Part shown: in pieces, positions 1-64,000 of the stretch | Layout: every line of letters begins with the position of its first letter | Numbering within the stretch: position 1 is the stretch's first letter | NCBI GenBank assembly: GCA_028871475.1 | Contig: JAGWMZ010000009.1 | Coordinates: 97,886-161,885 of the forward strand | Direction of reading: 5' to 3' | Length of the DNA stretch: 64,000 nt | Origin: Sphingomonadales bacterium | Lineage (GTDB): Bacteria > Pseudomonadota > Alphaproteobacteria > Sphingomonadales > Sphingomonadaceae | Made by a program: the position numbers and the translations under genes | The notes under the pieces: generated by a model | What the model saw: only the letters and a program-made list of their open reading frames with translations | Told to the model about the DNA's origin: nothing | Databases searched by the model: none

Positions 1-2
1 CG

Positions 3-464
3 CTGGGCGCTCATACCGTCGCCTTCACCACCAGCGAGAGCAAACGCGAGGCCGCGCTGGCACTGGGCGCCCATGAGGTGATCGTTTCGAAGAATGAGGA
101 AGAGATGGCCGCCCATGCCGGCAGCTTCGACTTCATCCTCAACACCGTGGCCGCCACGCATAATCTCGACCCGTTCATCGGCTTGCTCGCGCGGGACGGC
201 ACGATGTGCCTGGTCGGCGCGCCCGAGCATCCCCACCCCAGTCCCACCGTCTTCAACCTGATCTTCGGTCGCCGCTCGATCGCTGGTTCGCTGATCGGCG
301 GCATTGCCGAAACGCAGGAAATGCTGGATTTCTGCGGCGAACACGGCATCACCTCGGACATCGAGATGATCGCCGCCAACCAGATCGAGGACGCCTTTGC
401 CCGCATGCTGAAGGGTGACGTGCGCTATCGCTTCGTGATCGACAGCGCGACGCTGGCGGGCTGA
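3..464 (+). CDS. Zinc-type NAD(P)-dependent alcohol dehydrogenase, C-terminal part (5' truncated by window edge)
   Basis: Open frame from the window edge: LGAHTVAFTTSESKREAALALGAHEVIVSK...FDFILNTVAATHNLDPFIGLLARDGTMCLVGAPEH, typical of the MDR/CAD alcohol dehydrogenase C-terminal half. Confidence 0.85.
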   Translation: MGAHTVAFTTSESKREAALALGAHEVIVSKNEEEMAAHAGSFDFILNTVAATHNLDPFIGLLARDGTMCLVGAPEHPHPSPTVFNLIFGRRSIAGSLIGGIAETQEMLDFCGEHGITSDIEMIAANQIEDAFARMLKGDVRYRFVIDSATLAG

Positions 465-510
465 ACCATTGCGTTTTGCGCCGGGGGCCGACAGTGATGC
501 CCCCGGCACC

Positions 511-2040
511 TCAGGGCCGCGCCCGCCTGATCGTATAGGTCAGCTCGGCGCGGCCATGGGCGGGCACATCCACCACCCAGAGCGGCGCGCCATCCTTGCG
601 CCCCAATCGCCGCGAACTGGCCGCGACGACATCGCCATCCCCCAGTTGCAACCGCGCCTCGACATGCACCGGGCCAGGCTTGGCGTTGGTCAGCGTGACA
701 TGCACACGCTGCGCTTTCGAGGAAAGCGACCTCGACACCGAGACGAAACGCACCAGCGGTGAAGCACCCATGCGGATGTCAAACGTCTCGCCCTCAGCCT
801 TGTCATCCATGCGCCCCTCACCCACCGGAACAGCGGCGGCGCCGTCCGGTTGCAACAGGCTGACCCGGCCACCGGGCAGGGCCAGACCCAGGCCGTCTTC
901 ACGCCGGTTGCGCAGTCGAACACCCATCAGCGCCTGTCCTTCATCGTCAGGGGCAATGGTCGCAAGATGGACAAGCTGCAGGCTGACCCGTCGATCCGCC
1001 AGCAGCGCCACCTGCTTTTGCGCATGGGCCGCCACCGTTGTCGCCACCGGCAGGCGATAGAGATGCAGATCGCCCAAAGCCTCTTCCTGCGCGACGTAAT
1101 CCGCCTTCATCATGCGTGAGGCCGTCACCATGATTTCCATCGGTGCCGGCGGAGGCGGAGGCGCCGGCGGCGCGGCAGGCGCCGCGACAGGCCAAGGCGC
1201 AGTCGCACCGCAATCAAAGCGTAAAAAGCCACCCCCCTGTCGGCCCGGGCGCGTCTCTTCAAAATTCGGCTTGCCGGCCACCACGGCCGTCGTCGCCTCT
1301 GGAAAGCTGGTGTCATCGCCGCTCGCCAGCGTGAGCCATGCCGTCATCGTGGCGCCACGCCCGTCCGGCGCCAGCTTGAGCACGTAATGCGCGTTCCAGT
1401 CAAAGCCCCAGGCCAGATAGGACAGGGTCATGCGCACATGGCGGGCCGTGGGCGACTGCGTTTCCACCGAGAGCGTCGGACGCGCGTTGAGCCCTTTCGG
1501 TAGCCCCTGATAGGCGATGCTGTCCTTGAGAAAACCGCAATTGGCCAATTCATAGCCGGCTCTGGTCTGCACCACAGCGGCACCATCCGGCCCCGAGCGG
1601 ATGATCGCCGGTTCCTCCCGCACCTGCCCGTTGACGGGATCGCGGCGGCGCAGCACCACTGGCCGGCCAAAGGCTCGCGCATAGAGATTGCGCGGCGAGA
1701 GCAGTTCGGCGTCGAGGTTCTTCTCCCGCACATCGCCCGGCAGGCCGGAGATGATCGCGCTTTCCGCCAGCATGCCCGCCGCCACCCCCTCAAACCGTAA
1801 TGTGGAGGTGCCGGCGGGCAGGTCAACATCGCGCTGTTCGGTGATGAGGGCAAAACCGCCCAGCCAGCCAGGCGAAAAGACCGCATCCGGGCTGCGCCCG
1901 GGTGCGCGATAAATGGTCACCGCCAGACCCGATGGAGCGGCGGACATGACGATGGGCATGGCGCCTTCATCCTGCCCTGCCACGGGCGCTGCCGCCACGG
2001 CCAACAGCGCAGCCGCCATACCTCCTGCCAATCGATGCAC
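511..2040 (-). CDS. DUF4139 domain-containing protein (secreted)
   Basis: 509-aa ORF with signal peptide and DUF4139-like features (LTIYNN/TLRFEGVAAGM..., LSYLAWGFDWNAHYVLKL...); paralogous to the next ORF. Confidence 0.75.
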   Translation of the reverse strand: MHRLAGGMAAALLAVAAAPVAGQDEGAMPIVMSAAPSGLAVTIYRAPGRSPDAVFSPGWLGGFALITEQRDVDLPAGTSTLRFEGVAAGMLAESAIISGLPGDVREKNLDAELLSPRNLYARAFGRPVVLRRRDPVNGQVREEPAIIRSGPDGAAVVQTRAGYELANCGFLKDSIAYQGLPKGLNARPTLSVETQSPTARHVRMTLSYLAWGFDWNAHYVLKLAPDGRGATMTAWLTLASGDDTSFPEATTAVVAGKPNFEETRPGRQGGGFLRFDCGATAPWPVAAPAAPPAPPPPPAPMEIMVTASRMMKADYVAQEEALGDLHLYRLPVATTVAAHAQKQVALLADRRVSLQLVHLATIAPDDEGQALMGVRLRNRREDGLGLALPGGRVSLLQPDGAAAVPVGEGRMDDKAEGETFDIRMGASPLVRFVSVSRSLSSKAQRVHVTLTNAKPGPVHVEARLQLGDGDVVAASSRRLGRKDGAPLWVVDVPAHGRAELTYTIRRARP

Positions 2041-2053
2041 GCCGCGCCCCCGC

Positions 2054-3607
2054 TCAATAACGCGTGTCGAATTGCGCGGTCAGCATGACCGATCCATGCG
2101 CGGGCACCGTCACATGCCACAGCCGCGTATCGGCTCCCTGCTGCTCTCCCTTGATGCTTTCGGCCGAAACACGTGTATCGTGCCAACCATTGTCCAGGCC
2201 ATCCTGCGCTACATCGACCTCCACCGGCACAGCCTTGGCATTGGTGATGTGATAGCTCATGCGCGTGCGCCACAAGGTCACGCCGCGCTCAACCACCGTC
2301 ACCTTGGGCGCGCCGCCCTGCGTGATGCGCCAGCTGGCACTCTTTTCCCATTCATCGGTCGACAGATGCTCGCGCCCCTCGACGACGGGCTGCACCTTGA
2401 CGTCAAAGGCCGCGCCGAGGCCCAAAGCGAGCTTGCTGCCCATGGGCGTGTGACCGATGGTGTCCTCACCGATAAACTGGGGCTGACCGCGGGCATCACG
2501 CATATAGACCCGCACCGTACCGGCCGGCAGCGCATCGCCGAGACCACCCGAACCAGCACTGGAAAATCGCAACTGGCTGGTAAAGCTCTGCGGCTCATCG
2601 CTCGCCCCCAGCCAGGCGTTGTGAAAAACGTAACCGTGCGTCGCCGCCGCGCCCTTGGCATCGAGAAAGCCGATCTGCTTTTGCTGAACGCCGGCCACCG
2701 ATGTGCGCCCGTCAATCGGGTACACGTAATAGTCGCCCAACTGTTCACGCGGAGCGCTTTGCGTGCCGGGCTGCACCTTGACCGCGCGCAGCACCTGCCC
2801 GCGTACCATCGGCATAACAGGGTCGCCCCCCTGCTCATCCCCGACATTGCCGGCAACCAGCAGGACACGCGCGTGAGGAAAAGCTGTTCCGGTATGGTTG
2901 TTCAGCGTGATCCAGCCCTGAACATCGACCTTGCTCGTTGCCTCATCATAGAGCGCGACATAATCGGCCTTCCAGCCAAAGCCGCGGGAGAGATAGCTCA
3001 GCGTGATCGGACGCGCTTTAGCCGAGGTGGAATCAAGCGTGACCGACAGGGTGGGATGCGCCTTCAAACCTTCGGGCAGGCCGGGAAACACCAGTCGCGC
3101 TCCCGTCTGACCCAACACCTCGATCCGATTGCCGACCTGCACCAGCGTGCCGCCATTGTTGGCCAGAATGCGTGCGGGTTCGCTTACCTCCGCGCCGGTA
3201 ACGGGATTGGTATGCACCAGCGACACCGCCTGCCCCACCGATTTATCGATCAGCCTCTGCGGCGAGAGCAGGTCATAATCGAAATTCTGCTCGATGACCG
3301 ATGTGTCAGGCGCGGCGATCGTGACCGTTTCGGGCCTGATCCGGGCCGAGACATCGGGCAGATCAACCGTGACCCGACCGCGCGAGAGCGGCACCTCCCG
3401 CACATCCTGAATCAAGGCCAGGTCATTGTTATAGATGGTGATCGAGACATCACCCTGTGCGTTTCCAATCTGATCCGACGCCTTGCCGCCCTGTGCCTGC
3501 GCGACAGTGGCAAAACCGCCAGCCCCGTTTGCCAGCACTCCGGCCATCATCACGGTCTTCCAAAACATTCCGGCTCTCCCGCACGCGCCCCAATGGAGCT
3601 CCGCCAC
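2054..3607 (-). CDS. DUF4139 domain-containing protein (secreted)
   Basis: 517-aa ORF; VSITIYNNDLALIQDVREVPL...ITLSYLSRGFGWKADYVALYDE; same architecture as 511..2040. Confidence 0.8.
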   Translation of the reverse strand: MAELHWGACGRAGMFWKTVMMAGVLANGAGGFATVAQAQGGKASDQIGNAQGDVSITIYNNDLALIQDVREVPLSRGRVTVDLPDVSARIRPETVTIAAPDTSVIEQNFDYDLLSPQRLIDKSVGQAVSLVHTNPVTGAEVSEPARILANNGGTLVQVGNRIEVLGQTGARLVFPGLPEGLKAHPTLSVTLDSTSAKARPITLSYLSRGFGWKADYVALYDEATSKVDVQGWITLNNHTGTAFPHARVLLVAGNVGDEQGGDPVMPMVRGQVLRAVKVQPGTQSAPREQLGDYYVYPIDGRTSVAGVQQKQIGFLDAKGAAATHGYVFHNAWLGASDEPQSFTSQLRFSSAGSGGLGDALPAGTVRVYMRDARGQPQFIGEDTIGHTPMGSKLALGLGAAFDVKVQPVVEGREHLSTDEWEKSASWRITQGGAPKVTVVERGVTLWRTRMSYHITNAKAVPVEVDVAQDGLDNGWHDTRVSAESIKGEQQGADTRLWHVTVPAHGSVMLTAQFDTRY

Positions 3608-3766
3608 AAGGTTCCTAGCAGCTGATCCTCAAGACACAGCCGCAAAAGAACATCCATAAGCCCATAAAACGCATGGAAGTTGAACGGATCGTGACATTGC
3701 ACGACATGGGCTATTCATGCCCCTGCCCAAGCCTGCGATGGCTTGGCAGAAGCCGGAACGATACCA

Positions 3767-4783
3767 TCAGCCCTGTTTGACGGGCACCTCGCCAATATCG
3801 GCAAAATAACGCGACATGGCATCAATCGCTTTGTCCGTGAGCGTGATGAAGGCCCGGCGGCGATCATTTTCATCCTCGATCCGCCGCAGCAGACCAGCGT
3901 CGGTCATCTGCCCGATCCAGCGCAGCGCCGTGGTGGGCGGAACGCCAGAGGCGATGCACAGGCTGGTCACCGAAACCCGCGCCTGTTCAGCGCTGGCCGC
4001 GGTCAGGTCCAGCAACATGTCCCAGGCCGGATCGGCAAACAGATCGCCATCGAAATAGCGCGCGCGCATCTGGCGCTGGCGGATGATCCGCCGCACCAGC
4101 CGCGGATCGGGCAGCGAAGCCGGCCCCTTGCGGACCAGCCTGTCCTCGCCCGAACGCGCATGGCCATCAGCATCAAAACGGAATGCGGACGCAGAGGCGG
4201 CAGGCGCCGGCGTCACCGGCGCCGCCACGGCGCCACTGCCGAGACGATCGATCCGCTCGCCAATCTGGGCAACCTGTTCGGTCAGTCGCAACAGCAACAA
4301 TCGGTCATCCTCGGACAGTTCGCGCACGCGCTGCTGCGGCAAACGGCCCAGCACCTGCCCCAGCGCGACGATCCGCTCCGCCCGGCTGGGCATGACCAGG
4401 ATCTGCGGATTGCATTGCTCAAGCGCTGCAAACACATCATCGAGCGCATCGACACTGGTGGAAACAACCAGTTCCGCCCCGGTGTTGGTCGCTCGTTGAT
4501 CAAGCCTGGCCAGCGCCGCCACGCTGGCCACATCGACCACCGGGCACTCAATCAACACCACATCACCCAGCGCCCGCGCAGGCCCTTCGAGCAGATCCGC
4601 CAGGCGCCCCACCAGCCCCAGACGGAAACCGAGCTTGGCGGCATCCTCGCTCAACCCATCGCGAACCAGACCCCGGTCGGCAAAGACCGAGACAGTCAGG
4701 CCAAGATCGGCGGCATCATTGGCAGGCATGGCGTAACGGATATCAACTTGACCGTCGCTGCGCACAAACTGGGCATTGGACAT
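3767..4783 (-). CDS. Winged-helix (MarR-like) DNA-binding protein with N-terminal receiver-like/P-loop-less regulatory region
   Basis: C-terminal LCIASGVPPTTALRWIGQMTDAGLLRRIEDENDRRRAFITLTDKA is a MarR-type winged helix; the long N-terminal region is unrecognised. Confidence 0.7.
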   Translation of the reverse strand: MSNAQFVRSDGQVDIRYAMPANDAADLGLTVSVFADRGLVRDGLSEDAAKLGFRLGLVGRLADLLEGPARALGDVVLIECPVVDVASVAALARLDQRATNTGAELVVSTSVDALDDVFAALEQCNPQILVMPSRAERIVALGQVLGRLPQQRVRELSEDDRLLLLRLTEQVAQIGERIDRLGSGAVAAPVTPAPAASASAFRFDADGHARSGEDRLVRKGPASLPDPRLVRRIIRQRQMRARYFDGDLFADPAWDMLLDLTAASAEQARVSVTSLCIASGVPPTTALRWIGQMTDAGLLRRIEDENDRRRAFITLTDKAIDAMSRYFADIGEVPVKQG

Positions 4784-5042
4784 GATGGTTTACTCCGCAT
4801 GATTGAGCCCCCTGCTTGAATTCAGGTTTGTTCCGGGCCTCCGATTCATACGGATAAAACTAGAACAAACGGCGTTACAATCAAGATGTTTATGGAACGT
4901 TCCGTGAATATTGACTCCATTTCGGTGCAAACCGCCAATCCTCTGAAAGCAAGCCCTTTTCCCACCGCGCCAAAACGGCAAAGCGCCGCCGCCAGCCCCG
5001 GAAGGCCAGCGACGGCGCCCATAAGTGACTGAAAACAGAGAA

Positions 5043-6332
5043 TCAGTCGGCGAATGGATCACGCACCAGAATCGTATCCTCACGCTCGGGGCTGGTCGAC
5101 ACCAGCGCCACCGGCGTCTCGATCAGTTCCTGCACGCGCTGGATGTATTTGATCGCCTGCGCAGGCAGATCCGCCCAGCTTCGCGCGCCGGCGGTCGTGC
5201 CCTGCCAGCCGTCCATGTCCTCATAGATCGGCTCGACATTGGCTTGGTCAGCGGCATGGCTGGGGTAATAGTCCAGCACCTTGCCATGCAGGCGATAGCC
5301 GATGCAGATCTTCACCTTCTCCAGACCGTCGAGCACGTCGACCTTGGTCAGCGCAATGCCGGTCACGCCCGAAATGGCGCAGGACTGACGCACCAGAACG
5401 GCGTCGAACCAGCCGCAGCGGCGCTTGCGGCCCGTGACAGTGCCGAATTCATGGCCACGCTCGCCCAGACGCTGGCCGGTTTCGTCCTCCAGCTCGGTGG
5501 GGAACGGACCGGAACCGACGCGGGTGGTGTAAGCCTTCACGATGCCCAGCACGAAGCCGGTGGCGCTGGGGCCAAGGCCCGAACCCGATGCCGCCGTGCC
5601 CGACACGGTGTTCGAGGAGGTGACAAAGGGATAGGTGCCATGATCGACGTCGAGCAGCACGCCCTGCGCGCCTTCGAACAGGATGCGCGCGCCCGCCTTC
5701 TTGACGGCGTTCAGGCGCTTCCACACCGGCTGGGCATATTGCAGAACCGAGGGAGCGATCTCGCGCAGTTCGGCCAGAAGCGCCTCGCGATCGACCGGCG
5801 GCTGGCCGAAACCGGCGCGCAGGGCGTCATGGTGCGCGCAAAGGCGGTCAAGCTGGGCTTCGAGCGCATCGAGATGCGCCAGATCGCAGACACGGATCGC
5901 GCGGCGGCCAACCTTGTCCTCATAGGCCGGGCCAATGCCGCGGCCGGTGGTGCCGATCTTGCCAGCGCCAGCAGCGGCCTCGCGCATCACGTCCAGCTCG
6001 CGGTGGACCGAAAGGATCAGCGGGCAGTTCTCGGCAATCGCGAAATTCTCGGTGTTGATGACAACACCCTGCCCTTCCAGCTTCTCGATCTCGGATTTGA
6101 GGTGCCAGGGGTCCAGCACCACACCATTGCCGATGATCGACAGCGTGCCCGTCACGATGCCCGAGGGGAGCAGCGAAAGCTTGTAAACCTTCTCGCCCAC
6201 CACCAGCGTATGGCCGGCGTTATGCCCGCCCTGAAAACGCACAACGGCATCCGCGCGCGCGGCCAGCCAGTCGACGATCTTGCCCTTGCCCTCGTCACCC
6301 CACTGGGCGCCGATCACGGTGACATTTGCCAT
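5043..6332 (-). CDS. purA: Adenylosuccinate synthase
   Basis: [24 protein letters not shown]...[14 protein letters not shown]...[18 protein letters not shown]: PurA signatures. Confidence 0.98.
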
Positions 6333-6562
6333 GGATAGAGTCCTCCACCCTGCCGGGTTGGTCCACAGGCGCCCTTCGACAGGACTCGGCGCCAGGGACG
6401 TGCCAATGCGGACGCGAAGGCGCCCGGGAATGCGCGCTGGCCGTTACCGATGCACGCGGCGCCGGTCAAGGCGATCCTGCAGCCCCTCGCCATGATCCCG
6501 CGCGATTGCCCGCTGGCGCGCACGGCAGGACAGGCCTAGAAATGGGCGCGGAAGGAGAGACC

Positions 6563-7549
6563 ATGCCGATCATCCCCTTGTCTCACAGGATTTCACACAG
6601 GATTTCACGCAGAATCCGATGGGTGGCGCTTGTTGCCAGCGCCGCCGGCATCGCCATCATCATGCCCGCGGTGTCGCATGCGCAGCTTATGGCGGGCACC
6701 GGGCTCATGCGAAGGCTGATGATGCAGCGCCAGCAAGCCATGGGAAAGGACGCCCCGGCCCCGCCGCCCCACACCACCTATGCCTATGGGCCCGACAAGG
6801 AGCAGGATCTCGACCTTTTCATGCCTGCCCATCGGCAGGGGCCCGTGCCGCTGGTGCTCTTTGTGCACGGCGGCGCATGGAGCAAGGGGTCGAAGGAAAC
6901 TGCCACCGGGCGGTGGAAGGCCGGCCATTACACCGGGCTTGGCTACGCCTTTGCTACCATCAACTATCGCCTGGTGCCCCGCGTGGGTGTGCAGCAGCAG
7001 GCCGAGGATGTCGCACTGGCCCTGCGCCAGATGATCCGCGACGCCGCCACACTGGGCATCGACCCGCACCGCATCGTGCTGATGGGCCACAGCGCCGGCG
7101 CGCAACTGGTGGCATTGGTGGGCACCGATGAGAGCTATCTGGCATCCGCCGGGCTCTCCTTTGCCGATCTTGCCGGCGTCATCCCCATCGACGGCGCCGC
7201 CTATGATGTGCCCGAACAGATGAAGGCCTCCGGCGCCTATATGGGCATGCGCTATGACGCGGCCTTCTCCAAGGACCCGGACCGCCAGAAAGCCCTGTCC
7301 GCCAAGCTGCACGCCGCGGCGCCCAATGCCCCCCGTTTCCTGCTGCTCCATGTCCAGCGACCCGATGGCATCGCCCAGGCGCAGGAACTGGCCAGAGCTC
7401 TGCGCGCGGCAGGAACTTCCGTTGAAGTCAGGAGCTTTGCGGGCAACGGGCTGATCGGCCATATCACCATCAACCAGCGGCTGGGTGATCCCGATTATCC
7501 GGCAACGGGGGTAGTGGATGGCTGGTTGAAACAGGTCTTTGGCGCATAG
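6563..7549 (+). CDS. Alpha/beta hydrolase (esterase/lipase-like), secreted
   Basis: ATG at 6563 preceded by GGAGAGA; signal peptide; VLFVHGGAWSKG oxyanion motif, GHSAGAQL nucleophile elbow. Confidence 0.85.
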   Translation: MPIIPLSHRISHRISRRIRWVALVASAAGIAIIMPAVSHAQLMAGTGLMRRLMMQRQQAMGKDAPAPPPHTTYAYGPDKEQDLDLFMPAHRQGPVPLVLFVHGGAWSKGSKETATGRWKAGHYTGLGYAFATINYRLVPRVGVQQQAEDVALALRQMIRDAATLGIDPHRIVLMGHSAGAQLVALVGTDESYLASAGLSFADLAGVIPIDGAAYDVPEQMKASGAYMGMRYDAAFSKDPDRQKALSAKLHAAAPNAPRFLLLHVQRPDGIAQAQELARALRAAGTSVEVRSFAGNGLIGHITINQRLGDPDYPATGVVDGWLKQVFGA

Positions 7550-7579
7550 GCAAGCAGACGCAGGCGCCCAGGCCCTTCC

Positions 7580-8701
7580 TCAGACCGCCTCGACCAGACC
7601 ACCCGCCAGCCGATGCGTGCACCCCAGCGCCACCGCGTCATCCGCCTCGCTCAAGGCCGCGACAGTGCGCCATTCCCCGCGCAGCGCCGCCGCCACCGCC
7701 GCATCATGGCCAAGCGGCAGGAACAGCAGCGGGCGCGGCGCTTCCTGCGCGGCCAGCGTCGCGATCAAAGGGTCGGGATAGAGCGAGAAGCCGGTGGCCG
7801 GCTCGGCCTGCGCCCCGGCGGGCCCAAGAATGCGATAGGTGCCGCCACGCCCCACCGCCCCGCGCAGCCCATCGGCAAAGATGGTGAAGCCGAACCAGCT
7901 CTGATATTCAAAGCCGTGGCGCTCGGTAGGGTCGAGCGTCAGGCGCGCGGCATGGCCAACCCGTCCCGCGATGCTGCGCAGCGCCGCGATGCGTTCATCA
8001 AGCACGCCGCCGACATCGAGCGCCGCCAGCCGCTCAATCGCGCTGTCGAGCGGCCCGGTAGCGTAAAGCAGCGGTAGATAGGCCTGACCACCCGCCGCCG
8101 CCAGCGCGCCTGCATCCTTGGCGTCCAGAGCGGTGCGCACGGCCTCCAGCGCGTCGGGCGCCAGCGGCCAGGGCCCGGCAGCCAGTTCGCCGACCAACTC
8201 GGGCATGGTGAAATCAACCGAAACGCCCTGCGCGCCGGCCGCCACCAGCGCCTCGACCGCCACGGCCACCACCTCGGCCGCCGCCGCCACGCTGTCGCTG
8301 CCGATCAGCTCCGCGCCCAGTTGCAGGCGCTCGCGCACCGGGTCCAGCCCGTCGCCCTTGATGGTCAGGATCTGGCCGTTGTAGCACAGGCGCAAGGGAC
8401 GCGGATTGGCGCTCATCCGCGTGGCGGCGATGCGGCCCACCTGCGGGGTCACGTCGCTGCGCAGCGCCATCATCCGCAGGGATGCCGGATCGACAAAGCG
8501 GAACATGCGGCGCGACTGAATACCCGCCATGCGACTGGCCAGCGACTGCTCAAACTCGATGGTCGGCGGCTGAACGCGGTCATACCCATGCGCATCCATC
8601 ACATCCATGATGGCGCGCGTGATGCGCGTGGCAGCCGCCGTTGCCTGAGGCAGGCGGTCTTCGAGGCCTTCGGGAAGCAGGTCGCGGGTGGAGTTGGTCA
8701 T
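7580..8701 (-). CDS. hisZ: ATP phosphoribosyltransferase regulatory subunit
   Basis: MTNSTRDLLPEGLEDRLPQATAAATRITRAIMDVMDAHGYDRVQPPTIEFEQSL..., HisS/HisZ-like aaRS fold; start refined from ORF 7580..8950 to the ATG at 8701. Confidence 0.85.
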   Translation of the reverse strand: MTNSTRDLLPEGLEDRLPQATAAATRITRAIMDVMDAHGYDRVQPPTIEFEQSLASRMAGIQSRRMFRFVDPASLRMMALRSDVTPQVGRIAATRMSANPRPLRLCYNGQILTIKGDGLDPVRERLQLGAELIGSDSVAAAAEVVAVAVEALVAAGAQGVSVDFTMPELVGELAAGPWPLAPDALEAVRTALDAKDAGALAAAGGQAYLPLLYATGPLDSAIERLAALDVGGVLDERIAALRSIAGRVGHAARLTLDPTERHGFEYQSWFGFTIFADGLRGAVGRGGTYRILGPAGAQAEPATGFSLYPDPLIATLAAQEAPRPLLFLPLGHDAAVAAALRGEWRTVAALSEADDAVALGCTHRLAGGLVEAV

Positions 8702-8735
8702 AATGGAGCGGGCTTTAGCAGGGTTTGAAGAGAAA

Positions 8736-8955
8736 GGAAGGTGCGAGGGCCATCGCCCTCGCGCTCCCAGTTGTTGTCGGCGTGGTCCCTCGGGTTCGGC
8801 CAAGGCGCTGCGTTTGCCGCGCCGCAGGCTGAAATACCCAAGGCTTGGCGTTATCAAATCAAGCCTGCGGCGCGGCGATGCTGGCGCGCAGGTTCCATCA
8901 TACACGCCCTCTCGGAAATAAAGGGAGCGCGAGGGCGATGGCCCTCGCACCTTCC
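8736..8955. repeat. Repeat element A: ~220 bp with perfect 33-bp terminal inverted repeats, each containing its own hairpin, plus a central 15-bp inverted repeat
   Basis: Left GGAAGGTGCGAGGGCCATCGCCCTCGCGCTCCC (8736-8768) is the exact reverse complement of right GGGAGCGCGAGGGCGATGGCCCTCGCACCTTCC (8923-8955); centre GCCGCGCCGCAGGCT...AGCCTGCGGCGCGGC. Confidence 0.9.
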
Positions 8956-9025
8956 CCTTGTTCTTGAAAAAGAAAAGGCGGAGCCTCCCGACCCCGCCTC
9001 TCCAATATTCAAACCAGCGTTACAC

Positions 9026-10627
9026 TCAGAACGCCAGCCCCTTCACCCGCTTCACGCCGGGCAGCTTGGCGGCCTTGTCCAGCACCTCTTCGCCCACCGG
9101 GCTGTCGACCGAGAGCAGCAGCACTGCCTCGCCGCCAGCCTCGCGGCGGCCCAGGTTGAAGGTGCCGATGTTGATGCCGTTTTCGCCCAGCAGTGTGCCG
9201 ATGCGGCCGATGAAGCCGGGGGCGTCCTCGTTGACGATATACATCATGTCGCCGGTCAGTTCGGCCTCGACCTTGATGCCGAAGAGTTCGACCAGACGCG
9301 GCTCGGCATTGCTGAACAGCGTGCCGGCCACCGAACGTTCGCCTGCTTCAGTCTTGACCGAGACGCGGATCAGCGTGTGGTAGTCGCCGTCCTTTTCGGT
9401 CTTCACTTCGCGCACTTCAAGGCCGCGCTCCTTGGCGAGGAAGGGGGCGTTGACCATGTTCACCGTGTCGGACTGCACGCGCAGGAACCCGGCCAGAACG
9501 GCGGCCACGATGGGCTTGGCGTTGAGGTCCGCCGCGGCGCCTTCGGTGTGGATCGAGATGCGGGCGACGGCGCTGGTGGTCAGCTGACCGACCAGCGAAC
9601 CGAGGCGCTCGGCCAGAGCCATGTAGGGCTTGAGACGCGGGGCTTCTTCAGCCGACAGCGAAGGCACGTTAAGCGCATTGGTGATGCCGCCGGTGGTGAG
9701 ATAGTCACCCAGCTGCTCGGCCACCTGCAGCGCGACATTGACCTGCGCTTCGGTGGTGCTGGCGCCCAGATGCGGGGTGCAGATGAAGTTCTTCGTGCCG
9801 AAAAGCGGCGAATCCTTGGCAGGCTCGGTCTGGAACACGTCGAGGGCGGCGCCGGCGATATGGCCCGAATCGAGCCCTTCCTTCAGCGCGGCCTCGTCGA
9901 TCAGGCCACCACGCGCGCAGTTGACGATGCGCACGCCCTTCTTGGTCTTGGCCAGATTTTCCGCCGACAGGATGTTCTTGGTGTCAGCGGTCAACGGCGT
10001 GTGCAGCGTGATGAAATCGGCGCGGGCCAGAAGCTGGTCCAGTTCCACCTTCTCCACGCCCAGTTCCACGGCGCGCTCGGGCGTCAGGAAGGGGTCGAAA
10101 GCCACGACCTTCATGCGCAGGCCGATGGCGCGGCTGGCGACGATGCTGCCGATGTTGCCCGCGCCGATCAGGCCCAGCGTCTTGCCGGTGACTTCCACGC
10201 CCATGAAGCCGTTCTTCGGCCATTTGCCCTGCTGGGTCTGCTCATTGGCCTCGGGGATCTGGCGGGCGAGGGCAAAGATCATCGCAATGGCATGTTCGGC
10301 GGTGGTGATCGAATTGCCGAAGGGCGTGTTCATCACGACAACGCCCTTGGCGCTGGCATAGGGGATGTCCACATTGTCGACGCCGATACCGGCGCGGCCA
10401 ATGACCTTCAGATTGGTGGCAGCGTCGAGGATTTCCTTGGTCACCTTGGTCGAGCTGCGGATGGCCAGGCCATCATATTCGCCGATGCGGGCGATCAGTT
10501 GCTCGGGGGTTTCGCCGGTGATGACATCGACGTCGCAGCCCTTTTCCTCGAAAATGCGGGCGGCGTTCGGGTCCATCTTGTCCGAAATCAGGACTTTGGG
10601 CTTACGGGTAGCGGTCATGGGAATCAC
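9026..10627 (-). CDS. serA: D-3-phosphoglycerate dehydrogenase
   Basis: KVLISDKMDPNAARIFEEKG...GRAGIGVDNVDI...LGLIGAGNIGSIVASRA...; C-terminal ACT domain. Confidence 0.97.
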   Translation of the reverse strand: MIPMTATRKPKVLISDKMDPNAARIFEEKGCDVDVITGETPEQLIARIGEYDGLAIRSSTKVTKEILDAATNLKVIGRAGIGVDNVDIPYASAKGVVVMNTPFGNSITTAEHAIAMIFALARQIPEANEQTQQGKWPKNGFMGVEVTGKTLGLIGAGNIGSIVASRAIGLRMKVVAFDPFLTPERAVELGVEKVELDQLLARADFITLHTPLTADTKNILSAENLAKTKKGVRIVNCARGGLIDEAALKEGLDSGHIAGAALDVFQTEPAKDSPLFGTKNFICTPHLGASTTEAQVNVALQVAEQLGDYLTTGGITNALNVPSLSAEEAPRLKPYMALAERLGSLVGQLTTSAVARISIHTEGAAADLNAKPIVAAVLAGFLRVQSDTVNMVNAPFLAKERGLEVREVKTEKDGDYHTLIRVSVKTEAGERSVAGTLFSNAEPRLVELFGIKVEAELTGDMMYIVNEDAPGFIGRIGTLLGENGINIGTFNLGRREAGGEAVLLLSVDSPVGEEVLDKAAKLPGVKRVKGLAF

Positions 10628-10701
10628 ATCCTCATGTGAAAGGGGAAACCGGGGGCGGGCCGGCGCCAGCGCCCCCGTTGAAAGGTCAGGCAGCGCCCAG
10701 A

Positions 10702-11841
10702 TCAGGCAGAGACGGTCTGCGCCTTGACGGTCTCATAGGCATAGTCGAGCCAGGGGCCGAGCGCCTCGATATCCTCGACATTCACCGTGGCGCCGCACCA
10801 GATACGCAGGCCCGCCGGAGCATCGCGATAGCCCGCGATGTCATAGGCAGCGTCTTCCTTTTCGAGAAGAGCGGCGAACTTCTTGATGAAATCAGCATCC
10901 GCGCCTTCCACGGTCAGGCAGACCGAGGTTTTCGAGCGCGTGCCCTTGTCGACGGCCAGATGGCCCAGCCAGTCACGCTCGGCAACGATCTTGTCGAGAG
11001 CATTGGCGTTGGCGGTGCAACGATGCTGCAAGGCTTCGAGACCGCCGATGTCCTTGGCCCATTCAAGCGCAAAGATCGCGTCCTCGACGGCCAGCATCGA
11101 GGGGGTGTTGATCGTCTCGCCCTTGAACACGCCCTCAGCGAGCTTGCCCTTGCTGACCAGGCGAAACACCTTGGGCAGCGGACGGTCGGGGGTGAAGTTT
11201 TCCAGACGCTCGACCGCGCGGGGCCCCAGGATCAGCACGCCATGGCCGCCCTCGCCGCCCAGCACCTTCTGCCAGGAGAAGGTGGCGACGTCGATCTTCG
11301 ACCAGTCGATGTCGTAAGCGAAGACCGCGCTGGTGGCATCGGCGAAGGACAGGCCCTCGCGGTCGGCCGGGATCCATTCGGCGTCCGGCACGCGCACGCC
11401 GCTGGTGGTGCCGTTCCAGGTGAAGAGCACGTCGCTCGACCAGTCGACCTTGTCGAGATCGGGGAGCTGACCGTAATCGGCGCGCATCACCGTGGCGTCC
11501 AGCTTGAGCTGCTTGACGACATCCGTCACCCAGCCTTCACCAAAGCTTTCCCAGGCAAGGGCGGTGACTTCGCGGGCGCCCAGCATCGTCCACATCGCCA
11601 TCTCGAAGGCGCCGGTGTCGGAACCGGGGACAAGCCCGATGCGGTGCGTATCAGGCAGGCCCAGGATCTCGCGCATCAGCTCGATGCAATAGGCCAGACG
11701 GTTCTTGCCGATCTTGGCGCGATGCGAGCGGCCCAGCGACTGAGTCGCGAGCTTGGCGAGATCATAAACGGGGGGCTTGGCGCAGGGACCCGACGAGAAA
11801 AAGGGACGGGTCGGCTTGGTCGCCGGAAAAGGTGCAGTCAT
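10702..11841 (-). CDS. serC: Phosphoserine transaminase
   Basis: MTAPFPATKPTRPFFSSGPCAKPPVY...SWQKVLGGEGGHGVLILGPRAVERL; start refined to the ATG at 11841. Confidence 0.95.
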   Translation of the reverse strand: MTAPFPATKPTRPFFSSGPCAKPPVYDLAKLATQSLGRSHRAKIGKNRLAYCIELMREILGLPDTHRIGLVPGSDTGAFEMAMWTMLGAREVTALAWESFGEGWVTDVVKQLKLDATVMRADYGQLPDLDKVDWSSDVLFTWNGTTSGVRVPDAEWIPADREGLSFADATSAVFAYDIDWSKIDVATFSWQKVLGGEGGHGVLILGPRAVERLENFTPDRPLPKVFRLVSKGKLAEGVFKGETINTPSMLAVEDAIFALEWAKDIGGLEALQHRCTANANALDKIVAERDWLGHLAVDKGTRSKTSVCLTVEGADADFIKKFAALLEKEDAAYDIAGYRDAPAGLRIWCGATVNVEDIEALGPWLDYAYETVKAQTVSA

Positions 11842-11898
11842 GTAGTCTCTCCTTGCAGAGAGCACGCGCGGCGTTGGGACCGCGTGGCCCGGAGCCGC
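11842..11898 (-). promoter_or_regulatory. Candidate structured 5' leader of serC (serC-motif-like)
   Basis: Minus strand: -35-like TTGACTT (11919-11926), TTAGAAG (about 11899-11905), hairpin CACGCGGTCCCAACGCCGCGCGTG (11863-11886), then CTCTCTGCAAGGAGAG (11847-11862), which pairs the Shine-Dalgarno AGGAGAG. Confidence 0.6.
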
Positions 11899-12017
11899 TT
11901 CTAAGGGCAAGCTTTGTGAAGTCAAGCGCGCATCTGCGCAATTTTCGGCGAAGCGAGTACCCCCGTTCGATGTCAACCGTTACCGAAGCGTGAAAGAAAG
12001 GGAAATTTTAACCATTC

Positions 12018-12749
12018 TTGTCCCATATTAACCACATGCAAACTTGGCCTTTCCCCTCGGGGCCCCGCCAAAGCGGCACCCCCCTTTCCTCACCGCGGCT
12101 CGCCCTCGCGGCCCTGCTCTCATTCGCCCTGGCAGCCTGCTCGTCGGGGCCAGTGACGGCGCCCGCACCCACGCGCACCGCTGCCACCGGAAACTGGTCT
12201 CCTGCCCCGGCCTATGGGCAGTGCATGGCCGATCTCGGCGCGAAAGAGGCCAATTTCAAACCCCTGCCCGACCAATATTTCGGCGCCGGCTGTTCCACCA
12301 TCCAGACCGTGCGCCTGCTGTCCATGCGCGGCGATTATTCAGCGCTGGGCGTCACCAATCTGGGCCCGGTCACCTGCCAACTCGCCGATGCTTTCGCCAG
12401 CTGGGCCCGCTATGGAGTCGATCGCGCCGCGCGGCAGATTCTGGGCAGCCAGCTTGTGCGAATCGAGACCATGGGCAGCTACAATTGCCGCAACGTGGCG
12501 GGCACCGACCACCGCAGCGGCCATGCCACCGGCAGCGCCATCGACGTCAGCGGCTTCGTTCTGGCCGATGGTCGCCGCATCACCGTCCTTGGCGACTGGA
12601 GCGCCGGCACGCCGGAAGAGCGCGAATTCCTGCGCGTCATCCACACCAGCGCCTGCAAGCGATTCGGCATGGTGCTGGGGCCGGATTACAATGCGGATCA
12701 TCGCAACCACTTCCATGTGGAGGCCGTGAATTCGCATTTCTGTCGGTAG
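12018..12749 (+). CDS. Extensin family protein (extensin-like C-terminal domain)
   Basis: YNCRNVAGTDHRSGHATGSAIDVSGFVLADGRRITVLGDW...NHFHVEAVNSHFC. Confidence 0.85.
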   Translation: MSHINHMQTWPFPSGPRQSGTPLSSPRLALAALLSFALAACSSGPVTAPAPTRTAATGNWSPAPAYGQCMADLGAKEANFKPLPDQYFGAGCSTIQTVRLLSMRGDYSALGVTNLGPVTCQLADAFASWARYGVDRAARQILGSQLVRIETMGSYNCRNVAGTDHRSGHATGSAIDVSGFVLADGRRITVLGDWSAGTPEEREFLRVIHTSACKRFGMVLGPDYNADHRNHFHVEAVNSHFCR

Positions 12750-12771
12750 GAGGTTTTCGTAAAAAAAGGAC

Positions 12772-12795
12772 ATGCGAGGGCGATGACCCTCGCAT
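12772..12795. repeat. Solo palindrome ATGCGAGGG-CGATGA-CCCTCGCAT, related to the terminal hairpin of elements A/B; possible bidirectional terminator
   Basis: 9-bp stem flanked by AAAAAAAGG on the left and CTTCTCTTTTC on the right, between convergent genes. Confidence 0.75.
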
Positions 12796-12815
12796 CTTCT
12801 CTTTTCTTTCCTCAC

Positions 12816-13559
12816 TTACCTCGCGTGGAAAGGATAATCCGGCAACCCGTCCAAAGCCGCACGCAAAGCCTCGCTCCACCCGGCGGACAGGCTGCGATAC
12901 CACGGGTCCGAGGCCGTGATGCGGATTTCATGCAGCGGTTCGAACTCGTCGCGCGCGATGACCTGCAGGTCGAGCGGCATGCCGACGGAGAGGTTCGCCT
13001 TCAGCGTCGAATCGAAACTGACCATCAGCAGCTTGACCGCATCTTCAAAGCCCATCGCCCGATCATAACCGCGCAGGATGATGGGGCGCCCATATTTGGT
13101 CTCGCCGATCTGGAAGAAGGGCGTATCGAAGCTGGCCTCGATGAAATTGCCCTCGGGATAGATGAGGTAGAGATGCTGCTGCATGCCCTTGATCTGCCCG
13201 GCCAGAATCAGTGTCGCGCCAAACTGGCCGGAGGCGTGGGGACCGGCATCCTCGTCACGCTCGGCAATGGTTTCGCGCAGCAGCTTGCCGATATGTTCGG
13301 CCATGGCGAACATGGTGGGCACTTCGAGCAACGTGTTGTGACGGTCCTCGCGCGCCTTGTTGCGCTCTTCCAGCTTGGCGACCACCGCCTGGGTGGTGGC
13401 CAGATTGCCGCTGGTCATCAGCGTGACCATGCGTTCACCCGGCACGGACCAGCTCTGCATCTTGCGAAAGGTGGAGATGTTGTCGACGCCCGAATTGGTC
13501 CGGGTGTCGCTCATCAGCACGAGCCCGGCATCCAGCATCATGCCAACACAATAGGTCAT
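12816..13559 (-). CDS. Proteasome-type protease of the Anbu family
   Basis: MTYCVGMMLDAGLVLMSDTRTNSGVDNISTFRKM: Thr directly after the initiator Met, typical of proteasome-like Anbu (COG3484). Confidence 0.85.
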   Translation of the reverse strand: MTYCVGMMLDAGLVLMSDTRTNSGVDNISTFRKMQSWSVPGERMVTLMTSGNLATTQAVVAKLEERNKAREDRHNTLLEVPTMFAMAEHIGKLLRETIAERDEDAGPHASGQFGATLILAGQIKGMQQHLYLIYPEGNFIEASFDTPFFQIGETKYGRPIILRGYDRAMGFEDAVKLLMVSFDSTLKANLSVGMPLDLQVIARDEFEPLHEIRITASDPWYRSLSAGWSEALRAALDGLPDYPFHAR

Positions 13560-13722
13560 TTCACATTCCTGTTGCCGCCAGCCACGACCCGGCGATGATT
13601 CGTTTAGCCTGCCTGCTGGGCATTGTGGCCCCCCACGTCAAGCGTCACACATCCGGCCTTCCCTATCGTCAACGGGCAGGTCCGGGCGATTGACAGACTT
13701 GTCAATAATTTACCCGAAACCC

Positions 13723-14580
13723 TCATTGCGCCATGAATTGCTGGGCCACATCGAGCGCCACGTTGATGCCGCTGGAAACGCCGCCCTGGGTCAGGCTGGT
13801 GACAGGTGCGGCCTCGGCATAATCGGCGCCAACGGCCACGCGAACGTAACGGCTGTCGGGGCAGATCTCGTTGGAAGGGTCAAAGCCGACCCAGCCAAGG
13901 CCGGGCACATGGGCTTCGGCCCAGGCGTGGCCGGCATCCTGCGCGGTGCCCTCATCCATCAGCAGATAGCCCGAGACATAGCGTGCCGGCAGGCCCAGCA
14001 AGCGCGCGGCGGCGATGAAGACATGGGCGTGGTCCTGACAGACCCCCTTGCCCAGTTCCAGCGCCTGCTGCGCGGTGGTGGTGGCATCGGTCACGCCCTT
14101 TTCATAGGCCACCGCATCCTTCACCGCACGCGTCAGCTCATGCAGCACCTCGATGTCATTCACCCCATCGAGCGTGAAGCGCCGGGCCAGCGCGCGCACC
14201 AGCGGCCCGGGTTTGGTCAGCGGTGTTTCCTTGGCAAAGAGCCACAGCGGCATGAAGCCGGAATGCGGCCCCACCATGCCATGGGCATCACGCACATCGA
14301 CCAGCGCATGGGCCGTGATCACCACCTCGCTCACCCCCTGGTTCAGCGTGACGAGCGTCGTATTGTTGCCGTTGTGATCGTCATAGGCGGCCTCGATGAC
14401 GGCGCCCTCCACGGTCATCGACCATTCCACCACACTTTGCACGACACAGTCACGCGGGCGCAGGCGCAACCGCTGGACACCGTAACGCACGGGATCATCG
14501 AAGTGATAGCGGGTGGTATGGCTGATGGCGATGCGCATGGGTGCGGTCTCTTCTGCCAGGGTCTGGTCCGGAACGGTCAT
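13723..14580 (-). CDS. Transglutaminase family protein
   Basis: QALELGKGVCQDHAHVFIAAARLLGLPARYVSGYL...GHAWAEAHVPGLGWVGFDPSN catalytic Cys/His/Asp motifs. Confidence 0.92.
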   Translation of the reverse strand: MTVPDQTLAEETAPMRIAISHTTRYHFDDPVRYGVQRLRLRPRDCVVQSVVEWSMTVEGAVIEAAYDDHNGNNTTLVTLNQGVSEVVITAHALVDVRDAHGMVGPHSGFMPLWLFAKETPLTKPGPLVRALARRFTLDGVNDIEVLHELTRAVKDAVAYEKGVTDATTTAQQALELGKGVCQDHAHVFIAAARLLGLPARYVSGYLLMDEGTAQDAGHAWAEAHVPGLGWVGFDPSNEICPDSRYVRVAVGADYAEAAPVTSLTQGGVSSGINVALDVAQQFMAQ

Positions 14581-15524
14581 TCGATGAACCGATAATCGGC
14601 CGCAATCGCCTCGGCGATCTGGCGGTTGGAATTGATGAAGGCGGTGATGAATTCATGCAGGCCGAAATCGAAGATCTGGCCAATGTCAGTCTGGTTCAGG
14701 CGGGACTGGGCCTGCAGCAGCAGATCATGCGCCGGGGTGGTTTCACCATAGGCGCGCGCCAAGCCGGCCATATTGCTGACCAGCTTGTTATAGCAAAAGG
14801 CCAGCGAACGCGGGAAGCGGCCATCGAGGATCAGGAATTCGGCGATCCCCTTGGGTTCCAGCACGCCGGCATTCATCCAGCGGAAGGCCCGCTCGCCCGC
14901 CACCGAGCGCAGCACCATTTCCCACTGCGCATTGTCCAGCCGCGAGCCCACCCAGGCAAGGCTGGGCAGCAGCACATGATATTTCACGTCGAGAATGCGC
15001 GCGGTGTTGTCGGCCCGCTCGATATGGGTGCCCATGCGCGCGAAATTGAAGATGTCGTTGCGCAGCATGGTGCCTTCCATCGCGCCGCGCACCAGCGTGG
15101 TATGGCGGCGGATCGTGTCAAGCACTTCACCCAGATTGCCTTCGCCCACCGGGCGAGCCAGCAGGTCTTTCAGCACCATCCAGCTTTCATTGGTGGCTTC
15201 CCAGACCTCACGCGTGATGGCGGTGCGCACCATGCGGGCATTGGTCCGCGCGTTCTCGATCATCCAGATCACGCTGTTGGCATTGTCAGGCGATCGCAAC
15301 ACGAAGTTGGTGACAACCTTGCCGGTATATTCGCCGCCCTTCGCCGCAAAATCACTGTCCAGTCCCAGCGTAATGAGCACGCTGCGCCACTCCTCCGACG
15401 CGGCCGAAAGCCCGCGCGTCAGGGCCATGCGAAAGCCGGCGTCGAGCAGGCGCGCGGTGTTTTCCGCCCGTTCGAGCGAGCGGAACATCCAGAACAGTCC
15501 CCATGCGGAACGACCGAGCATCAA
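14577..15524 (-). CDS. Alpha-E domain-containing protein
   Basis: MLGRSAWGLFWMFRSLERAENTARLLDAGFRMAL...HIERADNTARILDVKYH, COG2307 type; cluster context. Confidence 0.9.
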   Translation of the reverse strand: MMLGRSAWGLFWMFRSLERAENTARLLDAGFRMALTRGLSAASEEWRSVLITLGLDSDFAAKGGEYTGKVVTNFVLRSPDNANSVIWMIENARTNARMVRTAITREVWEATNESWMVLKDLLARPVGEGNLGEVLDTIRRHTTLVRGAMEGTMLRNDIFNFARMGTHIERADNTARILDVKYHVLLPSLAWVGSRLDNAQWEMVLRSVAGERAFRWMNAGVLEPKGIAEFLILDGRFPRSLAFCYNKLVSNMAGLARAYGETTPAHDLLLQAQSRLNQTDIGQIFDFGLHEFITAFINSNRQIAEAIAADYRFIE

Positions 15525-15576
15525 GCCTTACCCTTCATCAAACGTCGCATCATGGTCGCAGTGATTATGGTCGCGC

Positions 15577-17010
15577 TCATTCGGCCAGCACCCAGCTGTC
15601 CTTGGTGCCCCCGCCCTGGCTGGAATTGACGACCAGCGAGCCCTTCTTCAGCGCCACACGGGTCAGACCGCCGGGCGTGATGTTGATCTCGCCGGGCGAC
15701 ATCAGCACGAAGGGGCGCAGGTCGACATGGCGCGGGGCAAGGCCCGCCTTGGTGAAGATCGGCACGGTGGAGAGCGAGAGCGTGGGCTGGGCGATGTAAT
15801 TGTCGGGGTTGGCCCGCAGCTTGCGCTCAAAGGCGGCGATCTCGGCTCTGGAAGAGGTCGGCCCGATCAACATGCCATAACCGCCCGAACCATGGACTTC
15901 CTTCACCACCAGCTCGGGCAGATGATCAAGCACATAGGCGAGGCTGTCGGCCTCTGCGCAGCGCCACGTCGGCACATTCTTCAGGATCGGCTTCTCGCCC
16001 GTGTAGAATTCCACGATCTCGGGCATGAAGGAGTAGATCGCCTTGTCATCAGCGATGCCCGTGCCGGGCGCATTGGCAATGGTGATACCGCCCGCGCGAT
16101 AGACATCCATGATCCCCGCCACGCCCAGCATGCTGGTGGGGTTGAAGGTGAGCGGATCGAGAAAATTGTCGTCCACCCGCCGATAGAGCACGTCAATCGC
16201 CTGCCAGCCGCGCGTGGTTCGCATGCAGACCCGGCCATCGACCACCCGCAGATCGCTGCCCTCGACCAGTTCGGCCCCCATCTGGTCGGCCAGAAAGGCA
16301 TGTTCGAAATAGGCCGAATTGTAGATGCCCGGCGTCAGCACCGCCACCACCGGGCGGTTGCCATTGGCCGCCGGCGGGGCACAGGCCGCAAGGCTGCGGG
16401 CCAGCGCGCGCGGATAATCCGACACCGGCTGCACCTGCACCTTGGTGAAGAGTTCCGGGAACATAGCCATCATCGTCTCGCGGTTCTCCAGCATATAGGA
16501 GACCCCCGAGGGCGTGCGGGCATTGTCCTCCAGCACCATGAATTCATCGGGCCCGGTGCGCACCAGATCGACCCCAACGATATGGGTGTAAACCCCGCCG
16601 GGTGGCGTGAAACCGACCATTTGCGGCAGGAAGGCATCGTTTTTGGCCAGCACCCGCTCAGGCAGTTTGCCGGCCTTCACGATCTCGCGCTTGTGATACA
16701 GGTCATGCAGGAAAGCGTTGATCGCCCGCACGCGCTGGTCGATGCCCTTCGAAAGCTTCTTCCATTCATCCGCCGTGATGATGCGCGGGATCATGTCGAA
16801 GGGGATCAGGCGCTCCTGCCCGGCATCCTCGCCATAGACGTTGAAGGTGATGCCGGTGCGGCGGAAGAAACTTTCCGCTTCCTTGCCTTGCCGGGCCATC
16901 CATCTGGGGTCCTGCGCGTCAAACCACTCGCGATAGCCTGCATAGGCGGGCCGGACCTGGCCCTGGCCATCGATCATCTCGTCATAGCACGAGAGCGTGG
17001 TTGTGTTCAT
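15577..17010 (-). CDS. Circularly permuted type 2 ATP-grasp protein
   Basis: [31 protein letters not shown]...[34 protein letters not shown]2308 type; start at 17010 is inferred. Confidence 0.92.
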
Positions 17011-17182
17011 CAGCACCCCAAACAAGGCTTCGGCGGCATCCGCATGGCCGCCTGTCAAGCAAAGCTGCAACAATAAACCCGCCTTGCCAAGCGTCATTGC
17101 TGCGATTGCGAGACAAATTTTTCTGTGCAATCATCCCGCCGCTTCCAGCCATGGCGCGCGGCAACCGCCTCGCCCCCTTGCG

Positions 17183-17197
17183 GAACGATTGGCGAAC
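17183..17197. promoter_or_regulatory. Candidate LexA (SOS) box GAAC-N7-GAAC upstream of uvrB
   Basis: GAACGATTGGCGAAC, 16 bp before the uvrB ATG at 17213; matches the alphaproteobacterial direct-repeat SOS box. Confidence 0.75.
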
Positions 17198-17212
17198 GCC
17201 CATACTCTCTTC

Positions 17213-19403
<2,191 letters not shown>

Positions 19404-19405
<2 letters not shown>

Positions 19406-19622
19406 AGATACGAGGGCCATCGCCCTCGCGCTCCCTTTATTTTGGTGAGGGTCGTGGCGCCCAACCATTGCGCCAGCATCGCCGCGCCGCAGGCATGAAT
19501 TTGATAGGGCTGGGCATGCCAAATTAGAGCCTGCGGCGCAGCGTTCCCAGCGCTTTCGCGGAACCCGATGCGCCCACGCCGACAACTCAAGGGAGCGCGA
19601 GGGCGATGGCCCTCGCATCTTC
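19404..19622. repeat. Repeat element B: 219 bp with near-perfect 32-bp terminal inverted repeats; homologous to element A in opposite orientation
   Basis: GAAGATACGAGGGCCATCGCCCTCGCGCTCCC (19404-19435) and GGGAGCGCGAGGGCGATGGCCCTCGCATCTTC (19591-19622); one mismatch between arms; interior aligns with the reverse complement of element A. Confidence 0.88.
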
Positions 19623-19632
19623 CTCCTAAACC

Positions 19633-20208
19633 TTACAGCTTCCCGAACTTAGCCTCATACCCGGCCACATCATCAGCAGCCAGAAACTTCGCCTGCTCCA
19701 CCCAATTGTCCCGCACAGGACGCCCGGCGAAAGTCCCCAACTGCGCGTCGATCTTGGCCAGATCAGCCTCGTTCCATGCCGCGATCTGCGCGAAGCTGAC
19801 CACGCCAAGCTCCTTCAGCCGCGCCGCCAGCTTGGGGCCCAGACCTTTGAGCCGCGTCAGATCATCCCCGGCCACGCCCTCGACCACCGGCGCCGTCACC
19901 TCTTCGACAACCTCGCCTTCATGGGCCGAGGCGACTTCCGCTGCCGCTGCCATGGCCGCCACATCGCCAAAACCGCCCAGGTCTACGCCGCTGGCGGCCA
20001 GCGGCGCAGCAACGCGCGCGGCGGCGCTGGGTGCGTCGATCAGCGCCTGATTGCGGCGGGCGGGACCGGCGCCTTCGTCCAGCACATCGGCGCTGCGATG
20101 GCGTTCGCGCGGGGGGGCCTTGCGGCCCCACAGCAGCCAGGCCACCAGCAGCCCCAGAACCAGCACCACGCCGATCACCAGCGCGTTTGTTTCGATTGTC
20201 GTCAGCAT
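19633..20208 (-). CDS. Membrane-anchored helix-hairpin-helix protein
   Basis: N-terminal TM ALVIGVVLVLGLLVAWLLWG, then LTRLKGLGPKLAARLKELGVVSFAQIAAWNEADLAKIDAQLG, a HhH domain seen in predicted 5' nuclease-like proteins. Confidence 0.65.
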   Translation of the reverse strand: MLTTIETNALVIGVVLVLGLLVAWLLWGRKAPPRERHRSADVLDEGAGPARRNQALIDAPSAAARVAAPLAASGVDLGGFGDVAAMAAAAEVASAHEGEVVEEVTAPVVEGVAGDDLTRLKGLGPKLAARLKELGVVSFAQIAAWNEADLAKIDAQLGTFAGRPVRDNWVEQAKFLAADDVAGYEAKFGKL

Positions 20209-20224
20209 TGTCAAAAGTCCTGTG

Positions 20225-21082
20225 TCAGCCCGCGCGACGGGCCCATGCCAGCCAGCCGATGCCCAGACCCACAGCATAGGTCAAGGCCGCCAAAACGCCT
20301 AGCTCCAGCCACAGCGGCATGACCATCAGCACATCCCCGCCGCGCGGCGGGTCGGCGCCAGGCATATCGACGATGGTGGGCTGCACGCTGACCGGGGCGA
20401 TCATGGCAAATTCGATGCGGCGGTTGGCGGGGTCCGCCGGGTCCAGCCCCGGCAGTCCGCGGCCCGAGCCCTGCCCGCGCGCGCGCAGTTCGGCGATGTC
20501 GATGCCGCGCTGGCCCAGCGCATTGCGTACCGCCAGCGCGCGTTCGAGCGAGAGGTTGAGGTTGAAAGTCTCATCGCCCCGCGCATCGGTATGGCCGGTG
20601 ATGGCGATCACGCTGCCCGCACATGGGCGCAGCGCCGCCGCCACCTCATCCAGGGCACGGCGGCTGCTCGGGCTGATGGCGGCGCTGTTGTCGTCAAAGC
20701 GCAGGACGCGGGTCTTGAGGATGGCCGACACATCCTGCGCGCAATCGGCGCCTCCGGCCTCCTGCAGGCCGCGCGTGTGCCGACTGACCCAGCGCACGCC
20801 GCCAATGCCCGGCACCTGGGCGACACGCTGCGCCAGAGCGGTCCGCTGCGCATCGGGCAGGCCGTCGCCGCCGCTCAGCGCCACATGGCGGGTCTGCCAG
20901 CCATGGCTGCTCTCGAAACTGGCCTGAACGCCCTGTCCTGCCAGAACCTTTGCCGTCTCCTGCTGCATCCGGGCGATCATGTCGCCACCCAGCAGCAGGT
21001 CATCGGCAACACCCAAACCAGCAGCCAGCACCAGCCCGCTCAACCCGACAGCCCAACGACCCAGGCTACCGGGCAGCGTCAT
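20225..21082 (-). CDS. OmpA family protein
   Basis: VIAITGHTDARGDETFNLNLSLERALAVRNALGQRGIDIAELRARGQGSGRGLPG...NRRIEF, an OmpA C-terminal-like domain. Confidence 0.85.
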   Translation of the reverse strand: MTLPGSLGRWAVGLSGLVLAAGLGVADDLLLGGDMIARMQQETAKVLAGQGVQASFESSHGWQTRHVALSGGDGLPDAQRTALAQRVAQVPGIGGVRWVSRHTRGLQEAGGADCAQDVSAILKTRVLRFDDNSAAISPSSRRALDEVAAALRPCAGSVIAITGHTDARGDETFNLNLSLERALAVRNALGQRGIDIAELRARGQGSGRGLPGLDPADPANRRIEFAMIAPVSVQPTIVDMPGADPPRGGDVLMVMPLWLELGVLAALTYAVGLGIGWLAWARRAG

Positions 21083-22704
21083 CAGCGCACCGGGCGCAGG
21101 GTCGATGCGTCCTGCTTGCGGAACAGCACGCGATCATCCGGGCCAAAGCCGAAATGCCAGATGATGAGGCAATAGGTCGCCAGAATGGTCGGAACACCAA
21201 TGCCGACCTGCCACATATAGGGCAGCCAGTGGACCACCGCGACGCCGACCACCACTGCAGCGCCCGTTGCCGCCAGCAGCGGCCAGCGCCATGTGCTGAT
21301 CGGCAGCCCCAGCTTGCGGCCGAGCAGGCGCGATTTGACGATCGAGGAAATCGCCAGCGTCACCATCAGGGCGCCGGCTGCACTGCTTGCCTGATCCATC
21401 TCGTCGAGGCCGAAGGCGCGGTCGATGTACATGCCCGCCACGGTCAACACCGCCTGCAGGGCGATGGTGGCCAGTGAAATCCACAGATTGCGCATCGGGG
21501 TGATGTAGATCAGCGCCGCTTCGGAGACGACCGCCGTGGCCGCCCCCACTTCCGCGCCCAGCAGGAAACAGACGGCGCCCAGCCCGCCGATGAACTGCGG
21601 CCCCACCAGCGCCAGCACGCTTTCGCCCGGAATGCCCAGCGCCAGGGCAATGCCCAGCTGCGCCGCAGTGATCCAGAAGCCCACCTGGCACACTTGCCGC
21701 GCGATGGCGGGGAAATTGCGCTCACGCAGATTGCGGATGATGACCGGGCCCAGAATGGGCTCGAAGCTGGTCTTGAGCTTCTGGGGCAGGCTGGCGACCT
21801 GCTGGGCCACGTAATAGACGCCCACCGAGCTTGGCGAGGCGAACATGCCCAGAATCACCGTATCGAGCTTGCGCGTGCCCCATTCCACCGCGTCGGCCAC
21901 CGCCAGCGGCGCGGTCTGCAAGGCGAGGCGCCCGATGTCGAGCGGATGCGGCCGCCAGCGATGCGGCAGGCCATAAGACCGCACCAACGGCCAGAGCGCG
22001 GCCAACGCCGAGGCAAAGATCGAGATGATATAGGCCAGCGACAGGCCGCTTTCCTTCAGGCTGTCAAACCAGCCCCAGGTGCCCGCGATGTAGAACAGCC
22101 CCGCCGCGATCGAGAGCGACCATGGCTCCACGATGGAGCGCGCCCGTACCGTAGCCGCCACATCATAGCGATAGGCCAGCGCCGCCAGCGCAATGTCGCA
22201 AAAGGTGGTGGGGAAGATGGTGAGCACCAGCAGGCGATCGTAATCGGTATAGATGCCGCTGGGGAACATGGGGTCGGGCACGAGCCAGAGAAAGCTCGCG
22301 GTGGCGACCGCAATCATCATGGAGAGCAGAATGCCATCGGCCACGATATTGGCCGTATGCTGCTTTTCCTCGGCCAGACGCTGGGCAATGCCGCGCTTTT
22401 GCCCCAGCGTGCAAAGCTGCCCCGCCAGTTCCACGATGACCGTGGCATAGGCAAAGCGCCCCAGCGCTGCCGCGCCGTACAGACGCCCGGCAATGAACAG
22501 AAACGGCATGCGCGCGGCCAGCCGCAGCAGGAAGCCGAAGAAATTCGTCCGCCCGCCCTTGGCCAGCGCCGCCATGTCGCGCTGCCCATCACCCTGCGAG
22601 GCGGGCGACGGCGCGGAAGGAGTGAGGGTCACGGCATCAACCTCTGATCCCCCATCGGCCAAAGGGGTATGCGACGAGTCACTGGCGGAAACAGGATGGG
22701 GCAT
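21082..22704 (-). CDS. Polysaccharide flippase / lipopolysaccharide biosynthesis membrane protein
   Basis: 540-aa multi-TM ORF with MATE/Wzx-like features (RLYGAAALGRFAYATVIVELAGQLCTLG...). Confidence 0.75.
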   Translation of the reverse strand: MPHPVSASDSSHTPLADGGSEVDAVTLTPSAPSPASQGDGQRDMAALAKGGRTNFFGFLLRLAARMPFLFIAGRLYGAAALGRFAYATVIVELAGQLCTLGQKRGIAQRLAEEKQHTANIVADGILLSMMIAVATASFLWLVPDPMFPSGIYTDYDRLLVLTIFPTTFCDIALAALAYRYDVAATVRARSIVEPWSLSIAAGLFYIAGTWGWFDSLKESGLSLAYIISIFASALAALWPLVRSYGLPHRWRPHPLDIGRLALQTAPLAVADAVEWGTRKLDTVILGMFASPSSVGVYYVAQQVASLPQKLKTSFEPILGPVIIRNLRERNFPAIARQVCQVGFWITAAQLGIALALGIPGESVLALVGPQFIGGLGAVCFLLGAEVGAATAVVSEAALIYITPMRNLWISLATIALQAVLTVAGMYIDRAFGLDEMDQASSAAGALMVTLAISSIVKSRLLGRKLGLPISTWRWPLLAATGAAVVVGVAVVHWLPYMWQVGIGVPTILATYCLIIWHFGFGPDDRVLFRKQDASTLRPVR

Positions 22705-22708
22705 GAAA

Positions 22709-23740
22709 TTAGTCCGCCACCCCGAAACCTGACAATTCTGCCTTGAGCGGCCGCGCCAGAAGGCCGGTCACCACGGCATGGGCCGGCGCCTTGCCCGCCA
22801 GCAGGCGGCAGACCGCCTCGACAATGGGCATCGACACGCCAACCTTGCGGGCCAGCGCATCGAGCACCGGCGCGGTATGGGCGCCCTCGGCAACCGTTGC
22901 CTTGCCCGCCAGCGCCTCCTGCATCGTCAGCCCCTGCCCCAGCGCGCAGCCCAGCGCATAATTGCGGCTGGCCCGGCTGGCGCAGGTCAGCACCAGATCG
23001 CCCATGCCCGACAGGCCCGACAGCGTCTCCAGCCGCGCGCCCATCTTCACGCCAAAACGCGCCATTTCGGCATAGCCCCGCGCGATCAGCGCCGCACGGG
23101 CGTTTTCACCCAGCTGCAACCCCTCGACCACGCCGCAGGCAATCGCCAGCACATTCTTGACCGCCCCGCCGATCTCGGCGCCCACGATATCATCGGTGTA
23201 ATAGGGACGGAAGGCCGGCCGGGCCAACAGGGCCGAAAGGCGTGCCCATTGCTGCTGTCCACCCTCGCAGGCCAGCGTGATGGCGGTGGGCAGGCCCATG
23301 GCCACCTCACGCGCGAAGGTCGGGCCCGAGAGCACCGCCAAAGCGTCATGCGGGCACACATTGCGCGCGACCTGCGGCATCAGGCGGCCCGTGCCCGCCT
23401 CGATCCCCTTGGCGCACAGCACCAGATCGCGCGGAGCATCGCCCGCCGGCAAGCCCGACAGCACGGTGCCCAGATGCTGCGCCGGGCTGACCACCAGCAG
23501 CACCGGAAGGTGCGCCAGCCGCGCCATGTCACTGGTGGTGGCAATTTCGCGCGCCAATTGCACGCCCGGCAGATAACGGCTGTTGACGCGCGTATCGGCA
23601 ATCTCGTCGGCCAGCGCGCGGTCGCGCGCCCAGAGCATCACCGGCGTGCCATCGGCGGCCAGCATGGTGGCCAGCGCCGTGCCCCAGGCCCCCGCGCCGA
23701 TCACGCCGATCGCGGCCTCTGCACTCATGGCGCCGCTCAT
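22709..23740 (-). CDS. gpsA: NAD(P)H-dependent glycerol-3-phosphate dehydrogenase
   Basis: [21 protein letters not shown]...[11 protein letters not shown]...[20 protein letters not shown]. Confidence 0.96.
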
Positions 23741-24783
23741 GCCTTCACTCCCGCGCCGCGCACCGGGCTGGCCTCAGGGTCCAGTGGCCAGCGTGGCCGG
23801 GCGGCCACGTCCAGCGGGTCGCTGTGCCCGGCAACGAAGCGTTCCAGCCCCGCCCAGGCGATCATGGCGGCATTGTCGGTGCACAGCGCAAGCGGCGGTG
23901 CGACAAAGCGCAGGCCGCGCGGGGCGGCCAGAGTTTCCAGACTGCCGCGAATCGCCTTGTTGGCCGCAACGCCCCCCGCCACGACCAGAGCATCGGCCCG
24001 GCCAAGCTGCTCGCCCAGCCCGTCCATGGCGTGCTTGAGCCGGTCGCTCACGCAGTCGATGGCAGCCTGCTGGAAAGCAGCGGCAATGTCGGCCTCGGCA
24101 TGAATGCCCGCGTCACGCGCGCGCATCACCGCGCTTTTGAGGCCGGCGAAGGAGAAATGCGGCTCACTGCTGCCCAACAGGGGGCGCGGCAGGGGCACGG
24201 CCCTGGCATCGCCTGTTGCCGCCAGACGTTCCACCGCCGGGCCACCGGGATAGCCAAGCCCCAGAATCTTGGCCGTCTTGTCGAAAGCCTCGCCCAGCGC
24301 ATCGTCGATGGTGGTCGCCAGCCGTCGATAGTGCCCCACGCCTTCCACCCACAATATCTGGCAATGCCCGCCGCTGACCAGCAACAGCAGGTAAGGAAAG
24401 GACAAAGCCTCATCCGCCAGTCGTGGCGAGAGCGCGTGCCCCTCCAGATGGTTGACCGCCACCAGCGGCTTGCCGGCCGCCATGGCCAGCGCCTTGCCCG
24501 TCACCAGCCCGACCATCACGCCGCCGATCAGCCCCGGCCCGGCGGTGGCGGCAATAGCATCGACATCGGCAAGGCACATGTCGGCATCGGCCAGCGTCGC
24601 CTCGATCATCGGCGCCAGACGCTCGGCATGAGCGCGCGCGGCGATCTCGGGCACCACGCCACCATAGGGGCGATGCTCCTCATCCTGACTGGCGATGCGT
24701 TGGGCAAGGATCACCCGGCCATCGCTGACCAGTGCCGCCGCCGTCTCATCACAGGAGGATTCGATGCCGAGAATGATCGTCAA
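23737..24783 (-). CDS. tsaD: tRNA N6-adenosine threonylcarbamoyltransferase
   Basis: [24 protein letters not shown]...[12 protein letters not shown]; the TTG start at 24783 is an inference, the ORF track extends to 24888. Confidence 0.93.
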
Positions 24784-24792
24784 GACTTCGCG

Positions 24793-24847
24793 TTTCCCGA
24801 AAACAGGGCTTTTCCCGGAAACAAGGGGGGTATTTCCGAAAACAGGG
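24793..24847. repeat. Three tandem degenerate 15-17 nt units TTTCCCGAAAACAGGG / TTTCCCGGAAACAAGGG / TTTCCGAAAACAGGG
   Basis: Units at 24793-24808, 24811-24827 and 24833-24847, between divergent tsaD and hemC. Confidence 0.75.
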
Positions 24848-24944
24848 GGCTCAAGCGGCTTTCCCTTAGCGAGATTGCCCATTAGCACAAGTCACCATGC
24901 TTGTTACGAAGACAGCCTCGGGTGCCGCAGCCTTTATGCCACAT

Positions 24945-25901
24945 ATGCCGTTTTTATATCCGCCGCTTTCCCGCCCTCTGCGCCTTGGCACCCGTGCCTC
25001 TCCGCTGGCCCTTGCCCAGGCCCATGAAACAAGACAACGCCTGATGGCCGCCCATGGCTGGGACGAGGATGCCATCACCATCGTGCCCGTCACCGCCAGC
25101 GGCGACAATGTGGCCGGATCGCTGGCGGCGGCCGGCGGCAAGGCGCTCTGGACCAAGGAATTCGACCAGTGGCTGCATGAGGGCGAGATCGATCTTGCCG
25201 TCCACAGCGCCAAGGATGTGGAAACGCTGCGCCCTGGTTTCCTGACGCTGGCCGCCGTGCTGCCGCGCGAGGATGTGCGCGATTGCCTGATCGGCGGCCC
25301 GGGCATCGCGGCGGGCAGCATCGAGGCCCTGCCTCATGGCGCGCGCCTTGGCACCAGCGCGCCGCGCCGCGCGGCCCAGGCGCTGCATCTGCGGCCCGAT
25401 CTGCGCATCGTGCCCATTCGCGGCAATGTCGCCACACGCCTTGGCAAGCTGGCCGCTGGCGAAGCCGATGCCACGCTGCTGGCCATGGCCGGGCTCAACC
25501 GGCTGGAGCAGACCGTCGGCACACCCCTGCCCGCTGAAACATGGCTGCCCGCGCCATCACAAGGCGCCATCGCCATCGAGGCGCGCAGCGATGATGCCAC
25601 CGTGCTGGGCCTGCTGAGCGCCATCGACGATGCGCCCAGCCATCAGGCCGTTCTGGCCGAGCGCGCCCTGCTCACCGCGCTGGGCGGCAATTGTCACAGC
25701 GCCATCTGCGTGCTCACCACCCGGCAGGAGGATGGACTGCATCTCGCCGCCGCGCTGCTCAGCCCCGACGGCGCCTATCGCGTCGCGGGCGAAACCCGGT
25801 TGACGGGAGATGAACGCGCGCCCGTCGCGGATCTGGCGGCCGACCTTCTGGCCCGCTCGCCCGAGGAGATCACCCGGCATTTCTCCGGCGCATCGGTGTG
25901 A
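24945..25901 (+). CDS. hemC: Hydroxymethylbilane synthase (porphobilinogen deaminase)
   Basis: LRLGTRASPLALAQAHETRQRL...HSAKDVE...LGTSAPRRAAQ...RGNVATRLGKL; exact start uncertain (ORF opens at 24897). Confidence 0.96.
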   Translation: MPFLYPPLSRPLRLGTRASPLALAQAHETRQRLMAAHGWDEDAITIVPVTASGDNVAGSLAAAGGKALWTKEFDQWLHEGEIDLAVHSAKDVETLRPGFLTLAAVLPREDVRDCLIGGPGIAAGSIEALPHGARLGTSAPRRAAQALHLRPDLRIVPIRGNVATRLGKLAAGEADATLLAMAGLNRLEQTVGTPLPAETWLPAPSQGAIAIEARSDDATVLGLLSAIDDAPSHQAVLAERALLTALGGNCHSAICVLTTRQEDGLHLAAALLSPDGAYRVAGETRLTGDERAPVADLAADLLARSPEEITRHFSGASV

Positions 25902-26608
25902 CCTTGCCTTTGCTGGTCCTGCGGCCGCAACCGGGGCATGATGCCACCGCCGCCGCGGCGCGGGATCTGGGGATCGAGGTCATCTCGGCCCCGCTCTTCA
26001 CCATCGAGCCCGTCGCGTGGGATGCCCCGCCCCCGCACAGCGTCGATGCGCTGCTGATCGGCAGCGCCAATGCCATCCGCCATGCCGGGCCGGCGCTGGC
26101 GGCCTATGCCGGAAAGCCGGTTCATGCCGTGGGCGAAAGCACGGCGCAGGCCGCCCGCGCCGCCGGCTTTGCGGTGACCAGCGTCGGCACGGGCGGACTG
26201 CAGCGTGTGCTGGAGGGCATCACTGGCGGCCGCTTGCTGCGTCTGGCGGGAGAAGAACGGCTGGCCCTGACCCCGCCCTCCGGCGTCAGCGTGACCGACC
26301 GGGTGGTCTATGCCGCCCGCCCACTGCCTATGCGCGATGAGGTGGCAAACATCATCCGCGCCCAACCGCCCGGCTCGCTGGTCGCCGCGCTGCATTCTGC
26401 TGCGGCGGCCAGCCATCTGGGCCGTGAAATGACGCGTCTTGATCTGCCGCGCGGCAATGTGCAACTTCTGGCACTGGGCCCGCGCATCGCCGCAGCGGCG
26501 GGCGAAGGCTGGGCGGCCATCCACACCTGCCCGGCGCCCGATGAACGCAGCCTTCTGGCGCTGGCCGCGCAACTGTGCCACACTCCGCCGCCGTGCGGGA
26601 GGGACTGA
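25898..26608 (+). CDS. hemD: Uroporphyrinogen-III synthase
   Basis: LLVLRPQPGHDATAAAARDLGIEVISAPLFTIEPVAWD; directly overlaps the hemC end. Confidence 0.88.
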   Translation: MTLPLLVLRPQPGHDATAAAARDLGIEVISAPLFTIEPVAWDAPPPHSVDALLIGSANAIRHAGPALAAYAGKPVHAVGESTAQAARAAGFAVTSVGTGGLQRVLEGITGGRLLRLAGEERLALTPPSGVSVTDRVVYAARPLPMRDEVANIIRAQPPGSLVAALHSAAAASHLGREMTRLDLPRGNVQLLALGPRIAAAAGEGWAAIHTCPAPDERSLLALAAQLCHTPPPCGRD

Positions 26609-26612
26609 GAGT

Positions 26613-27533
26613 TTGAGCGAAGATTTTCCAGACCGGCCAAGGGTATCGCGCAGGCCGCGACGCTGGGGTGGGCTGATCGCCATGGGGCTGATCGGCTTTA
26701 TCGCGGGTGTCGGCGCCATGGGCAGCCTGGCCCATGAAGGGTGGCTGCGCCCCATCGGCATCGAGCCATGGTCGCTGACATGGGGGCCGCCGCCCCAGCC
26801 GGCACCGGCCACGCAAGCCTCCACCAATGCCATGGTCCAGACCCAGGGCGCCATGGAAGAGCGCGTGGCGGGCCTGGAAGCCAAACTCAACGAACTCGAT
26901 TCTGAAGCAGCGTCCGCCTCGGGCAACGCCGTGCGCGCCGAAGCGCTCCTGGTGGCCTTTGCCGCAAGGCGCGTGGTGGAACGCGGCGCTCCGCTCGGTT
27001 ATCTCGAAAGCCAGCTCAAGACCCGCTTCGGCGCCGCGCAGCCCGATGCCGTCACCACCATCACCACCTTTGCCCATGATCCCGTCACGCTCGACAGGCT
27101 GACCGCGCGGCTCGAGGCGCTTGGCCCCATGCTGGCCAAATCGCCCCCGACTGAAAGCGGTTGGGCCCGCGTGCGGCGCGAATTTTCCGAATTGTTCGTC
27201 CTCCACCACGAAGCGGCGACCTCGCCTGACCCGCGCCTGCGGCTCGACCATGCGCGGCTCTGCCTGCAGGAAGGCAAGGTCGATGATGCCATCGCCGACA
27301 TTCGCCTGATGCCGGGCGGCGCGCTGGCCAGTGATTGGATCGCCCAGGCCCAGCGCTATGCCACCGCTCAGCGCGCGCTGGACGCCATCGAAACCACCGC
27401 CCTGCTGGAGCCCAAGGCGCTGCGCGATGGCGCCGGGCGGGCGGTTGTTCAGCCAACGCCTGCGGATTCGCCTGCTCTGGCGACGCCAAGCCCGACGCCG
27501 GCGCCTGAGGCGAGTGGGGCGATTTCTTCTTAA
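26613..27533 (+). CDS. Membrane-anchored hypothetical protein (mitofilin/COG4223-like) in the hemCD operon
   Basis: TM segment GGLIAMGLIGFIAGVGAMGSLA, then a coiled-coil region; TTG start inferred inside ORF 26439..27533 because the upstream part overlaps hemD. Confidence 0.6.
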   Translation: MSEDFPDRPRVSRRPRRWGGLIAMGLIGFIAGVGAMGSLAHEGWLRPIGIEPWSLTWGPPPQPAPATQASTNAMVQTQGAMEERVAGLEAKLNELDSEAASASGNAVRAEALLVAFAARRVVERGAPLGYLESQLKTRFGAAQPDAVTTITTFAHDPVTLDRLTARLEALGPMLAKSPPTESGWARVRREFSELFVLHHEAATSPDPRLRLDHARLCLQEGKVDDAIADIRLMPGGALASDWIAQAQRYATAQRALDAIETTALLEPKALRDGAGRAVVQPTPADSPALATPSPTPAPEASGAISS

Positions 27534-27549
27534 GATAAGGTAGAAGGTC

Positions 27550-27571
27550 TTGAGGGCGCCCAAGCCCTCAA
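27550..27571. repeat. Palindrome TTGAGGGC-GCCCAA-GCCCTCAA
   Basis: 8-bp perfect stem just after the stop of 27533, before ACTCCC. Confidence 0.75.
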
Positions 27572-27726
27572 ACTCCCATATTGTCTTCCGACATTGAGGG
27601 AGCGCCAAGGGGAAAGGAAGTGCAACCTTCCTGCTGCCGGAGGCAATCATTCCCTGCGGGGGGGGGGAGAGGTTAGACGCATGGACAGGGTGCCACCGCC
27701 CCATCGCCGGAAGACGTGACGGGGGT

Positions 27727-27748
27727 GCAGGGGGCGATGGCCCCCTGC
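27727..27748. repeat. Palindrome GCAGGGGGC-GATG-GCCCCCTGC
   Basis: 9-bp perfect stem with the same GATG loop as the element A/B hairpins. Confidence 0.78.
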
Positions 27749-27762
27749 GTCAAACCTTGTTC

Positions 27763-29007
27763 TTATGCCTGCAACAAACTCGGCAAATTGCCGCTCATCC
27801 CCCGCGCTTCATTCATAAAGAAGCGCTTCAACGTAGGCATGCGCTGCACAGCGCCCATGCCCAGGCGGCGAATGGCGCTGGCGCTGCGCCCCGGCACGCC
27901 GAACAGACGCACGATGCCGTCCATCACGCTCATGGTGGTGAAATTGTCCAGCGCGCGCCAGTTTTCATAGCGCTTCAAAAGCTGGGCATCGCCCGGCTCC
28001 AGCCCCAGACGCATGCCATCGGAGAGCACCTGCACCAGTGCACCCACATCGCGCAGACCAAGGTTCAGCCCCTGCCCGGCAATGGGATGCATGCCATGCG
28101 CGGCATCACCCACCAGCGCCAGACGGTGCCCGGTGATGCGCGTGGCATTCTGATAGGAGAGCGGATAGGACATGCGCCGCGCCGACAGCTCGATCTTGCC
28201 GTAAAGCCCGTCCATCCGCTTGGCGACCTCGGCGATGAAACCGTGGTCGGAGAGGCCCATCACGCCCTTGGCGTCCTTTTCGGGCACCGTCCAGACGAGC
28301 GCGCTGCGGTGGCGGCCATCTTCGGTGTCATTGAGCGGCAGCAGGGCGAAGGGGCCGGCGGAATAGAAGATTTCCCAGGCCACGCCCTTGTGCGGTTTTT
28401 CGTGATAGAGGCCCGCCACGATGGCGCGGTGGCTGTAATCCCAGCTCACCAGGCCAATGCCATCCTCATCGCGACTGGGCGAGCGGCGGCCTTCCGCGCC
28501 GACCAGCAGGCTGCCTTCCACCACCTGTCCCGTGTTCAGCGTCACGGCCACGCCGTGATCGCCCCGCTCGCGCTTCACCGCTTCCACCTGCGTGTGCCAG
28601 GCGATGTTGGGTTCATGGCGCGCGGCCTCGAACAGGGCGAGGCGGATGTCGCGATTGGCGAACATGCGGCCCAGCGTGCCGTCATGGGCTTCCGGCGTGA
28701 AATCGATGCGGCCCGGGCGCATGGCATCGGTGACGGCGATCGATTCGATGGGGCAGCCCAGTCCTTCCAGCGCCTCTTCCAGCCCGATATGGCGGAAGAG
28801 ATTCCAGCTTGCCGAGGAAATGGCGGAGGCGCGGCCATCGGCACCCTCGGCGGTCAGGTCGGCCGGGTCGGCGCGCTCAATCACATGGGAGGTGATGCCA
28901 TGGCGCGCGGCGGCCAGCGCCAGCGTCATGCCGACCAGCCCGCCGCCCAGAATGACCAGATCGCGCCGGTCGGAAACAGAAGTTTGGTCAGGATGCTGCA
29001 TGGTCAT
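27763..29007 (-). CDS. UbiH/UbiF/COQ6-type FAD-dependent hydroxylase (ubiquinone biosynthesis)
   Basis: DLVILGGGLVGMTLALAAARHGI...RLALVGDAAHGMHPIAGQGLNLGLRDVGAL. Confidence 0.92.
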   Translation of the reverse strand: MTMQHPDQTSVSDRRDLVILGGGLVGMTLALAAARHGITSHVIERADPADLTAEGADGRASAISSASWNLFRHIGLEEALEGLGCPIESIAVTDAMRPGRIDFTPEAHDGTLGRMFANRDIRLALFEAARHEPNIAWHTQVEAVKRERGDHGVAVTLNTGQVVEGSLLVGAEGRRSPSRDEDGIGLVSWDYSHRAIVAGLYHEKPHKGVAWEIFYSAGPFALLPLNDTEDGRHRSALVWTVPEKDAKGVMGLSDHGFIAEVAKRMDGLYGKIELSARRMSYPLSYQNATRITGHRLALVGDAAHGMHPIAGQGLNLGLRDVGALVQVLSDGMRLGLEPGDAQLLKRYENWRALDNFTTMSVMDGIVRLFGVPGRSASAIRRLGMGAVQRMPTLKRFFMNEARGMSGNLPSLLQA

Positions 29008-29046
29008 GAGAACGCCCTTAAAAGATCACAAGGCCCGCGCCAACCA

Positions 29047-30774
29047 TCAAGGTTGATGCTGGCAGGAATTGGCAGGACCGCCGTCGATATCGAGACAACG
29101 CCCGTCAAAAGCGCCTTCGGGGGTCTTGAGATGGAGGATCGCGGCCAGCGTGGGGGCAATGTCGACCGTTTCCACCGGCTGGGGCTGCTCCATGCCCGGC
29201 ACGCCCTTGCGCCAGAACAGCAGCGGCACGCGGCGGTCATAGTCATAGGGGCTGCCATGGGTGGCGGTGTAGCCGGGGCGCGGCGCGATGATCGGCACCA
29301 CCGCGCGGGCGAGCACGGAATAGACGTCGCCGCTACGCTCGACATCGAAAGAGGCGCGCACGCGTTCGCGCATGGTCCAGTCCTGCGGATTACCGGCAGG
29401 CATGGGCGTATGGGCGATCTCATCGCGGGTGAAGACATAGGCCACCTGCGGCTGGGCGCGCAGAATGGCCACCAGCATGGCCTGAACCTTCTCGCGCTGT
29501 TCGGGCGTGATCTCGCGGTTGATGTAATAATCGCCAAACGGTCCTTCGCCGCGCACCAGCGGCGTGGCCGAACGAATGCCGCTTTTGGCCGCGATGATGG
29601 CCGAGAGCCGGTTCGGCGTCAGCGATACATCGGCATGGCCCGCACGCGGCAGGCCCTGTTGCTCCAGCCGCTCGGGCGTATCGAGCCCGCCATGATCGGC
29701 GGAGAGCACCACGGCATAATCCAGCCCCATCGCGTCGAGCCGGTCGAAGAAGGCCCCCAGTTGCGTGTCGAGCTGCGACACCTGCACGCACATCTCCACG
29801 CCTTCGGTGCCATAGGCATGGCCGATGTAATCGGTGGCCGACAGGCTGACCGAGAGCAGGTCGCTGGCCTCCTCGCGCTTGCCAAGCCCCATATCCGCCA
29901 CCAGCCGCGCGGCAAGGTCGAGCACCGCGCCATCCATGCGCGGCGACACGCGCAGGGACTCAGGTTCGCCCTTCTCCACAGTAAAGCGCGTGGTGCCCAC
30001 CACTGCCGTACCCGCCGTGATGGGTCGGTCGCGTGCCTCGCACCATGCGGGCACCGGCAGGGCAGGCGCGCCACTGGCGATCAATGCCGTGGTGGAGGCA
30101 TTTTCCGCCACCGCCGCCGGGGCCAGCGCGCGCCCGGTAAAGCTGGTGAAGGCGTCCTTCTTCCACCAATAGCCCTCATCGATGGCATGGCCGCCCATCA
30201 TCACCACCGCCCGGTCCTTGGCGGAAACGGCGACATTGCGCGCGGCAAGATTGGCCGCCTTCATGCGGTCGCCCAGCGTGGGCACGCGCAAATGCATGGC
30301 AGAGACCACCGGATCGGCGGGCGTGGAGGCTGGGTCATGCTCATCCTCGGCACAATAGACCGATTTGTCGGCGCGTTTCTGCGCCAGATCAAACCAGGTG
30401 TTGGCAATGATGCCGGTGCGACTGGGATGCACGCCCGTCAGCAGCGTGGAATGGCCCGGGCAGGTCTCGGTGGCGGCATGGCTCTGATAGGCGCTGGGGA
30501 AGACCGCGCCCTGCATCAACCGCGCGAAGCCGCCAGTAAAATGCTGACGATACTGGGCAAAGAGATCGGCAGAAAACTGGTCGACCGCGATCGCCACGAT
30601 CAGCTTTGGCGGGGTGGTGGGCGCGGCCGCTGCAATCGGCGCCGGATGGGGCGCCAGCGCCAGCGGGGGCGGCACATCGCGCGCGCAGCCCGCCAGACCT
30701 GTCACCGCGCTCCACAATCCGATACCGCGCAGGACCCGGGCGGACAGGGATCGTCGGGAGGCGGTTGGGATCAC
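29047..30774 (-). CDS. Alkaline phosphatase family protein (probable lipoprotein)
   Basis: KLIVAIAVDQFSADLFAQYRQHFTGGFARLMQGAVFPSAYQSHAATETCPGHSTLLTGVHPSRTGII; LTGLAGCARD lipobox-like; GTG start at 30774 inferred. Confidence 0.85.
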   Translation of the reverse strand: MIPTASRRSLSARVLRGIGLWSAVTGLAGCARDVPPPLALAPHPAPIAAAAPTTPPKLIVAIAVDQFSADLFAQYRQHFTGGFARLMQGAVFPSAYQSHAATETCPGHSTLLTGVHPSRTGIIANTWFDLAQKRADKSVYCAEDEHDPASTPADPVVSAMHLRVPTLGDRMKAANLAARNVAVSAKDRAVVMMGGHAIDEGYWWKKDAFTSFTGRALAPAAVAENASTTALIASGAPALPVPAWCEARDRPITAGTAVVGTTRFTVEKGEPESLRVSPRMDGAVLDLAARLVADMGLGKREEASDLLSVSLSATDYIGHAYGTEGVEMCVQVSQLDTQLGAFFDRLDAMGLDYAVVLSADHGGLDTPERLEQQGLPRAGHADVSLTPNRLSAIIAAKSGIRSATPLVRGEGPFGDYYINREITPEQREKVQAMLVAILRAQPQVAYVFTRDEIAHTPMPAGNPQDWTMRERVRASFDVERSGDVYSVLARAVVPIIAPRPGYTATHGSPYDYDRRVPLLFWRKGVPGMEQPQPVETVDIAPTLAAILHLKTPEGAFDGRCLDIDGGPANSCQHQP

Positions 30775-30857
30775 GAGAGCATTCCTTGCAAAGACATCGG
30801 GATAACGGCAAAGGCATGGTAAAGTTGCGCCCGGCACCACTTCACCCGGAGACCCCC

Positions 30858-32978
30858 ATGCCAGCCCAGACCGATCAGCGCCACCCCGGCCTTTTGCCCA
30901 TTCGGGCATGGTGCAGGCTGGGCATGATTATGCTGGCCTGTCTGTGCCTTGGCGGCTGGGTGGGCGCGGCCAATGCGCAGGGGCGCAACCATATCGCCGC
31001 CCAGCTGGTGGCCGAGGGCAAGGGCGAGCCGGGCAAGGTCGTGACCATCGCGATCGACATGCATCCCGAGCATGGCTGGCATGGCTATTGGCTCAATCCA
31101 GGCGATGCCGGGCTGGGCATGACACTCGACTGGCACCTGCCCGAAGGGGCAAGCGTCGGCACGCCGCAATATCCGGTGCCCGAAACACTGGTGGTGGGCG
31201 GGTTGATGAACCATGTCTATCAGTCCGACTATGCGCTGCTGATTCCGCTGACCGTGCCGGACCATGCCGTGCCGGGGGGCAGCATGCCGATTTCGGTCAA
31301 GGCGCAATGGCTGGCCTGCACCGAACAGGTCTGTGTGCCAGAAAGTGCGGACCTTTCGCTCAACCTGCCGATTTCCGCCTTTCCCACAGCACGCGATGTC
31401 CGCTTCGATGCCTGGCGATCGCGGCTGCCCGCGCCGCTGGGCGCGCAGGCCCATATGGAGGTGGCGGGCGACAGCCTGCGTCTGGCCATTCCCTTTCCTG
31501 CCAGCGCGGCAATCAGTCGTCCGCATGTCTTTGCCGCCGACCAGCGCATCGTCGACTATGCCGCGCCGCAAAGGTTCGACCGTGCGGGCGACACGCTGAT
31601 CGTCACGCTCAAACGGGCAGCGGGCACTGCCGCCCCCACCAGCTTCAACGGCGTGCTGCGGCTCAACCCCGAAGGCGACGGCGTGACCATCGCCGCCACG
31701 CCCGGCCCGGTGCCGGCCGGGGGCACACCGCTCGACAGTGGGGAAGAGGTGGCGGCGACTCCCTCCTCGCCCCTGCCCTTGCTGATTCTGGCGGCCATCG
31801 CGGGTGGCTTGATGCTCAACATCATGCCCTGCGTCTTTCCCATCCTCAGCCTGAAGGCGCTCAGCCTGGCACGCGCGGGCGAATGCGAGGCCGAGGCGCG
31901 GATCGAGGGCGTGGCCTATGCCGCCGGCGTGATCCTGACCTGCGCGGCACTGGGCGCGGCGCTGCTGGCGTTGCGGGCGGGCGGGCAGCAGGTGGGCTGG
32001 GCCTTCCAGTTGCAGGAACCGGGCGTGGTGGCGCTGCTCTGGGTGCTGGCCGTGGCCGTAACGGCCAATCTGCTGGGCCTTTTTGAGGTTTTCGCCCCTA
32101 CGTTTGCCAGCCAGGCCGGCCATCTCGACAAGGCCAGCACCGCGCGACGGGGCTTTATCACGGGCCTGTTCGCCGCTTTCGTGGCCACGCCCTGCACCGG
32201 CCCCTTCATGGCCAGCGCCATGGGGGCGGCGCTGTTGCTGCCGGTGGTGCCCGCCATGCTGCTCTTTGTGGCGCTGGGCTTTGGCATTGCCCTGCCCTTT
32301 CTGGCCATCGCCTATGTTCCGCCGCTGCGCCGCCTGCTGCCGCATCCCGGCCCCTGGATGGTGTGGTTCAAGAAGGCCATGGCCGTGCCCATGGGGCTGA
32401 CGGCGCTGGGGCTTTTGTGGCTGGCCAGCCGAATGGGCGGGGCCAGCTTCGCCGGGCTGTGCCTCGTGCTGGCCATCGTGGCGCTGACCGTGTTGACCGG
32501 GCTGGGGCGCCAGCAAAGGGCGGGCAAGGGCGGCGGACGGATGGCGCTGGCGATGATGGGGGTGGTGGCGCTGTTCGCACTGGTCGTGCTGCCGCGCCAT
32601 GTCCATGCGCCGGGCGCCGAAACGCAGGGCATCCTGCCCAGCCAGCCCTTCAGCCAGGAAGCCCTCGACAAGGCACTGGCCGAGGGACACCCGGTCTTTG
32701 CCTATTTCACCGCCGACTGGTGCCTTTCCTGCAAGGTCAATGAGCGTCTCGCCATTGAGCGGGCAAGCACCCGCGATGCCTTTGAAAAAGCGGGTATCGT
32801 CGTGCTGAAAGGCGACTGGACCCGGCGCGACGCGGCCATCACCCGCTATCTGACAGCGCACGGGGCGGCGGGCGTGCCGCTCTATGTCTGGTATGGCAGG
32901 GGCGCGCAAAGCGCGGCGCCGCGCATTTTGCCGCAGGTGCTGACGCCAAAAACATTGCCCGATCTGGCCGCCAACTGA
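30858..32978 (+). CDS. Protein-disulfide reductase DsbD family (thioredoxin-like C-terminus)
   Basis: Multi-TM MPCVFPILSLKALSLA, TPCTGPFMASAMGAAL; C-terminal YFTADWCLSCKVNE thioredoxin motif; ATG at 30858. Confidence 0.9.
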   Translation: MPAQTDQRHPGLLPIRAWCRLGMIMLACLCLGGWVGAANAQGRNHIAAQLVAEGKGEPGKVVTIAIDMHPEHGWHGYWLNPGDAGLGMTLDWHLPEGASVGTPQYPVPETLVVGGLMNHVYQSDYALLIPLTVPDHAVPGGSMPISVKAQWLACTEQVCVPESADLSLNLPISAFPTARDVRFDAWRSRLPAPLGAQAHMEVAGDSLRLAIPFPASAAISRPHVFAADQRIVDYAAPQRFDRAGDTLIVTLKRAAGTAAPTSFNGVLRLNPEGDGVTIAATPGPVPAGGTPLDSGEEVAATPSSPLPLLILAAIAGGLMLNIMPCVFPILSLKALSLARAGECEAEARIEGVAYAAGVILTCAALGAALLALRAGGQQVGWAFQLQEPGVVALLWVLAVAVTANLLGLFEVFAPTFASQAGHLDKASTARRGFITGLFAAFVATPCTGPFMASAMGAALLLPVVPAMLLFVALGFGIALPFLAIAYVPPLRRLLPHPGPWMVWFKKAMAVPMGLTALGLLWLASRMGGASFAGLCLVLAIVALTVLTGLGRQQRAGKGGGRMALAMMGVVALFALVVLPRHVHAPGAETQGILPSQPFSQEALDKALAEGHPVFAYFTADWCLSCKVNERLAIERASTRDAFEKAGIVVLKGDWTRRDAAITRYLTAHGAAGVPLYVWYGRGAQSAAPRILPQVLTPKTLPDLAAN

Positions 32979-33000
32979 CCCGGCGATTTTTTCCGTCAGT

Positions 33001-33014
33001 TTGACCGCGATCAA
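33001..33014. promoter_or_regulatory. Candidate FNR box TTGAC-CGCG-ATCAA
   Basis: One mismatch to TTGAT-N4-ATCAA; centre at 33007.5 would sit near -41.5 for a start at ~33049. Confidence 0.65.
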
Positions 33015-33048
33015 GGTTTTGACCGTGCGGCGCATCTAGACAGACATC

Positions 33049-33219
33049 AGCACGGAGACGATGTTGTAAGCCATCACCTCCCTGCTGCGATGGGGTCCTC
33101 GGATCGGGGGTTCCGGATGAGCAGTCTTATCGGGGCTGCAAGTGACCCCATCGCATGTTTTTCCGGTGTTGAGTTCTCCCCACTAGGGCGGCTGTCGATT
33201 TACAGCCGCCTGTTTTTTT
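33049..33219 (+). ncRNA. Candidate FNR-controlled small RNA (~170 nt)
   Basis: No plausible CDS; 11-bp stem GCGATGGGGTC (33087-33097) / GACCCCATCGC (33144-33154), alternative stem CCATC/GATGG with CCTCCC in the loop, and a terminator at 33187-33219. Confidence 0.6.
33187..33219 (+). terminator. Intrinsic terminator
   Basis: GGCGGCTGT-CGATTT-ACAGCCGCC-TGTTTTTTT, 9-bp perfect stem plus U tract. Confidence 0.93.
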
Positions 33220-33287
33220 ACCCGGATGAGACAGCTGCGCAGGGCTGCGATGCCGCCGGCGACAGCAGAGCGCCTGTCAGCGAAGCC

Positions 33288-34625
33288 TTAAACGGCGGAG
33301 CTGAACCGGCGGGCGTTGTGTCCGCGATAGGGATCGAAGATGGCGGCGATCGTGCGCGCATAGGGCAACGCGCCGGGCAACAGCGTCAGCTTGCCGCCGT
33401 CAAGCCGGACAAGGCCACGCTCGACAAAGGGGCGCAATGCCTCGCCATGCAGGATCGCCAGTTCGCCACCGATGCGCGCATGCCCCTGACACAGGATCGC
33501 CTCGATGATGCGGCCGAGATACTGGTCGCCACGGTCACGCGCGACGCCGTGGGCGCCGGTCAACTGGTCCTGCGAGAGCAGCAGGCGATAACGCCCGGCG
33601 TTTTTCTCATTCTGCACGATGCGGTCGGGAAAGGAGGAGATCGCCGACGCGCCCAGCCCCACCAGCACTGGCGAGGTATCCTCGGTAAAGCCCTGGAAAT
33701 TGCGATGCAGCCGCCCGGCCACCGCCGCCTGGGCAATGGCATCGCCGGGACGGGCGAAATGGTCAAAGCCGATCGGCTGATAGCCGGCATTGACCAGATA
33801 GTCATAGCCGCGCGCCGCCATGGCAAAGCGCTCCTCCTGCCCCGGCAGCGCAGAGGCATCGATACGGCGCTGGCGGGGCAGCAGATGCGGCACATGGGCA
33901 TAGCCAAAGAGCGCGATCCGTTCCGCGCCCAGTTCGACCGTGCGCGCCAGCGAGGCTTCGACATCGTCCCAGCTTTGCCCCGGCAGTCCATACATCAGAT
34001 CGTAATTAAGCGAGGTCACGCCTGCCTCGCGCAGCATGGCCGTCACCTGCTCGATCACGGCATCGGGCTGAACCCGGCCAATGGCGGCCTGCAGCGCCGG
34101 GGCAAAGGTCTGCACGCCAAGGCTGGCGCGCGTGACCCCCACGCCGCCCAGCACATAGGCCCAGTCACGCGTCATGGTGCGCGGGTCAAGCTCGATGGAA
34201 AAGACCGGGTCCGCCAGCGAGAAATGCAGCGTAATGGCATCGACCAGCCGCGCGAAATCGGTTGGGCTGATGGCATTGGGGCTACCTCCGCCAAAGGCGA
34301 TGCGGCGCACCTTCACCCGCCCGTCCAGCCGATCGCCCACCAGAGCGATTTCGCGCGACAGCGCCTCAAGATAGGCCGTCAGCCGCGCCGTGCGATTGGC
34401 CGCGCCCGTGTTGCAGCCGCAATACCAGCAGATCTGCTCGCAATAGGGAATGTGGACATAGAGCGAGACATCCCCGCTCGTGGCATCAAGCGCCTGCACC
34501 TGCGCCACTTGCGCCGATACTCCGCCCACCGCGGCGCCAAATTCGGCCGCCGTGGGAAAGCTGGTGTAGCGCGGCACGGGCCGTGACAACAGGTCGGGGT
34601 AATAGGGCCAGGCAAGCTTCGTCAT
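33288..34625 (-). CDS. hemN: Oxygen-independent coproporphyrinogen III oxidase
   Basis: PRYTSFPTAAEF...SLYVHIPYCEQICWYCGCNT radical-SAM CxxxCxxC; start refined to the ATG at 34625. Confidence 0.96.
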   Translation of the reverse strand: MTKLAWPYYPDLLSRPVPRYTSFPTAAEFGAAVGGVSAQVAQVQALDATSGDVSLYVHIPYCEQICWYCGCNTGAANRTARLTAYLEALSREIALVGDRLDGRVKVRRIAFGGGSPNAISPTDFARLVDAITLHFSLADPVFSIELDPRTMTRDWAYVLGGVGVTRASLGVQTFAPALQAAIGRVQPDAVIEQVTAMLREAGVTSLNYDLMYGLPGQSWDDVEASLARTVELGAERIALFGYAHVPHLLPRQRRIDASALPGQEERFAMAARGYDYLVNAGYQPIGFDHFARPGDAIAQAAVAGRLHRNFQGFTEDTSPVLVGLGASAISSFPDRIVQNEKNAGRYRLLLSQDQLTGAHGVARDRGDQYLGRIIEAILCQGHARIGGELAILHGEALRPFVERGLVRLDGGKLTLLPGALPYARTIAAIFDPYRGHNARRFSSAV

Positions 34626-34656
34626 GCAGGAAGGATGACTCAGGAGGCCCGAATGA

Positions 34657-34914
34657 TCATTGCGCCGGATCAAACCGACCGCGCCTGCCCTTTTTCCGAG
34701 TGCCCGTCTGGCACCCCTTGGCGCAGCATCCGGGCTGTTCGGCACCGGGAATGTCCTGATGGCCCAGCGGCACCGAGATCGTGCGCGCGCCGCCCAGCCC
34801 GTCGCAGACCGCCAGCGTCAGCTTGTCCCCATCATGGGCAGGCGCTGCCCCCACGGCGGCAGGCACAAGGGCCACCAACCCCAGCACGGTGACCAGCCTG
34901 ACGCCGCCCCTCAT
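34657..34914 (-). CDS. Small secreted Cys-containing hypothetical protein
   Basis: MRGGVRLVTVLGLVALVPAAVGA signal peptide; QPGCCAKGCQTG near the C-terminus; start overlaps the ccoS end. Confidence 0.6.
   Translation of the reverse strand: MRGGVRLVTVLGLVALVPAAVGAAPAHDGDKLTLAVCDGLGGARTISVPLGHQDIPGAEQPGCCAKGCQTGTRKKGRRGRFDPAQ
34660..34673. promoter_or_regulatory. Candidate FNR-like box TTGCG-CCGG-ATCAA upstream of hemN
   Basis: Two mismatches to TTGAT-N4-ATCAA; 35 bp upstream of the hemN ATG. Confidence 0.4.
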
Positions 34915-35057
34915 GGCTCCTCCTCGTCGATCAGGATGCGGGCGGCGGCCCCGTCCATATCCTCGAACTGGCCCGAGCGAAGCGCCCAGAAAAACGCCCC
35001 GAGCCCGGCCAGCCCCATCAGCAGAGCCACGGGAATCAGGAAAGCGAGGCCGGTCAT
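34911..35057 (-). CDS. ccoS: cbb3-type cytochrome oxidase assembly protein CcoS
   Basis: MTGLAFLIPVALLMGLAGLGAFFWALRSGQFEDMDGAAARILIDEEEP: classic CcoS (FxWAxxxxQFxDxxxxxxRIL). Confidence 0.93.
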   Translation of the reverse strand: MTGLAFLIPVALLMGLAGLGAFFWALRSGQFEDMDGAAARILIDEEEP

Positions 35058-37228
35058 GCCCCCTCTCCCCTGGCCTGTTCTCCTTGGGCCCGGTTCCACC
35101 GGCTGGGCAGCGCCAGACGCAGCGAATTGCCGATGACGACCAGCGACGAGCCGGACATGGCCACCGCCGCCAGCAACGGCGTGACATGGCCCGTCATGGC
35201 CAGCGGCACCGCCAGAATGTTGTAGCCGATGGCCAGCGCGAAATTCTGCCGCACCACACGCATCGTGGCGCGCGCGCCGGCGACGGCGCGCGGCAGGGCC
35301 AGCAGGCCATCACCCATGAAAACGAAATCAGCCGCCTGGCGCCCCACATCGCTGGCACTGCTCGGCGCGATCGAGGCATCCGCCGCCGCCAAAGCGGGCC
35401 CGTCATTGAGCCCGTCGCCGGCCATCAGCACATGATGCCCCGCGCGCTGCAAACTGGCAATGGCATCGAGCTTACCCTGCGGGCTGACCCCGGCGCGGGC
35501 GAAAAGCCCCGTCTCGCAGGCCACGTCGATGACCGACTGTCCCCGGTCACCCGAGAGAATTTCGCAGCGCACGCCCATCGCATGCAGCCAGCCGAGTGCC
35601 TCGCCATGATCGGCGCGCAAACGGTCGGCAAAGGGGATGACCCGGGCCTGCTGCCCCGCAATGTCGATGGCCGCCACCATGCCGCGCCGCGCCTGCGCCC
35701 CATCAGGGCGGCGCAACGCCACGCGGTGGCCCTGCCACAAGGCCTTCACCCCCTCGCCGGGCACTTCGACCACATCCTCCAGCACCGCGCCCGCCACGCC
35801 CCGCGCGGCCAGCGCCTGAGCGAGGGCCTGTGACAGCGGGTGGCGCGAATGGCTGGCCAGCGCCAGCGCCACGCTCGCCTCGGCATCGGGCAGGGTGGCC
35901 ACGAACTGAGGATCGGGCACGGGGCGCCCCAATGTCAGCGTGCCGGTCTTGTCGATCAGCGCCCGGTCGACACGGGCAATGCGTTCCAGCGCGCCGCCAT
36001 CCTTCACCATCACGCCCACGCGCATCAGCGCGCCCGAAGCCACCACCTGCGCCACCGGCACGGCCAACCCGAGAGCGCAGGGGCAGGTGATGATGAGCAC
36101 CGAAATGGCGATGACCAGCGCGTGATAGAGCCCCGCCCCCGCCAGCAGCCAGCCGGCAAAACTGAGCGCGGCCAGCGTATGGACGGCGGGCGCGTAAAGG
36201 CGGCTGGCACGGTCGGCAATGCGCACATAGCGGCTGCGATGCTGTCCTGCCGCCTCCATCAGCCGCGCGATGTCGGCCAGCGTGGTATCGGCCCCGGCGG
36301 CAGTCACCCGCACATCGACCGGCGCATCGAGGTTGAGCATGCCGGCATGGACCGGCCCGTCCATACCCAGCGGCACCGGCGCGCTTTCACCCGTCAGCAG
36401 GCTCTGGTCAAAGCGGCTGCGCCCTGCGCAGATCACGCCGTCAGCCGCCAGCCTTTCGCCCAGCCCCACGCGAATGACCATGCCGGGCAACAGCTCGCAC
36501 GCGGCCAGCCATTGCAACGCGCCGTCGCGGCCCACCACCATCGCGCCGCTGGCCGCCTGACGCAGCAGCGCATCGACGCCGGCGCGCGCCCGGTCGCGCA
36601 TCATGGCATCGAGCACGCGGCCCACCAGCAGGAAGAGCAACAGCATCAGCGTGCCATCGAACCATGCGTCGGTGCCGTGGGTGAGCACCTCGTAAAAGCT
36701 GAGGCCGGTTGCCAGCACCACGCCGATCGAGATCGGCACGTCCATGTTCGTGCGGCCATGGCGCAGCGCGCTCCACGCCGAGGCGAAGAAGACACGGCCG
36801 GAATAAAGGATCGCGGGAATGCCGATGGCCGCCGAGAGCCAGTGGAACAGATCACGCGTCGCCCCGCCCGCCCCGGACCAGACCGAAACAGAAAGCAGCA
36901 TCACATTCATGCAGGCAAAACCGGCAACGGCCAGCGGGGCCAGCAAAGGCTTTACCGCGCTGGGCGGCGGGGCCATCTCCTCTCCGCGCGGCTGGCTGGC
37001 AAAGCCGATGCCATCGAGCGCGGCGACCAGCGCGGGCACATCCAGCCTGTCATCATGCGTCACCGTCACCTGCCGGGCCGACAGGTTGACGCGCGCCGTT
37101 CCAACGCCCGTCAGCGCGCCAAGCCCGCGCTCCACCTTGCCCATGCAGCCGGCGCAATGCATGCCCGGCACCACCAGCGTGGTCGTGTGCAGGTCAGGGG
37201 CGATGGACTTGGGCAGCGCGGCCATCAC
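35054..37228 (-). CDS. ccoI: Heavy-metal translocating P-type ATPase (CcoI/FixI, Cu for cbb3 oxidase)
   Basis: MHCAGCMGKVERGL HMA motif, TCPCALGLAVP, DKTGTLTLGRP, GDGLNDGPAL; cco context. Confidence 0.95.
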   Translation of the reverse strand: MMAALPKSIAPDLHTTTLVVPGMHCAGCMGKVERGLGALTGVGTARVNLSARQVTVTHDDRLDVPALVAALDGIGFASQPRGEEMAPPPSAVKPLLAPLAVAGFACMNVMLLSVSVWSGAGGATRDLFHWLSAAIGIPAILYSGRVFFASAWSALRHGRTNMDVPISIGVVLATGLSFYEVLTHGTDAWFDGTLMLLLFLLVGRVLDAMMRDRARAGVDALLRQAASGAMVVGRDGALQWLAACELLPGMVIRVGLGERLAADGVICAGRSRFDQSLLTGESAPVPLGMDGPVHAGMLNLDAPVDVRVTAAGADTTLADIARLMEAAGQHRSRYVRIADRASRLYAPAVHTLAALSFAGWLLAGAGLYHALVIAISVLIITCPCALGLAVPVAQVVASGALMRVGVMVKDGGALERIARVDRALIDKTGTLTLGRPVPDPQFVATLPDAEASVALALASHSRHPLSQALAQALAARGVAGAVLEDVVEVPGEGVKALWQGHRVALRRPDGAQARRGMVAAIDIAGQQARVIPFADRLRADHGEALGWLHAMGVRCEILSGDRGQSVIDVACETGLFARAGVSPQGKLDAIASLQRAGHHVLMAGDGLNDGPALAAADASIAPSSASDVGRQAADFVFMGDGLLALPRAVAGARATMRVVRQNFALAIGYNILAVPLAMTGHVTPLLAAVAMSGSSLVVIGNSLRLALPSRWNRAQGEQARGEGA

Positions 37229-37701
37229 AGCCGCTCATTCGCGCGCCAGACATGGCCGCCGGCCTGCACCTTCAGCCGCAAACGCCAGCGCCCGTCGGGC
37301 AGCGCCTGATCGGAGATGAAATCGCCCGAGACGCCCTTGCCCATGCGATGGAACGTCAGATTGCGGTCGGCCAGACGACCCAGCGGGTGCCATCCCTCGC
37401 CGGTCAGCACCGCATCCTCCAGCCCCTTGCCCGCCAGCGTGACGGCAATGCGCCCATCGGTCTGACGCGCCACCCGGGCATGCCAGCCCAGTGCCTGTTC
37501 GCGCGCGGCCTCATCGAGCCAGCGGTCGAACGCCTGGCTGGCGTCATAGGAATTTTCCACGACAACGCCGCTGAACGTGTGCACCGCCAGCCGCGCCATC
37601 AGCACATTGACCGCGATGACGACGCCGAAAAAGGCGAACAGGATGGCCGTCATGTGCCAGCCGGTAAAACGGAAAGGCTTCTTGGCAAGAACACGCATCA
37701 C
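37225..37701 (-). CDS. ccoH: FixH/CcoH family protein
   Basis: FRFTGWHMTAILFAFFGVVIAVNVLMARLAVHTFSGVVVENSYDASQAF. Confidence 0.92.
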   Translation of the reverse strand: MMRVLAKKPFRFTGWHMTAILFAFFGVVIAVNVLMARLAVHTFSGVVVENSYDASQAFDRWLDEAAREQALGWHARVARQTDGRIAVTLAGKGLEDAVLTGEGWHPLGRLADRNLTFHRMGKGVSGDFISDQALPDGRWRLRLKVQAGGHVWRANERL

Positions 37702-39179
37702 TGGCCTCCTTCAGGGGCATCGAAACGGGCCGTGTAATGGACCGAGCCGCCTTCGGGATCGGTGGCGGTCAGGGTGAAGTCGAGGTTCTGCTCGGACGTA
37801 CCGGCAGGCGCCACCACATAGATCCGCAAGGGTTCGGTCTGGTCGGCAGGAATGGTGCGGGCAAGCTGCGTCGTGGCATCGCCCTTGGCCATGTCCTCGG
37901 CCCACATTGTCGCGCCCGGCACGCCCGACAAACGCAGCACCATGGGCCGCGGGCGGTCCTCCATGTTGCGCCATTTGACGAGATAGGCGTTGCGCACCGA
38001 TCCATCGCTCATCAGCATGAAGGGTGGGTTGCGGTCCTTGGCGACGGAAATCGCCAGATGCTGGCGCGTGCCTAGGGCGAAGAGCAGCGCCGCGCCGATC
38101 GCGCTCCACAAGCCCAGATAGATCAGCGTGCGGGCATGCCAGATCAGCTTGATATGCGGCGTAGGGGGCTGGCCCTGGCGCTCCTTTTCGCTGTCTTCCA
38201 GCGTGGCATAGTCGATAAGCCCGCGCGGGCGGCCGGTCTTGACCATCACGCTGTCGCAGGCATCGATGCACAGGGCGCAGGTGATGCAGCCGATCTGCGG
38301 CCCCTCGCGAATGTCGATGCCGGTGGGGCAGACCGCCGCGCACAGACCGCAATCGACACAATCCCCCGCTGGCTTATCGCTGAGTTTGGCCGCCGATTTG
38401 CCACGCGGTTCGCCGCGCCAGTCCTTGTAGGTGACGATCAGCGATTTTTCATCGAGCATGGCCGACTGGATGCGCGGCCAGGGGCACATATAGATGCAGA
38501 CCTGCTCGCGCATGAAACCGCCCAGCCACAAGGTGGTGGCAGTCAATACGGCGACGGTGGAATAGGCGATGGGCGCGGCCTGGCCGGTGAAGAAATCATG
38601 GAAAAGCGCGCGCGCATCCGCGAAATAGAGGATCCAAGCGCCGCCAGTGGCAAAGCTGACAAGGAGATAGACGCTCCATTTGGCAAGGCGTCTCGCGATC
38701 TTGCCCGCCGTCCATGGCGCGCGGGCCAGGCGGAATTGGGCGTTGCGGTCACCATCAAACCAGCGGTCAATCTGCTGGAAGAGGTCCGTCCACACGGTTT
38801 GCGGGCAGGCATAGCCGCACCAGGCGCGGCCCACCGCGCTCGTCACCAGAAACAGGCCGATGCCCGCCATGATCAGCAGGCCCGCCACGAAGTAGAACTC
38901 CTGCGGCCAGATTTCGATGGCGAACATGTAGAAACGGCGGTGAGCCAGGTCGATCAGCACCGCCTGATCGGGCGAAAAGGGGCCCCGGTGCCAGCGCAGC
39001 CAGGGGGTGATGTAATAGATGGCCAGACACAGGCCCATCAGCCCCCATTTCAACCGGCGAAAACGCCCGTTGATGGCACGAGGAAAGACGGCCCGCGATG
39101 TGGCATGGAGAGCGGAGGGCAGCGGGCGCTGCCCTCCCTTCGGCATGACGGGCTGTCCCTGGGGGTCGAGGTTACCCAT
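37698..39179 (-). CDS. ccoG: Cytochrome c oxidase accessory protein CcoG/FixG
   Basis: GYACPQTVWTDLFQQIDRWFDGDRNAQ...CVDCGLCAAVCPTGIDIREGPQIGCITCALCIDACDSVM ferredoxin motifs. Confidence 0.96.
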   Translation of the reverse strand: MGNLDPQGQPVMPKGGQRPLPSALHATSRAVFPRAINGRFRRLKWGLMGLCLAIYYITPWLRWHRGPFSPDQAVLIDLAHRRFYMFAIEIWPQEFYFVAGLLIMAGIGLFLVTSAVGRAWCGYACPQTVWTDLFQQIDRWFDGDRNAQFRLARAPWTAGKIARRLAKWSVYLLVSFATGGAWILYFADARALFHDFFTGQAAPIAYSTVAVLTATTLWLGGFMREQVCIYMCPWPRIQSAMLDEKSLIVTYKDWRGEPRGKSAAKLSDKPAGDCVDCGLCAAVCPTGIDIREGPQIGCITCALCIDACDSVMVKTGRPRGLIDYATLEDSEKERQGQPPTPHIKLIWHARTLIYLGLWSAIGAALLFALGTRQHLAISVAKDRNPPFMLMSDGSVRNAYLVKWRNMEDRPRPMVLRLSGVPGATMWAEDMAKGDATTQLARTIPADQTEPLRIYVVAPAGTSEQNLDFTLTATDPEGGSVHYTARFDAPEGGQ

Positions 39180-39189
39180 GGTACACGTC

Positions 39190-40134
39190 CTATTTGGCCG
39201 CCGCTGCGGGCGCAGCGGGGGCAGGATCAGGCGCGGGCGGGGCAAAGGCCTCACCGCCGCCCAGCGAGTGGACATAGGCCGCCAGCATCTTGATCGTCAC
39301 CGGATCGAGCCGCTGGCTCCAGGCGGGCATCACCCCGGCATGGGCATTGGTGATCGACCCCACCACCTGTTCACGGCTGCCACCATAGAGCCAGATGCGG
39401 TCGGTGAGGTTGGGCGCGCCGAACTGACGCCCGCCCTTGCCCTCGGGCCCGTGGCAAGCCACGCAATTGGTGGCGAAAATCGCCGAACCGCGTTGTGCCG
39501 CGGCGCCTTTCGGCTCCAGCCCCGAGAGGCTGCGCACATAGCTGGCCGCATCCTGCACCTGCGCGGGCGTCAGGATTTTGTCATGGCCGAAGCTGGGCAT
39601 CAGGCTCATGCGGGTCTGATCATCACCGGGATAGCGGATTCCGTGGGTCAGCGTCTGCTGGATCTCGGTAAGGCTGCCACCCCACAGCCAGTCGTCGTCA
39701 TTGAGGTTGGGATAGCCGATCGAACCTGCCGCGCCGGCGCCATGGCACTGCACGCAGTTCACCTTGAAGGCGGCGCGCCCGCCAGCCACGGCCTGACGCA
39801 TCAGCTCGGGCTTGCCGGGCAGATCCTCGATGGGCGTAGCAGCCAGCGCGGCGAGAATGGGCGCCCGCTCGGCCTTTTCAGCGTCCATCTCCTTGGCAAG
39901 GGCGCCGCGGCTGGTCCAGCCCGCCGTTCCTTCCGTGCCGCCCTTCAGCAGCGGAACCGAGGGATAGACCACCGCATAACCAATGGCGAAGGCGATGCAG
40001 GCATAGAAGGTGTAGAGCCACCAGCGCGGCAGGGGCGTGTTGAGTTCCTCGATGCCATCCCACTCATGCCCCATGGTTTCGGTGTTGGTGGCTTCATCGA
40101 CGCGTTTCGAAGTCTTTGGTTCTTCAGGCATCAT
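39190..40134 (-). CDS. ccoP: cbb3-type cytochrome c oxidase subunit III (dihaem)
   Basis: Two CxxCH motifs (CVQCHGAGA, CVACHGPEG); TMGHEWDGIEELNTPLPRWWLYTFY. Confidence 0.96.
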   Translation of the reverse strand: MMPEEPKTSKRVDEATNTETMGHEWDGIEELNTPLPRWWLYTFYACIAFAIGYAVVYPSVPLLKGGTEGTAGWTSRGALAKEMDAEKAERAPILAALAATPIEDLPGKPELMRQAVAGGRAAFKVNCVQCHGAGAAGSIGYPNLNDDDWLWGGSLTEIQQTLTHGIRYPGDDQTRMSLMPSFGHDKILTPAQVQDAASYVRSLSGLEPKGAAAQRGSAIFATNCVACHGPEGKGGRQFGAPNLTDRIWLYGGSREQVVGSITNAHAGVMPAWSQRLDPVTIKMLAAYVHSLGGGEAFAPPAPDPAPAAPAAAAK

Positions 40135-40294
40135 CGTCGTCCTTGAAGATCATGTTGGCCGCCGTTTCGCTGTTCTTTCGCCCGCCCGGCAGATAGGGCC
40201 AGGCGCAAAGCACCAGAAACACCAGCATCATGAGGGCCAGACCCCAGCCATCGGCAAAGTTGCGCAGCAGCGCGTAGATTTCAGAGCCGTTCAT
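40124..40294 (-). CDS. ccoQ: cbb3-type cytochrome oxidase subunit CcoQ
   Basis: 56-aa ORF not in the supplied track: [56 protein letters not shown], between ccoO and ccoP. Confidence 0.88.
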
Positions 40295-41055
40295 CGCCCC
40301 TTCTCCTGCGCCAGCTGTTCCTGGGCGGCGGCGCTTTCAACGTCCACCATCGTGCCCAGCACCTGCAGATAGGCAACCAGTGCGTCCATCTCGGTGATCT
40401 TGTCGGGCTTGCCGTCAAAATCGCGAGCCTGAGCCTTGGGATAGCGCTTGGCGAGATCGGTGCCATCGCCATTGGCCTGCGCCTTCAGGTCGTCATCGGC
40501 CTTGTCGATGTCCTCCTGCGTATAGGGAACACCGGCCAGCTTCAGCGCCTTCAATTCGCCCTTCATCGAGCCGCCCTCACCCGCCTTCAGCTCGGTGTTG
40601 GCGAGGAAGCTGTAGTTGGGCATGATCGATTCAGGCACCACGCTGCGCGGCGCGGAGAGATGCTGGACATGCCAGGCATCGGAATATTTGCCGCCCACGC
40701 GGGCCAGATCCGGGCCGGTGCGTTCAGACCCCCACTGGAAGGGATGATCATACATCGATTCCGCCGCCAGACTGTAATGGCCATAGCGTTCGGTCTCATC
40801 GCGGAAGGGGCGGATCATCTGGCTGTGGCACAGATAACATCCTTCACGGACATAGATGTCGCGCCCCGCCTGTTCGAGCGGGGTGTAGGGGCGCATGCCC
40901 TTCACCTTCTCGATGGTGTTGTCGATGTAGAACAGCGGCACGATTTCGATGAGGCCACCAAAAATCACCGCGATGAAGGCACAGATCGCCAGAATGGTGA
41001 CATTGCGCTCCAGCGTGCCGTGCCAGGCGAAAGGTTGTTTTGTTTCAGAAGACAT
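40291..41055 (-). CDS. ccoO: cbb3-type cytochrome c oxidase subunit II
   Basis: [31 protein letters not shown]...[29 protein letters not shown]. Confidence 0.97.
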
Positions 41056-41067
41056 GTCTCGCCCCCC

Positions 41068-42738
41068 TTATTCGGCAGGCACGGCGACATGCTGGCCAAG
41101 GGGCCGGTCATTGTCGCGGTTCTGGTCGATGTTGTGCAGCGGCTTTTCGTCACGCTGGTCGCCAATGGCGATGGTGCGCCAGATGTTGTAGGTCATGACG
41201 CAGGCACCAATGAGGTAGAGCAACCCGCCAAAGGCGCGCAGCACATACATCGGGTGGATCGCGGCGACGCCATCGGCAAAGCTGTTCACCAGATAGCCGT
41301 CAGCGCCATATTCACGCCACATCAGCCCCTGGGTGATGCCCGCAACCCACATGCTGGCGGCATAGAACACGATGCCCAGCGTGGCGGTCCAGAAGTGCCA
41401 GTTGACCATGCGCAGCGAATAGAGCTGCGCGCGGCCCCAGAGACGCGGCACCATGTAATAGAGCGCGCCAAAGGTCACCATGCCGTTCCAGCCCAGCGCG
41501 CCGGAATGCACATGGCCGATGGTCCAGTTGGTGTAGTGGCTGAGCGAGTTGACGCTTTTCACCGACATCATCGGCCCTTCGAACGTGCTCATGCCGTAGA
41601 AGGCGAGACTCATCACGAACATGCGCAGGATCGGGTCGGTGCGCAGCTTGTCCCAGGCGCCGTTGAGCGTCATCAAGCCGTTGATCATGCCGCCCCAGCT
41701 CGGCATCCACAGCATGACGCTGAACACCATCCCCAGCGTCTGGGCCCAGTCGGGCAGCGCGGTGTAGTGCAGGTGATGCGGCCCGGCCCAGATGTAGAGG
41801 AAGATCAGCGCCCAGAAGTGGATGATCGACAGGCGATAGCTATAGACCGGACGCTGGGCCTGCTTGGGCACGAAATAATACATCATGCCCAGGAAGCCCG
41901 CGGTCAGGAAGAAGCCCACCGCATTGTGGCCATACCACCACTGCACCATGGCCCCCTGCACGCCGCCGAAGAAGCTGATCGAGCGGGCACCAAGGAAGCT
42001 GACAGGAATGGCCATGTTGTTGACCAGATGCAGCATCGCCACGGTGATGATGAAGGAGAGGTAGAACCAGTTGGCCACATAGATATGGGGTTCGCTGCGC
42101 CGCACGATGGTGAAGGCAAAGACCACCAGATAGGCGACCCACACGACCGTCAGCCACAGGTCGACATACCATTCGGGCTCGGCATATTCCTTGCCCTGCG
42201 TGACGCCCAGCAGATAGCCGGTGGCGGCCAGCACGATGAAGAGCTGATAACCCCAGAAGACGAAACGGGCCAGGCCCGGGAAGGCAAGCCTGGCCCGGCA
42301 GGTGCGCTGCACCACATAAAAGCTCGTGGCGATCAGCGCATTGCCCCCAAAGGCGAAGATCACGGCAGAGGTGTGCAGCGGGCGCATACGGCCAAAGTTG
42401 AACCAAGGCTCAAAGTTGAGCTGCGGGAACGAGAGCTGGAGCGCGATGGTCAGCCCCACCAAAAAGCCCGCCATGCCCCAGAACACCGTGGCAATGGTGG
42501 CCCAGCGGATCACCTCGTCATCATAAAGACTTGTGTTGGCGGGCGGCGCATTGGGCAAACCGCGCGCGATGCGATCATAACGCGCGCCGCGCAGCGCAAA
42601 CCACAGGGCCGCCAGCGCCGCCACGGCGCAAGTCCCCATCTGAATCGAAAATGCAGTGTCCTGCGCCGCGACCATAGCGACGAAACAGGCCAGAAACAGC
42701 ACCAGCCACAGGCTGGCGCGCGAAACAAGCGTGACCAT
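41068..42738 (-). CDS. ccoN: cbb3-type cytochrome c oxidase subunit I
   Basis: [28 protein letters not shown]...[29 protein letters not shown]. Confidence 0.97.
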
Positions 42739-42800
42739 GAGCCTTCCCTCTCATGATGGAACAGAAGGCTGGCCTATGGGCCCGGGCGCATGGAACAACA

Positions 42801-42814
42801 TTGATCCGCGTCAA
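42801..42814. promoter_or_regulatory. FNR box TTGAT-CCGC-GTCAA, ccoN-proximal
   Basis: One mismatch to TTGAT-N4-ATCAA; in the divergent ccoN/ompW intergenic region. Confidence 0.75.
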
Positions 42815-42822
42815 CCGCGCGG

Positions 42823-42836
42823 TTGAGCCGTGTCAA
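42823..42836. promoter_or_regulatory. Second FNR-like box TTGAG-CCGT-GTCAA, ompW-proximal
   Basis: Two mismatches to consensus; centre-to-centre 22 bp from the first box. Confidence 0.55.
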
Positions 42837-42940
42837 TGCGGAAGATTCGCAAAAGGCGCAGAGGAACACCAACGCCGCAAGCCATTGTGCACAGCACCTT
42901 TCCGCAAAGGGCGGAAAACAGCGGCGAGGAATGAGGGACC

Positions 42941-43648
42941 ATGCGTAAACTGACCAAATCCGCTGCTGTTCTGGCCGTTCTGGCCTGTGCCGCCCTGGCT
43001 GGCACCGCCCAGGCACAGGACACCCAGACCCAGGCGCCCGCTGGCAAGATCCAGGTCAAGCTGCTGGGCACCGCCGTTCTGCCGAGCGGAGCCATCACCA
43101 AGGTGAACAGCGATGCGGCCGGGCTCGTCTCGAGCGGCGCGGTGGGCAACACCGTGGCCAGTGACAATGCCGTACCCACCGTGGCGATCGAATATTTCTT
43201 CACGCCCAACATCTCGGTGGAAACCATCTGCTGCGTCACCGGCCACCATGTGTCGATCTCGCAGGGCGCCGCGAAGGGTCAGGTCGCTGTCGACAATGTG
43301 CAGATCATTCCGGCCACCTTCACCGCCAAATATCACGTGCAGTTGCCCTATGGCATCAAACCCTATGCCGGCGTCGGCCCGACCATGTTCATCGTGCTGG
43401 CCGATAACCCCAGTGATTTCGTGCGCAGCCTGGGCGTGACCCGCACCAAGCTGTCGAGCGAATTCGGCGTGGCGGTGCAGGGCGGTGTGGACATTGCCAT
43501 CGGCCATGGTTTCGGCATCAGCTTCGATGCCAAGAAATATTGGGTGGGCACCAATTCGCACTTCTACGCCGGCGCCACAGAAGTGCTCAGCGCCCGGCAC
43601 AAGCTCGATCCGTGGCTGCTGAGCGGCGGCGTGAGCTACCGCTTCTGA
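42941..43648 (+). CDS. ompW: OmpW family outer membrane protein
   Basis: Signal peptide; VKLLGTAVLPSG...PTVAIEYFFTPNISVETICCVTGHHV...LPYGIKPYAGVGPTMF...LDPWLLSGGVSYRF. Confidence 0.92.
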   Translation: MRKLTKSAAVLAVLACAALAGTAQAQDTQTQAPAGKIQVKLLGTAVLPSGAITKVNSDAAGLVSSGAVGNTVASDNAVPTVAIEYFFTPNISVETICCVTGHHVSISQGAAKGQVAVDNVQIIPATFTAKYHVQLPYGIKPYAGVGPTMFIVLADNPSDFVRSLGVTRTKLSSEFGVAVQGGVDIAIGHGFGISFDAKKYWVGTNSHFYAGATEVLSARHKLDPWLLSGGVSYRF

Positions 43649-43710
43649 GGATGCGGGCGGTGTGGGTCCACTTCCCCGCACCGCCCATCGTCCCGGATGG
43701 CGTGCAAGGC

Positions 43711-43748
43711 AGGCAGAGGGCGGGAAGGCGCTTCTCTGCCTGTTTTTT
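43711..43748 (+). terminator. Intrinsic terminator downstream of ompW
   Basis: AGGCAGAG ... CTCTGCCT followed by GTTTTTTAT. Confidence 0.8.
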
Positions 43749-44445
43749 ATCCGGCTTCGGCCATCAACGCATGGCGGTCGACGATGACCACCTCGCGCCG
43801 GCTGGGCAGTTCAACCAGGCCATCGCCCTTCAGACGGGTGAACTGGCGGCTGACCGTCTCGATCGTCAGGCCCAGCACATCGGCGATCTGCTGGCGCGAA
43901 AAGGGCAGGCTGAAGCTTTGCGCCGGGGCCCCCGACGCGGTCTGACAGGTGGTGGGCGTCAACCGTTCGGAGAGTTCCAGCAGAAAGCTGGCGACCTTTT
44001 CGCTGGCCGATTTGCGACCGAGCAGCAGCATCCAGCGCCGCGTGCGATCCAGCTCGCCCAGGGTGCGTTGCAACAGCTTGTGTTCAAGATCGGGGTGCTG
44101 CCGGGCAAAACCGTCGAAATCGACGCGCGAAAACACGCAGACCCGCGCATCGGTCAAAGCCGTGACGCCGTGATTGGTCGTGCCGCCAAAGGGGCGGCCG
44201 ATGAAATCGGAAGGGTAAACCACGCCCACAATCTGCTCGCGCCCGTCCTCCGTGCCGGTGGAGAGCTTGAGCACCCCCTCGATCACATTGGCGACGAGGA
44301 CCGAATCCTCACCCTCCCAGATCAGGCTTTCGCCCGCCACAAGGTTGCGGCGGCGGCCGATCGTGCTGAGCGCGCTGATCTCGTCGGGGGCGAGCGCGGA
44401 ACAGATCGCTCTGTTGCGCACCACGCACGTATCGCAGTTTGACAT
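43747..44445 (-). CDS. Crp/Fnr family regulator of FNR type (4Fe-4S cysteines)
   Basis: MSNCDTCVVRNRAICSALAPDEI N-terminal Cys cluster; C-terminal SRQQIADVLGLTIETVSRQFTRLKGDGL HTH (E..SR recognition helix). Confidence 0.93.
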   Translation of the reverse strand: MSNCDTCVVRNRAICSALAPDEISALSTIGRRRNLVAGESLIWEGEDSVLVANVIEGVLKLSTGTEDGREQIVGVVYPSDFIGRPFGGTTNHGVTALTDARVCVFSRVDFDGFARQHPDLEHKLLQRTLGELDRTRRWMLLLGRKSASEKVASFLLELSERLTPTTCQTASGAPAQSFSLPFSRQQIADVLGLTIETVSRQFTRLKGDGLVELPSRREVVIVDRHALMAEAG

Positions 44446-44519
44446 GGACCCCTCATAGCATCCGGTCGGCGCCGAAGCAATGACACGTAAGGTCAAGCCT
44501 TTCGCAACCCCCGAAAGGA

Positions 44520-45272
44520 TCACAGGATTTCGGCGACACCAGCCAGAGCCGCGCGCAGACGGTCAATCGCCTGCGCCTTCAATTGGTGAACGCGCGGGAT
44601 CGATACGCTGAGCACTTCGGCGATTTCGGCCAGATTGAGCTCCTCGACAAAGTAAAGCTGGATCACCATCTGCAGCCTTTCGGGCAGTTCGCTGATGGCG
44701 CCGGCGACACTTTCGCGCAGCTCCTGATCTTCAAGCAGAGCCAGCGAATCCGGGCGATCATCGGCAAAGGCCATGCTGCTGTCACTATAGGCCTCGTCCA
44801 GCGCCTCGAAACGCAAGGGCTCGGACATGGCACGCAATCCTTCAAGTTCGCTCAAGGTCAGCCCCAATGCTGCGGCAAGTTCACTGTCATAAGGTTCACG
44901 GCCCAACTGGGTGGTCAGCAGGCTATGCTTCTCGCGCATCATGCGTCGCCGTTCCGCCCCCCCGCGCGACAAGGGCACATGGCGGCGGATGAGATCGACC
45001 ATCGCCCCCCTCACCCGCATCTTGGCATAGGCGGCAAAGCCGTCCTCGCTGGGGCTGTTGTGCTTTTGCGAGCATTCGGTCAGCGCCACCAGGCCCGCCT
45101 GCATCAGGTCCTCGACCTCGATGCCGTCGCGGCCGCCCTGCAGGTGCCAGGCCAGACGCCGCACCATGGGCATGAAACGCCGCACGCGATCGGTGGTGTC
45201 GCCACCATAGGCCGCGGCGATACGGCGACCGACCGCAGCGGCTGGAACGAAGGATTTGTGGTCGTGCATCAT
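44520..45272 (-). CDS. fliA: RNA polymerase sigma factor FliA (sigma-28)
   Basis: VEDLMQAGLVALTECSQ, RVRGAMVDLIRR, LPERLQMVIQLYFVEELNLAEIAEVLSVSIPRVHQLKAQAIDRLR; flagellar context. Confidence 0.9.
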   Translation of the reverse strand: MMHDHKSFVPAAAVGRRIAAAYGGDTTDRVRRFMPMVRRLAWHLQGGRDGIEVEDLMQAGLVALTECSQKHNSPSEDGFAAYAKMRVRGAMVDLIRRHVPLSRGGAERRRMMREKHSLLTTQLGREPYDSELAAALGLTLSELEGLRAMSEPLRFEALDEAYSDSSMAFADDRPDSLALLEDQELRESVAGAISELPERLQMVIQLYFVEELNLAEIAEVLSVSIPRVHQLKAQAIDRLRAALAGVAEIL

Positions 45273-47407
45273 GCAGCCATACTCTCGACAGGGCTGGAGC
45301 GTGTTTCGGCGGGACCAGGAAGCTGGATCGGCTCGGCGGGCACTTGCTCACCCACCACGCAGATCACCTCGACCGGCTGGGTTTCGGGAAGTTCGGCAAT
45401 CGACATCACCACGCAGCCGGGTGCGCGCAGGCGCAGCAGGCTGGAGAGCGCACGGCGCAGACGCGGCTGGACGATCATGGCGACCGGCGGCGCGGCAGGC
45501 CCGCGCTCAGCCATCAGCATGGCCACGCGTTCGCCCACGGTGCGCGCCAGATCGGGCTCGATCAGCGGCTGGCCGGTGACCGAATCAACCATGCCCTGCG
45601 CGATCATCTGTTCGAGCCCCGCATCCAGCGTGACCACCGGCAGGCGCTCGGTCGGTCCGCAGATGCGGCTGACGATGAGCGCGCCGAGATCCGCGCGGAC
45701 CAGATCGATGATGCGTTCGTGGTCCTGCGAGATCTGCACCGCCTGCGCGATGGAGGACAGGATAGGCAGCGGATGGGCGATGGGGATCCCATCTTCGAGC
45801 AGTGTGCGCAGAATGCGCGTCATCGACGCCAGCGTCAGCGGGCTGGGATAGACCGTCTCGAGCAGATGGGCCGCGCGTTCCTTCACGCCTTCCAGCAGCG
45901 ACTTCACCTCATCGGGGCCCAGCAGCAGATGCGGACGCTCGCCCATCAACTGGTTGAGATGGGTGGCGATCACCGTGCTGGCATCGACCACGAGGAAACC
46001 TTCGGCAATCGCCATGTCGCGTTGCGAGGGTTCGATCCACCAGCCAGGGCAACCGAAGGACGGATCGCGCGTCTCGACACCCCTGAGTTGGATATGCGGA
46101 TTGGCCTCGCCGGCATCGATCGCCAGAACCTTGTCGACCATGATCGTCGCCCCGCCCAGCAGCACGCCGCCCAACATGATGCGATAGTCGCCCGGCTGCA
46201 TGTCGAGACTGTCGCGCACGCGGAACTGGGGCACGATGAAGCCGAAAGTCTGCGAAAGCTGCTTGCGCACGCCGGTGATGCGGCTGACCAGCGGCGCCCC
46301 GCGCTTGGTATCGACCAGTTGCACCAGGCCATAGCCCAGCTCAACCGTGACCAGCGTATGGTCCGACACATCCTCGAGCGTGATGCGGCCCGGATCTGGC
46401 GGAGCGATGACCGGCGGCAGGGCAGCCAGCGCCCTGGCGGCCTTGTCCTTGGCGTTGAGCTTGCGCCACAGCATGAAGGCGAGGAAGGCGGCAGGCAGGA
46501 ACACGCGCTGCGGCATGGCCGGAATGCAACCGATGGCCGCCAGGATGAGCGCCACGGGCAGCCATGTGTCGGGCTTGGCGAACTGGCCGCCGATTTGCCC
46601 GGCCAGATCGCGCGCATCATTGACGCGGGTGACGATGACGGCAGCGGCGATCGAGAGCAGCAAGGCCGGCACCTGCGCGACGAGCGCATCGCCCACGGCC
46701 AGCGCAATGTAACGGCTGGCCGATTCCGAGGCGGACAGCCCGTGCGAGAGCATGCCAAGACAGAAACCGGCGATGATGTTGACGCCCAGAATGAGCAGCG
46801 CGGCAACCGCGTCGCCCTTCACGAATTTGCTGGCGCCATCCATCGAGCCGTAGAAATCGGCCTCGGTGGCGATTTCGCGACGGCGGTTCTTGGCTTCCTC
46901 GGCGGTCATCAGGCCGGCGGCCAGATCGGCGTCGATCGCCATCTGCTTGCCGGGCAAGGCATCCAGGGTGAAACGCGCCGAGACTTCCGACACGCGGCCC
47001 GCGCCCTTGGTGATGACGACCAGGTTGATGATCATCAGGATCATGAAGACGAAGAGGCCGACGGCGAAATTGCCGCCGATGAGGAACTCGCCAAAGGCCT
47101 CGATCACCCGGCCCGCCGCCTCGCCGCCTTCATGGCCATGCACCAGCACGACGCGGGTGGAGGCGACGTTGAGCGCCAGACGCAGCAGCGTGGCAAACAG
47201 CAGCACCGAGGGGAAGGAGGAGAAATCGAGCGGCTTGGCCGCGTTCATCGATGCCATCAGCACCGCAACCGACAGGGCGATGTTGAAGACGAAGAACACG
47301 TCGAGCATGAAAGCCGGGATCGGCACCACCATCAGCACGATGATGGTGAGAATGCCAACCGGCAGCGCGAAGGACTGCGGGCTGAACGAGGAAAGCAGCT
47401 TGCCCAT
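45269..47407 (-). CDS. flhA: Flagellar biosynthesis protein FlhA
   Basis: VPIPAFMLDVFFVFNIALSVAVLMASMN...FPSVLLFATLLRLALNVASTRVVLVHGH. Confidence 0.97.
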   Translation of the reverse strand: MGKLLSSFSPQSFALPVGILTIIVLMVVPIPAFMLDVFFVFNIALSVAVLMASMNAAKPLDFSSFPSVLLFATLLRLALNVASTRVVLVHGHEGGEAAGRVIEAFGEFLIGGNFAVGLFVFMILMIINLVVITKGAGRVSEVSARFTLDALPGKQMAIDADLAAGLMTAEEAKNRRREIATEADFYGSMDGASKFVKGDAVAALLILGVNIIAGFCLGMLSHGLSASESASRYIALAVGDALVAQVPALLLSIAAAVIVTRVNDARDLAGQIGGQFAKPDTWLPVALILAAIGCIPAMPQRVFLPAAFLAFMLWRKLNAKDKAARALAALPPVIAPPDPGRITLEDVSDHTLVTVELGYGLVQLVDTKRGAPLVSRITGVRKQLSQTFGFIVPQFRVRDSLDMQPGDYRIMLGGVLLGGATIMVDKVLAIDAGEANPHIQLRGVETRDPSFGCPGWWIEPSQRDMAIAEGFLVVDASTVIATHLNQLMGERPHLLLGPDEVKSLLEGVKERAAHLLETVYPSPLTLASMTRILRTLLEDGIPIAHPLPILSSIAQAVQISQDHERIIDLVRADLGALIVSRICGPTERLPVVTLDAGLEQMIAQGMVDSVTGQPLIEPDLARTVGERVAMLMAERGPAAPPVAMIVQPRLRRALSSLLRLRAPGCVVMSIAELPETQPVEVICVVGEQVPAEPIQLPGPAETRSSPVESMAA

Positions 47408-48375
47408 CAGAGACCCATACCCTTGAGACGATCATAGGCCGCGCGAACCGAGGCCGGAGTGGAGGAGGCATCGCTCCCGCCAAAGGCGTTCTGGATGGTA
47501 TCGGCCATCGACAGGCGCGCAGTGCTTGAGGAGGCGTCAGTCCCTGCCCCCGCGCCCTGCCCGGCAGCGGCACCGGCAACACCGGCAAAAACGCCGTCAC
47601 GGGCGGCAGCAAATTGCCGGGCAATGGGGCCGCCCATGGTTGCCGGGTCTGGCATGGGGGCGGCAACGGGCATGCCGCTGGTCATGGGCGAATAGGCCAG
47701 CGTCGAATAGGAGGTATCGATGCCTCCCTCATCGCGCATGGCATTGGCCATTTTGGCGCGGAACAGGTCCATGACCTGCTGCAGGCTGCGCGGCTGACCG
47801 GAATTATCGTAGAAAATCGATGGGTTGCTCGCCGCGGCCTTGGGGTTGAGCGCGGCCGCGCTCTGCGCCGGGTTGGCCGCCATGGCGGTCAGGAACTTCG
47901 TCGCGCCATCCGCGCCGAGGAAATGCGCCAGATACAGTTCGCTGGCATCAGGCTGACGCCCCAGCGCATTGGTCAGCGCCACCTGATTGTCGCTGGCCAG
48001 ACCCGCAGCCATCATGGCCGAGGCATTGGGATCATCACGCAGCGCCATAAGACGCGCGCGCGATGCCGGATCGGAGAGAGCCGCCCCCGAAATGCCCAGC
48101 ATATCACCATGTTTTTGAAGCGTTTGCGCCCAGGTGGCGTTGGTAAACTGATAGAGGCCGCGCGCGCTGGACGTTGCCGCCCGGGCCCTGGGATCGAGGC
48201 TGGATTCCAGCTTCGCCTGGGCCAGAAGATAGGTGAAATCAACCCCGCTGGCCCCCGCCGCATTGGCGATGGCGGCGCGCGACATATCGCGCGCGGCGGC
48301 TGGATCGGCGGTGATGGAGGCGCCCCAAGGGCTACCTGTCAAATCTGGCTGGCTCAAGCCTTGCTCCCGAAACAA
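47407..48375 (-). CDS. Lytic transglycosylase domain-containing protein (flagellar context)
   Basis: VDFTYLLAQAKLESSLDPRARAATSSARGLYQFTNATWAQTL: SLT-type fold. Confidence 0.85.
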   Translation of the reverse strand: MFREQGLSQPDLTGSPWGASITADPAAARDMSRAAIANAAGASGVDFTYLLAQAKLESSLDPRARAATSSARGLYQFTNATWAQTLQKHGDMLGISGAALSDPASRARLMALRDDPNASAMMAAGLASDNQVALTNALGRQPDASELYLAHFLGADGATKFLTAMAANPAQSAAALNPKAAASNPSIFYDNSGQPRSLQQVMDLFRAKMANAMRDEGGIDTSYSTLAYSPMTSGMPVAAPMPDPATMGGPIARQFAAARDGVFAGVAGAAAGQGAGAGTDASSSTARLSMADTIQNAFGGSDASSTPASVRAAYDRLKGMGL

Positions 48376-48396
48376 AGTGTCTCGACAGCAATGTTA

Positions 48397-48412
48397 AGCA
48401 AACCTCATGCCA
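48397..48412 (-). promoter_or_regulatory. Sigma-54 promoter TGGCAT-GAGGT-TTGCT
   Basis: Matches TGGCAYG-N4-TTGCW with correct spacing on the minus strand; 22 bp before the start of 47407..48375. Confidence 0.8.
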
Positions 48413-48445
48413 ATTTTCACACTAGCATGGAAAAATCCATTTGGA

Positions 48446-48841
48446 TCAGCCGCGCGCCCCGGCATAGGCATAGGCAGGCGCGCCGCGTCCCTTGATCGAC
48501 GGGCTGACCAGCGGCTGGCCAGCAGCGGCGCGATACAGCGCAGGGCCGCCCATGATGGCCTCAAGACGGGCCGAAACATTGGCGGCGATGAGGTTGCGCA
48601 ACTGGCGGTTCACCTCATTCAGGCGACGCGCGGCGTCCAGCTGGCCCTTGGCCTCCTCGTCGAAGTCCTCGCGGCGGGCCTGCTCCAGCTGCTCGCACAG
48701 CTCATGCTTTTCATAGGCGCAGCCCAGAATCTCTTCCATGTTCATACTGGCCAGCGCCTTGCGCTCCTGCTGCAGCACGTCGATCATACGGCTCAGCGTA
48801 TCACGCAGCGTCAGGCTGGAACTGGCGGACATGGACTTCAC
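48446..48841 (-). CDS. FlgN-like flagellar export chaperone (putative)
   Basis: Helical small protein LRDTLSRMIDVLQQERKALASMNMEEILGCAYEKHELCEQLEQ; immediately follows flgM. Confidence 0.6.
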   Translation of the reverse strand: MKSMSASSSLTLRDTLSRMIDVLQQERKALASMNMEEILGCAYEKHELCEQLEQARREDFDEEAKGQLDAARRLNEVNRQLRNLIAANVSARLEAIMGGPALYRAAAGQPLVSPSIKGRGAPAYAYAGARG

Positions 48842-49173
48842 TTCGGGCTCCTCCAGAGCATGCTGGCAGCGATCATGGCATCGCTGATCTTGGTGGGAAC
48901 GATCGGGTAATCACCCTTCTCGATCGCCTTCTTGATCGCCGATACACGGTCAGTGTCGGTCGGGACGGTGCCCGCGCTCGTCGTCGTGGCCACCGACATG
49001 GCTGACATGCCGGCGGAAATGGCAGTTTGTGTTGCGGTCGCGACCTGCGCCTGAGAGCCGTTCGCGCCGAGTGCCGTGCTTGCAAACTGGTCGGTTGCGG
49101 CGACCGGCAGCACACTTGGCACCTCGACGGTGGTCCCCGGGCTTAAGCCAGAACCGGGTCCGATGCTTGACAT
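48838..49173 (-). CDS. flgM: Anti-sigma-28 factor FlgM
   Basis: C-terminal TDTDRVSAIKKAIEKGDYPIVPTKISDAMIAASMLW: FlgM family; flagellar context. Confidence 0.85.
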   Translation of the reverse strand: MSSIGPGSGLSPGTTVEVPSVLPVAATDQFASTALGANGSQAQVATATQTAISAGMSAMSVATTTSAGTVPTDTDRVSAIKKAIEKGDYPIVPTKISDAMIAASMLWRSPK

Positions 49174-49329
49174 GGTACCGCTCCTTGGAATGACAGAGAG
49201 GAGGACGGATCCAAGCCTAACAATTTAAGGGTCGAGTAGCAAATTTTCGCCGGATTTCCGGGCCTTTTCACCAATGCGGCAAAAATCTTCCGATTCCCGG
49301 CGGATATTTGCCTAAGTCGATGTTAGTCA

Positions 49330-49830
49330 TTATTCATCAAGAGGCACCGTCACCTCGCCGGGGCGGGTGATGCGGGCACGGATCGGCTCGCCCTTGGCCG
49401 TGCCGTCACGCACGGAACGCACCCTGATCCAGTCGCCCACGGCGCCGTTGTCCATCGCCTCGCCCGGCTGGCTGACGGCAAAACCATCGCCTGACACCAC
49501 GATCGCCACCGCCTCGCCGCGCTGGACGGCGGCAGAGGCCTGCGGCGCGGAGCGAACATTGACATAGAGGTGCCAGCTGCCCGGATCAGGGCATTCCACG
49601 ATCACGGAATCGCGCCGCACACCGCGCCACGACACCGAAAGCGGCGAGCGACAGGTCGTCATGCGCAGCCGCCGGTCAACCGGCATAGCGGCGCCTCCGG
49701 TGGAGCCAATGGCATGGCCGGTGAAATCGGCGACGGCCGCATCAATGGCGGCCGGGTCGGTGAAGGCGCCCTGCGCCAGCGCGGGGCTGGCAAGCAGCAG
49801 AGCAAAAAAAGGAGCAATCTTGCGCATCAT
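49330..49830 (-). CDS. flgA: Flagellar basal body P-ring formation protein FlgA
   Basis: Signal peptide; C-terminal VSQPGEAMDNGAVGDWIRVRSVRDGTAKGEPIRARITRPGEVTVPL SAF-like region. Confidence 0.88.
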   Translation of the reverse strand: MMRKIAPFFALLLASPALAQGAFTDPAAIDAAVADFTGHAIGSTGGAAMPVDRRLRMTTCRSPLSVSWRGVRRDSVIVECPDPGSWHLYVNVRSAPQASAAVQRGEAVAIVVSGDGFAVSQPGEAMDNGAVGDWIRVRSVRDGTAKGEPIRARITRPGEVTVPLDE

Positions 49831-49869
49831 ACGTACCTGACGTGATGGAACGGACCAAGCCCAATCAAA

Positions 49870-49885
49870 AGCAAGAGTCATGCCA
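49870..49885 (-). promoter_or_regulatory. Sigma-54 promoter TGGCAT-GACTC-TTGCT upstream of flgA
   Basis: Full match to TGGCAYG-N4-TTGCW, 40 bp before the flgA ATG. Confidence 0.82.
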
Positions 49886-49892
49886 CACAGCA

Positions 49893-50336
49893 TCAGGACA
49901 CACCGGCACGATCATAGGCCAGCGATGCCAGCACCACGAAAGGCGTGCCCGCGGCCTCGGGCTCAAGCACCAGCCGGGCAGGCAGGGTCGCACCGCGCGC
50001 CTCACGCATCAACCTGCCCCCCTCGGCGAGTGCGCGCGTCTGGGCGTCGGGCGGATAATGCAGGGTGATGGTCAGCTCCTCGCGCTTGTCGATCTGCTGT
50101 TGCGCCAGCCAGGCGCCCAGCCCCGGCCCACCCGGTACCTGCCGCCAGACCGTCAGGGGCTGCGCGCGGACCGGATCGGCAAGCGCGGAGGGTTGCGGCG
50201 GCGGCGGGGGAGGCAAGGCATGTATGGGCGCGGGTTTGGGCGCCGGATCGGCCATGGCGGCGGCCGTCACCATGAAAAGGATCAGCGACAGGTCGGCCAG
50301 CATGGTCTGCCAGCCGATGGCAGCGCGGGTCATCAT
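49893..50336 (-). CDS. ExbD/MotB-like small single-TM protein
   Basis: MMTRAAIGWQTMLADLSLILFMVTAAAMA: single N-terminal TM with an Asp in an ExbD/MotB-like position; short periplasmic domain; paired with the MotA-like ORF. Confidence 0.55.
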   Translation of the reverse strand: MMTRAAIGWQTMLADLSLILFMVTAAAMADPAPKPAPIHALPPPPPPQPSALADPVRAQPLTVWRQVPGGPGLGAWLAQQQIDKREELTITLHYPPDAQTRALAEGGRLMREARGATLPARLVLEPEAAGTPFVVLASLAYDRAGVS

Positions 50337-51025
50337 GCCTCCTCGCCTTCCAGTTCGGCATGGGGCGCGGCAACGACATGGCGCAAGGCATCGCGGCGCG
50401 GAATGGCCTGAACGACCTCACTCTCCAGCCATTCGGCCAGCGCGCGGCGCTGATTGTCCTCGCGCCCCGCATGGCGTTCGACCAGGCGCGCCAGTGGGCC
50501 AAGCACGAGATGGGCGGCAATCAACCCATACAGCGTGGCATGCACCGCCATGGCGATGGCCGGCATATAGGCAGCGCGATCGACCCCGCTCGTCGGCAGA
50601 CGGCCCAGCGAGATCAACGTGCCGGCCAGACCGAAGACCGGCGCCAGTTCGGCGGCCTGAACCAGCGTGTTGTTGGCCGCGCGCACCGGGGCAAGGCGGC
50701 TTTCGCGCTGCTGGTGAAGGGCCTCGCGCGCGCCGGCAACGCTGCGCTGGGCGACCAGCGCGTCGAGCGCCGCATCAAACTCGGCATCGCCCACGCTGTC
50801 GGGCTGGGCACGCAGCAGGCCGTCGCGGTGAATGTCCTGCAGCACGCGCGCCATATGCGCGCGCACGGCATCGGCGTCGAAGGGACGGCCTGATATCAGC
50901 GTTCGCCCCAGCTGGCGCAGCGTGGCGCGGCAATCGGCCAGGCCGCAGCGCAGGAAGGTGGCCAGCAGCGTGCCGCCAACCACAATAGCCAGTGTGGAAA
51001 CATCGATCAGCGATGCGGGGTTCAT
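50333..51025 (-). CDS. MotA/TolQ/ExbB proton channel family protein
   Basis: LIDVSTLAIVVGGTLLATFLRCG (MotA-like N-terminus); LAPVFGLAGTLISLGRL and MAVHATLYGLIAAHLVLGPLA (channel-family TM motifs). Confidence 0.75.
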   Translation of the reverse strand: MNPASLIDVSTLAIVVGGTLLATFLRCGLADCRATLRQLGRTLISGRPFDADAVRAHMARVLQDIHRDGLLRAQPDSVGDAEFDAALDALVAQRSVAGAREALHQQRESRLAPVRAANNTLVQAAELAPVFGLAGTLISLGRLPTSGVDRAAYMPAIAMAVHATLYGLIAAHLVLGPLARLVERHAGREDNQRRALAEWLESEVVQAIPRRDALRHVVAAPHAELEGEEA

Positions 51026-51123
51026 GAAAGGCCTCTTGAATCCATGGGCCGGGCGAAGGGGGACAGAGCCCGGCGAACACGAGAACGGAGCACATGATCC
51101 AGCTTTCAGCCCATGGCCGAAGA

Positions 51124-51150
51124 TTGCCGCAAACCGGCAAAACATTGCCG
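51124..51150. promoter_or_regulatory. Alternating half-site array TTGCCG-N5-CGGCAA-N4-TTGCCG; candidate enhancer for a flagellar NtrC-type activator
   Basis: Three perfect alternating 6-bp half-sites 44-70 bp upstream of the flgB sigma-54 promoter. Confidence 0.5.
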
Positions 51151-51193
51151 CCTGCCGGCGCGAACATCGGCAGAAAGGGCCCAATCGGGCATT

Positions 51194-51209
51194 TGGCACG
51201 GCTTTTGCT
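51194..51209 (+). promoter_or_regulatory. Sigma-54 promoter TGGCACG-GCTT-TTGCT upstream of flgB
   Basis: Perfect match to TGGCACG-N4-TTGCW; 50 bp before the flgB ATG. Confidence 0.9.
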
Positions 51210-51258
51210 GAAATACGGACATCGGCCCCATGGCCACCTGTAACGGGTAAGATGACAG

Positions 51259-51621
51259 ATGAGTGACGCCGCCAGCAATACCAGCCTTTTCGGCATCCAC
51301 GGCATGGCCCTGGAGCTGCGCTCGCAGCGCATGGGTCTGCTTACCAGCAACATCGCGAACGCCTCGACCCCCGGTTACAAGGCGCGCGACATCGACTTCA
51401 ACGCCGCCCTGCAAAGCGAGATGGCCGGCGCATCGACAGACAAGGCCACCAGGCGCGCCACGCTGTATCGCGTGCCGGTGATGCCCAGCCTGGATGGCAA
51501 CACGGTGGACATGTCCACCGAGCAGGTCGCCTTCTCGGAAAACGCGATGGGTTATTCCACTGCGCTCTCCTTCATCAGCGGCCGGGTCAACACGATCACC
51601 CGCGCGATCAAGGGAGAGTAA
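51259..51621 (+). CDS. flgB: Flagellar basal body rod protein FlgB
   Basis: FGIHGMALELRSQRMGLLTSNIANASTPGYKARDIDFNAAL. Confidence 0.95.
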   Translation: MSDAASNTSLFGIHGMALELRSQRMGLLTSNIANASTPGYKARDIDFNAALQSEMAGASTDKATRRATLYRVPVMPSLDGNTVDMSTEQVAFSENAMGYSTALSFISGRVNTITRAIKGE

Positions 51622-51624
51622 GCG

Positions 51625-52044
51625 ATGAGCAACCCCACCACCACCGGATCGCTCAACCTGTTCGATGTCGCCAGCCGCGGCATGTCGGCGCAGCTGGTAC
51701 GCATGAACGCGGCCGCCTCGAACCTGGCCAATGCCGGCGCCGTGGCCGGCAGCGCAGCGGAAGCCTATCGCCCGCTGCGTCCCGTCTTCGCCCAGCAGCT
51801 TGATGCCGCCAATGGCCTTTCCACGGTCAATGTCGCGGGCATCGTGCGCACCAATGCCGCGCCCATCCGCGAACACAATCCCGGCCACCCGATGGCCGAC
51901 GCCAACGGCGATGTCTGGACCGCTCCGGTCGATGAGAACGCCGAGATGGTCGAGATGCTCGATTCCTCGCGCCAGTATCAGAATCTGGTCGAGGCCATGT
52001 CCACCGCCAAGCAGTTGATGCTCGACACAGTGAGGATGAAATAA
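51625..52044 (+). CDS. flgC: Flagellar basal body rod protein FlgC
   Basis: FDVASRGMSAQLVRMNAAASNLANAGAV...NVDENAEMVEMLDSSRQYQNLVEAM. Confidence 0.94.
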   Translation: MSNPTTTGSLNLFDVASRGMSAQLVRMNAAASNLANAGAVAGSAAEAYRPLRPVFAQQLDAANGLSTVNVAGIVRTNAAPIREHNPGHPMADANGDVWTAPVDENAEMVEMLDSSRQYQNLVEAMSTAKQLMLDTVRMK

Positions 52045-52385
52045 TGACCGCCGTATCCGGAACCAATTCGTCGAGCTCGTCGAGCTCCTCCAACAGTTCT
52101 GCTCCTGCCTCGAACCAGACGCTGGGCATGAATGACTTCATCAGCCTGCTGACCACCGAGCTGAAGAACCAGGACCCGACCGCGCCGCAGGACAACACGC
52201 AGATGATTGCCCAGATGGCGCAGTTCTCGACGCTTTCGGCCACCAGCACGATGAACACCACCATCAGCGGCATTTCCGACAAGCTCGACAAGATCATTGC
52301 GGCCCAGCAGGCCGCGACCAGCTCGTCGTCCTCGACCACCGGCACGTCGACCAGCAATTCATCCGGCAGCAGCGCCACCGCCTGA
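52044..52385 (+). CDS. flgD: Flagellar hook assembly protein FlgD (short form)
   Basis: QTLGMNDFISLLTTELKNQDPTAPQDNTQMIAQMAQFSTLSATSTMN; only 113 aa. Confidence 0.9.
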   Translation: MTAVSGTNSSSSSSSSNSSAPASNQTLGMNDFISLLTTELKNQDPTAPQDNTQMIAQMAQFSTLSATSTMNTTISGISDKLDKIIAAQQAATSSSSSTTGTSTSNSSGSSATA

Positions 52386-52432
52386 CCGCCACCGCCTGAC
52401 CGCCACAGTCCTAACCGCAAGAGGTTGAGCCC

Positions 52433-53245
52433 ATGTCCTATTACACCTCACTGACCGGCATGCGCAACGCGCAGACCGAACTCAACACCATCTCGAACAA
52501 CCTGGCCAATGCCGAGACGACGGGTTTCAAGAAGAGCACCGTCAACTTCGCCGATATCGTGGCGGGCAGCACCTATACCAATGCCAAGAACACGGTTGGC
52601 CTGGGTTCGATGGTCAAGTCCGTCACGCAGGACTTCACCTCGGGCGCGATGCAGAACACGGGTTCAGCGCTGGATCTGGCGATCAACGGCAATGGTTTCT
52701 TCACCGTCACCAACCCCACCACCGGCCAGACCCTCTACACCCGCAACGGCAATTTCAACACTGACGGCAGCGGCAACATCCAGGACGTTGACGGCAACAA
52801 CGTGCAGGTCCTGGCCTATGATTCGGCTTCGGGCACCTATGCCACCACGCCCAGCAACGGCGTGATCCCGCCGACGAATGCCGCCGGCGCGACCTACACC
52901 TCGGTCGAGGTCAAGAGCGACGGCTCGGTCATCGCCTCCTATGCGGACGGCACGAACACCGATGTCGGCAAGATCGCCCTGGCCAGCTTTGTCTCGCCCA
53001 GCGGCCTGCTGCAGGTCGGCAACCAGCAGTGGCAGACCTCGGGTCTTTCGGGCCCGCCGACCTACAGCGCCCCCACCTCCGATGGCACGGGCACGATCCT
53101 GTCGGGCGAACTGGAACAGTCGAACGTGGACACCGCCTCGGAAATGGTCGGGCTCATCACCGCCCAGCGCTATTTCCAGGCCAACGCCAAGGCCATCGAC
53201 GCCAACACCCAGATCTCCGACGCTGTCATCAACCTGCGGTCGTAA
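52433..53245 (+). CDS. flgE: Flagellar hook protein FlgE (short)
   Basis: MSYYTSLTGMRNAQTELNTISNNLANAETTGFKKSTVNFADIV; C-terminal LEQSNVDTASEMVGLITAQRYFQANAKAI. Confidence 0.88.
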   Translation: MSYYTSLTGMRNAQTELNTISNNLANAETTGFKKSTVNFADIVAGSTYTNAKNTVGLGSMVKSVTQDFTSGAMQNTGSALDLAINGNGFFTVTNPTTGQTLYTRNGNFNTDGSGNIQDVDGNNVQVLAYDSASGTYATTPSNGVIPPTNAAGATYTSVEVKSDGSVIASYADGTNTDVGKIALASFVSPSGLLQVGNQQWQTSGLSGPPTYSAPTSDGTGTILSGELEQSNVDTASEMVGLITAQRYFQANAKAIDANTQISDAVINLRS

Positions 53246-53248
53246 ACC

Positions 53249-53998
53249 ATGGACAAGCTGATCTACACGGCGATGTCGGGCATGACGGACTCGATGACGC
53301 GCCAGCGCGTCATCGCGGCCAACATGGCCAATGCCCAGACCATCGGCTTTCGCGCCGAAATGCTCTATTCCACGCCGGTGACCCTGAAGGGCCCGGCGCT
53401 GGAAGCACGCGCCATGAGCTCGGGCGAAGTCAAGGGCGCCGACATGCGCCAGGGCAACGTCAACGCAACGGGCAACGTGCTGGACATCGCCATGCAGGGC
53501 AGCGATATGATGGCGGTGCAGGCCGCCGACGGCAGCGAGGTCTACACCCGTCGCGGCGATCTTTCGGTTTCCGCGACGGGCGTGCTCTCCAATGGTGACG
53601 GGCGCCCCGTCATCGGCAATGGGGGCCCGATCACCGTGCCGCCCGACGGGGTGATCAAGATCGGCCCGGATGGCTCGGTTCTCTCGGGAGATCCGTCCAA
53701 TCCGAACCAGCCGCCCACGCTGGTCGACAAGATCAAGATCGCCAGCACCGATGGCATGACCATCGAAAAAGGCCTCGACGGCTTTTTCCGCGTGGCTGGC
53801 GGCGGCATTCTGCCCACCAATGACGATGCGAAGGTCACCGTCGGCGCGCTCGAGGAATCGAACGTCAGCCCCAGCGAGGTGATGGTGCAGATGGTGCAGG
53901 CCCAGCGTCTCTTCGACATCCGCACCAAGCTGCTGTCCACCGCCAAGGACATCGACCAGTCGGGCACCAGCCTGCTGCGCCAGTCCGCCTCTTCCTGA
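53249..53998 (+). CDS. flgF: Flagellar basal body rod protein FlgF
   Basis: MDKLIYTAMSGMTDSMTRQRVIAANMANAQTIGFRAEM; position between flgE and flgG. Confidence 0.93.
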   Translation: MDKLIYTAMSGMTDSMTRQRVIAANMANAQTIGFRAEMLYSTPVTLKGPALEARAMSSGEVKGADMRQGNVNATGNVLDIAMQGSDMMAVQAADGSEVYTRRGDLSVSATGVLSNGDGRPVIGNGGPITVPPDGVIKIGPDGSVLSGDPSNPNQPPTLVDKIKIASTDGMTIEKGLDGFFRVAGGGILPTNDDAKVTVGALEESNVSPSEVMVQMVQAQRLFDIRTKLLSTAKDIDQSGTSLLRQSASS

Positions 53999-54028
53999 GC
54001 CCATTAAGACACCACAGAAAGGTCCGCC

Positions 54029-54817
54029 ATGTCCGCTTCCGCACTTCAGGTCGCCCGAACCGGGCTCGAGGCTCAGGATACGCGCATGCGTGTCATCGCC
54101 AACAACCTGGCCAACGTTGCCACCACCGCCTTCAAGCGTGATCGCGCCAATTTCGCCACGCTGGCCTATCAGGACATGCGCGTGGCGGGGCAGCAGAACA
54201 CCTCGCAGAACAATTTCGCCACCGGTCTCAACCTTGGCACCGGCGTTGCCGTGCAGGGCACCAGCCGCCAGGAACAACAGGGCACGCTCGACACCACGGG
54301 CAACACCTATGACGTGGCGATCCAGGGCGAAGGCTATTTCCAGGTGCTGCTGCCCACCGGCCAGCTCGCCTATACCCGCGCGGGCAATTTCTCGCTGTCG
54401 GGTCAGGGCGAGATCCAGACCTCGGACGGCTATCCCGTCCAGCCGGCCATCACCGTCCCCACCGGCGCCACTTCGGTGACCATCGGCAGCGATGGCACGG
54501 TGACGGCCATGGTGCCCGGCTCGACCACTGCCACACAGATCGGCCAGATCACCACGGCGACCTTCACCAATCCTTCGGGGCTTCAGGCCTTGGGCGGCAA
54601 CCTGCTTCAGGAAACCGCCGCCAGCGGCACCGCGCAGATCGCCATTGCCGGCCAGACCGGCCATGGCACGATCCAGCAGGGCGCGCTGGAAACCTCGAAC
54701 GTCAACATCGTGACCGAGCTGGTCGACATGATCGAATGTCAGCGCGCCTATGAGATCAACTCCAAGATGATCTCCTCGGTCGACGACATGCTCAAGAACG
54801 CCAACCAGACGCTGTGA
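54029..54817 (+). CDS. flgG: Flagellar basal body rod protein FlgG
   Basis: VARTGLEAQDTRMRVIANNLANVATTAFKRDRANFATL...ELVDMIECQRAYEINSKMI. Confidence 0.95.
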   Translation: MSASALQVARTGLEAQDTRMRVIANNLANVATTAFKRDRANFATLAYQDMRVAGQQNTSQNNFATGLNLGTGVAVQGTSRQEQQGTLDTTGNTYDVAIQGEGYFQVLLPTGQLAYTRAGNFSLSGQGEIQTSDGYPVQPAITVPTGATSVTIGSDGTVTAMVPGSTTATQIGQITTATFTNPSGLQALGGNLLQETAASGTAQIAIAGQTGHGTIQQGALETSNVNIVTELVDMIECQRAYEINSKMISSVDDMLKNANQTL

Positions 54818-55491
54818 GTGTAGCGATGCCTGTCTCCCGTATCCTTGGTCTGGGCCTGCAGGCCGCCGTGGCGCTGGCTCCGGTGCCGGCGCTGGCCGGT
54901 GGCAAGCCGCCCGCCGGCTTTGCCGCCACGCCCTATACGCCGCCCCCGCCCCATCCCGCCGATGGCGCGATTTTCAACGCCGCCAGCGTCTATTCGCCGC
55001 TGGTGACCGGCGCGCTGGCCCATGGCGTGGGCGATACGCTGACCATCATCCTGTCAGAAGTGACGACGGCGTCCAAGACCTCGAACACCAAGACCCAGCG
55101 CAGCGGCAGCGCCAGCATCACGCCGCCCACCGCCGGGCCTTTCGCGATCAATCCCAATGCGCTGAGCGCCGGCAGTCAGGGCGCCTTCTCGGGCGCGGGC
55201 AACACCGCGCTGTCGAGCACCTTCAACGGCACCATCGCCGTCACGGTGGTCGAAGTGCGGCCCAATGGCACGGCCGTGGTGCGCGGCGAAAAGCGCATGC
55301 TGCTCAGCCAGGGCCAGGAATGGATCCAGTTCTCGGGCATCGTGCGTCTGGCCGATATCGATCTGGATAACAACGTCCTGTCGGGCAAGGTCGCCGATGC
55401 GCATATCGAATATGCCGGCAACGGCGCCATCACCCGCGCCTCGCGTGAGGGCTGGCTGTCGCGCTTCTTCAACATCATCACCCCGTTCTGA
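54814..55491 (+). CDS. flgH: Flagellar L-ring protein FlgH
   Basis: VGDTLTIILSEVTTASKTSNTKTQRSGS...VVRGEKRMLLSQGQEWIQFSGIVRLADI. Confidence 0.95.
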   Translation: MSVAMPVSRILGLGLQAAVALAPVPALAGGKPPAGFAATPYTPPPPHPADGAIFNAASVYSPLVTGALAHGVGDTLTIILSEVTTASKTSNTKTQRSGSASITPPTAGPFAINPNALSAGSQGAFSGAGNTALSSTFNGTIAVTVVEVRPNGTAVVRGEKRMLLSQGQEWIQFSGIVRLADIDLDNNVLSGKVADAHIEYAGNGAITRASREGWLSRFFNIITPF

Positions 55492-55504
55492 CGGAGATTA
55501 TTCG

Positions 55505-56638
55505 ATGTCTGATCTGACTGCCGCCGCCCTGTTTCGCCTGCTGCGCCGGAGCCTGCTGGCTCTGGCCGTGCTGGCGCTGCCGGTCGCGGCACCCATGGCC
55601 CATGCCGAACGCATCCGCGACCTTGGCAATTTCCAGGGCGTGCGTAGCAACCAGTTGACCGGCTATGGCGTCGTGGTGGGTCTGGACGGATCGGGCGATG
55701 ACAATCTCGAATATGTCACCCAGGCAATGAAGGGCGTGTCGGGCCGCATGGGGCTGCAGTTGCCGCCCGGCATCCAGCCCAACCTGAAGAACGCCGCCGC
55801 CGTGATGATCACCGCCGATCTGCCCGCCTTTGCCAAGCCGGGCCAGCGCATCGACGTGACGGTGGCCGCCATCGGCAAGGCCAAGAGCCTGCGTGGCGGA
55901 TCGCTGGTGCTGGCACCGCTGTTTGGTGCCGACGGCAAGATCTACGCCATGGCGCAGGGCAATCTGGCCGTGGGCGGCCTGGGCGTTTCGGCCAAGGACG
56001 GCTCGCAGCTTTCGGTCAATGTGCCCACCGTCGGCCGCATTGCCGAGGGTGGCTCGGTGGAACGCGCGGTCGACACCGGCTTTGACAATGCCGAGGTGCT
56101 GCGCTGGAACCTGTTCACCGCCGATTTCCTGACCGCCGAACGTGTGCGCGATGCGATCAACCGCCGCTGGCCAGGCATGGCGACCTCTGACGATGCGGTG
56201 ACGATCTCGCTGCGCCTGCCCATGGGCGCCGACACGCGCACCAGCATCATGGCCGCCATCGAGATGATCGACGTGACGCCGGCCGAGGCGCCTGCCAAGG
56301 TCATCGTCAACAGCCGCACCGGCACGGTGGTGATCAACAGCGCGGTGCGCCTCTCGCCCGCCGCCGTTTCCCATGGCAAGCTGGTGGTGCGCATCGACGA
56401 GAAGAAGGACGTCTCCCAGCCCGGTCCCCTGTCGAACGGCCGCACGGTGGTGACGCCCAACAGCAATATTTCGGCCAGTGAGGAAACCGCCCATATTGCG
56501 CTGCTTCCCAAGGGCGCATCGCTGTCGCGGATCGTCGATGCCCTTAATTTGCTGGGCGTTACGCCGTCTGATCTGGTGGCGATCCTCGAGGCGCTGAAAC
56601 AGGCCGGAGCGCTGAAAGCTGAAATGGTGGTGATATGA
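55505..56638 (+). CDS. flgI: Flagellar P-ring protein FlgI
   Basis: ERIRDLGNFQGVRSNQLTGYGVVVGLDGSGDD; start at ATG 55505. Confidence 0.97.
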   Translation: MSDLTAAALFRLLRRSLLALAVLALPVAAPMAHAERIRDLGNFQGVRSNQLTGYGVVVGLDGSGDDNLEYVTQAMKGVSGRMGLQLPPGIQPNLKNAAAVMITADLPAFAKPGQRIDVTVAAIGKAKSLRGGSLVLAPLFGADGKIYAMAQGNLAVGGLGVSAKDGSQLSVNVPTVGRIAEGGSVERAVDTGFDNAEVLRWNLFTADFLTAERVRDAINRRWPGMATSDDAVTISLRLPMGADTRTSIMAAIEMIDVTPAEAPAKVIVNSRTGTVVINSAVRLSPAAVSHGKLVVRIDEKKDVSQPGPLSNGRTVVTPNSNISASEETAHIALLPKGASLSRIVDALNLLGVTPSDLVAILEALKQAGALKAEMVVI

Positions 56639-57015
56639 GCGATACGTCCATCTCTGGCGCCGCGGCAGGGGCGGCCTCCTCGGCCATGGCCGGGACCAGC
56701 CCCAGCGCAGCCATGCCCACCGACGCCAAGAAGCTGCATCAGGTCGCCCAGCAGTTCGAAGCGATCTTCGTGCGCCAGATGCTGGCCGAGGCGCGCAAGT
56801 CGAACATGGGCGACACCCTCTTCAACAATCAGGGCACCGACACGTTCCGCGAAATGCAGGAACAGACCTTTGCCACGCTGATCACCAAGCAGGGCGGCCT
56901 GGGCTTTGCCAAACTGATCGAAAAGCAGCTGACCGCACAGATGGCCCGCATCCAGAACAGCGCCGCCGGCACGCCTGCGGGCAACGGCGCCGCAACCACC
57001 CAGCAAAAGGGCTGA
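56635..57015 (+). CDS. Rod-binding protein (FlgJ N-terminal domain only)
   Basis: KKLHQVAQQFEAIFVRQMLAEARKSNMGDTLFNNQGTDTFREMQEQTFATLI. Confidence 0.9.
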   Translation: MSDTSISGAAAGAASSAMAGTSPSAAMPTDAKKLHQVAQQFEAIFVRQMLAEARKSNMGDTLFNNQGTDTFREMQEQTFATLITKQGGLGFAKLIEKQLTAQMARIQNSAAGTPAGNGAATTQQKG

Positions 57016-57019
57016 CCCG

Positions 57020-58351
57020 ATGGCTTCGGATATGCTGCAAATCGGTTCGAGCGGGCTGCGCGCGGCGCAGGCCGCGCTCGACGTCACCTCGCAGAACATC
57101 GCCAATGCCTCGACCTCGGGCTATGTCAAACGGTCGGTCAGCCTGTCGGAGCTGTCGAGCACCGGCATGGGCAGCACGCGCGGCGTGGTCTCGCAGTGGG
57201 GCGTGCAGGTCACCGGCATCAACCGCAATGTCGACACGGTCGCGCAAAGCGAAATGCGCCGCACCGGCTCGGCCGCCGCCGCCGCCGATACGCTGGTCAC
57301 CGGCCTCACCTCGGTCAATGACGCGGTCGAAAACTCGGGCGTCTATTCCTCGATCACCAATTTCCAGAGCGCGCTGTCCAAGCTTGCGGCGAGTCCGGCG
57401 GACTCCTCGCTGCGCGCCAATGTGCTCTCGGCGGCCAGCGCCATGGCGCAAAGTTTCAACACCGCCAGCACCAGCCTGGCCGCGACCCAGAGCGGCTTTG
57501 CCCAGACCGCCAGCGACGGCGTGACGCAGGTCAACACGCTGGCCACCAATCTGGCCAAGCTGAACCTGTCCATCGCCAGCAACAGCGACCCTGACACCCA
57601 GGCCAATCTGCTCGACCAGCGCGATTCGATGCTGCAGCAGCTCAGCCAATATGGCGATGTCACCACCACCATCGCCAGCAATGGCACGGTCAACGTCCAG
57701 ATGGGCGGCGCCAGCGGCCCCATGTTGGTGACGGGCAGCACCGCCAGCACGCTGGCGATGAGCCAGGATTCGACCGGCGCCATCAGCTATACGCTCGGCG
57801 GCTCGGCTCTCACGCTCAGCGGTGGTTCGCTGGCCGGCACGCAATCGGCCATGGCCGCCTCGATCAGCGCCGGCACCTCGCTTGACAGCATCGCCAGCCA
57901 GCTGATGACCACGGTCAACACTGCGCAGGCGAGCGGCGTCGCCTATGACGGCACGGCCGGCCAGCCGATGTTCTCGGGCACGGGCGCGGGCAGCATGGCC
58001 GTGGCGCTGACCTCGGGCAGCCAGGTGGCCGCGGCCGCCGCCGGTTCGGGCGCCAACAGCAACGATGCCACCAACGTCAATGCCCTCATCTCCTCAATGG
58101 GCAGCGTCGACATCGCCGGGCAGACCAACAGCCTGCTCTACAATTTGTCGAGCGCGGTGCAGAGCAACACCGCGACGCGCGACACGCTCGACACAATCGC
58201 GACCAATGCCAAGAATGTCGTGGCGGGACAGAGCGCGGTCAGCCTCGATGATGAAGCGGCCAATCTGGTGCGTTACCAACAGGCTTATCAAGCTTCTGCC
58301 AAGGTTATTTCGGTAGCACAGACCCTGTTCAACCAATTGCTCCAGATCTAA
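57020..58351 (+). CDS. flgK: Flagellar hook-associated protein FlgK
   Basis: GSSGLRAAQAALDVTSQNIANASTSGYVKRSVSLSEL...LDDEAANLVRYQQAYQASAKVI. Confidence 0.93.
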   Translation: MASDMLQIGSSGLRAAQAALDVTSQNIANASTSGYVKRSVSLSELSSTGMGSTRGVVSQWGVQVTGINRNVDTVAQSEMRRTGSAAAAADTLVTGLTSVNDAVENSGVYSSITNFQSALSKLAASPADSSLRANVLSAASAMAQSFNTASTSLAATQSGFAQTASDGVTQVNTLATNLAKLNLSIASNSDPDTQANLLDQRDSMLQQLSQYGDVTTTIASNGTVNVQMGGASGPMLVTGSTASTLAMSQDSTGAISYTLGGSALTLSGGSLAGTQSAMAASISAGTSLDSIASQLMTTVNTAQASGVAYDGTAGQPMFSGTGAGSMAVALTSGSQVAAAAAGSGANSNDATNVNALISSMGSVDIAGQTNSLLYNLSSAVQSNTATRDTLDTIATNAKNVVAGQSAVSLDDEAANLVRYQQAYQASAKVISVAQTLFNQLLQI

Positions 58352-58367
58352 CGTAAAGGCCCTCACC

Positions 58368-59291
58368 ATGACCACCATCGGCACCAGCGCCTTCTACGAA
58401 AACGCGATCGCCAATCTGAACAAGCTGTCGACCTCAACCGGCACGCTGCAGCAGCAGATCTCGACGGGGAACCGGCTGACGCATTCCTATGACGATCCGC
58501 TGGCCGCCGCGCAAATGCGCCAGATGCAGGCCGCCGATACGCTGTCAGCCGCAGTGACCACCAACACCACGCTGGCCAACACCACGCTGACCCAGACCGA
58601 CAGCACGCTGAGCCAGCTCAGCAGCGTGATCAGCAACATCCAGACGCTGGCCACCCAGGGCGCCACCGACACGATGAACGCCGCCGACAAGGCCAACATC
58701 GGAAAAGAGATCGGCTCTTATTACAACACGCTGGTCACGCTGATGAACACCAAGGATGCCTATGGGAACTATCTGTTCTCCGGCTCCAATTCAACCCAGG
58801 CCTATACGCAGGATGCCAGCGGCAACGCCACCTACACCGGCGGCACGGCCCCCGGCGCGATCTCGCTGGGCGGCTCGATGAGCGTGACGCCCTCGGTGAC
58901 GGGCCCCGAGGTGCTCAATTTCACCAATGCCGATGGCAGCAGCGGCGATCTGCTGAGCACGGTCAAGGCCTTGTCCGACGGCCTGCAGAACGGCACGCTG
59001 ACCTCGGACCAGATGAACGCCTCGGGCGGCACCTTCGACCAGCTCAACTCGGCGCTCGATCAGCTGACCACCACCCAGACGGTGATCGGTTCGCGCCTCT
59101 CGCTGATCTCCACCGCCCAGACCATCCAGACCGCCGCCTCGACATCGCGCGCCACGGTGGAGCAGGACGTGGGCGGCACCAATCTGACCACGGCAGCCGC
59201 ACAGCTGACCCAGCAGATGACCATTCTTCAGGCCAGCCAGGCCAGCTTCTCCAAGCTCGCCTCGCTCTCGCTGTTTACATATCTGAGCTGA
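58368..59291 (+). CDS. flgL: Flagellar hook-associated protein FlgL
   Basis: NKLSTSTGTLQQQISTGNRLTHSYDDPLAAAQMRQMQ. Confidence 0.9.
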   Translation: MTTIGTSAFYENAIANLNKLSTSTGTLQQQISTGNRLTHSYDDPLAAAQMRQMQAADTLSAAVTTNTTLANTTLTQTDSTLSQLSSVISNIQTLATQGATDTMNAADKANIGKEIGSYYNTLVTLMNTKDAYGNYLFSGSNSTQAYTQDASGNATYTGGTAPGAISLGGSMSVTPSVTGPEVLNFTNADGSSGDLLSTVKALSDGLQNGTLTSDQMNASGGTFDQLNSALDQLTTTQTVIGSRLSLISTAQTIQTAASTSRATVEQDVGGTNLTTAAAQLTQQMTILQASQASFSKLASLSLFTYLS

Positions 59292-59361
59292 TGCGCGCCG
59301 GCCGCGCCCGTGCGGGGCGGCGGCCAGCGACAGGACGACGCGTTTCCAGGGGGTTGCATAC

Positions 59362-60225
59362 ATGTTTTCGATCATCGGCATTGTCGTGCTGTTTGCCATG
59401 GTGTTTGGCGGTTTTGCCATCACCGGCGGCGCGCTGGGCCCTGTCATGGAGGCCATTCCGCACGAGCTGCTGATCATCTGCGGCGCGGCGATCGGCGCGC
59501 TGATCACCGGCAATGACATGCATGGGTTGAAAGCGCTGGGCGGCGGCTTTGGCCGGGTGTTCAAGGGGCCGAAGCACAACAAGCAGGACCATATCGACGT
59601 CATCGCGCTGACGACCAAGCTGATGAAGCTGCTGCGCACCGAAGGGCCCGTTGCCATGGAAAGCCATGTGCAGGACCCCAAGACCAGCGCCATCTTCGCC
59701 GAATATCCGCGCCTGCTGGCCAATCATGAACTGACCGCGCTGATCTGCGACACGCTGACGCTGATCGTCGTCTCCTCGGGCACACTGGAAGTGCATGCGG
59801 TGGAAGATGTGATGGACAATGCCATCAAACAGCATCTCACCGCCATGGAACACCCCCAGCACGCCATCCAGAACCTGGCCGACGCGCTGCCCGCGCTGGG
59901 CATTGTGGCTGCCGTGCTGGGCGTGGTGAAGACCATGGGCTCGATCGACAAGCCGCCGAGCATTCTGGGCGCGATGATCGGTTCGGCGCTGGTGGGCACC
60001 TTCATGGGCGTGCTGCTGGCCTATGGCATGGTGGCGCCCATGGCCGGGCGCCTGAAGCAGGTGAACGAGGCGGACGAACAGATCTTCCACGCCGTCAAGC
60101 AGGTCATCATCGCCAGCCTGCACGGTTGGCCCCAGCCGCTGGTGGTGGAAAGTGCGCGTTCGGGCCTGTCCCATGATTTCCGCCCGGGCCTTTCCGAATT
60201 GCTCGACGCGCTGCGCGGTCGCTGA
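59362..60225 (+). CDS. motA: Flagellar motor stator protein MotA
   Basis: VFGGFAITGGALGPVMEAIPHELLIICGAAIGALITGND...ALPALGIVAAVLGVVKTMGSI. Confidence 0.95.
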   Translation: MFSIIGIVVLFAMVFGGFAITGGALGPVMEAIPHELLIICGAAIGALITGNDMHGLKALGGGFGRVFKGPKHNKQDHIDVIALTTKLMKLLRTEGPVAMESHVQDPKTSAIFAEYPRLLANHELTALICDTLTLIVVSSGTLEVHAVEDVMDNAIKQHLTAMEHPQHAIQNLADALPALGIVAAVLGVVKTMGSIDKPPSILGAMIGSALVGTFMGVLLAYGMVAPMAGRLKQVNEADEQIFHAVKQVIIASLHGWPQPLVVESARSGLSHDFRPGLSELLDALRGR

Positions 60226-60238
60226 GGGGAGCTGATCC

Positions 60239-61084
60239 ATGGCTCCTCCCAAAAAGGGCAACAAGCAGGACATTCCCGCGCCCATCATCGTCAAGAAGGT
60301 CACCATCGTGGCTGCCAGCCATCATGGCGGCGCCTGGAAAGTGGCCTATGCCGACTTCGTGACCGCCATGATGGCCTTCTTCCTGCTGATGTGGCTGCTG
60401 GGCGCCACCACCGAAAAGCAGCGCAAGGGCATTGCCGACTATTTCACCCCCACGCTGCTGAAAACGCGCGAGGGATCGGCAGGGTCGAACGGCCTGCTGG
60501 GCGGCTCGTCGATGGTCGATGCCGACAAATATCCGCATCGCGCCGGGCAGACGGGTACCAAATCGCTCACCATTCCGCGCGATGCCTCGGGCGGGGTGAA
60601 GGAAGGCGCCACCTTGTCCAAAAAGGTCGCGCAAATGAAATCCATGCTCGAACAGCGGCTGAACGCCAGCGAAAAGCTCAAGAAGCTGGCCCATATCCTC
60701 AAGATCACCGTCACGCCCGACGGCATTCGCATCGACATGGGCGACGACACCGATTTCTCGATGTTCCAGCTGGGCACCACGGTGCTCACCCCCGATGCGG
60801 TGCAATTGCTGCATGTCCTTTCAGGCGTGCTCAAGGCGGAAGATGGCGACCTGACCGTGCGCGGCCATACCGATGCCCTGCAATGGAAGCGCGGCGACAT
60901 CACCAACAACTGGTCGCTCTCGGCCGGGCGCGCCGAAGCCACGCGGCAGGAACTGATGCGCGACGGTATCGCGGAAACCCGCTTCCGCAAGATCGAGGGC
61001 GTGGCCGACCGCGAATTGCTGATCGCTGACCATCCCACCGACGCGCGCAACCGCCGCATGTCGATCTTCCTTGCCACCAGCTGA
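60239..61084 (+). CDS. motB: Flagellar motor protein MotB
   Basis: GGAWKVAYADFVTAMMAFFLLMWLLGAT; OmpA-like domain VRGHTDALQW... Confidence 0.95.
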   Translation: MAPPKKGNKQDIPAPIIVKKVTIVAASHHGGAWKVAYADFVTAMMAFFLLMWLLGATTEKQRKGIADYFTPTLLKTREGSAGSNGLLGGSSMVDADKYPHRAGQTGTKSLTIPRDASGGVKEGATLSKKVAQMKSMLEQRLNASEKLKKLAHILKITVTPDGIRIDMGDDTDFSMFQLGTTVLTPDAVQLLHVLSGVLKAEDGDLTVRGHTDALQWKRGDITNNWSLSAGRAEATRQELMRDGIAETRFRKIEGVADRELLIADHPTDARNRRMSIFLATS

Positions 61085-61209
61085 TGAGGGCCATCAGCTA
61101 AGGGATTCTGCGGGGGCAAGCGGAAGCCGGGGATTCACCCTGTTTGCTTAAGTCTTGACAGGAAAGGGTCTGGCCATGCCGGCCGGGCCGCCTGCCTGTC
61201 GAGACTGCC

Positions 61210-63639
61210 ATGAACGCGCCAACGACCCTGCGTGCCTTCGAACTTCAGCCCGGTTTCACCGTCTCCCACGGGCCGACGGCCGAGGCCGTTCTGCCGCACC
61301 AATTGCCCGAAGCGCTGGACTGGTTCCCCCAGACCAAGGTGCTCAGCCTCGACTGTTTCGACACGCTGCTGTGGCGCGACTGCCATGCCCCGGTGGACCT
61401 GTTTCCCGCTCTGCCCGACATGACGCCCATGCAGCGCCGCTGGGCCGATTCCCGCGCGCGCAAGGCGGCGGGCAACAGCCATGGCCGCAGCGAAGTGTCG
61501 ATCGGCGAGATCTATGCCCATCTGATGCCCGCCGCCACACCGGCCCAGCGCGATGCCGCCATCACCGCCGAACTGGATGCCGAAGCGCGCCATTGCTTCG
61601 CCTTTGCCCCCACGGTGGAGCTGATGCGCCGGGCCCGCGCACGCGGCATGCGGGTCATCATCGTGTCGGACACCTATCTCGATGCCGCCCAGTTGCGCCA
61701 GCTCGTCGAGCGCGCGGCCGGCAAGGAGGTCGCGGCGCTGATCGACCGTTTCTTCGTGTCGAGCGCCCATGGCAAGCACAAGGCCGAGGGGCTCTACAAG
61801 GATGTGCTGCGCAAGCTGTCCGCCCGCCCCCACGAAATCCTGCACATTGGCGACAATCATGGCGCCGATGTGGGCGGCATCGCGCCGCTGGGGGTCAACA
61901 CGCTGCATCTCAAGCAGTTCGATCCGCTGATCCTGCAGCAATTGCGGCTTGAAGCAGCCAGCTCCAATCTTATCCACCCCATTCAGGGCGCCTTGACCGC
62001 ATCGCAGCCGCATCGTGCCACGCTGGCCTTTGCCGCGCCGCAAGAGGAGGACCCCGCCGCACGCATGGGGCTTTCCGTGCTCGGCCCGGTGCTCACCGGA
62101 TTCGACATGTGGCTCGATGAGGAGGCGCGCAAACTGGCCGTCACCCATGGCGGACGTGTCCACCGCCTTTATCTGATGCGCGACGGCTTCATGCCCATGC
62201 AGGTGCATGCCGCGCGCCATCCGCAGGATGAGGTTCACCCCATCGAATGCAGCCGGTTTACGGCCATCGGCGCCAGCTTTGCCAGCGAACGCGATGTGGC
62301 GCGCTATATGGAAACCGCGCTGGGCACCGATCCGGTTCCCCTCGCCCGGCAGATGTTCATCTCCGAAGAGGACATTGCGCGCATCTGCGCCACCGGCAAC
62401 ATGCGCGAGGACAGCCTCGCCCTCTGGGCCGAAATGCGCAAATCCTCGCGCCGGCGCGCCACGGTGGCCGCCTCGCGCGCGCTGGCTGACCGCCTTGTCG
62501 CGCATATCCGCGCCGCCTGCGATCCCCAGCCCGGCGATGTGCTGATGCTGGTCGATCTGGGCTATACGGGCACGGTGCAGAACCATGTCGATACCGTTTT
62601 GTCGCAAGCCTTTCAGTGCCATGTCGCGGGCCGCTATCTCATGCTGCGCGAAACCCATCGCACCGGGCTCGACAAGCTCGGCATGCTCGACGACCGCCAT
62701 TACGACTACCAGATGCTCGATGCGCTCTGCAGCAATGCCTTTGTGCTCGAAAGTTTCTGCACCACCAACATCGGCTCGGTGATCGACTATACCGCTGAAG
62801 GCACACCCATCCGCCGCGAACGCTCGCTTTCGGAAGCGCAGGCCGCAACCTTGCTCCGCATCCAGAAGGGCATCCTCGATTTTGCCCGCATCCAGCCGGG
62901 CATGATCCTGCGCGGCGATCATGGCGCCGATCCGCTGGACCTGTGGCGCCAGGCGGTTGCCGCCTCGCTCACCCGCACCATGTTCCTGCCGCTCGATCAC
63001 GAACTCGCGGTCATCGGCGACTTTGAGCATGACGTGAACCTGGGCACCGATGACAAGCATATGCTTTTCAATTCCCAGGGTACCGCCTCCGGGTTGCGTC
63101 GGCGCGGCCTGTTCCACCTCAGCGACAAGGACCGCGTCTATCCGGCAGGCGAGTTGCACGGCCACGGCCTCGCCTCCAAGTTGACCTTCATGGCGCACAA
63201 AAGGTTCGGCCTGCATTTTACCTTCAACGATTTCACCGATCGCGCGCTGGACCTGCCGGTCATCTTCATCGACCAGCAGACCGGCGCGCTGTCCGAACAG
63301 ACCATCACGGCCACCGCCACGCATGATGGCTTTTACGTGGCCGCCGTGCCGCTGGGCGATTGCCGCTATGGCGCGGCGCTGCGTTTCGGGCAGGATCATG
63401 CCTGGGTCGAGCTTGAAAGCATCCATGCCATGCCGCTCGCCGATTTCCTCGCCAATGATCCGCTGGCGCCCGACCGCAGCATCGAGATGGATGCCATGGC
63501 CGAGGGGATCGAGGCGGTCACCCAGCGCCTGCTGCGCTGTGACGATCAGGCCGGTTTCCTGATGGTCAATCCTCCGACGCGGGTGGATGACACGCCCATG
63601 ATGCTGGCCGTGGTGTTCCGCCCGCTCGAAAGGCGCTGA
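61210..63639 (+). CDS. Large HAD-superfamily hydrolase-like protein (COG5610-like)
   Basis: VLSLDCFDTLLWRD HAD motif I; VIIVSDTYLDAAQLRQL motif II; EILHIGDNHGADVGGIAPLGVNTLHLKQ motif IV; about 550-aa uncharacterised C-terminal region. Confidence 0.75.
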   Translation: MNAPTTLRAFELQPGFTVSHGPTAEAVLPHQLPEALDWFPQTKVLSLDCFDTLLWRDCHAPVDLFPALPDMTPMQRRWADSRARKAAGNSHGRSEVSIGEIYAHLMPAATPAQRDAAITAELDAEARHCFAFAPTVELMRRARARGMRVIIVSDTYLDAAQLRQLVERAAGKEVAALIDRFFVSSAHGKHKAEGLYKDVLRKLSARPHEILHIGDNHGADVGGIAPLGVNTLHLKQFDPLILQQLRLEAASSNLIHPIQGALTASQPHRATLAFAAPQEEDPAARMGLSVLGPVLTGFDMWLDEEARKLAVTHGGRVHRLYLMRDGFMPMQVHAARHPQDEVHPIECSRFTAIGASFASERDVARYMETALGTDPVPLARQMFISEEDIARICATGNMREDSLALWAEMRKSSRRRATVAASRALADRLVAHIRAACDPQPGDVLMLVDLGYTGTVQNHVDTVLSQAFQCHVAGRYLMLRETHRTGLDKLGMLDDRHYDYQMLDALCSNAFVLESFCTTNIGSVIDYTAEGTPIRRERSLSEAQAATLLRIQKGILDFARIQPGMILRGDHGADPLDLWRQAVAASLTRTMFLPLDHELAVIGDFEHDVNLGTDDKHMLFNSQGTASGLRRRGLFHLSDKDRVYPAGELHGHGLASKLTFMAHKRFGLHFTFNDFTDRALDLPVIFIDQQTGALSEQTITATATHDGFYVAAVPLGDCRYGAALRFGQDHAWVELESIHAMPLADFLANDPLAPDRSIEMDAMAEGIEAVTQRLLRCDDQAGFLMVNPPTRVDDTPMMLAVVFRPLERR

Positions 63640-63737
63640 CCCGGAACGGACGCGCACGCTGCCTTCCAACGCGGCGTGCCCTTGCTTCTTGCCGATTGCG
63701 CTTTGCAGCATGCGCATCACGCTTTGCCGAATGCAAC

Positions 63738-63770
63738 AAGGCCCGGTTCCGCATCGCGGGACCGGGCCTT
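63738..63770. terminator. Strong palindrome between the HAD-like gene and flagellin, probable terminator for the minus-strand flagellin gene
   Basis: AAGGCCCGGTTCCGCATCGCGGGACCGGGCCTT, long near-perfect stem. Confidence 0.65.
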
Positions 63771-63880
63771 GCCGTGTGACGGGAATTTGAACCGGCGCGC
63801 CATCCCGAAGGGTGGGATGGCCGGGGCTGGAGCGGGAACTTCCCCGACCCCGGCCTCGCGCCTATGGTACCGCCAGCAGT

Positions 63881-64000
63881 TTACTTGAGCAGCGAGAGCA
63901 CGTTCTGCTGGCTCTGGTTGGCCTGGGCGATCATCGCGGTGGAGGCCTGCGAGAGGATCTGGGCCTTGGCCATGGCGGTCGATTCAGCCGAATAGTCGGT
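63881..64000 (-). CDS. Flagellin, C-terminal fragment (truncated by window edge)
   Basis: TDYSAESTAMAKAQILSQASTAMIAQANQSQQNVLSLLK-stop: canonical flagellin D0 C-terminus. Confidence 0.95.
   Translation of the reverse strand, partial: TDYSAESTAMAKAQILSQASTAMIAQANQSQQNVLSLLK

Follow-up and report, generated by a model that had tools for sequence, protein, structure and literature searches.

Small RNAs (sRNAs) activated by FNR have been described in enterobacteria, Neisseria, and pseudomonads. FnrS in enterobacteria and AniS/FnrS in Neisseria are activated by FNR, are encoded in intergenic regions, end in a Rho-independent terminator, and are proposed to act by repression through pairing near ribosome-binding sites. 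The Cuckoo and other anti-Shine-Dalgarno sRNAs of Rhodobacter and rhizobia carry C-rich anti-Shine-Dalgarno motifs and are members of stress-sigma or other regulons. In Caulobacter crescentus, the sRNA RusT lowers many TonB-dependent receptor mRNAs; it is described as responding to iron and was found among the RNAs bound by Hfq (PMC11005374). The open-access papers searched yielded no description of the candidate Novosphingobium RNA reported here and no FNR-activated sRNA for Sphingomonadales. The published map of Novosphingobium transcription start sites comes from aerobic cultures only (PMC7471390).

We analyzed a stretch of 64,000 nucleotides from a sphingomonad genome (the window), in which an initial annotation had proposed an FNR-activated sRNA gene between a dsbD-like gene and hemN. 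Our results indicate that a small regulatory RNA, turned on at low oxygen by the oxygen sensor FNR, is very probably encoded in the gap next to hemN. The comparative support is strong and comes from the box at −41.5, the −10 element, the seed, the terminator, a genus-wide family, and its siting at fnr and hemN. What had to be revised is the proposed functional element: the conserved anti-Shine-Dalgarno-like sequence is UUCUCCCCA at 33174–33182, immediately ahead of the terminator, and not the CCTCCC originally singled out.

The dsbD–hemN gap and its FNR box

The dsbD-like gene (30852–32978, plus strand; profile match below the curated cut-off) and the gene for a hemN-like oxygen-independent coproporphyrinogen III oxidase (33288–34745, minus strand; TIGR00538, 320.1 bits, just below the cut-off of 324.95) are convergent. 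From the dsbD end at 32978 to the hemN stop at 33288 the gap measures 309 bp, in agreement with the earlier estimate of about 310 bp. Past hemN, the minus strand carries a copper P-type ATPase gene (fixI-like), a small gene, fixG/ccoG, further open frames, ccoN (41068–42738), and a gene for an FnrL-like regulator of the FNR/CRP family (43747–44520), the presumed activator. The window genome (G000) is of the Novosphingobium type, and the closest named ortholog of the locus is found in N. rosa NBRC 15208.

The FNR box TTGACCGCGATCAA lies at 33001–33014 on the plus strand, exactly where it had been annotated, and is kept in N. rosa (L002) and in G218 (L005). It fits the FNR consensus of Sphingopyxis granuli TFA, TTGAc/t-N4-g/aTCAA (PMC7713065). 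Boxes of the form TTGAYN4RTCAA occur twice in the 64 kb of the window, against 0.08 expected, and the sole further one (42801–42814, plus strand) is 63 nt upstream of ccoN. In loci aligned on the box, an A at +38, conserved in 92% of 110 loci, is the strongest other conserved position in the −10 region; in the window it corresponds to 33038. We read this A as the second base of the −10 hexamer, here TAGACA at 33037–33042 (plus strand), which would set the start near +49 and the centre of the box at −41.5, the distance that the initial annotation had expected for activation. Its −10-like region at 33033–33038 is shifted by the conservation over the 110 loci, and the predicted start remains near 33049. 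The spacing from the box to the conserved A is fixed across the family, and most FNR promoters of S. granuli TFA likewise have their box at −41.5 (PMC7713065).

From this start, deduced from the −41.5 spacing, the predicted sRNA would run for about 171 nt on the plus strand (33049–33219). The RNA from 33045 to 33219 folds better than 200 of 200 dinucleotide shuffles (z −3.8). Its 5′ hairpin, AGCACGGAG/CTCCCTGCT (33049–33086, plus strand), buries CCTCCC, and the orthologs retain a hairpin at this place with other bases. The segment at 33076–33085, taken earlier for a functional CCTCCC loop, forms one arm of a stem and lacks conservation; nor is the alternative fold with ACCTCCCTGC in a loop favoured, these bases being mostly paired in the window RNA and their sequence not conserved. 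Both arms of the 11-bp stem previously described, GCGATGGGGTC/GACCCCATCGC (33087–33097/33144–33154), are present, but this element is not family-wide. The hairpin that they close (33087–33154, plus strand) is a lineage-specific insert, because it is common to only three of 196 genomes, those of the window, N. rosa, and one other species. Positions 33088–33117 form a block of 30 nt, CGATGGGGTCCTCGGATCGGGGGTTCCGGA, with a G-rich loop and one base differing among these three Novosphingobium species.

Downstream lies the conserved seed UUCUCCCCA (33174–33182, plus strand), which is complementary to Shine-Dalgarno sequences of the type UGGGGAGA and whose UCUCCC is invariant in 34 sequences. By folding prediction, the median probability that the seed is unpaired is 0.96 in the family; in the window RNA the values are mixed and the seed is only partly free. 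The intrinsic terminator reported at about 33187–33219 is well placed: a 10-bp stem (33186–33211) is followed by T7, which makes a one-directional terminator with U7 (33186–33219, plus strand) that shows covariation over 95 distinct sequences.

A predicted sRNA family in Novosphingobium

Plain DNA similarity gave one clear ortholog, N. rosa, among 60 relatives, and understated the size of the family. The N. rosa ortholog is syntenic and has the same FNR box, the 30-nt hairpin block with one difference, the C-rich stretch, and the terminator. A pattern search with up to three mismatches recovered three genomes in 196, the third being G218. A scan for dsbD gave 80 loci with names. Wherever a convergent hemN follows dsbD (14/14 loci), an FNR box lies about 160–650 nt before the hemN 3′ end, oriented toward hemN, and almost none of the dsbD loci without hemN has such a box nearby. 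The RNAs at the 14 convergent loci differ in sequence, yet all of them end in UUCUCCC(C/G)(A/G)(A/C)CU, followed by the terminator. The core of the family is this 3′ end: a mostly single-stranded UUCUCCCCA(A/C)CU and then the terminator.

A first covariance model (R1), centred on the long hairpin, produced many weak matches that were initially taken for chance terminators; most of those inspected proved to be true members sharing the 3′ end only. The second model (R2) was built from 34 3′ ends (alignment A3; 52 positions, about 50 nt) with the FNR box left out. R2 matched 176 of the 196 genomes of the genus at E ≤ 0.01. Judged by the listed best E-values, 146 genomes reach E ≤ 1e-5, and as a rule a genome has one strong match. 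We took 110 R2 matches and removed 24 that were identical to model seeds; the count is given for the remaining 86 because part of the seeds had been picked for having an FNR box. An exact TTGAN6TCAA on the same strand within 180 nt upstream was present at 76 of these 86 matches, whereas about 0.005 would be expected per upstream window at the same loci. Even among weak-end matches (E 2e-7 to 1e-5) the box was found in 17 of 20.

Most of the 10 non-seed matches without an exact box follow a LigB-like gene (a PF02900 match in the one case tested); one has a box with a single mismatch, and one comes from a genome in which no FnrL was detected (G063). The module UUCUCCCCACCU-terminator sits, with no FNR box, in the 3′ UTR of what looks like a LigB-type ring-cleavage dioxygenase gene (L003:1491–1560; close to the R2 match in L157, L167, L190, L191, L197, and L144), and is possibly a 3′UTR-derived sRNA with the same seed.

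A usual member is predicted to be about 96 nt long (65–152); it begins with a 5′ hairpin whose sequence varies, and the C-rich seed and the terminator follow. The terminator helix is 93.4% paired over the 95 distinct sequences, with 128 double-changed cells against 43 in the shuffled alignment and far fewer in slid controls; double changes occur in eight of the 10 pairs. The 5′ part of this sRNA family turns over, and promoter, seed, and terminator persist.

Searches with R2 at the family and class levels outside Novosphingobium returned mostly other terminators. About five loci outside the genus, scattered over a few further Sphingomonadaceae genera, resemble members, and four of them have an FNR box. 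Other Sphingomonadaceae genera have in common a conserved end of another kind, approximately GCAAYGC..CGAGUUCUCNACUU-terminator, without CTCCC (L250, L255, L258, L260, about 1490–1560), which is perhaps another uncatalogued sRNA. One member of a further alphaproteobacterial family has TTTCTCCCCAACTTTGGGCCGGC with a terminator (L262:1500–1560), and a search over 250 nt found no exact FNR box there.

Genomic siting and alternative readings

The 101 box-bearing members comprise 47 upstream of fnr, 46 beside hemN (32 convergent and 14 tail-to-head), and eight at other places, so that fnr or hemN accounts for 93/101. The family is thus found mainly at two sites, both of them part of the FNR system. 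A strong sRNA match was present in 140 of 171 genomes with FnrL (called at E ≤ 1e-50) and in six of 25 without it (Fisher p = 1.5e-8; table compiled by hand), several of these 25 being incomplete assemblies.

In 47/101 cases the element immediately precedes fnr and has the same orientation, and in many of these only about 60–140 nt separate the seed from the matched coding region of fnr. Such an arrangement would also suit a cis-acting fnr leader or attenuator whose terminator controls read-through, the hemN-side copies being relocated remnants. We regard this as unlikely. The window and the other genomes with the convergent hemN-side arrangement have no same-strand gene past the terminator, and nevertheless retain the FNR box, the spacing, the seed, and the terminator; moreover, the best conserved part is the single-stranded seed and not an anti-terminator pairing.

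Still less probable is an RNA processed from the dsbD 3′ UTR, with the FNR box controlling something else. It is true that dsbD is immediately upstream in the same direction, and that several genomes have the same 3′ end after a ligB-like ring-cleavage dioxygenase gene without any FNR box. Most members, however, are not behind dsbD, and in the large majority the FNR box is followed by a properly spaced −10 ahead of the RNA. One locus by itself would be compatible with a chance promoter next to the terminator of dsbD, the two being unrelated neighbours with no specific RNA; the fixed promoter spacing and the excess of boxes at unselected matches given above (76/86 vs. 0.005 per upstream window) leave this reading a very small probability. 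A small protein encoded from the ATG at 33090 is just as improbable and was rejected: the frame is open, but no Shine-Dalgarno sequence precedes it, the sole differing base of the three-species block alters an amino acid, and typical family members are missing the whole block, in keeping with the earlier statement that these ~170 nt hold no credible coding sequence.

Predicted action and comparison with described RNAs

We consider it highly likely that the locus encodes a trans-acting sRNA that is activated by FNR and uses its C-rich seed to block Shine-Dalgarno sites, TonB-dependent receptors being over-represented among the predicted targets. At low oxygen, an FnrL-type regulator, encoded 10 kb away, would bind the box at 33001–33014 and, from −41.5, activate RNA polymerase (class II activation). 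The resulting RNA of about 171 nt would extend from near 33049 to the terminator at 33219. Just 5′ of this terminator, the C-rich UUCUCCCCA, mostly unpaired in the family, may pair with Shine-Dalgarno sequences of the UGGGGAGA type, presumably with a chaperone such as Hfq. Such pairing would reduce the translation of selected mRNAs, those of TonB-dependent receptors among them, at a time when the high-affinity oxidase operon is turned on.

Targets were predicted with one motif pattern in eight genomes. In these, TGGGGAGA-N2-11-ATG was about ten times commoner than its reversed control, an excess that mainly reflects Shine-Dalgarno sites. TonB receptor plug domains were encoded by 10 of the 59 open reading frames that follow the TGGGGAGA-ATG pattern, against about 2% expected (binomial p ~6e-7); this background is based on 43–150 plug domains per genome and on gene totals estimated from genome size. 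With a different Shine-Dalgarno sequence as the control, which was small, TonB receptors were found in 0/16. TonB-dependent receptors thus seem to be over-represented among the predicted targets, and their genes might simply favour this Shine-Dalgarno sequence. The best example in the window genome is AUGGGGAGAUGUUAAAAAUG ahead of a TonB receptor gene (L299). A further candidate target is a family 5 solute-binding protein gene, preceded by TGGGGAGAYTTGGCAGTATG in the window genome and in N. rosa (G000:C61:28504 and G030:C70:16900; L296 and L322). Conservation of a predicted target was shown for this pair of genomes only.

A broader picture can be offered tentatively, and we hold it to be rather less likely than not to be right in full. 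The uncatalogued family may be the genus-wide post-transcriptional arm of the Novosphingobium FNR response, with its two main sites ahead of fnr and where the cbb3/hemN operon ends, and with only promoter, seed, and terminator kept, and it may shut down TonB nutrient receptors at low oxygen. The seed-terminator module would also have been captured in the ligB-like 3′ UTR, tying aromatic catabolism to the same targets. The predicted link runs from an oxygen sensor to nutrient uptake at the outer membrane. Sphingomonadales are used to degrade lignin aromatics and pollutants, and oxygen limitation is a practical issue in these applications. The family is defined well enough for direct testing in its promoter, predicted start, seed, and terminator; it has one main copy per genome, and its hosts include species that can be cultivated, N. 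rosa among them.

An Rfam scan gave no family at the gathering threshold in the window or in 33 related loci. This includes 6S RNA, which the initial annotation had named as a competing identity and which has no match at the Rfam threshold in the window. The suhB/mmgR family (RF00519), likewise a short alphaproteobacterial RNA with a terminator, scored weakly at full length over the same 3′ end (17.2 bits and E 0.31, where gathering requires 41 bits), and the window RNA is not counted among its members.

The description of the locus as an FnrS analogue applies to regulation and layout; homology to E. coli FnrS finds no support in the scan, in which no described RNA family matched at its gathering score. 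With a class II FNR box before a predicted non-coding transcript that has its own terminator, the locus can be placed in the functional class of FNR-dependent sRNAs. The Novosphingobium RNA would share with FnrS the activation by FNR, and it has in common with it the intergenic siting, the terminator, and the proposed pairing near ribosome-binding sites; it differs in its seed and in being restricted here to sphingomonads. With the Cuckoo and other anti-Shine-Dalgarno sRNAs it shares the C-rich anti-Shine-Dalgarno motif, whereas the FNR promoter belongs to the Novosphingobium RNA. RusT, which is likened to it by description and not by sequence, sets a precedent among alphaproteobacterial sRNAs for repressing TonB receptors.
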